NCBI GenBank assembly: GCA_023379055.1
Contig: JAMCSX010000016.1
Location: 1-39,794, forward strand
Length of the DNA stretch: 39,794 nt
Origin: Candidatus Martarchaeota archaeon
GTDB taxonomy: Archaea > Micrarchaeota > Micrarchaeia > Micrarchaeales > CABMGC01
Direction of reading: 5' to 3'
Shown: one piece after another, positions 1 to 39,794 of the stretch
Layout: the number at the start of each line of letters is the position of its first letter
How positions within the stretch are numbered: position 1 is the first letter of the stretch
The notes under the pieces: model-generated
What the model was told of the DNA's origin: nothing
What the model saw: only the letters and a program-made list of their open reading frames with translations
Databases searched by the model: none
Made by a program: the position numbers and the translations under genes

Positions 1-517
1 CTATAAGCACCTTGGCCAGGTCCCGTGCCTTTCTTATCTCTTCAAGCTTGTTGTCTACGATTATTGGAAACTCAGTAGCGTTGGTGCTATGCCTGGACTT
101 TACAGCAGTAGCATTTGAGCTTCCTGCTATTGCAGATCTTATCGCAGCAGCGTACTCTTTGTTGTTTATCAGCTCCTCTATCCTTTTTTCTATTCTGTGC
201 GGTGTTGCGCGGTGTCCCTTGACTGCAGATGGTATCCTCCTCACATCTCCCTGCGCGCCGCCTCCAAGTTTCTGGCGCGGCCTTATTGCTATACCCATAT
301 GCCTTCCTCTTCTGTATGCTGCGCTGTATTTCCCCACATATACCGCGGTGGTCTGCAAACCTGCAAGCAGGAAGTGCCCCTGCGGCTGGTAGTCCCTGCT
401 CTGCTCTGAAAGGAGCGCCCTTCTTACAATGTCTCCCCTCCATTCTCCGGAGAACACCTTTGGAAGTTCAATGCTCTTTTCAACCTTTCCATCAAGCCCA
501 TATACGTTCATAATCAT
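1..517 (-). CDS. rpl4: 50S ribosomal protein L4 (L4e), 3' end outside window
   Basis: Large-subunit protein that lines the exit tunnel. The minus-strand frame begins MIMNVYGLDGKVEKS and continues through a basic region (residues ~60-85, with RPRQKLGGGAQGDVRR) as in archaeal/eukaryotic L4 proteins. About 172 codons are present and the frame runs off the window at base 1. Two starts are possible: ATG at 517, which shares one base with the rpl3 stop (TGATG), or ATG at 511 (MNVYGLDG), closer to the family start. It follows rpl3 directly, the usual order at the head of the archaeal S10 ribosomal operon, and should be cotranscribed and translationally coupled to it. Identification rests on sequence plus position. 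Confidence 0.9.
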   Translation of the reverse strand, partial: MIMNVYGLDGKVEKSIELPKVFSGEWRGDIVRRALLSEQSRDYQPQGHFLLAGLQTTAVYVGKYSAAYRRGRHMGIAIRPRQKLGGGAQGDVRRIPSAVKGHRATPHRIEKRIEELINNKEYAAAIRSAIAGSSNATAVKSRHSTNATEFPIIVDNKLEEIRKARDLAKVLI

Positions 518-1479
518 CAATTCTTTGCAGATACAGAGATATAATTTACCTGTGGTTCCTTCTTTGGAGCCGTATTTCTAAGTGCCTTCCTGAATCTTAT
601 AAGCCGCTTTGAAGGTCCGGGAATTGAACCGTCAAGCATAATGAAGTCGTTCTTTACCACCCCATAGTTTAGGAATCCTCCCTTCACGTTAACGCTCTGC
701 GCGTCCTTTTCGGTTCCTATCTTGAGCACCCTCTTGTTGAGCTCTGTCCTGTAATTATACCCCATGTGGCCTGAATGCGGCACAGTAAACATTACCTTTG
801 CCGGGTGCCATGGCCCGAGCACTCCGACATGCCTTATCTTGCCAGTTGCTTTGCGCGTGTTCCTTGCGACTCCGAACCTCTTTATCACTCCTGCCCATCC
901 CTTGCCCTTGGATATGCTTATAACGTCGACATAATCGCCTACCCCAAGTATGTCTGATATCCTTATCTCCTTGCCGATCCATTTCTCTACAAACGCTGCC
1001 TTGTCAACGGTGTTCTTTCCGCCAACATGTACCTCGAATCTCATAACACGCTTGTTCCCGAATCCAAGATTGCTGGCGTCTATGAATGCAAGTGCAGATA
1101 CGTCGGTGAACTCTGCTGCCTTTGATTTCAGGTCTGCGAGATTTGCAGAAGGCTTGCTTATGCCCAACCGCTTTGCGAGGGACCCGTCATATGCCTCTGC
1201 TGCCGGCTCCGCATACAGGTATTTCTTCCCGTAAAGCCTCATGCCATATATGTAAACCTTTGGCATTTCAAGTATTGTTACCGCCCTTGACACCTCGGTA
1301 CCCTTAGAAGGCGACTCGCTGTCGTCCATCATCATTACATGTGACATGCCTGCCTTGAATGCAACTGCCCCTAAAAATCCGGGCTCAGCTACTTCTGGCC
1401 AGGATCTTATCCTAGGCATCTGCTTTTTGGCGCGCCTGTGCGGCCAAAATTCCATAGAACCTCTACGCATATTGCTCAT
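517..1479 (-). CDS. rpl3: 50S ribosomal protein L3 (L3e)
   Basis: 320-aa large-subunit protein that binds near the 3' end of 23S rRNA and reaches toward the peptidyl-transferase centre. The N-terminus (MRRGSMEFWPHRRAKK) and the stretch GFLGAVAFKAGMSHVMMMDD are characteristic of archaeal/eukaryotic L3. A basic segment with GHMGYNYRTELNKRVLKIG lies around residues 235-255. Length fits the archaeal family (about 320-350 aa). It is the first gene of a minus-strand operon, followed by rpl4 with a one-base overlap. The start is the ATG at 1479; a TATA-like element about 50 nt upstream supports it. Confidence 0.96.
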   Translation of the reverse strand: MSNMRRGSMEFWPHRRAKKQMPRIRSWPEVAEPGFLGAVAFKAGMSHVMMMDDSESPSKGTEVSRAVTILEMPKVYIYGMRLYGKKYLYAEPAAEAYDGSLAKRLGISKPSANLADLKSKAAEFTDVSALAFIDASNLGFGNKRVMRFEVHVGGKNTVDKAAFVEKWIGKEIRISDILGVGDYVDVISISKGKGWAGVIKRFGVARNTRKATGKIRHVGVLGPWHPAKVMFTVPHSGHMGYNYRTELNKRVLKIGTEKDAQSVNVKGGFLNYGVVKNDFIMLDGSIPGPSKRLIRFRKALRNTAPKKEPQVNYISVSAKN

Positions 1480-1523
1480 TTTAGCAACCTTGAAATCTGA
1501 AAAAGCGCACTTACTATTCCTTT

Positions 1524-1540
1524 GTATATATTTATTAAAG
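1524..1540 (-). promoter_or_regulatory. Probable TATA box of the rpl3-rpl4 operon
   Basis: On the minus strand this reads CTTTAATAAATATATAC, an A/T-rich archaeal TATA-like element. Its centre is about 50 nt before the rpl3 ATG, so a start point 25 nt downstream would leave a leader of about 25-30 nt. The ~165 nt between rpl3 and the HMG-CoA reductase stop hold no gene that I can see. Confidence 0.5.
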
Positions 1541-1644
1541 TATCGGGAAGATGAAGGATCGGGTCAGGTTAGCGCAAGATTGTGCGGAAAATGATCCCCA
1601 GTCCTTTTGGTTTGGACTCGAAATTGCGGAAGAAATGGGATTGC

Positions 1645-2955
1645 TTATGCCCCTGGCCTGTTCCTCCCGAGCTCTTGGTGCGCCTTGCCGAGCTCCCTGG
1701 TGGCAAGCGCTGATAGGAGGTTCAGCTCTCCGGAGACAACAATTGCAGCTATTATCTCTGCAAATTTTAGGGCATTGTCACCGCTTGGATCCCCTGCACC
1801 AGCAACCCCGATTATTGAGAGTGCCTCCCTCTGCGTGGGCAGGCCGGTGCCGCCGCCTATTGTGCCTATCTCAAGCGAGGGCAGTGTCACAGATATGTAA
1901 AGATCCTTTCCGCGCACTTCGGTTATTGTGTATCCGCTGCTGCTCTCTATAACCTGCGCAGCGTCCTGGCCTGTGGCAAGGAATATTGCGGCTATGCTGT
2001 TTGCAAAATGTGCGTTGAACTGCGTTAAGCTTCCGGCAGTTGCACTACCTATCCAATTCTTTTTATAATTGACATCGTGCACCTGCTCTGCAGTAGTCTT
2101 AAGTACGTCTCTCAGGACTTCGGCATTTATTACTGCCTCTGCAACCACGGTCTTGCCCCTCCCTTCGAGCGCATTTACAGACGATTGCTTCTTGTCAGAG
2201 CAGAAGTTTCCGCTTACTGCGACAAGCCTTGCCGTTGGAAAATGCGCCTCTATGTATGCGCAAGCGGCCTCAGTAGCCACCGTAACCATGTTCATTCCCA
2301 TCGCATCCCCTGTCTTGTAGCTGAACCTGACGAATACGTTGTTTCCCCTTACAATAGGCTTCAGGGATTGCAATACACCGTGTTTTGTAGTCGCTCCTGC
2401 AGCAGCCTTGAGTCTTTCCAGGTTTTCTGGCAGCCATTCGTTTGAAAATCTTTCTGCGTCTACAACTGAATTGAATGTGAATACCGGCCCCCGGGTCATC
2501 CCGTCGTTTATTACCCTCACCGTGGCTCCGCCGCTGAGGTTTATCGCCTTGACCCCGCGGCCTATGCTTGCTATGAGTGCGCCCTCGGTGGTTGCAAGCG
2601 GCACGTACGCAGCGCCTTTGAAATGCCCCCCATTTACCTTTATCGGACCGACAACCCCAAGGGGAATTGCCGCCATCCCTATTATATTTTCTGCATTCTT
2701 TCCTTTTATGGACCCGTAGTCCATATGTGCAGACCCTATGTGTTCAAGTCTTGCTTCAACTAGCTTCTCTATTGCACTTCTTCTTATCTCAACAGCCTCA
2801 TTTACATCAGGTGCCATTGCATCTATCTGGTGCAGTGTAACATCTCCCAAAACAACTTTCCTTATCAGATCCCCCTTCTCGGAGTTATTCACGTGACTTC
2901 CTCTCACCCGTAAACGGCGTGGGCTTCCAATGGTGCTTTTTTGATTGGTCATCAT
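1645..2955 (-). CDS. hmgA: 3-hydroxy-3-methylglutaryl-CoA reductase (class I)
   Basis: Reduces HMG-CoA to mevalonate with NADPH, the committed step of archaeal lipid synthesis. Family landmarks in order: DANEAV-like segment at 50-58 ([11 protein letters not shown]), ENIIG at 89-93, TTEGALIAS with catalytic Glu124, DAMGMNM at 217-223, SDKKQSS with catalytic Lys at 255/256, GQDAAQ with Asp331, and the C-terminal class I His in [11 protein letters not shown] (His426). The catalytic set looks complete. The N-terminus is odd: residues ~10-22 are encoded by an IS right-end repeat (2893-2928). The native protein probably begins near [15 protein letters not shown]. Two starts are possible: ATG at 2955, or GTG at 2892, where the IS end itself supplies GAGAGGA about 7 nt upstream. 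It is divergent from the HMG-CoA synthase/thiolase operon, with an IS between. Confidence 0.95.
2893..2928 (-). repeat. IS right-end repeat, solo copy A
   Basis: A 36-bp sequence that matches the right end of the adjacent IS605-type element (2986-3021) at 34 of 36 positions by hand. It contains the self-complementary core CCGTAAACGG. It stands alone 57 bp from the true element end and reads straight into the HMG-CoA reductase frame, so it is the scar of an earlier insertion or of a one-ended event. Confidence 0.8.
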
Positions 2956-2969
2956 AAATCACGCACATC

Positions 2970-3100
2970 TATTGAAATAGGTAATGTGACATCCTCCCAC
3001 CCGTAAACGGCGTGGGCTTCCTCCGCGTCATGCAATCACTGCATCCCGCAAAGGATGTGTTTTATCGGTTCTCAGTTCTTCGATGCGGCTTTTCGATTCC
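2970..3100 (-). ncRNA. Candidate TnpB guide RNA (omega/reRNA) region
   Basis: In IS200/IS605 elements the TnpB guide RNA comes from the 3' end of tnpB through the right end, and the guide is the flanking DNA just beyond the element. Here the tnpB 3' end, the right-end repeat with its CCGTTTACGG hairpin core (2986-3021) and the flank are arranged that way. The guide would start at about 2985 and read ATTACCTATTTCAATAG. This is inference from the family; nothing in the sequence proves the transcript, and the limits are approximate. Confidence 0.35.
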
Positions 3101-4281
3101 TGTTGAATCGCAGAGGCCATATCTCCCTGAGCGTGACTTCCCCTCTGTCCGAGGGTAGCTCTATTGAGTATGTTTATTGATGCGTTTATGTCCCTGTCCA
3201 AAGTAAGGCCGCAGACATTGCAGTGGTAGGTTCTGTCTTCAAGTGTCAGCCTCCTTGCCCCTTTCTTTATGTAGTGACAGTTGCTGCATTCTTGCGTTGT
3301 ATCCCTTGGATCCACCCTTATTACCTTCATACCGGCACTTTCAGCCTTGTATGAAAGCATGTTCATGAACCTGTTCCATGAAGCATTATGAATCGCACCT
3401 GCGAGTCTGTGATTCCTTACCATGTTCTGAATGTGAAGGTCTTCCACAGCAAATGAGGCGTATCTTGAATTTACCAGTTTGCCCGATAGCTTATGTGCAA
3501 AATCGTCGGACTGGTTCGTTGTGTGTTCCCATTTCTTTGACAGCATCTCTTTTGCCATTTCCCTTCTCCTTGAGCCTTTCTTCCTCCTTGCGACTATCCT
3601 CTGCCATCTTGCAATATGTTTTTCGGACTTCTTCACGAACTTCGGCTTCTCTATCTTTTTCCCGTCCGACATTGCAACGAACGAGTGCAGTCCCACATCT
3701 ATCCCTACTGGATTGGTGTCCTTCACTTCTGGAACTTTGATGTCGTTTATGGTGGTGAAGACTGCATAATAATTTCCCCCTTCGCTCTTTATCGCAAGCG
3801 TCTTTATTGTGCCTTCTATCTTCCTGTGAAGTTCGATTCTCATTGTGCCTATCCTTGATACCCGTAGTCTATCCCTCCTTATTGAGAAGGAACCGTTGTC
3901 CTGCGGGTATGTTATTGACTTGTACCTGTCTCTTGACCTGAATCTTGGAAATCCTGCCTTTCTGTTTCCTTCCTTGAGCCTCCTGAAAAAGTTTTGGTAT
4001 GCCCTGAGAAGCCTGTATTCTATCTCGCATCTTGTCTGCGAATACAATTTCAGGTATTTCTTGTCTTCTTGAATTATCTCCTTGACAAACCTGTTGAACT
4101 GTGCAATCGATACTTTCGTCTTTCCGTTCTGGTAGGATGCGATTGACTTCTCAAGAATCTTGTTGTAGAATTGCTGTGCAAGGATCAGCCTTTCATCTAT
4201 CTCTGCCTGCCTTGTGGCATCAGGATAGATTCTGAATTTGTATGCTCTTGCCAGTTCCATGACCTTTATATCGTTATCCAT
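3028..4281 (-). CDS. tnpB: TnpB, RNA-guided endonuclease of an IS605-type element
   Basis: 417 aa, the normal TnpB size. TnpB is the ancestor-like relative of Cas12: an RNA-guided RuvC nuclease that cuts the empty donor site and favours retention of the element. Domains: N-terminal ARAYKFRIYPDATRQ (residues 11-25) as in the HTH/REC-like part; RuvC-I GIDVGLHSF with Asp195; RuvC-II FAVEDLHIQN with Glu280; a zinc finger with Cys332, Cys335, Cys354 and Cys357; RuvC-III LDRDINASINI with Asp364. All three acidic catalytic residues are present, so the protein looks active. Its 3' end runs into the right-end repeat, as expected for guide RNA production. M8 (MELARAYKF) is an alternative start. Confidence 0.95.
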   Translation of the reverse strand: MDNDIKVMELARAYKFRIYPDATRQAEIDERLILAQQFYNKILEKSIASYQNGKTKVSIAQFNRFVKEIIQEDKKYLKLYSQTRCEIEYRLLRAYQNFFRRLKEGNRKAGFPRFRSRDRYKSITYPQDNGSFSIRRDRLRVSRIGTMRIELHRKIEGTIKTLAIKSEGGNYYAVFTTINDIKVPEVKDTNPVGIDVGLHSFVAMSDGKKIEKPKFVKKSEKHIARWQRIVARRKKGSRRREMAKEMLSKKWEHTTNQSDDFAHKLSGKLVNSRYASFAVEDLHIQNMVRNHRLAGAIHNASWNRFMNMLSYKAESAGMKVIRVDPRDTTQECSNCHYIKKGARRLTLEDRTYHCNVCGLTLDRDINASINILNRATLGQRGSHAQGDMASAIQQESKSRIEELRTDKTHPLRDAVIA

Positions 4282-4310
4282 CTTTATACACTTTTCTGCG
4301 GTTCGCTCTC

Positions 4311-4351
4311 ATCCCACCCCTGAAGGGAACCCTCTGAAGAGGGCGTGGGAT
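4311..4351. repeat. IS605-type left-end hairpin
   Basis: ATCCCAC at 4311-4317 pairs with GTGGGAT at 4345-4351 and encloses two small hairpins (CCCTGAAGGG and CCCTCTGAAGAGGG). Sub-terminal imperfect palindromes of this kind are what Y1 transposases bind at IS200/IS605 left ends. A related sequence with the same flanking AGCGGGAA word (minus strand) lies beside the decayed tnpB at about 13790-13835. Confidence 0.7.
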
Positions 4352-4465
4352 TTCCCGCTCACGGTGTTAAAAGGAGAATTCAATCTTTGGTTATTGTCTA
4401 ACTCAAAGCAACAGATTAAAATACCCATCAATGTTTAAGATTAGGCATATGGATAGGAGTGAGTT

Positions 4466-6199
4466 ATGGCTAGCGTTTCTATAAGGATCTGCGGTGCGAA
4501 TGGTGACGGGGTAGAGTCGAGCGGTGCTCTTGTCATAAAAGTTGCTGCAAAGAACGGCCTGCATGTGTTCGGCTACCGTGGCTACCAGTCAATAATCAGA
4601 GGAGGGCATGTCTGGTACCAGATAAGAATAGGCGATAGTGAGCTGAGAAGCCATGGCGAAGGCATAGACATACTGATAGCACTTAACCAGGATTCGATAA
4701 ACTACCAGAAGAGCCACCTCAATCAGAATGCAATAGTGATATACGACCCATCAAAGGTCAAGGTCGATTCTCTTGATTCGTCAAGATTCGTGTTTGTGCC
4801 AATTCCGCTTCTTGACATTGCAATAGCCGCAAGCGGAGATCCGATAATGAGGAATGTTGTTGCTATAGGCGCGGCATTGAAGTTTGTTGGGATCGACATA
4901 GATGCATTCAATGAGGTAATAAGAGGGATGTTCGGAAGAAAGGGTGAGGCAGTCGTCAACAACAACATAAAGGCAGCTGCAGAAGGCTACAATTACAATG
5001 GCGTCAAGACAGCCTACAACATAAAAGGCGACGGAAAACAGAGATACGCACTTGATGGAAACACGGCACTCTCAATAGGCGCATACGCAGCTGGATGCAA
5101 GTTCTATGCGGCATATCCAATGACTCCGGCAAGTACAATACTGCAATGGTTCGCATCGCATGAGAACAAGGGAGTGATGCCTAAGCAGACTGAAGATGAG
5201 ATAGCTGCAATAAACATGACTATAGGCGCTGCAAGCGCCGGTGCAAGGGCAATGTGTGGTACAAGTGGCGGAGGATTCTCGCTCATGGTGGAGGGACTCG
5301 GGCTTGCTGGCATGCTTGAGACACCGATAGTTGTTGTGAACTCACAGAGGACAGGGCCGAGCACAGGTCTCCCTACAAAGACTGAGCAGGCGGATCTCCT
5401 TTTCGTGATGCACGCATCACAAGGCGAATTCCCCAGGATAGTTGTTGCTCCAAGGAGCGTGGCAGACAGCTTTAAGGTAACTGCAGAGGCGTTTAACCTG
5501 GCAGACAGATATCAATGCCCGGTAATTATACTCATGGATCTCTATATGTCTGAGCATATAGAAAGCGTTGAGAGACTAGATGTTGACGAAGTAGTGATAG
5601 ACAGGGGGAAGGTAGTTACGGAGAATACGGGAGGAGGAAGGTTCAAGAGATACCTTATTACAGATGATGGTATATCCCAAAGGGCGTATCCGGGATCTGC
5701 CGGGCTTGAATACGTGGCTGGCAGCGACGAGCACGACGAATTTGGAGACCTGATAAGCGATGCGTTTGCAGGCACTGACGAATCCATAGAGGTAAGGAAA
5801 AAGATGAATGCGAAGAGGATGAGAAAGATGGATACGATGCTGAAGAACGAGAAGGTATTCGTCCCGCACGTCGATGCAGATGGCGGATTTTATATTGTAA
5901 CATGGGGATCTACAACCAGCCCGGCACTGGAGGCTCTGGAGATTCTGAAATCAAAGGGGCAGTCGGTAGGATTGATTTCATTCGATTATATACTTCCGAT
6001 GGACAGCAGAAAAACATCGGATATGCTCAAGGGCAAGAAGTTGATAGATGTGGAACTGAACGGCACTGGTCAGCTTGCCAAGGTCATAAGAATGAACACA
6101 GGAATAGGGATTGAAAAGAGCATATTGAAATCTGATGGAGAGGCATTTACAGGGGAGGAAATTGCGAATGGGATTGCAGAGATAATCAAATCGTGGTAG
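4466..6199 (+). CDS. 2-oxoacid:ferredoxin oxidoreductase, fused gamma-alpha subunit
   Basis: 577 aa. Makes acyl-CoA from a 2-oxoacid, CoA and oxidised ferredoxin, together with the beta subunit that follows 4 nt later. The first ~190 residues are the gamma domain (RICGANGDGVESSG, with QSIIRGGHVWYQIR). From ~195 on comes the alpha domain, with the YPMTPAS motif near residue 217 that corresponds to the YPITP motif of archaeal enzymes, then GTSGGGFSLMVEG. The gamma-alpha fusion is the layout known from Sulfolobus-type enzymes, which accept pyruvate and 2-oxoglutarate, so the substrate cannot be told from sequence. GGAGTGA 4-5 nt before ATG 4466 is a good ribosome binding site. Position at the head of the HMG-CoA synthase/thiolase operon suggests it supplies acetyl-CoA. 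Confidence 0.93.
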   Translation: MASVSIRICGANGDGVESSGALVIKVAAKNGLHVFGYRGYQSIIRGGHVWYQIRIGDSELRSHGEGIDILIALNQDSINYQKSHLNQNAIVIYDPSKVKVDSLDSSRFVFVPIPLLDIAIAASGDPIMRNVVAIGAALKFVGIDIDAFNEVIRGMFGRKGEAVVNNNIKAAAEGYNYNGVKTAYNIKGDGKQRYALDGNTALSIGAYAAGCKFYAAYPMTPASTILQWFASHENKGVMPKQTEDEIAAINMTIGAASAGARAMCGTSGGGFSLMVEGLGLAGMLETPIVVVNSQRTGPSTGLPTKTEQADLLFVMHASQGEFPRIVVAPRSVADSFKVTAEAFNLADRYQCPVIILMDLYMSEHIESVERLDVDEVVIDRGKVVTENTGGGRFKRYLITDDGISQRAYPGSAGLEYVAGSDEHDEFGDLISDAFAGTDESIEVRKKMNAKRMRKMDTMLKNEKVFVPHVDADGGFYIVTWGSTTSPALEALEILKSKGQSVGLISFDYILPMDSRKTSDMLKGKKLIDVELNGTGQLAKVIRMNTGIGIEKSILKSDGEAFTGEEIANGIAEIIKSW

Positions 6200-6203
6200 T
6201 ATT

Positions 6204-7106
6204 ATGGCAGATGTTATAAATCCCGGAACAGGTGCAACGCCTAAGCAGAGTTTCGCATCCAGCATAAAGGGCATATGGTGTCCGGGCTGCGGAGATTGGT
6301 CTGTGCAGGCAGCGCTGACTAAGGCACTTCAGGGGATCGGCATAGAGAGGGAGAGGATCGTTATAGTCTCGGGTATTGGCTGCAGTTCTGCCATGCCGCA
6401 TCCGTTCAGCACCTATGGCATTCACAGCCTTCACGGTAGGCTTATTCCTGTTGCCACCGGAGTAAAGCTTGCAAACGATGATCTCACGGTTATAGGAACC
6501 GGAGGCGACGGAGACGGATATGGGATAGGCGTAGGCCACCTGATACACGCTGCAAGAAGGAACATAAACATAACTTACATAGTGATGGACAATGAGATAT
6601 ACGGCCTTACTACAGGCCAGGCCTCGCCCACAAGCCTGCTTGGCGCAAAGACAAAATCCACGCCATTCGGATCCATAGAGAATCCGGAGAATCCCGTGGG
6701 AATCGCAATTGCTGCAGGAGCGACATATGTTGCACGCGCTTTTTCAGGTGATCCTGTGCACATGGCAGAGCTGATAAAGAACGGCATACTGCACAAGGGC
6801 TTCTCAATAATCGACGTGTTCAGCCCATGCGTCACATTCAATAATTTGAATACATACGACTGGTTCAGGCAGAGGGTGTACAAGCTCGAGCAGGCCGGAC
6901 ACGATCCTTCAAGCATGCAAAAGGCGCTTGAAAGGTCGCTTGAGGCAGAGCAGACAGGCTGGTCGAAGATACCCATAGGCCTTTTCTACAAGACCGAGAA
7001 GCCTGCATACAGCGCACTTGACATGACGCTGCAGAAAGGCCCTCTTGTGAACCAGCCCATGCCTACAAAGCAGCAGGTCATGGATATACTTGAAGAATAC
7101 AAATAG
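6204..7106 (+). CDS. 2-oxoacid:ferredoxin oxidoreductase, beta subunit
   Basis: 300 aa, the size of archaeal beta subunits. It binds thiamine diphosphate and one 4Fe-4S cluster. IWCPGCGDW (Cys26, Cys29), SGIGCSS and a later FSPCVTF are the expected cluster ligands. The ThDP motif is seen as [10 protein letters not shown] followed about 30 residues later by [13 protein letters not shown]. It is cotranscribed with the alpha subunit (4-nt gap) and followed 5 nt later by HMG-CoA synthase. No separate delta (ferredoxin-like) subunit is encoded nearby, as in two-subunit archaeal enzymes. Confidence 0.93.
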
Positions 7107-7111
7107 GTGTA

Positions 7112-8164
7112 ATGACGGCAGGAATAGTTGGATACGGAGTTCACATACCGATATACAGGATAAGGGTAGAAGACATAGCGAGGGTATGGAACGAGGACGC
7201 AGAGAGCATAAAAAAAGGGCTTGGAATAAAGGAGAAGAGCGTTCCAGGAAGGGACGAGGACGCTGCAACGATAGCTGTAGAGGCTGCAAGGCGGGCAGTA
7301 AGGCATGCGGGAATAGATGCACACAGCATAGGGGCCATATATGTGGGCTCAGAGTCGCATCCTTATGCGGTGAAGCCAACGGCAACCATAGTGTCAGCTG
7401 CACTTGAGGCAGGGAACAGGCTCATGGCTGCAGACCTTGAGTTTGCGTGCAAGGCCGGAACTGCAGGTTTGCAGATGGTGATGGGTCTCATAGACAGCGG
7501 AATGATAAAATACGGGATGTCGATAGGAAGCGACACGTCGCAGGGCAGGCCTGGAGATGCACTTGAGTATACTGCCAGCGCTGGCGGAGGCGCATTCATA
7601 CTCGGAAGGGAGAAGAATGAGATAATTGCAGACATAATAAAGACTGTAAGCTTCACATCCGACACTCCGGATTTCTGGAGAAGGGAGGGTGCAGGCTTTC
7701 CTTCGCATGGGGGAAGATTCACCGGAGAGCCGGGATATTTCAGGCACATAGTGCACGCAACAAAGATGCTGTTTGAGGAGACGGGATTCAAGAACTCGGA
7801 TTTTGACTATGCAGTATTTCACCAGCCGAACGGGAAGTTTCCGATTGGCGTAGCTGCACAGCTGGGGTTCACTGATGCACAGATAAAAAATGGCCTCCTG
7901 ACCCCGATAATAGGAAATACATACTCAGGCGCATCAATGATAGGCCTGGCAGCAACTTTGGATGTTGCCAGACCAGGACAGAAGATACTTGTTACAAGCT
8001 TTGGTTCCGGGGCAGGAAGCGACTCGTTTGCAATCGAGGTAACGGATAACATAGAGTCAAAGAGGAAGAACCTTGAGAAGGTAATGGACATAGTAAACAA
8101 GGACAGGACATATATAGATTATTCAGTTTACCTTAAGAACAGGAATTCTATAAGGAAGACGTAG
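7112..8164 (+). CDS. Hydroxymethylglutaryl-CoA synthase (archaeal type)
   Basis: 350 aa. Condenses acetyl-CoA with acetoacetyl-CoA to HMG-CoA. Archaeal-type features: [14 protein letters not shown] at the N-terminus, [12 protein letters not shown] (Glu81), FACKAGTAG with the nucleophilic Cys113, FHQPNGKFP with the active-site His, and [13 protein letters not shown]. Length matches the family. Its stop overlaps a GTG of the thiolase gene (TAGTG), so the two are translationally coupled. In other archaea this enzyme forms one complex with thiolase held together by a DUF35 protein; all three genes are here in that order. Confidence 0.96.
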
Positions 8165-9336
8165 TGTTGAGTATGAGGGATGTAGCAGTCATAGGAGTGG
8201 GACTTACAAAGTTCGGCGAGAGATGGAACTTGGGGCTTAAGGAGCTCATGGCTGAGGCAGGACTCGCAGCGCTTGAGGACGCGAGCATATCAAGCCATGA
8301 TGTTGAGATGCTTTACGGAGGCACAATGGCTTCCGGGAGATTTATCGGCCAGGAGCATACTGCTGCGCTCATGGCAGACCAGCTCGGTTTCGGCAACATA
8401 CCTGCAGTGAGGATAGAGAATGCATGCGCAAGCGGCGGCAGCGCGCTGAGGCAGGGATACATAGCTGTTGCAAGCGGAATACACGACGTAGTCGTGGTTG
8501 GAGGAGTTGAGAAGATGACGGATGTCACCTCGGGGGAGGCAAGCACTGCACTTGGAGGTGCAGGAGATCAGGAATGGGAACTGTTCCAGGGAATAACCTT
8601 CCCGGGGCTATATGCACTGATGGCAAGAAGACATATGTTTGAATACGGAACAACGGAAGAACAGATGGCAAGCGTGTCAGTAAAGAATCATGAGAATGCA
8701 TGCAGGAATGAATTTGCGCAATTCAGGAAAAGGGTCAGCATTGACGACGTGATGGGATCCAAGATGGTCTCGGACCCGCTTAAGCTCCTTGACTGCTCGC
8801 CGATATCCGACGGTGCGGCGGCAGTTGTGCTTGCCCCGCTCGAAAAGGCAAAAAAATACAATGACACCCCGATAAAGATAGTTGCAAGCGCGCAGGCAAG
8901 CGATACGCTCAGGCTTGCAGACAGGGAAAGCCTGACAGAACTCAAGGCGACAAAGATCGCAGGACAGAATGCATACAGGCAGGCAGGGGTGACTGCAGAT
9001 GACATAGATGTTGTCGAAGTACATGACTGCTTCACGATAGCGGAGCTGCTTGCGATGGAGGACCTCGGATTCTATGGAAAAGGAAAGGCAGGCAAGGCGG
9101 TGCAGGAAGGCGAGACTGCGCTTAATGGCAGGATATCAGTAAACACAAGCGGAGGATTGAAGGGGTGCGGGCATCCTGTCGGAGCAACCGGAGTGAAACA
9201 GGCCGCTGAGATAGTATGGCAACTAAGGGGAGACGCAAAAGACAGGCAGGTCAATGGCGCTGAGATAGGGATGACGCACAATGTGGGTGGAAGCGGAGCC
9301 ACCGCAGTGGTCCATATATACAAGAGGGCAGACTGA
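8164..9336 (+). CDS. Acetyl-CoA C-acetyltransferase (archaeal thiolase)
   Basis: 390 aa. Condenses two acetyl-CoA to acetoacetyl-CoA. Nucleophilic Cys88 lies in ENACASGG; the other catalytic parts are VHDCFTIAELLAMED and GGLKGCGHPVGATG (His of the GHP motif), with a C-terminal NVGGSGATAVVHI. Start is either GTG 8164, overlapping the upstream stop, or ATG 8173 (MRDVAVIGVG), which fits the family better. As in other archaeal thiolases, the CoA-binding loop is thought to be supplied by the DUF35 partner encoded next. It stops one base before the DUF35 ATG. Confidence 0.95.
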   Translation: MLSMRDVAVIGVGLTKFGERWNLGLKELMAEAGLAALEDASISSHDVEMLYGGTMASGRFIGQEHTAALMADQLGFGNIPAVRIENACASGGSALRQGYIAVASGIHDVVVVGGVEKMTDVTSGEASTALGGAGDQEWELFQGITFPGLYALMARRHMFEYGTTEEQMASVSVKNHENACRNEFAQFRKRVSIDDVMGSKMVSDPLKLLDCSPISDGAAAVVLAPLEKAKKYNDTPIKIVASAQASDTLRLADRESLTELKATKIAGQNAYRQAGVTADDIDVVEVHDCFTIAELLAMEDLGFYGKGKAGKAVQEGETALNGRISVNTSGGLKGCGHPVGATGVKQAAEIVWQLRGDAKDRQVNGAEIGMTHNVGGSGATAVVHIYKRAD

Positions 9337-9337
9337 C

Positions 9338-9733
9338 ATGGAAAGATCATCATCAAGCCTATGGAGAAAAATAAGGTCAAGGTATAATCTCGTGGGGAAT
9401 GCATGCGAGAATTGCAATACCCCATATTTCCCGCAGAGGATAGTGTGCAGGAAGTGCGGAAGGAAGTCGAGGATGGTTGAGAAGATATACAGCGGCAATG
9501 GCGAGGTATATTCAATAACGAAGATACGCACCCCACCGGATACTTTCAGGGACGAGGCCCCATATTACATAGGCATTGTGAAATTGGATGACGGACCGAA
9601 GGTGGAGGGCCATATAATAGAGAACGGCACAGAGCCGAAGATAGGTACAAGGGTCAGGATACGGTTCAGGAGGATGTATGTGGACGGAGATGAGGGCCTG
9701 ATCTATTACCATTACAAGTTCGAGCCGGTTTAG
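9338..9733 (+). CDS. DUF35 Zn-ribbon/OB-fold acyl-CoA scaffold protein
   Basis: 131 aa. N-terminal rubredoxin-like zinc ribbon with two CxxC pairs (NACENCNTPY and RIVCRKCGRK), followed by an OB-fold (GNGEVYSITKIRTPP, then YYIGIVKLDDGPKVEG). In the archaeal acetoacetyl-CoA thiolase/HMG-CoA synthase complex the DUF35 protein bridges the two enzymes and forms a shared CoA site, letting the endergonic thiolase step be pulled by HMG-CoA formation. It is the last gene of the operon and ends 6 nt from the convergent sua5 gene. Confidence 0.9.
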   Translation: MERSSSSLWRKIRSRYNLVGNACENCNTPYFPQRIVCRKCGRKSRMVEKIYSGNGEVYSITKIRTPPDTFRDEAPYYIGIVKLDDGPKVEGHIIENGTEPKIGTRVRIRFRRMYVDGDEGLIYYHYKFEPV

Positions 9734-9739
9734 CCTGTT

Positions 9740-10801
9740 TCATCCATGCCCGCCAACCAGAATGCGCAGCTCTTTTTCGCTTTCAAAGCTCCTGTTCCCT
9801 GATGCCTTCCTCAGCCTATTCATTATTGCAAGGCCCATTCCATGCTCCGGAAAGCCCTCGATTATGGCAAAGTCTGCATTTAACGAGTCAAGCAATATAA
9901 GGGAGTGAAACAGGTTGTGTGCTATCTCGCGCATCCCCCTTTTTTTTCCTAGGCTTATGGCCTTTTTTGCATTCTTGCGCAGCTCCATGCAGGATTCCGA
10001 AGATCCGATGAATACAAATTTTCCCTTGAATACTGAAGTGATCCTTTTCAATGACTTTGCATCGCCATCAAATAGAAATAGTGGAGTTAGTGGCGAGTAA
10101 TGCGCGTATTTTGTACCGGGACTTTTGGGCCTTTGGGCATATTTGAGCCCCAGGGATTCTTCGGTTATTCTTGGCTTTTTGCCAAACTCCTTTTCTATCT
10201 GCGCCGAAGTAAACGCACCAGGCCTTAGAAGCATGAAGTTGTCGGTGTCTATTATTGTAGACTCTATCCCAAACCTCGAACTGCCAGCATCAATTATGGC
10301 ATCGACTGCGCCATCAAAGTACTTCTTTGCATGACTTGCCCTTGTTGATGAAGGACGCTTGGATATGTTTGCGCTAGGCGCCGCTATCGGGACTCCGCTC
10401 TCTTCTATAAGACGCAGGGCTACCCTGTTCTGGGGCATTCGCACAGAAACGGTATTGAGTCCGCCCGTGACCACCTTAGGAACGGAATCTCTTGCCTTCG
10501 CAACTATGGTCAGTGGGCATGGCCATATCCTTTTTAGTATTTTTTTGTATTTGTCGGGTATTTTGGCTACAGCATCCGCCATATCCATGCTTGATACGTG
10601 CACTATCAACGGATTGTCAGCGGCCCTGCCTTTTATTGCATAGATCTTCCTGCACGCTTTAGGATTGAGTGCGTTTGCGCCTATACCGTAAACTGTTTCA
10701 GTAGGAAATACGACAATGCCTCCGCGCCTTATTATATCCGCTGCCTTTGCGATCTTAGCTTTGTCTGGATTTCTTGGGTCAATATTAAGCATGATTGTCA
10801 T
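9740..10801 (-). CDS. sua5: Threonylcarbamoyl-AMP synthase (Sua5)
   Basis: 353 aa. Makes threonylcarbamoyl-adenylate for the t6A37 modification of ANN-decoding tRNAs. The N-terminal YrdC domain (about 15-200) shows GGIVVFPTETVYGIGANA, KGRAADNPLIVHV, WPCPLTIVAKA, VSVRMPQN and APSANISKRPSSTRA. A linker with SPGTKYAHYSP leads to the C-terminal Sua5 domain, so this is the long Sua5 form and not the short TsaC/YrdC form. Start is ATG 10801, with ATG 10792 (MLNIDPRN) as an alternative. It stands alone, convergent with the mevalonate operon. Confidence 0.93.
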   Translation of the reverse strand: MTIMLNIDPRNPDKAKIAKAADIIRRGGIVVFPTETVYGIGANALNPKACRKIYAIKGRAADNPLIVHVSSMDMADAVAKIPDKYKKILKRIWPCPLTIVAKARDSVPKVVTGGLNTVSVRMPQNRVALRLIEESGVPIAAPSANISKRPSSTRASHAKKYFDGAVDAIIDAGSSRFGIESTIIDTDNFMLLRPGAFTSAQIEKEFGKKPRITEESLGLKYAQRPKSPGTKYAHYSPLTPLFLFDGDAKSLKRITSVFKGKFVFIGSSESCMELRKNAKKAISLGKKRGMREIAHNLFHSLILLDSLNADFAIIEGFPEHGMGLAIMNRLRKASGNRSFESEKELRILVGGHG

Positions 10802-10871
10802 TAGTCAACGCCCCTGGAGACCAGGTTACTTATGATATGGAATGAAGTTGCAGATCTTTGTTGTGCCATGG

Positions 10872-11540
10872 TTATCCTCTTAGTGCTGTCAGATATCCCA
10901 ATTCTCCATCCGGGGAATGCACACAATTAAATGCCCCCCTATTCAATACTTCTTCCAGTGCAGAGTATCCCATGTGATATTCCATCTGTATTGCGTATAC
11001 GTTATTCAGGTCTTCGGTATTCCTGAATATCCTGTATTCTCCCCCTTCGCAGTCGCTTTTGATTGCTATATTACTAATGCCTTCAAGCTCGTCTTTTAAT
11101 GTAGTTGACCTTATGCCTTTCTTTGATTTGGCTGTTTTGTTTGTTCCTGTGATCTCTTTCATGTTGTTGCTGACATATCCCTTTTCATCGGTGATTGCTA
11201 CGTTCTTTAATGTTATCTTTGAAGATATTTGCTGCGGCATGGCTTTTATGTTCTCTGATAGGATCTTGAAGGTATTTGGGTGGGGTTCGTATGCTATTAT
11301 TCTGTCTATGTTCGGATTCATTGCGAAGTATGCTGCAGTGTCTCCTATGAATGCACCGATATCAATTAAGGTTGTGTTGGGCCTTGCAATCGAATATAGC
11401 CAGTAATAAGGCTGGTTAAATATTATTTCGCTTAGGTGGTTGTAAAACTTGACTTTTTGCCTCGCAGTAGCCACTGTTTTCAACGCTATTCCCGGATTTC
11501 TTGCCAGAAGTCTTATATCTTCCATCATGTTTTCAGCCAT
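10872..11540 (-). CDS. FkbM-family SAM-dependent methyltransferase
   Basis: 222 aa. SAM-binding motif I LIDIGAFIGDTAAYF at about 58-72, followed by IIAYEPHPNTFKILSENI and KNVAITDEKG, then IKSDCEGGEYRIFRN. That order is the FkbM pattern (D-G-G-x-x-G, YEP, D-x-E-G). FkbM enzymes methylate sugars or small molecules; the acceptor here is unknown. Transcribed alone on the minus strand. No membrane segment. Confidence 0.8.
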   Translation of the reverse strand: MAENMMEDIRLLARNPGIALKTVATARQKVKFYNHLSEIIFNQPYYWLYSIARPNTTLIDIGAFIGDTAAYFAMNPNIDRIIAYEPHPNTFKILSENIKAMPQQISSKITLKNVAITDEKGYVSNNMKEITGTNKTAKSKKGIRSTTLKDELEGISNIAIKSDCEGGEYRIFRNTEDLNNVYAIQMEYHMGYSALEEVLNRGAFNCVHSPDGELGYLTALRG

Positions 11541-11613
11541 TATCCAGATTTACCATAAAGCCGTAGCCTTTGGATTGCGGATGCTTTACCATAGTCTTTT
11601 TACAGAGTATATA

Positions 11614-12357
11614 TTACTTGAAGAGCGACTCGTTTATTGCGCTTGCAGCTATGTCTGCCGGGTTGATTACAAGCGCCTTTCCTCCCGAAAGGCGTCTTAT
11701 GTGGTGCTCTGCGGATTTCGTCGGGGCGATTATGACTATCTTTGCGTCGCCTGCCACTTCCTTTGCTACAAGTAAAGCATATATAGATCTTGAACTATCT
11801 TTAAGGTCTATTACTATGGCCTTCGCCTTTTCTGGAGACAGCTCTTTCATCTCCACCTCAGACGTAGAGTCCACAACATACGCCCTGAACCCTAGCCTCT
11901 TAAGATGCTCTGCGTTGTCTGAGTCGTTAGTCACTATTATGAATTTCTCGTTTTTTTCAGAAAGCTTCTCTGCAAGATAGAGGTTTGTTGTATTTGAACC
12001 AACCAGTATTATGTGGTGGCTAAGGGACCTCTTTTCGAATGCGGTCATCCTTCCGCTTATTGTTTCTATTCTTGTCGTCATAAAATCACCGGCTATTGCA
12101 ACTACGGTGCTCAGAAATACGCCTATTCCAACTACTATAAGCACCATTACGAATATCTTTGCACTCTCGGATACTGGATATATGTCTCCATACCCTATTG
12201 TGGAGATGGTGACCAATGTGAAATACACTGCATTTGTCAGCGATGTTACAGGTACGTTGAAGCCTCCGCGGTGTCCTAGATAATAGGAGCCGCCTATCCC
12301 ATATGCCAGAACTATTGCGAGCGCCATCGCGTATGCGAATATTTCAGACTTTTTCAT
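11614..12357 (-). CDS. Two-TM potassium channel with RCK (TrkA-N) domain
   Basis: 247 aa. TM1 at about 7-27 and TM2 at about 67-90 bracket a pore helix and the selectivity filter TISTIGYGD (about 52-60). The cytoplasmic RCK/TrkA-N domain starts near 113 (HHIILVGSNTTNLYLAEKL, with a nucleotide-binding G-x-x-x-x-x-x-x-A arrangement) and runs to IIAPTKSAEHHIRRL. Architecture is that of MthK-like archaeal channels but without an obvious RCK-C domain, so gating may differ. Divergent from the hydrolase gene; a TATA-like ACAATATATTTACC lies about 35-45 nt before the ATG. Confidence 0.92.
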   Translation of the reverse strand: MKKSEIFAYAMALAIVLAYGIGGSYYLGHRGGFNVPVTSLTNAVYFTLVTISTIGYGDIYPVSESAKIFVMVLIVVGIGVFLSTVVAIAGDFMTTRIETISGRMTAFEKRSLSHHIILVGSNTTNLYLAEKLSEKNEKFIIVTNDSDNAEHLKRLGFRAYVVDSTSEVEMKELSPEKAKAIVIDLKDSSRSIYALLVAKEVAGDAKIVIIAPTKSAEHHIRRLSGGKALVINPADIAASAINESLFK

Positions 12358-12456
12358 TTGTTTTACCTGTTACTAATTTACGCCGATAGGTAAATATATT
12401 GTGCTGTAGCAGCGGCCGGGTCGGAGTTTAATAATGTTTTCTGCGGATTTTATATT

Positions 12457-13197
12457 ATGGATTTGGAAAAAGACTTTGAGGACGGCTTCTTTGACTCTGG
12501 ATATGGAAGGATGCATTATAAGAGGCACGCTGGAAGCGGACCGGCAGTTGTATTTATTCACGGGCTTGCAGGAAGTGTGCGCACATGGACACGTTTGATG
12601 AGATACATGGAGGAAGGCATGGATGTGTGTCTTATAGATATGCTAGGGCATGGTGATTCCGAGATGCCAGATATAGATTACACATTAAAGATCCATTACG
12701 AATCAGTAAATGGCCTTATAGAGAACCTGGGCCTTGGCGGATATTTCGTATTTGGGCATTCGTACGGAGGCTGGCTTGCGGCATACATTGCAATGCAGAA
12801 CAGGATTGATGGATTAATACTTGAAGATGCCTCAGGATTGGAGAACTTTTATAAGGAGAGGTCTGAATTCAACCCGGACTATAAGGAGGAGATAATACGA
12901 AAGGCAATGAAACTTAATCCGCATGAGAAGATGTTGAGAAGCATGTTTGATGCAGACAATTCAGAGGAGCTTTTGACAAGCGCGAATCTTGGGGCCATAG
13001 ATTCAAAGGCACTCATAATATGGGGAGAAAACGATGTAACAGTAGACCCAAAGTATGCACAGTACTTTAAGAGATACATAAAGGGCAGCAGGCTTGAAAT
13101 AATAAGGGGTGGAAGGCATACGCCGCATTACACAAATCCTGAAGAAGTTGCAAGGCTTATCCTGAGATTCGTATCCAGGGGCAGTTCTATTGTTTGA
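12457..13197 (+). CDS. Alpha/beta hydrolase
   Basis: 246 aa single-domain alpha/beta hydrolase. VVFIHGLAGSVRTW gives the oxyanion HG motif, DMLGHGDSEMPD follows, the nucleophile elbow is GHSYGG (Ser near 108), the acid is in IIWGENDVTVDPKYA, and the catalytic His is in GGRHTPHYTNPEEVA. Esterase, lipase or haloperoxidase-like activity cannot be separated by sequence. A TTTAATAAT element ~25 nt before the ATG suggests a nearly leaderless transcript. Confidence 0.88.
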   Translation: MDLEKDFEDGFFDSGYGRMHYKRHAGSGPAVVFIHGLAGSVRTWTRLMRYMEEGMDVCLIDMLGHGDSEMPDIDYTLKIHYESVNGLIENLGLGGYFVFGHSYGGWLAAYIAMQNRIDGLILEDASGLENFYKERSEFNPDYKEEIIRKAMKLNPHEKMLRSMFDADNSEELLTSANLGAIDSKALIIWGENDVTVDPKYAQYFKRYIKGSRLEIIRGGRHTPHYTNPEEVARLILRFVSRGSSIV

Positions 13198-13296
13198 ATG
13201 CGTTTATACATGCAATGGCATATGTTCCGCTGTTTCTGTAATGCCTGCTTTGCATGGCCTCTTCGCGCGGCACCTGGCGTATGTTTCTCCTTTCGG

Positions 13297-13746
13297 TCAT
13301 CTTGAAACACCAAGCGCAGTTCCTGATTCAACGATCCTGCTTGCATCCCCGTGTCGAGGTGTAGGGACAGAATCTCCAGAGGCGTGACTTCGGGGGTGTC
13401 CCTCCCTAGCTCTTTTGAGTATGTTTATTGATGCATTCAGATCCCTGTCCTTTGACATCCCGCATCCCGTGCAATTGAATGTCCTTTCATACAAAGGCAT
13501 TTCCTGAATGTTTCCACATCCGCTGCACATTTTCGACGTGTTGGATGTTCTTTCCTGAATTTTGTAACCCATTTAGTCATGTCATATTTTGTGAAGGCCT
13601 TTCCCGTATCCTTGAAATGCTCTTTTGCCTTTTCAAGGAGATTGCTGTAAGGTTCTTTGCAAAGAAGCATCTGGCGACACAAGAATAGCTTTTTGTTACT
13701 TTGAAGGATATGCCCTGAATCTGTATGCGCTTTTCAAGATGGCCAT
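13297..13746 (-). pseudogene. Decayed tnpB (IS605-type), middle deleted
   Basis: The minus strand begins at ATG 13746 (MAILKSAYRFRAYPSK, a TnpB-like start) and meets a stop after 16 codons. Another frame then carries NLLEKAKEHFKDTGKAF and FRKEHP, as in TnpB N-terminal domains. A third stretch (13297-13572) carries the TnpB zinc finger (MCSGCG and FNCTGCG) and the RuvC-III motif KDRDLNASINIL, ending in the family tail ASRIVESGTALG. RuvC-I and RuvC-II are missing. It is about 450 nt instead of ~1200: an internally deleted, frameshifted relic, clearly distinct from the intact tnpB at 3028. Confidence 0.85.
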
Positions 13747-13787
13747 TTTTATTACACCGTTAAAATTTATTTGTCTTTTTTTGCCGC

Positions 13788-13835
13788 ATTAGCTTCCATT
13801 CCACCTTAGAAGGAGGGGTCTTCCCGCTATGATTT
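13788..13835. repeat. Left-end remnant of the decayed IS605-type element
   Basis: TTCCATTCCACCTTAGAAGG and the following GGGGTCTTCCCGCT resemble the left-end hairpin of the intact element (4311-4358), including the shared AGCGGGAA word on the minus strand. Orientation relative to the broken tnpB is the same. The rest of 13747-13928 shows no gene I can support. Confidence 0.5.
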
Positions 13836-13928
13836 TTATAAGCGTGCGCTTGATTTTGATCTAAGAACGAGATATACGTTGACAGCAGGGTGCCGCATTG
13901 ACGCCGGACTTGGAGAAAAGCCCGGATG

Positions 13929-14087
13929 CTATGTAGATATTCTTCCAGACATTATGCGAAGGAAGTGGGATATGCCTGCATACTGCAGGTTCATGTGATT
14001 AAGGGGCGCTGCTTCCGCGTATATTGCGCTCAGCAGTATAGCGCACAGCAGTATCGTGAAGATGATTACAATTCCATAAAACGACAC
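13929..14087 (-). CDS. Small single-pass secreted/membrane protein, last gene of pilus operon
   Basis: 52 codons from a GTG whose G is the last base of the upstream stop (TAGTG), the junction type used elsewhere in this window. The protein begins VSFYGIVIIFTILLCAILLS, one hydrophobic helix, followed by a short polar tail rich in small residues and His. No classic K/R-G-Q prepilin site is visible. Its tight coupling to the pilin genes argues that it is real and belongs to the pilus. Function unknown; a minor pilin or assembly peptide is possible. Confidence 0.6.
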   Translation of the reverse strand: MSFYGIVIIFTILLCAILLSAIYAEAAPLNHMNLQYAGISHFLRIMSGRIST

Positions 14088-14446
14088 TAGGCGGACACCC
14101 CTACGCAGACCATGCTTTCGCTGGATTCGTTTGCACAGTATATGTTTGAATAGTCCTGAGGCATGGAAGTATTGCTTATAATGCCTATGCTGCGTATGCC
14201 GTAGATCCAGTCATAGTAGCTGAAATTGCAGGCTGCTCCGCTTGCATTTGTTATGCACTGTTGCGAGGTCGAGTTTTGGGACAGCTGGCTTAGCAGGTCG
14301 TATGCAGCTGCGCTTGCAGAGACATTGCTGCGGGACATGGTGTAATAATGCTGGTAGTTGTTTAATATGGATGCGGCCGCGGACATCGATGACACTGCTA
14401 TGATAAGCGACGCTATGGCTTCTATAGTAGCAAATTGCAGCTTCAA
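14087..14446 (-). CDS. Pilin-like protein with class III-type N-terminus
   Basis: 119 aa. The N-terminus MKLQFATIEAIASLIIAVSS has a very short positive stretch, a Q near the expected cleavage site, Glu at +5/+6 and a hydrophobic helix, as in archaeal class III (EppA-type) prepilins. The exported part has several N-x-S/T sequons (for example NVS, NST, NAS, NFS, NTS, NES) and four Cys. The start ATG overlaps the upstream stop by 4 nt (ATGA). Confidence 0.75.
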   Translation of the reverse strand: MKLQFATIEAIASLIIAVSSMSAAASILNNYQHYYTMSRSNVSASAAAYDLLSQLSQNSTSQQCITNASGAACNFSYYDWIYGIRSIGIISNTSMPQDYSNIYCANESSESMVCVGVSA

Positions 14447-15696
14447 TTATTCACCAGTATCGCAGACCCTGCATACGAGAGTGCCTGGTTTCCAGTCACA
14501 TAATTGCTGCTTATGTTTGCTATAACAGTGTAGTAGAATGGGGATGCAGACCTGCAATCTAGCCCATTGACGTGCACCGAACAGGGATATTCCGTGCTGT
14601 TGGTAGCCGAGGCCACTAGCCTTGACTCTGCATTGTCGTATGCGTTCTCCGACTGTTGTATCAGGGACTCGCTTATTGGAAGTATTGTATTGTTGTAATA
14701 AGAGAGCATGGCATCAAGATTGTCGCGTGCCTGCTGGTACTGTCCTGCATAGGTTGAGTTTACATATTTAGTTGAACTGCCGGATAGAACCACAATCCCA
14801 GGTACGCTTGATTGGGAACTTATGTTTATTACAGAAGCGGTACCGACATTTGAACCGGAATAGGTTACTGGCGAGACGCTTGATGCGCTTGTCAGATATG
14901 TTGAGAGCTTGTACCTGCCGGTTATGCTCAGGTTTGCACCGTATATGTAATTTGCACCATATGCAGTTGGAGTCTGCAGATTGTACCCGGATGCGTATGG
15001 GACGACGCATACGGTCCGCGTAGGGTCGCCGTAATCGCTGCATCTTTGTGAGTAGAGCATATAGCCCCAGGAGCTCGAACCGCACTGCTGTGCCATGGTA
15101 TATGGATGGCCGGTCCATGTCCTGAACGAACAGAATGACGATATGCTTAGCAGATACACGCTCTTGTTGCTCATCGGATACCTGATGCTCTCGTTCCTTC
15201 CGGAGATGTACGCTGAGTATGAAACTGGAGATGCGGGGCTTCTCGGGGCGTAGGATACAGTAGAGAGATTCTCTGAGCCGGCATATGACCTCCCCTCGCA
15301 TGCGAGTGTGTATTTAGCGTATATGTTATTTGTGCCGTTGCCAGGGACGAATGACCCGTGCCATACCTGCATTGAGAAGAAGCTGCTGTTTATCCTTGAC
15401 GGGCTGAATGAAGTTGTATTCGAATCAAGCGAGATTGTGGCAGTGCCATTATTGCATCCGTAAACCATTATTTCCATATTGTTTTTCTGGCCTGCAGATG
15501 AGCTTGCCGGTATATTTATCTCTGCATATGGCCTCTGGAAGTAGGTCTCGTTTGACTGAAGAGCATAGTTGTATGGGAGGCTTGGTATCTGCTTTGCATG
15601 GGCAAATAGCCCGCTGTACTGCGCTATGGCGCTCACCATCAGCACGCCTATCGCCCCAGTAATCACCAGGAACTCCAGGCTTGTTTGAATTTTCAT
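14443..15696 (-). CDS. Large pilin-like or adhesin protein (417 aa)
   Basis: Starts MKIQTSLEFLVITGAIGV, a class III prepilin signal: short basic stretch, Q, then SLEF and a hydrophobic helix to about residue 25. The remaining ~390 residues are extracellular, Ser/Tyr/Asn-rich, with about twenty N-x-S/T sequons and several Cys, so it is probably a heavily glycosylated surface protein. Three to four times larger than its neighbours, it may be a tip adhesin. No known domain recognised. ATGA overlaps couple it to both flanking genes. Confidence 0.75.
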   Translation of the reverse strand: MKIQTSLEFLVITGAIGVLMVSAIAQYSGLFAHAKQIPSLPYNYALQSNETYFQRPYAEINIPASSSAGQKNNMEIMVYGCNNGTATISLDSNTTSFSPSRINSSFFSMQVWHGSFVPGNGTNNIYAKYTLACEGRSYAGSENLSTVSYAPRSPASPVSYSAYISGRNESIRYPMSNKSVYLLSISSFCSFRTWTGHPYTMAQQCGSSSWGYMLYSQRCSDYGDPTRTVCVVPYASGYNLQTPTAYGANYIYGANLSITGRYKLSTYLTSASSVSPVTYSGSNVGTASVINISSQSSVPGIVVLSGSSTKYVNSTYAGQYQQARDNLDAMLSYYNNTILPISESLIQQSENAYDNAESRLVASATNSTEYPCSVHVNGLDCRSASPFYYTVIANISSNYVTGNQALSYAGSAILVNN

Positions 15697-16031
15697 CTAA
15701 TCACCGCAAGACGCGTTATGCCGCTTATCTCAATAACCCTGCAGAATGCATGTGCGCATTCGCCGTAGTTGTTCACGTCGGTAATATACAGCGATGCGTT
15801 GTAGTAGTGCGCAATTTTTCCGGCAATAGCCGTCCCGTTTTGGTAGCTGCCGTGCGCGAAGGCCTCTGCGGATATCATCTGCTGTGATATGCTGTAGTAC
15901 CTTATGCTGGAATACTCGGACAGCGAGTATGAGGAAAGGTAGGACTGGCTGCCGTATATGCCGGCAAACAGCAGTGAAATCGATGCCAGTGCCAGTGGTA
16001 TTGCTATTGGGCTATCGGAGGCTATTATCAT
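15693..16031 (-). CDS. Pilin-like secreted protein
   Basis: 112 aa from ATG 16031 (MIIASDSPIAIPLALAS, then SISLLFAGIYG). One N-terminal hydrophobic helix, then a Tyr/Ser-rich exported domain with two Cys (YGECAHAFCR). The canonical basic-Q processing site is missing, so it may be anchored and not cleaved. A longer frame to 16184 exists, but it runs through the neighbouring pilin gene, so I use the ATG just after that gene's stop. Confidence 0.65.
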   Translation of the reverse strand: MIIASDSPIAIPLALASISLLFAGIYGSQSYLSSYSLSEYSSIRYYSISQQMISAEAFAHGSYQNGTAIAGKIAHYYNASLYITDVNNYGECAHAFCRVIEISGITRLAVIR

Positions 16032-16035
16032 GGAG

Positions 16036-16224
16036 TCACATACATCCGCAGAGGTTTGACATTTCAGAAGAGTAATTATTCGAGAGCATTGCGCGCACAT
16101 ATATGGAATTGGCTGAAGACCCGGAGAGAGCGTTTGCATGGGCATACACGGGATATGCAGCAGCAATGAAGCAGAATGCGACAACTATGCTGAGAATCAG
16201 CTCGAGGCTTGCCTGTATCCTTAT
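16036..16224 (-). CDS. Small class III pilin with apparent AUA start codon
   Basis: 62 codons: reading from ATA at 16224-16222 gives (M)RIQASLELILSIVVAFC, an ideal class III prepilin signal almost identical in pattern to MRAQMSLE and MKIQTSLE in the neighbouring genes. The ATA shares its first A with the upstream stop (TAATA), exactly where TAATG would be expected. GAGGTGG ends about 5 nt upstream as a ribosome binding site. No ATG, GTG or TTG lies between the preceding in-frame stop and the signal peptide. Either the gene starts at AUA or its start codon has been lost. The mature part is only ~55 residues with two Cys. Confidence 0.65.
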   Translation of the reverse strand: MRIQASLELILSIVVAFCFIAAAYPVYAHANALSGSSANSIYVRAMLSNNYSSEMSNLCGCM

Positions 16225-16583
16225 TAACCCACCTCAAAATACCCGGATCTTTGCGTTATGTTTGCGTTTACTGTGCCGGACTTGCATAATAATGACCGCT
16301 TTATGCTTACCGGCTCTGCAAAATACAGGGTGTCGTTGGCTACGGCAATCGAATCCCGGGTTTCGGTGGAATTGCAGACACCTTCGGGCACATACAGGCT
16401 TACTGCAGATGCCCCGTTCATCAGCGCCATGTTTATCGCCTCCACGAAATTAGAGTATTCGTATGATGACGATGCCCTGGCGCTGCTTGCATAATATTCT
16501 GACACCACGGATAGAGAGTACACGAAGGATACACCTGCAAGAAGCACGTATACAAGCACCTCCAGCGACATCTGTGCCCTCAT
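16224..16583 (-). CDS. Class III pilin-like protein
   Basis: 119 aa. MRAQMSLEVLVYVLLAGVSF is a class III prepilin signal (R-A-Q, then SLE and a hydrophobic helix). The exported part is Ser/Ala-rich with two Cys and a few N-x-S/T sequons (NST, NDT, NIT). Its TAA stop shares one base with the ATA start of the next gene. Confidence 0.75.
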   Translation of the reverse strand: MRAQMSLEVLVYVLLAGVSFVYSLSVVSEYYASSARASSSYEYSNFVEAINMALMNGASAVSLYVPEGVCNSTETRDSIAVANDTLYFAEPVSIKRSLLCKSGTVNANITQRSGYFEVG

Positions 16584-16585
16584 GC

Positions 16586-16852
16586 CTATGCCTTTGTTGA
16601 CAGCTCGGAAAGCTGCTTGGATATTGCCTGGCTTATGCTCATGTTCGTGCCATTTATGCTTACCGTGCCCGCAACCGCTGACTTCATCTTCACTATCATT
16701 GCAAGCGCTATCAGGATCACTATGCTCGCAGCGGAGAGCATCATTATGTACTCCAGCGAACCCTGTGCCCGGCCCCTCTTTGCAAGCAGGAAGAATGCCC
16801 GCGCCTCCATTGGTATTGCCTTTTCTATCACTTCATACACCTCATATAGCAT
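16586..16852 (-). CDS. Class III pilin (possible major pilin)
   Basis: RGRAQGSLEYIMMLSAASIV is a textbook class III site: basic residues, A-Q, S-L-E-Y and a long hydrophobic helix. The mature protein is only ~55 residues, the size of small archaeal major pilins. Two starts are possible: ATG 16852, overlapping the upstream gene, or ATG 16810 (MEARAFFLLAKRGRAQ), which has AAAAGG upstream and a signal of normal length; I favour 16810. It is the first pilin after the machine genes. Confidence 0.75.
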   Translation of the reverse strand: MLYEVYEVIEKAIPMEARAFFLLAKRGRAQGSLEYIMMLSAASIVILIALAMIVKMKSAVAGTVSINGTNMSISQAISKQLSELSTKA

Positions 16853-17582
16853 AAGTAATAATTGATGACGACATAACGATTATTGCTGCACCTATTGCTG
16901 CCGCTTGTATCGACCCTATGATGGCATTTCCCTGCCTTCCGAATGGCCTGAAGCGAATAGTTACATAGCTCATTACTGCGACATATATTACAATCAGCAT
17001 CTCGAATGAGCTCTTCATTAGGGCGACATCAGAGTTGAGTATTGCCCCTGATGCGCCGATTATGCTTGCGCCTATTCCGCCGAATAGCGGGACAAAGAAG
17101 GCTATGCCCACCTTGGATATTACATCCATGTTGAGCGAGTTGCGCATGATCCTGTTTTTGCTCTCCAGGTCAGCTTCAAGATTTGCAGTAAACATCTTCA
17201 GGTCCTTGCTTATGTCCATACCACGCTGCAGGCCGAGCATCAGCATGTCATATAGCTCGCTTATTAGCGGATTGCTTGGCCTCTGGCACGTATCCCCGCC
17301 CCCGAGCTTGGTCCTTATTGAAAGCTCCTTTATCTCATTTGGAGAGGATTGGCCATTCAGTGCTTCTGCAAGAGCATGGTTAATGCCCTTCTCGGCACAG
17401 AGCCGGCTTAGCGATTTTGAGAATGACAGTATGCCGTATTCTTCGGATTTTTCCGCCCTGATGTGCAGATACCAGTATGCAACTGCGATTGACATTGACA
17501 CTGCGATAAACTTCCACGAAAAGAACGAGAGTGTCACTAGAGGGATCTGGGCTGCCGCGTAGACTATCTCGGATCTATCCAT
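16842..17582 (-). CDS. T2SSF-domain pilus platform protein, second half
   Basis: 246 aa, TadB/TadC/FlaJ-like polytopic protein: two hydrophobic segments near the N-terminus (8-38), a cytoplasmic T2SSF helical domain (about 50-150, SKSLSRLCAEKGINHALAEA, then LMLGLQRGMDISKDL), then three membrane segments. Together with the preceding gene it makes the two T2SSF halves that are fused in archaellum FlaJ. Overlaps its upstream neighbour by 8 nt. Confidence 0.78.
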   Translation of the reverse strand: MDRSEIVYAAAQIPLVTLSFFSWKFIAVSMSIAVAYWYLHIRAEKSEEYGILSFSKSLSRLCAEKGINHALAEALNGQSSPNEIKELSIRTKLGGGDTCQRPSNPLISELYDMLMLGLQRGMDISKDLKMFTANLEADLESKNRIMRNSLNMDVISKVGIAFFVPLFGGIGASIIGASGAILNSDVALMKSSFEMLIVIYVAVMSYVTIRFRPFGRQGNAIIGSIQAAAIGAAIIVMSSSIITYAI

Positions 17583-18267
17583 ATAACCGCCTGCTCAGAG
17601 ATGAGCTTGAAAGTGCGTACATTATTGGAAGTGCTATTATCAGCAGCAGGGACATGCCGCCAATGCTTGCGCTTCCTGGTGATATCAGCATGTTCCCGAT
17701 GAATGAGAATATGATGAAAGAAGGCGCAACTGTTGATATGAACATGTTGACAGTGGAGTATCTGAGCATTGCAGAGCTGTTTTCTGCGTCCCTCTCATTT
17801 TGATGAAGTTTGTATGAAGAGAAGGCTGCGCCGAAGTCCACATCATGTTGATTAGTGTAGGGCTCGAGCAGGTCGTGTATCCTTCTTTCAGGCAATGATG
17901 CCGAGTCAACGGCCTTTGGCAGGTCCTCGCCAAGCCCCATGCGGATGACTGCATGCCTTAATATGGCTGTGGAATTGTTACTGATACAGGATTTTGCAGC
18001 ACGCTCCATGGCGCTTACAACAGGGATCCCGGATTTCCTGTAATATGAGATCCTGCCTGACGCATTCATAAAGTCATCGGCACGCAGGGAGGACTGGCGC
18101 AGTGAGGCGGACATTCCGTAAAGCGTATTCAGAATCGCAACCGCGCAGGCGGACATGACAATGTCAATTGCCATATACAGAGGACTTATGCCAGAGTCTG
18201 CATATGATATTACCCAGCCTAGCGCAACAGAGCATGACGCACCCAGGATTAATGACTTCTTATCCAT
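17575..18267 (-). CDS. T2SSF-domain pilus platform protein, first half
   Basis: 230 aa with two N-terminal membrane segments (6-24, 31-52), a cytoplasmic domain with ISYYRKSGIPVVSAMERAA and MGLGEDLPKAVDSAS (a T2SSF-like repeat), and two C-terminal membrane segments. It starts one base after the ATPase gene. Separate genes for the two halves recall bacterial TadB-TadC, and differ from the single fused archaeal platform gene. Confidence 0.75.
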   Translation of the reverse strand: MDKKSLILGASCSVALGWVISYADSGISPLYMAIDIVMSACAVAILNTLYGMSASLRQSSLRADDFMNASGRISYYRKSGIPVVSAMERAAKSCISNNSTAILRHAVIRMGLGEDLPKAVDSASLPERRIHDLLEPYTNQHDVDFGAAFSSYKLHQNERDAENSSAMLRYSTVNMFISTVAPSFIIFSFIGNMLISPGSASIGGMSLLLIIALPIMYALSSSSLSRRLYG

Positions 18268-18268
18268 C

Positions 18269-19759
18269 TCACCATCCGCAGTATTTCATTATTTCCTTTC
18301 CGATGTCCTTTCCGCATTCAAAGCATTCGGATATTAGCCTTGATCGCCTGTCAAACTCCTTCGCAGCGTCTTTCTGACTTATGCAGCGCAGCCTTGAATA
18401 TGCAGACAGCGCCTTTGACTCGCGCATTAACTGCCGGTTTGGCTTTGCGCCAGATACGATGTCGGTTATGCTGACCATATCCTCATCCCCTATTTCTACG
18501 CCCTCGTCAGCCTCGCCCCTGCTCAGCCATCTGTACTCGAATATTCCGGATATGGATCTCCCGTTTATGTCGATCTGCCGCATATACACTGCAGCATCAA
18601 GCATGCTAAGGCTCTTTGTCTCGACGCACATCGGCTTTACCATGAGCTTCTTGAGTATCTGCATGCCGCCGTCGCTGCTGTGCATGGTTGCTGCGAAAGA
18701 TATTCCTATGTTGGCTCCCATGAACAGGTCCTTTGCCTCTTCGCCGCGCATCTCGCCGACTATCACCCTGTCGGGCCTCATCCTTAGCGAGTTTATCACC
18801 TGCTCTTTTGGACCGACGGAGTTGTACCTTGATCCGTAAAGTCCCACCATATTATATGCCGATTCGCGCCTTATCTCGTTTATGTCTTCCTCTATGGTAA
18901 CTATCTTTTCGTTAGACGGCATCATCGCAGTAAGTGCGCTAAGAAGCGTGGTCTTTCCGCTTGCCGGAGCTCCGGATATTATGATATTCTGCTTTGATTC
19001 AAGTGCAATCCAAAGATATGCCAGAATGTCGGGAGCCGTGGTCCCTGATTTGAGTATATAATTCAAGTCTATCTCCTTTCTTCCTCCGACCCTTATAGAC
19101 GCTGCCGCTCCGCTTAGCGCATATGGCCTGATCTGCGCATGGATCCGGATATCTGCAACCTGTGAGTCTATTATCGGGGTGTTCTCGCCAAGCTCCTTCT
19201 CGGTGTTGCATATGAGCCTGTTTATTGCGCTTCTGAAAGAATGCTCCCCAGTGAATCTGAGGTTTGTGATGCATCTGCCGTACCTTGTGGAGTACACTAT
19301 TATGCTCGAATCGGGCGAGTTTACCTCTATCTCCTCTATATTATGCCTGTCTTCTAGAAGTATGCTTATTGGCCCGTAACCAGCGGTGTCATGGGCCACC
19401 AGATAAGAAAGCATGTCAGCCTTCTCAGGACTTGCTATCTCCATAAGCCTTGCCTTTGCTATCGACTGCGCTTCCTTTATGCTTGGCAGTGCTGAGGATT
19501 GGAGGGAACAGGCATATGAAAGAAAATGCGCCTTTGCCATTTCCATGCAACGCGTGTCGTTCGGGGTTATAGCAGCCTCAAGTGAATACAGGTAGCCGTT
19601 TCCTGATTTTGATATTGCCCTGCGCGGATTATACCCGTTCTCCTCTATAACATTGGCGCTTTCCGGCTGAAGCAGGTCAAACCCGAGCTTTGAACTTGCT
19701 TCGTCGGTTCTTGTAGGCCTTTTGAATAGCCCCATCGGGATTTGAATTTTGCGGAACAT
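18269..19759 (-). CDS. TadA/VirB11-like secretion ATPase of type IV pilus system
   Basis: 496 aa from ATG 19759 (MFRKIQIPMGLFKR); a TTG six bases earlier is less likely. It powers pilus assembly at the cytoplasmic membrane. Walker A GAPASGKTTLLSAL, Asp box TIEEDINEIR, Walker B PDRVIVGEMRGEEA and His box FAATMHSSDGG are all intact, with the N-terminal domain LVAHDTAGYGPI before them as in TadA/GspE-2 proteins. AAAAGG precedes the start. First gene of the ten-gene operon that ends at 13929. Confidence 0.93.
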   Translation of the reverse strand: MFRKIQIPMGLFKRPTRTDEASSKLGFDLLQPESANVIEENGYNPRRAISKSGNGYLYSLEAAITPNDTRCMEMAKAHFLSYACSLQSSALPSIKEAQSIAKARLMEIASPEKADMLSYLVAHDTAGYGPISILLEDRHNIEEIEVNSPDSSIIVYSTRYGRCITNLRFTGEHSFRSAINRLICNTEKELGENTPIIDSQVADIRIHAQIRPYALSGAAASIRVGGRKEIDLNYILKSGTTAPDILAYLWIALESKQNIIISGAPASGKTTLLSALTAMMPSNEKIVTIEEDINEIRRESAYNMVGLYGSRYNSVGPKEQVINSLRMRPDRVIVGEMRGEEAKDLFMGANIGISFAATMHSSDGGMQILKKLMVKPMCVETKSLSMLDAAVYMRQIDINGRSISGIFEYRWLSRGEADEGVEIGDEDMVSITDIVSGAKPNRQLMRESKALSAYSRLRCISQKDAAKEFDRRSRLISECFECGKDIGKEIMKYCGW

Positions 19760-19777
19760 GGACAAGCCTTTTACTTT

Positions 19778-19813
19778 AGTAAATGTATATTTACTTTAAT
19801 ACATATTTAAATC
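19778..19813. promoter_or_regulatory. Pilus operon promoter with operator-like palindrome
   Basis: AGTAAATGTATATTTACT (19778-19795) is a perfect 18-bp palindrome. TTTACTTTA occurs twice around it. On the minus strand ATTTAAATATGT (19802-19813) is a TATA box; the start point predicted 25 nt on falls inside the palindrome, and the ATPase ATG follows at 19759. A bound protein there would block or alter transcription. The divergent winged-helix gene at 19966 is a candidate regulator. Confidence 0.55.
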
Positions 19814-19965
19814 TTTTGGTATATACCCGTATTCGTGGCGGCGCACAGGCTGGCAACAGTCAGATACGCGGGGTGCGTGACCATGCATACAATTGATTGT
19901 AGCCTGCTAAAACATCGGATAGGTTTATAAAAGTTAATGTAAAAGGGATATTGGGGTAATGTATT

Positions 19966-20295
19966 ATGACACGGGTAGAAAAAGATGACGATGAGATATG
20001 GCTTGTCAGGAAGATACTCAGCAAACCAAATTATGCTGTTTTGAGGCTTCTTATGGTCAAGTCTCCTAGAACCACCAGAGAGCTGTATACTGCGCTTGGG
20101 AAGAAGTTTACAAGGAAGACGCTTATCATAACTCTGCGCAGCCTCTCGATGACACTCAATGTCCTGCAGCCGACACACATAAGGACAGAGAGGGGATACG
20201 ACCTTGGCTACAACATAGACCCCAGGCTGAAGGAAGTAGTCAGGTCTGTCGAGAAGTTCGAGAAGACAGTAGAGACGATGACTTCTGCGAAATGA
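19966..20295 (+). CDS. Winged-helix DNA-binding protein
   Basis: 109 aa. The segment NYAVLRLLMVKSPRTTRELYTALGKKFTRKTLIITLRSL reads as a winged helix-turn-helix (about 22-60), followed by a wing (RTERGYDLGYNIDP) and a C-terminal helix that could dimerise (KEVVRSVEKFEKTVETM). TTTATAAAAG about 40 nt upstream is its TATA box. It faces the pilus operon across ~200 bp and overlaps the next gene by ATGA. Target unknown; local regulation of the pilus operon is a guess from position. Confidence 0.65.
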   Translation: MTRVEKDDDEIWLVRKILSKPNYAVLRLLMVKSPRTTRELYTALGKKFTRKTLIITLRSLSMTLNVLQPTHIRTERGYDLGYNIDPRLKEVVRSVEKFEKTVETMTSAK

Positions 20296-21853
20296 CAGCG
20301 ACGTGGAGCCGCCTACGCACAGAAAAGTTACTTAGAGATAGATATCTTCAGGTCTTGTTGGTATTGTGCGCAGTGTATGCAACATATTAGACACTGTACG
20401 GGAATTACCAGTATACCACATACAATGACCAATTCTTTGACATGGGCGCCTTCATGTCGACCTTTTACCAGCATCTTTCTTGCCCAAATGTTGTTGGACT
20501 CCAGTATCTGGTATTTTCAAACCACATAGCGCCTTTCCTTCTACTTGTACTGCCCTTCTTCGCATTATTCCCATACCCGATCGTTCTGTTTGCCATACAG
20601 GCAATATTCTTGGCCTTGGCCGCCATGGCGATCTATTTTGTGTGCAAGGATTTGTTGAATAGCAGGAGCATAGGCCTTGTATTGGCATTTGCCTTTCTCA
20701 TCAGCCCTGCAGTGCGGGGCTGACCATTTACGATTTTCATGAGGAAGCGTTTATACCGCTTCTCTATATCCTCTCTTTCTATTTCCTTTGGAAGGCTGAC
20801 AGAAAGCACTTCATAATCGCATATTCTCTGATGCTAGGTGTATTCGAGCCGTCAGTGGTGGTGGGCCTTGCGCTGCTTGCCGGTTTGTTATTCTATGAAC
20901 TTTTATATGGCAGGGGAACATCAAAAGACCATGCAGCATATGGGAAACGGATGCGGCTCATTGCTATTGGCGTTGCAATAACCATCCTTTTTGGGTTGTT
21001 TTATTTCGGATTGGACGCATATCTCCTGAATGCATACCAAAGCGCGCCATATTCATCCGTACCCCCAATTGAAAAGGTCATACCTTTCCTGTCAGTGCAG
21101 ATAAATTCGTTGGTCAACTCCACAACTGTGCAGTCCATTCCTGGACACAGCCTTTACCTTGCTTACTACGGCCCGATAGGCACAGCCATAGAGTTCCTTG
21201 GTTTTGGAATAACCTCGCTTATTAGTCCGGTCCTAAGCATGATCCTGCTTTCGCCTTGGCTTGGGGAGTTATTCATTATGGGTAATGTGAGCTTTGCATT
21301 CCCTGAGAACCAGTATTTGGGGTTCTTCTCAGGAGCAAGTGTGGTTGCAGCGATAATGGGATTGCTTATAATAAAGGAGAAGAGAACCTTCCTCTCACGG
21401 TGGATACGCTACGGATCAAGGAGATTTGAATTGTCTTACATCTTTTGCACTTTGTTCGCTGCAATAATAATATCAGCCCTGATACTTATGGGCACTAACA
21501 GCGTGCAGTCGCTCCTGCTAGACAACGCGCCAGCAATAAATTATACACAGATAAACAGCGCGATTGCAGCCATCCCTTTGAATGCCTCGGTAATGGCGCA
21601 GTCTGACCTTTCCCCGCATCTGTACGGTCATTGCAGTCTTGAATTGGCCCCGATAAACAGGCAATGGATCTCTGCATATACCCCAACCGTATTCTGGTTC
21701 AAGCCACAGTATATAATACTGGACAAAAGACTTTCGGGCTACTATTTGATGGTCGACAATGGCGCAGGATTTGGGGTGTATAACTATGCAAAAGGAAATT
21801 ACACTGAAGTATACAACAAATCCGGAGTTTACATACTGAAAGAGATTAATTGA
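20292..21853 (+). pseudogene. DUF2079-type membrane protein gene with a nonsense codon and a frameshift
   Basis: Read through its defects this is one polytopic membrane protein of ~520 aa: N-terminal helix (LQVLLVLCAVYATY), the DUF2079-like YNDQFFDMGAF, SNHIAPFLLLVLPFFALFPY and SPAVRGLTIYDFHEEAF, many further membrane helices and a C-terminal extracellular domain. Two lesions are visible. Codon 33 is TAG (20388-20390). A one-base loss in a G4 run (20716-20719) shifts the frame after SPAVRG. Restoring one G gives continuous reading into 20831-21853. The start ATG overlaps the winged-helix gene stop. Probably recently inactivated; the long intact 3' part argues against ancient decay. Confidence 0.75.
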
Positions 21854-21901
21854 TCAGGGCATGGTGCATGATTATTGTCACGCGATGGCGGATGTGACAT
21901 C

Positions 21902-22663
21902 CTAGCCCCAGACGTCTGCTTTTACCCTGTCGTTCGGTATGTTCAGCGAGGCAAGTGTCTGCTTAAGCGCCTGCACGAACTTCAGCGGACCGCATATGTA
22001 GAATGTCCTTTCACCGAGGTCGTTGCAGTGCCTGCCGATCATGTTGGCGTCTATGTGCCCGGTTTCGTTGCACATGCCAGGCTGCTGCAGCGACTGCGAG
22101 GGTGCCTGCCATGGCCTTGTGACAGTAACTATCAGCCTCGTCCTTAAATCAGTGGCAAGTCTCACTAGCTCGTCCTTCAGTATAACCTCTGTCGGATATT
22201 TTACGCTGTACAGCAGTATGACATCTGTGCCTGCGTTCGTTAGCCTTATGTGCCTCAGCATTGACATGAAAGGCGCAAGCCCCGTGCCTCCGGCAAGGAA
22301 GACCACCTTTTTTTCGGCTGCAGGATTAAACTTGAATTGCCCGCTCGGCCCCTTGAATATGAAAGGGTCCCCTATATTCGCCACAACGAAGTGGGAGGTG
22401 GTGACCTGGTTGGCGTGCACAGGCTGCTTTATCACGAAGAACTCCATCTCTGGGGATGAAGGATCTGATGCTATCGAGAACGCCCTCCCAGTAAATCGCT
22501 TCCCTGCGCCGTCTACCCCGAAGATCATCATGAACATGCCTGGCTCAAACACGTTCCTGCCACCGTCCTCTGGCTTGAACCTCACTATCAGGACTTCCGG
22601 CGTGGCATCTACTTTTTCAGAGAGAAGATATCTTTTTTCTGTTACAGGAGTTATTTCGGCCAT
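21902..22663 (-). CDS. Ferredoxin/flavodoxin-NAD(P) reductase-family flavoprotein
   Basis: 253 aa. FAD domain with GRAFSIAS (the R-x-Y-S-like flavin motif) and an FKGPSGQF loop; NAD(P) domain with VVFLAGGTGLAPFMSMLRHI, LLYSVKYPTEVI and FYICGPLKFVQALKQTL. C-terminus is VKADVWG. Transfers electrons between NAD(P)H and a small redox carrier; the partner cannot be read from the sequence. It is divergent from the nickel superoxide dismutase across 128 bp that holds promoters for both sides, which may hint at a shared oxidative-stress role. Confidence 0.87.
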   Translation of the reverse strand: MAEITPVTEKRYLLSEKVDATPEVLIVRFKPEDGGRNVFEPGMFMMIFGVDGAGKRFTGRAFSIASDPSSPEMEFFVIKQPVHANQVTTSHFVVANIGDPFIFKGPSGQFKFNPAAEKKVVFLAGGTGLAPFMSMLRHIRLTNAGTDVILLYSVKYPTEVILKDELVRLATDLRTRLIVTVTRPWQAPSQSLQQPGMCNETGHIDANMIGRHCNDLGERTFYICGPLKFVQALKQTLASLNIPNDRVKADVWG

Positions 22664-22791
22664 GATGAGGGGTTATCGATTCAAATTATAAAAACGTTTG
22701 TGTGGGCATTGCGGGCTGCAGTACACAGAAAAATCAACGGAATCAGCACAAACTTATTTAATTATTAACACCCAGTTATAGCCGTGATTGC

Positions 22792-23295
22792 ATGAATGCA
22801 AAAAGAAAAATGCTGCGGGCTTTAGACAGAATGCTTGGATTTGAGGTTGCATATGCGCACTGCGATATACCCTGTGGTATCTATGATCCTCATCTGATGC
22901 AGGTGTCCGCACACACTGTTGTAAGGATGGACATGCTTATAGCCGACGTTATGAAGGCAGGGGCACAGGCTGCAGAGGACAGAAACAAGCTAGTCAGATA
23001 CATAAACGTGAAGGAACAGCATGCAGAGACGGTAAAGAACGAGGTAAGGATACTGTGGGGCGATTACTTCAAGCCGGAACATGCGCAGGCAGATCCTGAG
23101 CTCAACGAGCTAGTGTGGAATACGCTTAAGCTTGCCTCTAAGGCAAAGCAGAGCACTGACATAAAAGACGCTGAGAACCTCCTGGAAAGCGTGCAGAAGA
23201 TAGCCGAGGCATTCTGGAAGACGAAGAACGTGCAGACTGTGAGGGCCAGGTCGTTCTATCCGACTGAGCGCACAATGGTATATCCAAAGGTGTGA
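22792..23295 (+). CDS. sodN: Nickel superoxide dismutase precursor
   Basis: 167 aa. Residues 23-33 are HCDIPCGIYDP, the nickel-hook motif (HCDLPCGVYDP in Streptomyces): after cleavage before His23 the N-terminal amine, His1, Cys2 and Cys6 bind nickel. Residues 1-22 are the propeptide, ending AYA. The rest matches the four-helix NiSOD fold (VRILWGDYFKPEHAQADPEL and AEAFWKTKNV). Mature length ~145 aa, longer at the C-terminus than the 117-aa Streptomyces enzyme. It removes superoxide. A TTATTTAAT TATA element about 35 nt upstream gives a near-leaderless mRNA. The maturation protease gene follows 2 nt later. Confidence 0.96.
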   Translation: MNAKRKMLRALDRMLGFEVAYAHCDIPCGIYDPHLMQVSAHTVVRMDMLIADVMKAGAQAAEDRNKLVRYINVKEQHAETVKNEVRILWGDYFKPEHAQADPELNELVWNTLKLASKAKQSTDIKDAENLLESVQKIAEAFWKTKNVQTVRARSFYPTERTMVYPKV

Positions 23296-23297
23296 CC

Positions 23298-23585
23298 ATG
23301 AAGTTTCCCATAAAGATATACAGGGTAGCGGAGCGAAGCATGGAGCCATCCGTAGAGGAAGGGGCATATGTAGTGGTGAACTGCAATTATTGGAGACCGG
23401 CTCGGGGAGACGTAGTGGTATTGAAGGATCCCGAGAGCAGTGCGGTGCTGGTCAAGAGAATAAGCAGCATCTCTGGCAGCAGGATATTTGTTATCGGGGA
23501 CAACAGAGCGCTGAGCAGGGACAGCAGAAACTTTGGAGAAGTTGGGAGAAGGGATTTGATAGGCAAGGCGATGCTTGTCATCTAG
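23298..23585 (+). CDS. sodX: Nickel superoxide dismutase maturation protease (S26 family)
   Basis: 95 aa from ATG 23298. Signal-peptidase-like S26 fold: catalytic Ser in ERSMEPSVEEG, catalytic Lys in LVKRISSI, and the conserved GDNRALSRDSRNFG box. No membrane segment is visible, as expected for a cytosolic enzyme that clips the NiSOD propeptide to expose the nickel-binding His. Its pairing with sodN, 2 nt apart, matches the sodN-sodX pairs of bacteria and makes the assignment firm. Tail-to-tail overlap of 8 nt with the glycosyltransferase gene. Confidence 0.9.
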   Translation: MKFPIKIYRVAERSMEPSVEEGAYVVVNCNYWRPARGDVVVLKDPESSAVLVKRISSISGSRIFVIGDNRALSRDSRNFGEVGRRDLIGKAMLVI

Positions 23586-24699
23586 GCGCGGATCGTCTGC
23601 CTGCGCTGTCTCTTTCGCATATTTTTCTGTACACTTCCAGGGTATCCTGGGCCTCCTTCCTCCTTGTGAAGCTTCTTGCATACTCTGTCGCCTTCTTTTG
23701 CAGCCCCTTGTCGTATCCATTTTTACTGAGGCTGCCAAGCATCTGCGCCATATGCAATTCGTCCCTTGCCACAAGGCAGTGCCTTCTCACCTCTTCGGGT
23801 ATCATTCCTTCCTTATAGATTATGACTGGCAGCCCCCGAGCCTGCGCTTCTATTATCGGAAGGCCGAAACCCTCGTACAGGCTTGGAAATACGAATGCAT
23901 CGAACCTGTCGTATATCTGCACAAGCCTGTCCTCAGGAGCAAATCCCATGAACTTTATTCTCTTATCCCCGTCCGCCAGTTCAACAAGATCCCGATATCC
24001 AAGCACTGGCCTGCCCCATATCTCAAATTCGGCATCCTTTTGCTTCAGCCTCTTGAATGCATCTATTGCGAACTGGATATTCTTCCTCTTGTTAAGCGCG
24101 CCTATGTATCCTACCCTGAGTCCCTTATGGTCCTTCCCCTTAACTTTTGACAAGAATCTCTCATCCACACCATGTGGCACTATAAAGATCCTGTCCTTTG
24201 GATATCCGAGCTTTATTGCCTCATGCCTTGTCTGCGTGGAATTGACAGATATGTAGTCTGAGCTGAATATCTGCCTTGACATTCCTGTTCCAACAAGATG
24301 GCTTAAAGACGATGATACGCGTTCCCTTATCGTTACCCTTCTTTTCGGATCAGTGCCTGAGAGGATCCTGTACGCAACGGTATTCTTGTCAAGAAGCATG
24401 AACTCGTTCACTGTTGTGAGTATCTTTGTATTTCTGCCCGCGCGCGGAGTCCTTGGCACCACTATGAGAAGATGGACTATGTCATATTTGCTGAAATCCC
24501 GCAGGTAGAGCATGAGGGTGAATGATATCTTCCTTGCGGTTGGCGAGCTGCCGAAGCCCAATTCCACGCGGTCCACGTTTATCCCTTCCTTTTCTGCAAG
24601 TGGCTTGATGTTCTTCCACAGCTCGTAGCTTGTCCTCTGGGTGCCAAGGCCCAGGGTCTTGTCGAAGTTCCCCTTCATGTTCAGTATGCAGACATTCAT
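23578..24699 (-). CDS. GT4-family glycosyltransferase
   Basis: 373 aa, GT-B fold. C-terminal nucleotide-sugar domain: RVGYIGALNKRKNIQFAIDAF, IKFMGFAPEDRLVQIYDRFD and FPSLYEGFGLPIIEAQARG, the E-x7-E motif of retaining GT4 enzymes. An HGVDERF turn lies at the domain junction. It probably acts in cell-surface glycan or glycoprotein synthesis. It follows the truncated acetyltransferase copy, and another acetyltransferase gene lies beyond the permease, so this looks like a small surface-sugar locus. Confidence 0.9.
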   Translation of the reverse strand: MNVCILNMKGNFDKTLGLGTQRTSYELWKNIKPLAEKEGINVDRVELGFGSSPTARKISFTLMLYLRDFSKYDIVHLLIVVPRTPRAGRNTKILTTVNEFMLLDKNTVAYRILSGTDPKRRVTIRERVSSSLSHLVGTGMSRQIFSSDYISVNSTQTRHEAIKLGYPKDRIFIVPHGVDERFLSKVKGKDHKGLRVGYIGALNKRKNIQFAIDAFKRLKQKDAEFEIWGRPVLGYRDLVELADGDKRIKFMGFAPEDRLVQIYDRFDAFVFPSLYEGFGLPIIEAQARGLPVIIYKEGMIPEEVRRHCLVARDELHMAQMLGSLSKNGYDKGLQKKATEYARSFTRRKEAQDTLEVYRKICERDSAGRRSAPR

Positions 24700-24703
24700 A
24701 GTA

Positions 24704-24882
24704 TCACGATAGCCTAGACAGCTTTTCTAGCCTGATTAGGGAATTTGATGTTGAGAAAAATTACGCACAAACGCCATGGGGTTTGGACAGAATCCCAGTA
24801 TAAACACGTTTATGCTTGCAAGAATTGCGGACGGATAGAACGGCAGTTTGGATAGAAAACGTAACACGCCCACTGATATCAC
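24704..24882 (-). pseudogene. Internally deleted copy of the acetyltransferase gene
   Basis: The 5' part (24882 down to about 24754) matches the first ~45 codons of the acetyltransferase gene at 26382-27186 nearly base for base (LRFLSKLPFYPSAILASINV). The last ~40 nt (24711-24752) match that gene's 3' end (NSLIRLEKLSR). The ~550 bp between are missing, and the joint shifts the frame so that the 5' frame stops after 49 codons. The TTTTAAAAGGC promoter upstream is also duplicated. A recent duplication followed by internal deletion. Confidence 0.85.
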
Positions 24883-24954
24883 TTATAATCAGTACTTTAG
24901 ACAACAAGCCTTTTAAAACTAACCAGACAGGTTTGCTCTTGATACATGGCAATG

Positions 24955-26268
24955 TCAGTCAAATATCCTTATCTTTGGTACGTCCTTATAACGCAGTTCG
25001 ATCAGGCCGTAATAGGTAACGAGCAGGATCTGCACCAGCACCACTCCGATTGCAAGGCTTGCCCTCGGAAGCCCCAAAAGGAATATTACGCAGGAGGCCA
25101 TGCCGATTATTGGGAGGTAGGGATACAGCGGGGCCCTGAAGCTCCCTTTTGCGCCGCGCCGCCTCAGGCTTATGACTGAGATGCATGCCATCATCCAGGA
25201 GAAGATGATGCCGAAGTTGCCTATCGATACCATCTGGTAAAGATCTCCGGAGAACAGCATTATTATGGAGATTATGGCGGATATCCATATGCCATTTACT
25301 GCTATATCCCTGGAGGCATCGAACCTTCGCGTAATCCTTGGCAGGAGCCCGTCCATGCCTATCTGGTAAAGAATCCTTGAGGCAGTGTATAGTATGGCTA
25401 TGGCTGCGGCAGCTATTGCAACCAATGTGCCTATTCCAACCATAAGCACTATGTACTCTGGCGCACCTGCGGAATTCAACGCATAGAGCAGCGGTTCTGG
25501 CGAGATTATGGACTTGTAAGATGGGACAAGCATTATAAGCCCAATCGCAACCATCAGATATGCTACTATACTGATCAAGATGGAGTACAGCAGTACCTTC
25601 GCAAGTCCCTTTCCCTGTCCTTTTATGCTGCTTGTAAACGTCGTTATTGTCTGGAATCCGGCATATGCAAACACTATAGTTGTCACTGCCTCTCCCAGCG
25701 CCCCGAGCCCGTTCTGGCTTGCGTTGTTTGCAAGGTTGGACAGGAATACGCCATTGCTGATGCCGTGATAGGCTGCAAAGGCAAAGAAGATTATTGCGGC
25801 GATGATGGTGATGCCTGCAAGCGTGACGCTGAATGACGATGTCTCCCTCACGCCTTTCATGTTGAGCAGTGACACCGCTATTATGAGAGCCGATGAAACG
25901 CCGATCTGCAGTATGATCGAATTGATTCCTAGCAGGCTGAGGAAATACCCGCCAAAACTGAAGGTTATTGCGGATATGACTGCGCAGTAGCTTATAAATA
26001 GCAGCACGCCGGTTATGAAGCCCAGTTCCGTGCCGTATGCCCTTTTTACGAAGGAGTATACAGCACCCTTCTCGTTCGGCATTATTGAGCTCAGTTCGCC
26101 AAGCTGCATTGCTATTACAAGTGAAAGAAGCCCGACTACAAAGAATGCAAGCAGGGAATTTGAACCTGCCTGGGCTATCGGCACTCCGGTAACCACGAAG
26201 AGGGTGTCGCCTATTATTGCGCTAAGGCACAGCGCCACCGCAGTCTTTATGCTAAGCGTATATCCCAT
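24955..26268 (-). CDS. APC-superfamily amino acid permease
   Basis: 437 aa from ATG 26268 (MGYTLSIKTAVALCLSAIIGD), about twelve membrane helices. TM1 has IIGDTLFVVTGVPIAQAGS and TM6 AYAGFQTITTF, the unwound-helix regions of APC transporters; ELSSIMPNEKGAVYSFVKRAYG after TM2 is typical. Proton-coupled amino acid or polyamine uptake is the usual role; the substrate is unknown. A TTG nine bases upstream is an unlikely start. It is flanked by two direct copies of an acetyltransferase gene, so it may have come in with a duplication or could be lost by recombination between them. Confidence 0.88.
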   Translation of the reverse strand: MGYTLSIKTAVALCLSAIIGDTLFVVTGVPIAQAGSNSLLAFFVVGLLSLVIAMQLGELSSIMPNEKGAVYSFVKRAYGTELGFITGVLLFISYCAVISAITFSFGGYFLSLLGINSIILQIGVSSALIIAVSLLNMKGVRETSSFSVTLAGITIIAAIIFFAFAAYHGISNGVFLSNLANNASQNGLGALGEAVTTIVFAYAGFQTITTFTSSIKGQGKGLAKVLLYSILISIVAYLMVAIGLIMLVPSYKSIISPEPLLYALNSAGAPEYIVLMVGIGTLVAIAAAAIAILYTASRILYQIGMDGLLPRITRRFDASRDIAVNGIWISAIISIIMLFSGDLYQMVSIGNFGIIFSWMMACISVISLRRRGAKGSFRAPLYPYLPIIGMASCVIFLLGLPRASLAIGVVLVQILLVTYYGLIELRYKDVPKIRIFD

Positions 26269-26381
26269 GGCAAACAATTATTTTGTTAGATTATATGCCT
26301 TTTTATTATGTGCAGTATTGCAGATATTGTACACGTTTAACTGCTTTATCGGAAAAGACCCGTTCTTCCTGCAGTCTAAGG

Positions 26382-27186
26382 TTACTCAGACAAGGATTCT
26401 GCTAGTCTGGCAGATTTTGATTTGCCATACAGAGCCAGATGTTCCTCCACAGCCCAACGCATGTTTTCGTAGTGTCGCCATGGTCTAGACAGCTTTTCTA
26501 GCCTGATTAGTGAATTTGGTGTTGGTTTGCTTGCGAGGATCTCCCTGTTTTTGATTATCAATGAATGATCCATGTTCCACCATTTTATACGCTTCAACCT
26601 GTTTATTGTTTTTTTTGTAAATCTGTAACGTATTAGTTTTGCAGGAATGCCAGCATATATCCCATAATCGTCAAGATTTTTTGTGACCAGACTTTTTGCG
26701 CCTATAACTACGCCATCACCTATCTTGACCCCCCCGTATTGTAACACTATCTCCGATCCATACGTCATTCCCTATGTGAATATCTCCATGCTTAGTCATT
26801 CTACTTGTTTCTGGATAAGTGGTAATACTGGATGAACTGTGATAATCTGCTAGCAAAAGCGTCAGGTTTTTGGATATTGACGTATATTTTCCTATGCTTA
26901 TCGAACACTCCCTGCCCCCACAGGTATTTATTGCGCTGGCAGAACAGGAGTATTTACCGATATATACGACGTTAAGCTCATTTGGATATTTGTCAAAGTA
27001 TATAAAATTTACGGGATGTGCCTGTTTATACTTTAGGTACCAGATGCCTCGTCTAAGAGAAAAATTACGCACAAACGCCATGGGATTTGAGCAGAATCCC
27101 AGTATAAACACGTTTATGCTTGCAAGAATTGCGGACGGATATAACGGCAGTTTGGATAGAAAACGTAACACGCCCCCTAGTATCAC
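26382..27186 (-). pseudogene. LbH (CatB/Vat-like) acetyltransferase, frameshifted in a G7 tract
   Basis: A hexapeptide-repeat (left-handed beta-helix) acetyltransferase split over two frames. The 5' frame (27186-26716, GTG start) has ISIGKYTSISKNLTLLLADYH and HIGNDVWIGDSVTIRGG. The 3' frame (ending 26382) has GVKIGDGVVIGAKSLVTKNL and YGIYAGIPAKLIRYRF. The break falls in a run of seven G (minus strand; C at 26729-26735); six or nine G would join the frames. The acceptor is probably a surface sugar. It could be a true mutation, a sequencing slip or a phase-variable tract. Very high identity to the deleted copy at 24704 shows recent duplication. Confidence 0.8.
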
Positions 27187-27272
27187 TCAGTTAATCAGTT
27201 TACTTTAGACAACAAGCCTTTTAAAACCTAATTAACATATAATTCTGCTATTTTACTGACTTAAGTGATACT

Positions 27273-27809
27273 ATGTCAAAACTGAGGCCCGCAAGATCCG
27301 TAAGGGGCATATTGAGCCAGTCATGGGCGAGGTACTCCGTGAAGAAGCCCAGGAAGAACTACATAAAATCGCTTCCCCACACAAGCCTCAACGTATTCAA
27401 TATGGGGATGAACAGGCCAAGTTATGACCTTTACCTGACTCTGAACTCCGACCAGCATGTGCAGCTAAGGTCAAATTCCCTTGAGGCTGCAAGGCAGGTG
27501 GCAAACAAGCATCTCGAGAGGGAGCTTGTGAACAACTTCTACCTTACCCTGGTGACATATCCGCACAACGTCATAAGGGAGAAGAAGAGGGCCACGGGCG
27601 CAGGGGCAGACCGTCTGTCGCAGGGCATGTCGCTATCATTCGGCAGCCCGTCCTCAGTTGCAGCAAGAGTGAAGAAGGGACAGGTTGTATTCAGGCTCAG
27701 GACAGTTGCAAGCGCGAAGGACGTTGCAAGGGACGCCCTGAGAAGGGCCGCATCGAAGCTCTCCGGAACATACACAATAAGCATGTCGCAGATCAAGGCA
27801 GCTGCCTGA
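27273..27809 (+). CDS. rpl10e: 50S ribosomal protein L10e
   Basis: 178 aa, archaeal/eukaryotic counterpart of bacterial L16, which sits by the A and P sites. MSKLRPARSVRGILSQSWARYS and KKPRKNYIKSLPHTSLNVFN are the family N-terminus; HVQLRSNSLEAARQVANKHL and AGADRLSQGMSLSFG follow. Monocistronic, divergent from the acetyltransferase gene, with its own A/T-rich promoter (about 27232-27244). Confidence 0.95.
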   Translation: MSKLRPARSVRGILSQSWARYSVKKPRKNYIKSLPHTSLNVFNMGMNRPSYDLYLTLNSDQHVQLRSNSLEAARQVANKHLERELVNNFYLTLVTYPHNVIREKKRATGAGADRLSQGMSLSFGSPSSVAARVKKGQVVFRLRTVASAKDVARDALRRAASKLSGTYTISMSQIKAAA

Positions 27810-27817
27810 AGGATTTG

Positions 27818-28462
27818 CTATCTGCCAAGCCTGCTTTTGATAAACTGCAGCAATATCGGATCTGATATGAAGTATCTGTTGCCGTCCTTTTCCACATACC
27901 CAAGCTTGTTTAGAGTACTAAGGTATTTTGACAGGCTCTTATTGTTAAAGCCTGTTGAATCGGAGATGTCACCAAACCGAGCAGGCATTTTTGATAGAAC
28001 TTCGAGTACCTTCAAAAGCTTCGGCGATCCTATGCCCAGTTTGGCTATACTCTTTAATTCTTGCGCTATTATTTTCTTGGCCTCGCCTACAGTATCCTCC
28101 AGCGCAAGGCCAGGATTCTTGCTGAGCAAGTAGTTATATCCGAAGAGCGTCAGCCATCCGGGGAGACCATCAAGATTCTCTTCGGCCTCTAGTGCAGTCT
28201 TCTCGTCCAGATTTAATCCTATTTCACTTGCGCCTGCCTTCAGGAAGCCTATGCTAATTGATGACTGCCATCTTTTGATTTCCATCTTGGTTATTGCCCT
28301 GCCATATAGCGGGCTGTTTGGTCCAGGATCCGTTATCGATTTCATGACACCGATGGTTGAGCCGGTTATTATGAAAGTTAGGTTGTCATAGTAGTAATCA
28401 TACAGGTGCGCCAGCAGCATTACTACCTTCTTGGGATTGCTGAGCCATTGTGCTTGTATCAA
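27818..28462 (-). pseudogene. C-terminal half of an archaeal AAA ATPase (PF01637 type)
   Basis: The 214 aa left read QAQWLSNPKKVVMLLAHLYD, then LTFIITGSTIGVMKS, GPNSPLYGRAITKMEI, LDGLPGWLTLFGYNYLL and a winged-helix C-terminus (FGDISDSTGFNNKSLSKYL, then YFISDPILLQFIKS). This is the second half of the archaeal ATPase family. The P-loop half is gone. The frame begins exactly at what should be the Walker B (DEAQ) motif and is bounded there by the transposase fragment on the other strand. The start at 28462 is TTG by default, so it is probably not a functional gene. Confidence 0.8.
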
Positions 28463-28863
28463 AGTACCGGTTCAAGGTCTTCAAAAATTCGAAGACGCAG
28501 AAGGTTGTTGCAGACGCATTTCGAGAAACTGAGATGCAGTACAAGATAAAAATAAAGGAGTTTTTATTTGGAGACGATTATGCACACGTGCATATGGAAG
28601 TAAATGTGCCAAACAATCTTTCAACGAACCAGTCCGTACAGATCCTGAAGTCGCATTCCGCATCAAAAGTCTTCAAAGAAATACCGAACTTCATAAAACG
28701 ATATTCCAAGAAACATTTCTGGGGAGGACAGTACAGTAACAGCAGTGTCGGTCCTGTCGGCGAAAATATAATACAGAATTACATCCGAAGACAGGATGTC
28801 TCCTACGAACCGTTTCTGCAACACGAAGGGGAAGGACATCAGACGAAGCTGCAATTCAACTGA
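28450..28863 (+). pseudogene. tnpA: IS200-type TnpA (Y1 HUH transposase), 5'-truncated
   Basis: 137 codons from a GTG: LVSKYRFKVFKNSK, LFGDDYAHVHMEVNV with the HUH metal site (HVH), IPNFIKRYSKKHFWGGQYSN, and ENIIQNYIRRQ with the catalytic Tyr. This is a single-strand DNA transposase core. The first ~15 residues of the family are missing, because the frame meets TGA just upstream (TGA GCC ATT GTG) where it abuts the ATPase fragment. Both HUH and Tyr are intact, so weak activity in trans cannot be excluded. Confidence 0.8.
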
Positions 28864-28865
28864 TT

Positions 28866-28910
28866 CGGGCGGGTGAGATACCGCTAGCTTGCTGCGGAGG
28901 AACCCGCCCG
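28866..28910. repeat. IS200-type right-end hairpin
   Basis: CGGGCGGGT (28866-28874) pairs with ACCCGCCCG (28902-28910), with an inner CCGC/GCGG stem. It lies 3 nt after the tnpA stop, where IS200/IS605 right-end hairpins sit. A second tight hairpin, AAGGGGCGAAGCCCCTT, follows at 28925-28941. Confidence 0.65.
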
Positions 28911-28929
28911 TGCTTAGGGTTTATAAGGG

Positions 28930-29152
28930 GCGAAGCCCCTTCCTCTTTCCTCACATAGGAGAAAATAGACGGATCCGGCCGCTTTTTGTATCCCAACGTA
29001 TCTAAAAGTCGGTAGTTTTCAAGACAATCTGGAAGTTCTTTGTCGCTGCAAGAAAGGAGGTTTTCTATTGCAATTGCTGTAATCTGTCTGCCCACTAATC
29101 TACCATTTTCGTATTTATGCCCCAATCCGCATGCAATCTCACTTGCAGCAGC
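28930..29152 (-). other. Unassigned reading-frame fragment interrupted by the IS end
   Basis: Between a TAG at 29153 and the IS hairpins the minus strand is open (ACGLGHKYENGRLVGRQITA, later CLENYRLLDTLGYKKRPD). There is no ATG; the downstream part is IS-derived. I do not recognise the family. It could be the edge of a gene cut by the IS or just an open stretch. Confidence 0.25.
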
Positions 29153-29197
29153 CTAAACCTCGCCTATCTTATTCTTTATTTTTGATATTATATTCAT

Positions 29198-29339
29198 ACT
29201 TTATCGCCTTGTGGAGTTTGTCGCCCCACAGGCGATAAGTATACAAAATCTAAAAGGGTTCCATAATAGTGGAATCTTTAGCACCTCATCCACGAGGCGA
29301 GAATAAGATTTTCAACAGACTAACGTGGGAGGAAGTCAC
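29198..29339. repeat. Inverted repeat plus a solo IS605-type right-end word
   Basis: ACTTTATCGCCTTGTGG (29198-29214) is complementary to CCACAGGCGATAAGT (29226-29240) apart from two extra T. Further on, CGTGGGAGGAAGTCAC (29324-29339) matches the outer part of the right ends at 2893 and 2986. This is probably debris of another IS605-type element just upstream of tRNA-Lys. No gene is visible in 29160-29380. Confidence 0.45.
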
Positions 29340-29380
29340 TAAGTATTATTAAGTTTAGGGGGCAAGGCTTATTTATTTCT

Positions 29381-29455
29381 GGGTCCGTAACTCAGCTTGG
29401 CTAGAGTGGAAGGCTTTTAACCTTTAAGTCGAGGGTTCAAATCCCCCCGGGCCCG
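29381..29455 (+). tRNA. tRNA-Lys (UUU)
   Basis: Full cloverleaf: acceptor GGGTCCG/CGGGCCC with one G-T pair, D stem ACTC/GAGT, anticodon arm GAAGG CTTTTAA CCTTT with anticodon TTT, T arm GAGGG TTCAAAT CCCCC (one A-C mismatch), discriminator G. A TTATTTATTT element 10-20 nt upstream may be its promoter. It lies 175 nt before lysS, the gene for the enzyme that charges it. Confidence 0.93.
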
Positions 29456-29630
29456 AATGTCCAAGAACCATGTGTCATGTCAATAACCTAACGTGGCAAC
29501 CCGAAAAACTGTTATCATCCGCTCAGCATCTTTGCCTTTACATATATGCGCCAAGTGAAAGTGCGTCTGGCATGCTATTTCACAAGATATATAAATTATG
29601 ACAATAAAGAGTTGTCTTGCAGGTGCAAGA

Positions 29631-31103
29631 ATGGCCGATAACTTCAGGCTCGAAAAGCTCGAGAAGTTAAGGGCAATGAAGATAAATCCATATCCTTATT
29701 CGTTTAATAGGATGCAAGGTGCAAAGGACATAACATCTGACTTCGCATCGTTCGACGGAAAGGAGGTCAGGGTTGCTGGAAGGATAGTCACGAAGAGGGG
29801 CATGGGCAAGATCTCGTTCTTCGACCTCCTGGACTTTTCAGGGAAGATTCAGCTACTTATACGCGAAGACGTGGCCAAGAAGGAGGCCATGGAGATAGCC
29901 GGACTTTCCGACGTAGGTGACATAATCGGCGCGTCAGGCAAGGTCATGAAGACAAAGAAGGGAGAGATAAGCGTAGAGGTTAAGGATGCGGTCATGCTTG
30001 CAAAGTCACTGCGCAGCCTTCCAGAGAAATTCCACGGACTCTCAGACACAGAGATAAGGTACCGAAAGAGGTATCTTGATCTGATTGCAAACCCTGAAAC
30101 AAGGAACTTCTTCATAGTGCGCGCGAAGATGCTTAGGTACGTAAGGGACTTCTTGGATTCGAAGGGATACGTAGAGTTCGAGACACCCGTGCTCCAGCCA
30201 ACATATGGCGGTGCAAATGCAAGGCCATTCAAGACCAGGTACGAGGCTCTTGAGAGCAACATGTTCCTCAGGGTGTCCGACGAATTATACCTCAAGCGGC
30301 TGATAATAGGAGGCATGGAGAAGGTCTACGAGGTTTCAAAGGATTTCAGGAATGAGGATATAGACTCTACCCACAACCCCGAATTTACGCAGGTGGAATT
30401 TTACGAGGCATACAAAGACTACAACGATTTCATGAAGCTTACTGAAGAGCTGCTCAGCGGCACGGTAAGAAGCATATTCAATTCGCATAAGATAGAGTAT
30501 CAGGGAAGGACAATAGATTTCTCTCCAGAATTCAGGAGAGTATACTGGGTTGAGGAGATAAGAAAGAAGGTAGGTATCGATCTTGCAGAAATTAATGATG
30601 AAATGGCAGCCGCTATTGCCAGAAAGGAGAATCTTGATATTCCTATAAAAAACGCGTACCACGTTGCAGATGCATTATTCGACAAATACATAAAACCAGG
30701 CCTGTGGCTGCCTACATTTGTTGTAGACTTTCCTGCATATATGTGTCCCCTGGCAAAGGACAAGCGCGGCGATCCAAGGCTCAGCGAGAGATTTGAGCTG
30801 TTCATAGCCGGAAGGGAATGCGGCAACTGCTATTCGGAGCTTACGGATCCAAAAGAGCAGAGAAAGAAGTTTGAAGAGCAGAATGCCGAGAGGGCAAAAG
30901 GCGATGCAGATGCGCCACCCTCAGATTTTGATTTTATAGAAGCCATAGAGCATGGGATGCCGCCAACTGCAGGAATGGGTCTTGCAATAGACAGGCCGGC
31001 AATGATACTAACTAATAACGTATCGATAAAGGAGGTAATAGCGTTCCCGACAGTCAGGCCTGAGGAAAAAAGGCCCGACGGTTCAAATAAAAGGAATGTC
31101 TAA
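29631..31103 (+). CDS. lysS: Lysyl-tRNA synthetase, class II
   Basis: 490 aa from ATG 29631. Charges tRNA-Lys. N-terminal OB anticodon-binding domain (VRVAGRIVTKRGMGKISFFD), then the class II core: motif 1 region RNFFIVRAKMLRYVRDFLDS, motif 2 FRNEDIDSTHNPEFTQVEFY and motif 3 GMGLAIDRPAMIL. An ATG at 29598 is in frame, but a TATATAAATTATG element at 29588-29600 puts the predicted transcript start after it, and AGGTG precedes ATG 29631, so the later start is preferred. Many archaea carry a class I LysRS instead; this one is class II. Confidence 0.95.
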   Translation: MADNFRLEKLEKLRAMKINPYPYSFNRMQGAKDITSDFASFDGKEVRVAGRIVTKRGMGKISFFDLLDFSGKIQLLIREDVAKKEAMEIAGLSDVGDIIGASGKVMKTKKGEISVEVKDAVMLAKSLRSLPEKFHGLSDTEIRYRKRYLDLIANPETRNFFIVRAKMLRYVRDFLDSKGYVEFETPVLQPTYGGANARPFKTRYEALESNMFLRVSDELYLKRLIIGGMEKVYEVSKDFRNEDIDSTHNPEFTQVEFYEAYKDYNDFMKLTEELLSGTVRSIFNSHKIEYQGRTIDFSPEFRRVYWVEEIRKKVGIDLAEINDEMAAAIARKENLDIPIKNAYHVADALFDKYIKPGLWLPTFVVDFPAYMCPLAKDKRGDPRLSERFELFIAGRECGNCYSELTDPKEQRKKFEEQNAERAKGDADAPPSDFDFIEAIEHGMPPTAGMGLAIDRPAMILTNNVSIKEVIAFPTVRPEEKRPDGSNKRNV

Positions 31104-31477
31104 CTGATCTTGCATTACGGGCCTCCGCTCATGGCATTATCTTGTTGCCCACGATATTCTTCCGCAATTTTATTAGGAACAATCTTCTCCACGGTCCAGT
31201 TAACCCACCTGAGCGCAGTAAAAGTTGCACCGGGGTCCAGTGGGCCTGGCTTAGTGCTAATCTTGATATGTCATAAAAAACCTCATGCATATTCTCCCTT
31301 CTCCAACATTTCTAACAACGCCGATTGTTGCCTTGGCAATTCCTGCCATATCCGCACCCTCTCCTCGCAACATTACGTCTCCCCTTCCATCTATAATTGT
31401 ACTGTCCTATAGTCATAGTCCTATAAATTGTCAGCAGTCTCAGAACCAGGGCAATAGGCCATGGAGCTATTGACGTC
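31104..31477 (-). other. Gene-free stretch with possible decayed gene
   Basis: On the minus strand two coherent pieces appear in different frames: MAGIAKATIGVVRNVGEGRI (about 31287-31346) and, nearer lysS, KPGPLDPGATFTALRWVNWT followed by VEKIVPNKIAEEY up to a stop at about 31121. Two stops separate them in the second frame. They may be a decayed small gene; I do not recognise it. Nothing else is seen between lysS and tRNA-Thr. Confidence 0.3.
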
Positions 31478-31549
31478 AGCCCCCGGCGAGGATTGAACTC
31501 GCGACCTTGTGCTTACCATGCACACGCTCTACCACTGAGCTACAGGGGC
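31478..31549 (-). tRNA. tRNA-Thr (GGU)
   Basis: Acceptor GCCCCTG/CGGGGGC, D arm GCTC AGTGGTA GAGC, anticodon arm TGTGC ATGGTAA GCACA with anticodon GGT, T arm GCGAG TTCAATC CTCGC, discriminator U. No intron. An A/T-rich CTTAAAAAGG about 25-30 nt upstream on the minus strand is a plausible TATA box. Confidence 0.92.
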
Positions 31550-31588
31550 ACATTGATGAGTAATCAAACTATACCTTTTTAAGTTTTC

Positions 31589-31613
31589 GTACTGTATATT
31601 TTTGTACGGTATA
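31589..31613 (+). promoter_or_regulatory. Direct repeat in the lemA-htpX promoter region
   Basis: GTACTGTATA (31589-31598) recurs 15 bp later as GTACGGTATA (31604-31613), one and a half helical turns apart, just before the lemA ATG at 31630. The TATA-like part of each repeat makes it possible that these are overlapping promoter elements or a regulator site. Confidence 0.4.
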
Positions 31614-31629
31614 ATTATAAGGTCATTAC

Positions 31630-32265
31630 ATGGCGTTCGAGTATATAGTCGGCATAATAGTAGCGATCGTACTCTTCTTGGCCATAATAGTCTTGTACAA
31701 CGGCTTCGTTGCAAAGAGGAACAGGGTGCAGGATGCATGGGCGCAGATAGACGTGCAGCTCAAGAGAAGATACGACCTAATTCCTAATCTTATAAACACA
31801 GTGAAGGGATATGCAGGCTACGAGCGCGGAGTGCTCACAAAGGTGACGCAACTGAGAAGCTCAATAATAACTGGGTCAGTGCAGCAGAAGGCTGACGCAA
31901 ATAATCAAATAAGCCAGGCCCTTAAATCGATATTTGCAGTTGCAGAGAACTATCCTGACCTGAAGGCATCTGCAAACTTCCAGCAGCTTCAGACAGCGCT
32001 TGAGGATACCGAGGACAAGATTGCCTTCGTAAGGACATCCTACAACGATTACGTACTTGACTACAACAATGCCATACAGCAGTTCCCTGGCAACATGTTC
32101 GCAGGAATGTTTCACTTCACAAGGAAGGACTTCTTCCAGGCGCCTCCAGAAGCCGCAGGCCCGGTAAAGGTAGACTTCAGCGACCTCAATGCGCCTGCGC
32201 CAGGCGCAGTCTCAGGCCCAGGAACGTCCCAAAAAGCGCCGAAGTCCGCGCAGAAACCAACGTAA
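31630..32265 (+). CDS. lemA: LemA family membrane protein
   Basis: 211 aa. One N-terminal membrane helix (YIVGIIVAIVLFLAIIVLY) followed by an all-helical domain with the family signature KRNRVQDAWAQIDVQLKRRY, DLIPNLINTVKGYAGYE, and FVRTSYNDYVLDYNNAIQQF with PGNMFAGMF. The Pro/Ala-rich tail is short. Molecular role unsettled in the family; the LemA-HtpX pairing is common and suggests a part in membrane stress. htpX follows 15 nt later. Confidence 0.9.
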   Translation: MAFEYIVGIIVAIVLFLAIIVLYNGFVAKRNRVQDAWAQIDVQLKRRYDLIPNLINTVKGYAGYERGVLTKVTQLRSSIITGSVQQKADANNQISQALKSIFAVAENYPDLKASANFQQLQTALEDTEDKIAFVRTSYNDYVLDYNNAIQQFPGNMFAGMFHFTRKDFFQAPPEAAGPVKVDFSDLNAPAPGAVSGPGTSQKAPKSAQKPT

Positions 32266-32280
32266 ATACAGGTCTCAACA

Positions 32281-33180
32281 ATGGCAAGCTTCTTCGATGA
32301 AATAGCCAGGAACAAGCTTAAGTCAATCATTCTAATGGCTTTATTCTCTGCCATATTCTTCTTTTTCATATACTTCTTCGTGTTGTTTGTAGTTGGCGGC
32401 GGCATATTGGGCTTCGTAATAGGCGGCGTGATAGTAATTGCTTATGCGGCATTCGCGTATTTCGGAGGAAGCAAGGTAGTGCTTAAGGTGTCAGGCGCGC
32501 AGAAAGCCGACAGCAGCAAATATCCTGTACTATTCGATGCAATAGAAGGACTTGCATCAGCATCCCAGATTCCAATGCCCGAGGTTTACATAATAAAGGA
32601 TCCTAATCCAAACGCATTTGCAACTGGAAGGAACAAGAAACATGCGTGTGTGGCCGTAACTACCGGCCTCCTCTCAATAATGAACAAGGATGAGCTTCAG
32701 GGAGTCGTAGCGCACGAGATATCGCACATCTACAATAACGACATCCAGTTCATGATGCTTGCAGTAGTGTTTGCGGGTGTGATTGGGCTTATCGCAGCGT
32801 TCTTCAGAAGCATGTTCTTCTTCGGAGGATTCGGAGAGAATAACCGCGGAGGCTGGATGATGCTGCTTGTCGGCCTGGCCCTAAGCATAATAATCCCAAT
32901 AGTGGCGTTCATGATAAGGCTTGCAATATCAAGGCGCAGGGAATACATGGCTGACGCAAACGGCGCAAGGGTGACGAGGAGCCCGCAGTCCCTTGCAAGC
33001 GCACTGAAGAAGATAGAGTCATATACTGCAAATCCCAATGCGGCTCCTGCGATGCATGCAAACGAGATGACCGCATCTCTCTACTTTTCAAACCCGCTCA
33101 GGGCAAAGTCAGTTATGAATCTCTTTTCAACTCACCCTCCAACAGAGGAAAGGATAAAGCGACTCGAGCAGATGTACTGA
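32281..33180 (+). CDS. htpX: HtpX-type membrane zinc metalloprotease (M48)
   Basis: 299 aa. Two N-terminal membrane helices (about 15-36, 39-60), then the M48 catalytic domain: ATGRNKKHACVAVTTGLL, zinc site VVAHEISHIYNND (HExxH), two further helices (about 157-180, 196-217) and SRRREYMADANGARVT with the third zinc ligand Glu. The C-terminus LFSTHPPTEERIKRLEQM is typical. It degrades damaged membrane proteins. Same operon as lemA. Confidence 0.95.
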   Translation: MASFFDEIARNKLKSIILMALFSAIFFFFIYFFVLFVVGGGILGFVIGGVIVIAYAAFAYFGGSKVVLKVSGAQKADSSKYPVLFDAIEGLASASQIPMPEVYIIKDPNPNAFATGRNKKHACVAVTTGLLSIMNKDELQGVVAHEISHIYNNDIQFMMLAVVFAGVIGLIAAFFRSMFFFGGFGENNRGGWMMLLVGLALSIIIPIVAFMIRLAISRRREYMADANGARVTRSPQSLASALKKIESYTANPNAAPAMHANEMTASLYFSNPLRAKSVMNLFSTHPPTEERIKRLEQMY

Positions 33181-33196
33181 AATAATCAAATTTTCC

Positions 33197-33391
33197 TTAC
33201 GCCAGAAAAATCCCGCCATCAGCCACTATCCGGGATCCGGTCATGTAAGATGACATGCTCGAAGCCAGAAACAGGGCCACCTTCCCTATCTCATCAGATT
33301 CGCCGAGCCTGCGCATGGGTATCCATACTGCGACTCCAGTGACTATTGCGGTCTTTTCAGACAGATCCAAGAGATCTTTCGAATTCTCCAT
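33197..33391 (-). pseudogene. Short-chain dehydrogenase remnant, centre deleted in frame
   Basis: 64 codons that join an SDR N-terminus (LSEKTAIVTG, start of the Rossmann fold) straight to an SDR C-terminus (MRRLGESDEIGKVALFLASS, then YMTGSRIVADGG). The glycine motif tail, the NAG motif and the catalytic Ser-Tyr-Lys are missing, about 170-180 residues. It cannot be a working dehydrogenase. The deletion kept the frame open. Confidence 0.85.
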
Positions 33392-33463
33392 GAATGGCTA
33401 GTAATCGTAAATATAATAAACGATCTGAGCTTTTACTTCCCTTGGGCTAATTATCCATATATC

Positions 33464-33568
33464 TGCAGGGGGTGAGATTTGAACTCACGAAGGCGCTAAG
33501 CCACAGGATCTTAAGTCCTGCGCATTTTCCGTGGCCTATTAAGCCATTCCAGGCTCTGCCACCCCTGC
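33464..33568 (-). tRNA. tRNA-Leu (UAA) with a ~20-nt extra segment in the D arm
   Basis: Acceptor GCAGGGG/CCCCTGC, anticodon arm CAGGA CTTAAGA TCCTG (anticodon TAA), long variable arm (GGCTTAGCGCC), T arm GTGAG TTCAAAT CTCAC, discriminator A. After GGCAGAGCCTGG there are 20 extra bases (about 33529-33548, AATGGCTTAATAGGCCACGG) before AAAATGCG. Removing them leaves a normal-length D arm. TGGC/GCCA inside can pair, so this may be an intron in a non-canonical place. Borders are ambiguous because GGAA occurs at both sides. Confidence 0.88.
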
Positions 33569-33592
33569 ACAGATAATTAGACGCAGTAATTT

Positions 33593-33899
33593 TTAAACGA
33601 GATGGTGGCCCTTTTTACTCCATGGGGATATGCTGATCACCCCGAGCTCAAGTCTTCCATCTGACTTTGCATCATGCACAGTTTTCGGCTTTATCCTGAT
33701 GCCTTATCCATCTTCCGTTGATTGTGGCCATGCCCCTCCCCTTTGCTACCAGATATCCTTCTGTGATCCTGTTGTGGTAATGTGGCGCTGATTCCTTGAC
33801 ATGCGCAAGTGCAATCCCTATTCTGCCGTAGTTCATTCCTTCATAAATTACCTCTTTAGGAAGCCTTACCTTCCTTCCCCTGAGAATATTAGCGTGCAT
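33593..33899 (-). pseudogene. Small cupin protein gene, frameshifted by a 13-nt insertion
   Basis: The frame from ATG 33899 (MHANILRGRKVRLPKEVIYE, later HYHNRITEGYLVAKGRGMA) is a single-domain cupin that breaks after NGRWI. The rest (KPKTVHDAKSDGRLELGVIS, then PWSKKGHH) is in the next frame, ending at 33593. At the break TTATCC occurs twice 13 bp apart (33691-33696, 33704-33709); removing 13 nt restores GRWIKPKTVH. Mannose-6-phosphate isomerase-like cupins have this HYH/PxxxH layout. It ends just before tRNA-Leu and lies 5 nt after the PAC2 gene. Confidence 0.8.
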
Positions 33900-33904
33900 G
33901 GCTG

Positions 33905-34663
33905 TTAGGCATACATTGATGGTCCTGTTGCTTCGGTTGACTTGTTGTAGTGCTCCGGGGTCTCCTTGATCTTCTTTAGCATATCCCTTATCTTCGTTTC
34001 CACTATCTTGGCTTCAGCCTCCAGATCTTTTAGGTCAATGTCAATGTCTATTATCTTGTTGAGACCTATCAGCGCGGTCTCGGCATATTTAGGATCCATT
34101 ATCTGAGGATTTACCTCTACAAGTATATTCATCGACTCTACGTTGAACCTGTTTGAGTTTGTCATGAGCACCGCTCCCACTCCAGCGACCACTCCCTCAT
34201 TTATCGATTTTATCCCCGCCTTGCCTGCCTTCTTCAGCACAGCAATGTCTGGGGATGTTACATACGGCGTACCTGTCGGCGTACCTGTCGGCATGCCGCT
34301 TATGGATATCACCTTTTTAATTTCATACTTCCTTACGAATGCAAGAAGCTCCATTGACAGGCGGTACACGGAGTCCGCAGGTATAAGGAACTCAGACATC
34401 GCTACGAGCAGTTTGTACTTGTCCTCTTTGTATATTCTCGCCGGAAACATGGGAATGCTGTAGTGTATGGCGGCTATTGGGGGAAAAGAGTCGCTGTCTA
34501 TGTAGCCTATGTATTCCATCTTCAGTTTTTCTATTATGTAGCTTCCTGCCATCGGACCTACGAGGCCTGCGCCAGGAAACGCATCTATAAGCGTGTAGCC
34601 TTTAAGATTTTGGTTCTTGAAAAGTTTTATTTCAATCATCAAATCACATAATTTATCCTGCAT
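33905..34663 (-). CDS. PAC2-family protein (proteasome assembly chaperone-like)
   Basis: 252 aa (or 244 from the in-frame ATG at about 34639, MIEIKLFKNQNLKG, the usual family start; a GTTTATTTAA box about 40 nt before it favours that). Motifs: TLIDAFPGAGLVGPMAGSYI, SFPPIAAIHYS, SISGMPTGTPTGTPYVT and EGVVAGVGAVLMTNSN. A C-terminal coiled segment (about 205-235) follows. Archaeal PAC2 homologues are related to proteasome assembly factors but their role is not proven. TGTP is doubled here by a short tandem repeat in the DNA. Confidence 0.85.
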   Translation of the reverse strand: MQDKLCDLMIEIKLFKNQNLKGYTLIDAFPGAGLVGPMAGSYIIEKLKMEYIGYIDSDSFPPIAAIHYSIPMFPARIYKEDKYKLLVAMSEFLIPADSVYRLSMELLAFVRKYEIKKVISISGMPTGTPTGTPYVTSPDIAVLKKAGKAGIKSINEGVVAGVGAVLMTNSNRFNVESMNILVEVNPQIMDPKYAETALIGLNKIIDIDIDLKDLEAEAKIVETKIRDMLKKIKETPEHYNKSTEATGPSMYA

Positions 34664-34763
34664 TACATTAAATAAACTTAACTTTTCGATATCTGTGTAT
34701 TTTACTCTCGATATTACGACGATGTATATAAAAACGTATGTGTAGCAATAATATTGTGATACA

Positions 34764-35003
34764 ATGGCAGAAAGAGTAGGAGAAGAGCGAGTAAAAAGAG
34801 AGGATGGCTATCTTTACTTTTTGGGTAAGGATGGGCATGTATGGAAGACACCCATGAAGAACAACCCTAGGGGAAGAAAAGCAAAAGTTACAGACGAGAA
34901 GGTTAATCGGCAGGAGGGCTTCCTTTACTTCATAGACAAAGCAGGATATGTAGCAAGGACAAAGATGAACAGAAGGGGCAGAATGTCAAGAAGGAGAAGG
35001 TAA
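34764..35003 (+). CDS. Small basic protein of two repeated units
   Basis: 79 aa, strongly basic, ending RGRMSRRRR. It is an internal duplication: VKREDGYLYFLGKDGHVWKT near residues 10-29 and VNRQEGFLYFIDKAGYVART near 47-66 align, each followed by a basic segment with NP/N-R-G-R. Each unit looks like a small beta hairpin. A strong TATA box (TGTATATAAAAACG, about 34722-34735) suggests high expression from a nearly leaderless mRNA. A nucleic-acid or ribosome-binding role is a guess from charge; function unknown. Confidence 0.75.
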   Translation: MAERVGEERVKREDGYLYFLGKDGHVWKTPMKNNPRGRKAKVTDEKVNRQEGFLYFIDKAGYVARTKMNRRGRMSRRRR

Positions 35004-35045
35004 TTCCTTCCCTTTCTTTTCCTTTTTTTCTTTTTTAATTATTTC
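35004..35045 (+). terminator. T-rich terminator after the small basic protein gene
   Basis: Runs of C and T with T7 and T6 stretches (TTTCCTTTTTTTCTTTTTTAA) begin right after the stop, the usual archaeal intrinsic terminator. The following ~250 nt to the next promoter are A/T-rich and show no gene. Confidence 0.6.
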
Positions 35046-35332
35046 GTATTTGTTTAGCTCATCGTATTTTGTCGCCTAAACAGTTTTTTTGACACAAAAC
35101 TTTTCTTGTCGTCGAAACACCAATTTTTAGCTAAATAAGTACACATTATTTCTCTTTTTTACCAGATTTAAGACGTCTCCTTATTAAGAACTGCACCTTT
35201 CTTGTCCTTAGTTGTACTTCCAATTCCATATCTCTGTAATCTTCACTCCTCTATTCATTGTTTTTTCTGCTAATCTCCGATTTTTGTAGGAAACGTTTAA
35301 ATATAAAAATAATGAGAAGATATTCGGATAAC

Positions 35333-36292
35333 ATGAGTCATACGAAAGTATTTGCACTTCCGCTGTTTCACGAGGATAATGGCGAGTACCTGCGCATAAG
35401 GCGGGGAATAGGTCAAGTTGCCGAGGGCAGGAGCTCTGTTGCATACGAGCTTCCAAAGAACTCTCTGTCTGAGCAGCTGATGAATGAGGTTATAGGCAGT
35501 TCAGGCAGGGATCTTGATACGCGGATAGTACAGGTGCTTGAGGAGTTCCACGCACCGCAGCCGGAGACTGCCCTGTGCGACCTTATAGAACTGGACCGCG
35601 CAAAGCACAGCGGCAAGATAACAAATGTATATCCGATAGACCTTGATATGTCACCGCAGTCGCTCAGGTCAGAGAATCAGGAGTACCTCAAATTCATGAT
35701 AAACATGAGCCAGAGATCTGACCAGCTAAATGCAACAATACTCCATGCGTATCCGTTCAAGCATGTTCTCATTGCGCTGCGCGACATAGTTGCCTTTGAG
35801 GCAAAGGTGTTCGATCTGAAGGAGGCCAGGATTAAATCCAACGTCGAGCATATAATAAACGATGATACTGAGGATAGACTTCTTGTAATGTCCGGGGCGA
35901 TACACATACCGAACTTGGAGGTCATGCTCAAGCATGATGGGATTCCTGTAGTTGAGCTTGATCAACCTAGTCGGGTCACCGGAATATGGTGGACAGCATA
36001 CGAGGCCATAAATGCAATGCGCAAAGCAAAGGAATCTGGGATATCCGACCTTCACAGCCCTGAACTGATAAGATATGCCCTTCTCCTGTCACTGAATGTG
36101 ATAAAGGCTGTCAGGTTCAATAAGTTCAATAAGGGCGGCGGAGGCAGCGTGTCTGAGGACGAGGCGAAGGCAATACGGGGAATATCGATGTTTGCGGAGG
36201 CAGAGACGTTCTATGACCGAATGCAGAAATTTTATAGGAAGGATCTCCTCGGCTCGATAGTCGACCTTTCAAGGTTGCATAGGGAGGATTGA
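35333..36292 (+). CDS. Conserved-looking protein of unknown function
   Basis: 319 aa from ATG 35333; an in-frame ATG at 35312 lies too close to the TATA element (TTTAAATATA, about 35297-35306). Soluble, mixed alpha/beta. A stretch EDRLLVMSGAIHIPNLEVML faintly resembles the G-x-x-H segment of TraB/ChaN-like proteins, which also carry ALRDIVAFEAKV-like helices, but I would not assign it. The codon pattern fits its neighbours. Monocistronic, just before the 23S rRNA promoter. Confidence 0.7.
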   Translation: MSHTKVFALPLFHEDNGEYLRIRRGIGQVAEGRSSVAYELPKNSLSEQLMNEVIGSSGRDLDTRIVQVLEEFHAPQPETALCDLIELDRAKHSGKITNVYPIDLDMSPQSLRSENQEYLKFMINMSQRSDQLNATILHAYPFKHVLIALRDIVAFEAKVFDLKEARIKSNVEHIINDDTEDRLLVMSGAIHIPNLEVMLKHDGIPVVELDQPSRVTGIWWTAYEAINAMRKAKESGISDLHSPELIRYALLLSLNVIKAVRFNKFNKGGGGSVSEDEAKAIRGISMFAEAETFYDRMQKFYRKDLLGSIVDLSRLHRED

Positions 36293-36376
36293 CAAGATCC
36301 TTGTCGGAATAACCGGATTTTCCCGAAAAGCAAGGTACAGCATAAGGTATTCCACTATTGTGCAAAAATAGTCATG

Positions 36377-36387
36377 ATTTATAAACC
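36377..36387 (+). promoter_or_regulatory. TATA box of the 23S rRNA gene
   Basis: ATTTATAAACC is a near-ideal archaeal TATA box. The predicted start is near 36408, leaving a leader of ~175 nt that ends in the processing stem. There is no 16S gene or tRNA in this leader, so the 23S gene has its own promoter. Confidence 0.6.
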
Positions 36388-36562
36388 TTTCATGCTTATC
36401 TATTCTGGATGCTTTTATGTCCGGCATGAGCTTGTAGGGGCTTTGTTTGGAGAGCGATTTCTGCTTGATGAGAACATTTTGACGATAGCATCCGCTATTC
36501 GTCTGACTCTGCATGTGATGGGCGTAAAGGATTTGTGATATTGCATGTATTGCAATTGATTT

Positions 36563-36578
36563 GAGGAGAAGCAAGCTT
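36563..36578 (+). repeat. 5' arm of the 23S processing stem
   Basis: GAGGAGAAGCAAGCTT is the reverse complement of AAGCTTGCTTTCTCCTC at 39466-39482, with one extra T in the 3' arm. The two arms flank the 23S sequence and would form the stem from which the pre-rRNA is cut, in archaea usually at a bulge-helix-bulge by the tRNA splicing endonuclease. Confidence 0.8.
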
Positions 36579-36583
36579 AGAAT

Positions 36584-39438
36584 GTTTAAACTAAGCCACC
36601 TAGGGGATGGCTAGGCTCTGATAGCGACGAAGTCCGTGGCAAGCTGCGATAAGCCCAAGGTAGGCGCAAGTCGGCCTTTGAACTTGGGATAGACGAAATG
36701 TGCGCCTTGAATAGAGGCGCGAGCGCACGCGTGGAATTGAAATATCTTAGTACACGCAGGAGGAGAAAGAATATTCGATTCCGTAAGTAAAACGATTGAA
36801 AGCGGATGAGGGCAAACCGAATTATCCATTGTGAAATGGATTAGATGTGGGCTATGTATGAACTCATGAAGTCTGCCAAAGGGTCTGGAAAGACCTGCCA
36901 AAGAGAGTGACAGCCTCGTAGGCTAAACTGAATGAGTCTTGTAGCAGGAGAGTAGTGCGGCTTTGTTGTGCCGTACGAATACGGGGCATTAAACCCCAAC
37001 CCTAAATATTGATCAGAGACCGATAGCGAACAAGTAGCGCGAGCGAAAGCTGAAAAGAACCCACACGCGTGGGATTGAAATAGATCTGAAACTAGGTGGT
37101 TACGAGAAGGCAAGGCGTGGAAGGAATGAAAGGTTCCGAAGAGAAGATGCGAGAGCATCAATCGAGGTTCCGGGACTAATGTCTTGTCATTCTTCTCGAA
37201 GCAAGAGCCAGGGAGTGCATTGTGGTGGCGAGCTTAACAGCGAAGTGAAAGCGAGAGCGCGCAAGCAATGAGGCGCTGGGCATGAAAATGCCTTGAGTCA
37301 CCATAATTCGACCCGAAGCCATTGTGATCTACGCGCGGCTAGGACGAAGTCGAGTTTACGCTCGATGGAGGTCCGCAACCTGTCATGGCATGTCCTGTTG
37401 GGTGAGCTGCGGGTAGGGGCGATAGACCAATCGAACATGGCAATAGCGGGTCCCCTCCGAAGTATCTTTAGGATAGCCTCAGACGAGCTTGCACACGAGG
37501 TAGAGCTACCGATTAGAAAGATCGGATCCGAAAGGGTCCACTTTCCCGTCAAACTCCGAATTCGTGTGCTGTGTAGACTCTGGGAGTCGGCGACGTTGGG
37601 TAAGCTAGCGTCGCGATGCTGTAAAGACAGTATCCGAGGTTAAGGTCCCTAAATCTTGATTAAGTGTATCAAAGGACGGCAGTGGCTTAGACAGTCGGGA
37701 GGTAGGCTCAGAAGCAGCCATCCTTTAAAAAACGCGTAATAGCGTACCGATTGAGTCATTGCTCTCCGAAGATGGACGGGGCTAAATCAAGTACCGAAAC
37801 CTCGGCGTGAAATTCGGGTAGGAGGGCGTTCTGTGTGGTTAGAAGTTTGGTCTTGCGATCAAATGGACCATACAGTAGAGAAAATCCTGGTATTAGTAAC
37901 AGCATATACAGGCGAGAATCCTGTACGCCGGAAGCACAAGGTTTTCCTTGCAATGATCGTCAGCTGGGAGTTAGTCGATCCTAAGCACAGAGCTAATCAC
38001 TACTGTGCAAAAGGGAAGTCCGTTAATATTCGGACACTTATCACGTAGGCGTGGCAACACAAGGCGGATTTCTGACGCTTGAGGATAGGCCTGCAAACAG
38101 GTGCAAATGGCCGCGGAGTCCCATTATGGGGAGAAACGGCTAAATGAACTGACAATGGCCAAATTCTTGAGCCAGTGAAAAGGGAATCCGCAACGATCGT
38201 GATGATCCGTACCTAGAACCAGTACAGGTGCTGCTGGCTGAAAAAGCCAAGGCGTGTCAGGGGAACCCGGGTTAGGGAAATCGGCAAAATAGTGGCGTAT
38301 GTTTTCTAAAAGCCATGTCTGCGCTTGGTAAGCGCAGATAGCATTATCAAGGGAAGAACGACTGTTTATCAAAAACACAACTCACCGCACAGCCGAAAGG
38401 CTTTGTACAGTGGGTGACGCCTGCTCACCGCTAGTCAGCGAAACTCGGTTTCAACCGAACTAAGCCCTAGCAAAGAGCGGGAGTAACTCTGACTCTCTTT
38501 AGGTAGCGTAATACCTCGTCACTTAATAGGTGACTTGCATGAAGGGCGTAACGATTCTTCCACTGTCCCAACTCGGGACCTGGTGAACTTACTACGTGGT
38601 GTACATGCCACGTTCTTTCAGTGGGTAGCGAAGTCTCTATGAAACTTGACTATAGCCTGTTGCTGTTGTGTGATGGATACTGCACAGTGTAAGTGGGAGC
38701 GCCGATGCATGGTCTTCGGGCCATGCTGAGCGACAATGTAACACCACTCTGCATCCATTACGCGACTTACAAATAACATTGGACAACTGCAGGTGGATAG
38801 TTGGACTGGGCGGTTGCTTTCGATAAGGAAACGAAAGTGATCAATGCTCTGCTTAACTGGTTTGGAAAGCCAGTGTGAAGCGTAAAGGCAAATGCAGGGC
38901 TGACTGTATCTCGAAAAGCGTGAGATGCAGACGGGAAACCGAGACTTAACGAACGTTGGATGCCTTTTTAATGGGGCACCAAGCTGTCAAACAAGTTACT
39001 CTAGAGGTAACCGGTTCGTGGCGGGTGAGAGTTCACATCGACCCCGCCGTTTGATACACCGATATGGGCTTAGGTTATCCTGGGGGTGCAGGAGCCCCCA
39101 AGGGTTGGACTGCTCGTCCATTAAAAACCTACATGAGCTGAGTTCAGTACGTCGCGAGACAGTACGGTAGCAACTACTGGAAGTGTTAGTGTCAGAGGAT
39201 AACATCTTTTTAATACGAGAGGAACGAAAGATGGGCGCCTCTAGTGGACCGGTTGTCGAGAGGCACTGCCGGGTAGCCACGCGCTAAACGGATAAGCCCT
39301 GAAAGCATCTAAGGGCGAAGCCGTATCCGAAACGAGACACTTAGGGTGGCCGTATTACACGGCTTTGATAGGGCGGGCGTGTAAGCAGGAAGCTTCGGCG
39401 ACCTGTGAGCGCACCGCAACTAAATCCTAACTTAAAAC
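36584..39438 (+). rRNA. 23S ribosomal RNA
   Basis: About 2.85 kb of colinear 23S sequence, ends approximate. Landmarks: 5' CCTAGGGGATGGCTAGGC, the GTPase centre AGAAGCAGCCATCC, a helix 69-71 region (38480-38510), the peptidyl-transferase ring (38630-39150), and the sarcin-ricin loop TACGAGAGGAAC near 39214. I see no inserted intron. Several bases that are almost invariant in other organisms differ here; see findings. Paired changes in helices indicate a folded, evolving RNA and not random decay. No 5S or 16S gene adjoins it. Confidence 0.95.
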
Positions 39439-39465
39439 TTTTAGAAAAAGTTTTATCAAAACATC

Positions 39466-39490
39466 AAGCTTGCTTTCTCCTCCTTTTTTT
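39466..39490 (+). terminator. 3' arm of 23S processing stem and T-run terminator
   Basis: AAGCTTGCTTTCTCCTC (39466-39482) pairs with the 5' arm at 36563-36578. It runs into a T stretch (about 39484-39490), a likely transcription end for the rRNA. Confidence 0.6.
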
Positions 39491-39741
39491 ATTTTTCCAT
39501 AAAAAGAGTCTGAATGCTGCGCAGAGCATAGATCATTAAAGATAAAAGTAACAATGGAGAATATCAATACGAACGTTTAGGTCTTTTGTCAGAGATACCT
39601 CACGTGAGGAAAACGAAAACAGTTTTGATTGTAGAAAGAAAGTATGCAGTACAAGTCCGACATGTTTGATTCCTCCTCCTAGCACCTGACGCCGCAACAA
39701 GTCAGATAATGTTGCGGCGTGATGTATAAACAGGTGCAAAC
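39491..39741 (+). other. Structured leader of IS110-like element (candidate left end / bridge RNA region)
   Basis: 250 nt without a convincing gene on either strand. It holds a CCTCACGTGAGG palindrome and, just before the transposase start, a two-tier hairpin: GCACCTG (39682-39688) with CAGGTGC (39731-39737) enclosing ACGCCGCAACA (39689-39699) with TGTTGCGGCGT (39710-39720). The AGGTG ribosome-binding word lies inside the outer stem. IS110-group elements carry a bridge RNA in the non-coding left end upstream of the transposase; position and structure fit, but the left boundary is not located. Confidence 0.45.
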
Positions 39742-39794
39742 ATGGAAATAGCAATAGACCTTGGGAAAAGAATGAGTTACATTGTCATGGAAGA
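39742..39794 (+). CDS. IS110-family-like transposase, N-terminus only (window edge)
   Basis: Seventeen codons are visible: MEIAIDLGKRMSYIVME. An I-D-L-G-K-R/K start with the first acidic residue of the DEDD (RuvC-like) site is typical of IS110 transposases. The start ATG lies 4 nt after the leader hairpin. Identification rests on this short stretch and the structured leader, so it is tentative. Confidence 0.55.
   Translation, partial: MEIAIDLGKRMSYIVME

Follow-up and report, generated by a model that had tools for sequence, protein, structure and literature searches.

A probable AUA start codon in a pilin gene of a Micrarchaeota genome and near-cognate starts in related genomes

A small class III prepilin gene in an archaeal type IV pilus operon, here called pilin 3, has ATA at its start position and probably encodes a functional minor pilin that is translated from AUA. 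The gene lies on contig C16 of a Micrarchaeota MAG (862 kb, 28 contigs), and the whole of this contig, 39,794 nucleotides in length, is the window analyzed in this study. The source genome appears to have lost the usual start codon of pilin 3 but to have kept the open reading frame (ORF), the prepilin signal, and a Shine-Dalgarno-like site. The best reading of this pattern seems to be near-cognate initiation, that is, initiation at a one-base neighbor of ATG, by the ordinary initiator tRNA, aided by a strong Shine-Dalgarno-like site and by stop-start coupling. Near-cognate starts are apparently a family-wide habit, of which the AUA pilin is one case.

The pilus operon is read from the minus strand in the order T2SSE ATPase, two probable platform genes, identified by their position, and a series of small pilins, so that pilin 3 is encoded together with a pilus ATPase and putative platform genes (Table 1). 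The minus-strand reading at the start of pilin 3 is TTT TGA GGT GGG TTA ATA AGG ATA CAG GCA AGC CTC GAG. Between the in-frame TGA and the prepilin signal there are only the codons GGT GGG TTA ATA, with no ATG, GTG, or TTG, which leaves no canonical start between the upstream stop and the conserved coding sequence, and GAGGTG stands ahead of the ATA at a spacing suited to a Shine-Dalgarno-like site. The predicted N-terminus, (ATA)RIQASLELILS..., combines a QxSxE-type cleavage motif, a hydrophobic stretch, and a very short basic N-terminus, as in class III prepilins; its signal consists of (M)RI before the predicted cleavage point and QASLELILSIVVAFCFIAAAY after it, and the mature frame is 59 aa long. 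The same form of signal is present in the orthologues, and the QxSLE core recurs in three neighbors as QGSLE (pilin 1), QMSLE (pilin 2), and QTSLE (the large pilin-like protein). The Pfam family Class_IIIsignal (PF04021) does not match pilin 3, a short protein, and matches pilin 1 below the cut-off. The mechanical ORF list omits pilin 3, the longest product listed in its frame being a 37-aa internal GTG fragment. A preliminary description of this DNA had drawn attention to the signal shared with the neighbors, the ATA at a TAATA junction, the Shine-Dalgarno site about 5 nt upstream, the lack of a standard start between stop and signal, and the likelihood that ORF callers would miss the gene, and each of these observations was borne out here.

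Table 1. Coordinates of the pilus operon, of the elements around the start of pilin 3, and of genes with near-cognate starts elsewhere. Positions without a locus prefix refer to the window.
Feature	Position	Strand	Remarks
Type II/IV secretion ATPase (T2SSE)	18269..19765	-	PF00437, E=1.3e-21
Second probable platform protein	17575..18267	-	Position and hydrophobicity
Probable pilus platform protein, TadC-like	16842..17582	-	Position; no Pfam match
Pilin 1 (..RAQGSLEYIMM..)	16586..16852	-	Conserved operon anchor; weak Class_IIIsignal match below cut-off
Pilin 2 (MRAQMSLEVLV..)	16224..16583	-	ATG start
In-frame TGA	16234..16236	-	Upstream bound of pilin 3 frame
Shine-Dalgarno-like GAGGTG	16230..16235	-	5 nt before ATA
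Pilin 2 stop TAA	16224..16226	-	Shares one base with ATA (TAATA)
ATA at pilin 3 start position	16222..16224	-	Relatives have ATG, TTG, or ATT there
Pilin 3, small class III prepilin gene	16036..16224	-	62 codons plus stop TGA; orthologues known
Pilin 3 closing stop	16038-16036	-	
Gene after pilin 3 (MIIASDSPIAIPLALASISL..)	15693..16031	-	
Large pilin-like protein (MKIQTSLEFLV..)	14443..15696	-	ATG overlaps preceding stop (ATGA)
Last small pilin-like gene (MKLQFATIEA..)	14087..14446	-	TTG overlaps preceding stop (TTGA)
aIF5B	L113:9993-11747	-	Source genome, contig C17; named by GHVDHGK motif
uS4	L202:3489-4100	+	G039, single-contig genome
aIF2alpha	L196:11398-12150	-	G039; Pfam match
Coiled-coil gene, CTG start	L132:12342-13070	-	Homologues L284-L313

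Comparison with related genomes, which the preliminary description had proposed as a check, suggests that the AUA is used. A syntenic prepilin is present in six other genomes of the genus that have the operon. Judging from these orthologues, pilin 3 is a real gene and not a chance frame, since at the same operon position they stop 59-60 residues past the Q of the signal. The homologous codon is ATG in three of these genomes (G004, G005, G009) and TTG in two (G006, G007), while the sixth (G008) has ATG one codon earlier; within its genus, only the source genome departs from the canonical set. Two genomes from other genera (G048 and G033) have ATT at the homologous codon and no canonical alternative: in the former, on a 727-kb contig, a 24-codon open stretch contains no canonical codon, and in the latter the ATT directly follows the upstream stop. 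Each of these two ATT orthologues (L073 and L076, respectively) follows a GGTGA-type site.

The ATG and TTG codons in the genus, and the fact that ATA is one transition away from ATG, are also what would be expected if a recent mutation had destroyed the start codon and left pilin 3 as a young pseudogene whose frame has yet to decay; a very recent loss-of-function mutation would give the same picture, with ATG or TTG in the sister species. We regard this explanation as unlikely. The preliminary description had held that relatives with ATG, together with loss of the product in this strain, would count against the gene, and the first part of that expectation was found, but the frame, length, signal, and Shine-Dalgarno-like site of pilin 3 are all intact. 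Stops and frameshifts offer a far larger mutational target than the start codon, so that decay would be expected in the long frames as well, and no prepilin match in the survey described below fell under the length limit.

The survey drew on 66 pilus operons from within the order, in which 150 class III prepilins were located; a second family was sampled less fully. A start was called canonical if ATG, TTG, or GTG occurred within 12 codons of the Q. Canonical starts were found in 145 prepilins (ATG in 120, TTG in 15, and GTG in 10), and in 108 of the 145 the start lies exactly three codons before the Q. The remaining five prepilins all have a near-cognate codon at the start position: ATA in pilin 3, ATT in G048 and G033, CTG in G058, and ACG in G100, the last being less certain because of a possible local duplication. 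The same kind of change has therefore arisen independently in otherwise intact prepilins of five genera, which argues against a young pseudogene in the source genome. Three further prepilins of the second family (L100, L107, and L111) have ATA at the -3 codon; these have an in-frame ATG nine codons upstream and were left uncounted. The preliminary description presented AUA initiation as a great rarity, and pilin 3 is indeed alone among the 150 prepilins in having ATA as the sole possible start, but it is not an isolated case, as near-cognate starts recur in the family.

Shine-Dalgarno-like matches of at least 5 bases precede three of the five near-cognate starts, compared to 44 of the 145 canonical starts and 21 of 450 random sites, in a scoring for which the anti-Shine-Dalgarno sequence of the host itself could not be read, the 16S rRNA being absent from the MAG. 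At pilin 3, GAGGTG matches GGAGGTGATC over 6 bases, as strong a match as is seen at only 15 of the 145 canonical starts and at 2 of the 450 random sites, and the site is thus among the strongest in the prepilin set; its retention also speaks against a pseudogene. The small-subunit (16S) rRNA gene was looked for in the MAG and not found; the window does contain an archaeal LSU rRNA gene, at 36579-39443.

A gene for a coiled-coil protein, located behind a GT4-like glycosyltransferase gene (named by eye), begins with CTG in all 30 loci examined, which span seven genera. The codon stands in the context GGCGATT..CTG or a close variant, it is the first codon behind the stop in 12 loci, and in 27 of the 30 the stretch from the upstream stop to the CTG has no ATG, GTG, or TTG in frame. 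In six loci the first canonical codon falls 127-197 codons into a frame of 217-248 codons. In two homologues, in G114 (L302) and G113 (L303), an ATG is in frame four codons upstream of the CTG, which makes them a natural point of comparison for the CTG start. By this comparison, neither sequencing error nor fresh mutation can explain the conserved CTG. Its retention across seven genera indicates that near-cognate initiation works in the source family, often at stop-start overlaps (CTGA, TAACTG), and this again weighs against a dead pilin 3; on the same comparison, the TAATA of the pilin operon is this arrangement with AUA.

Near-cognate starts are not restricted to these genes. All conserved stop-to-stop ORFs were compared in samples from seven genomes. 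The source genome contributed approximately 400 kb, and G048, G039, and G064 contributed 400 kb apiece; G007 was covered over 297 kb, G008 over 80 kb, and G004 over 20 kb. Among 1,129 well-conserved ORFs, about 1% had near-cognate starts, which is a lower bound, since a canonical codon that happens to lie upstream hides a gene from the comparison. The gene for aIF5B in the source genome begins ACG ATA AGG CAG where its relatives have ATG ATA AGG CAG; across 20 aligned loci there are 17 ATG starts and one each of TTG, GTG, and ACG. In G039 the ribosomal protein gene for uS4 has ACG, compared to ATG or TTG in 28 others, and aIF2alpha has ACG both in G039 and in its sister species G102, the latter with an ATG two codons later. 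Further cases are ACG for phosphoglycerate kinase in G007 and CTG directly behind TAA for a DEAD-box helicase in G008 (both named by motif), CTG in G048 versus TTG in G007 for a conserved 309-aa protein, and ATT in the source genome versus ATG in G007 for a zinc-finger protein. Several candidates, including PheT in G007 and a gene listed as dnaK, were dropped from the survey due to an ATG just downstream preceded by a Shine-Dalgarno site, or to overlap with an rRNA or tRNA gene or another frame.

The sequence is that of a MAG and the single genome of its species available for comparison, and a sequencing or assembly error in which the true base is G would restore ATG to pilin 3. Such an error is quite improbable. 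Five errors in 150 start codons would imply a base error rate of about 1%, enough to break most genes, but among 1,485 non-overlapping conserved ORFs the splits amounted to three nonsense and eight frameshift cases, several of them in mobile-element genes. The small number of broken conserved ORFs argues against decay as well as error, and near-cognate starts also occur in assemblies with long contigs (771 kb in G039 and 727 kb in G048).

It is very improbable that pilin 3 starts at another codon, such as the TTA in frame directly before the ATA or the GGG, or that the abutting frames of pilin 2 and pilin 3 are fused by a frameshift: the ATA occupies the codon that is ATG, TTG, or ATT in relatives and that is the start of 108 of the 145 canonical prepilins, a fusion would leave the N-terminal signal of pilin 3 inside a longer protein, and a conserved frameshift is ruled out because the spacing and relative frame of pilins 2 and 3 vary among genomes.

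Initiation at AUA would be expected to involve the ordinary machinery. Loss of the fidelity factor aIF1 was rejected as a cause, as 70 of the 79 family genomes, the source genome among them, have SUI1. An initiator tRNA with a CAU anticodon is present in the source genome, and no special initiator with a UAU anticodon was found among the 30 of 34 tRNA genes that could be typed. The sole UAU tRNA seen (L045, C7:10634-10746) resembles an elongator tRNA-Ile with an intron-like insert, which suggests that the reading of AUA does not depend on the usual modified CAU tRNA. Of the Ile codons in the source genome, 72% are AUA, and internal AUA codons align with Ile in 59% of cases and with Met in 3.6% in orthologues; the code is therefore unchanged, and reassignment of AUA to Met was rejected.

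For translation from AUA, a plausible course of events is that a ribosome terminating pilin 2 at its TAA would be held by GAGGTG and re-initiate on the overlapping AUA, where Met-tRNAi(CAU) would pair with a third-position mismatch, TAATA standing in for TAATG. The ATGA and TTGA overlaps at other junctions suggest that such coupling is habitual in the pilus operon. A class III prepilin peptidase would then cut (M)RIQASLEL before the Q. The weak AUA codon would probably lower the output of pilin 3 relative to its neighbors, which would suit a minor pilin.

Near-cognate initiation as such is already known. The gene infC, for translation factor IF3, starts with ATT in E. coli and ATC in Streptomyces, where sigR starts with GTC, and these weak starts are repressed by IF3 (PMC5472188). 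Pilin 3 would resemble infC and sigR in being a genuine gene whose start is not ATG, GTG, or TTG and which gene finders miss or misannotate; those genes, however, are bacterial and IF3-repressed, whereas pilin 3 is an archaeal pilin gene with an AUA codon. The ACG starts of aIF5B and aIF2alpha recall infC, autoregulation being a guess, and in aIF5B of the source genome the ACG may be an archaeal counterpart of the autoregulatory infC start. In its available text, a review of initiation in archaea lists AUG, GUG, and UUG only and makes no mention of near-cognate starts (PMC7531240); canonical archaeal starts use the same initiator tRNA and Shine-Dalgarno-type upstream site as proposed for pilin 3. 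In the accessible part of a reconstruction covering 61,358 ancestral AUG starts, there were two switches from AUG to CUG and one to AUU, with none listed to AUA, and switches to CUG or AUU were of the order of 1 in 20,000-60,000 (PMC5622118). In a literature search mostly outside subscription journals, the matches for AUA starts were mitochondrial papers and one bacterial paper, and none described such a start in an archaeon. In comparison to archaeal class III prepilins of the EppA type, such as the Methanococcus pilins, pilin 3 shares the short signal ending before Q, the QxSLE motif, the hydrophobic stretch, and the setting of a small-pilin cluster with a type IV ATPase, but differs in its putative AUA start and in having no Pfam match.

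We lean toward the view that start-codon selection is relaxed in this Micrarchaeota family, with AUA, AUU, ACG, and CUG functional in approximately 1% of conserved genes, among them genes that encode initiation factors or a ribosomal protein, and with CUG kept family-wide in the coiled-coil gene, where it probably serves dosage or autoregulation. Gene finding in archaea presumes AUG, GUG, or UUG starts. If near-cognate starts are regular in these minimal genomes, annotation would truncate or drop genes that encode initiation factors, ribosomal proteins, and pilins. These archaea would also offer a natural set for testing how aIF1, aIF2, and aIF5B control the fidelity of start-codon choice. With the same set it could be asked if weak starts adjust subunit ratios or serve autoregulation, the role of AUU in bacterial infC.
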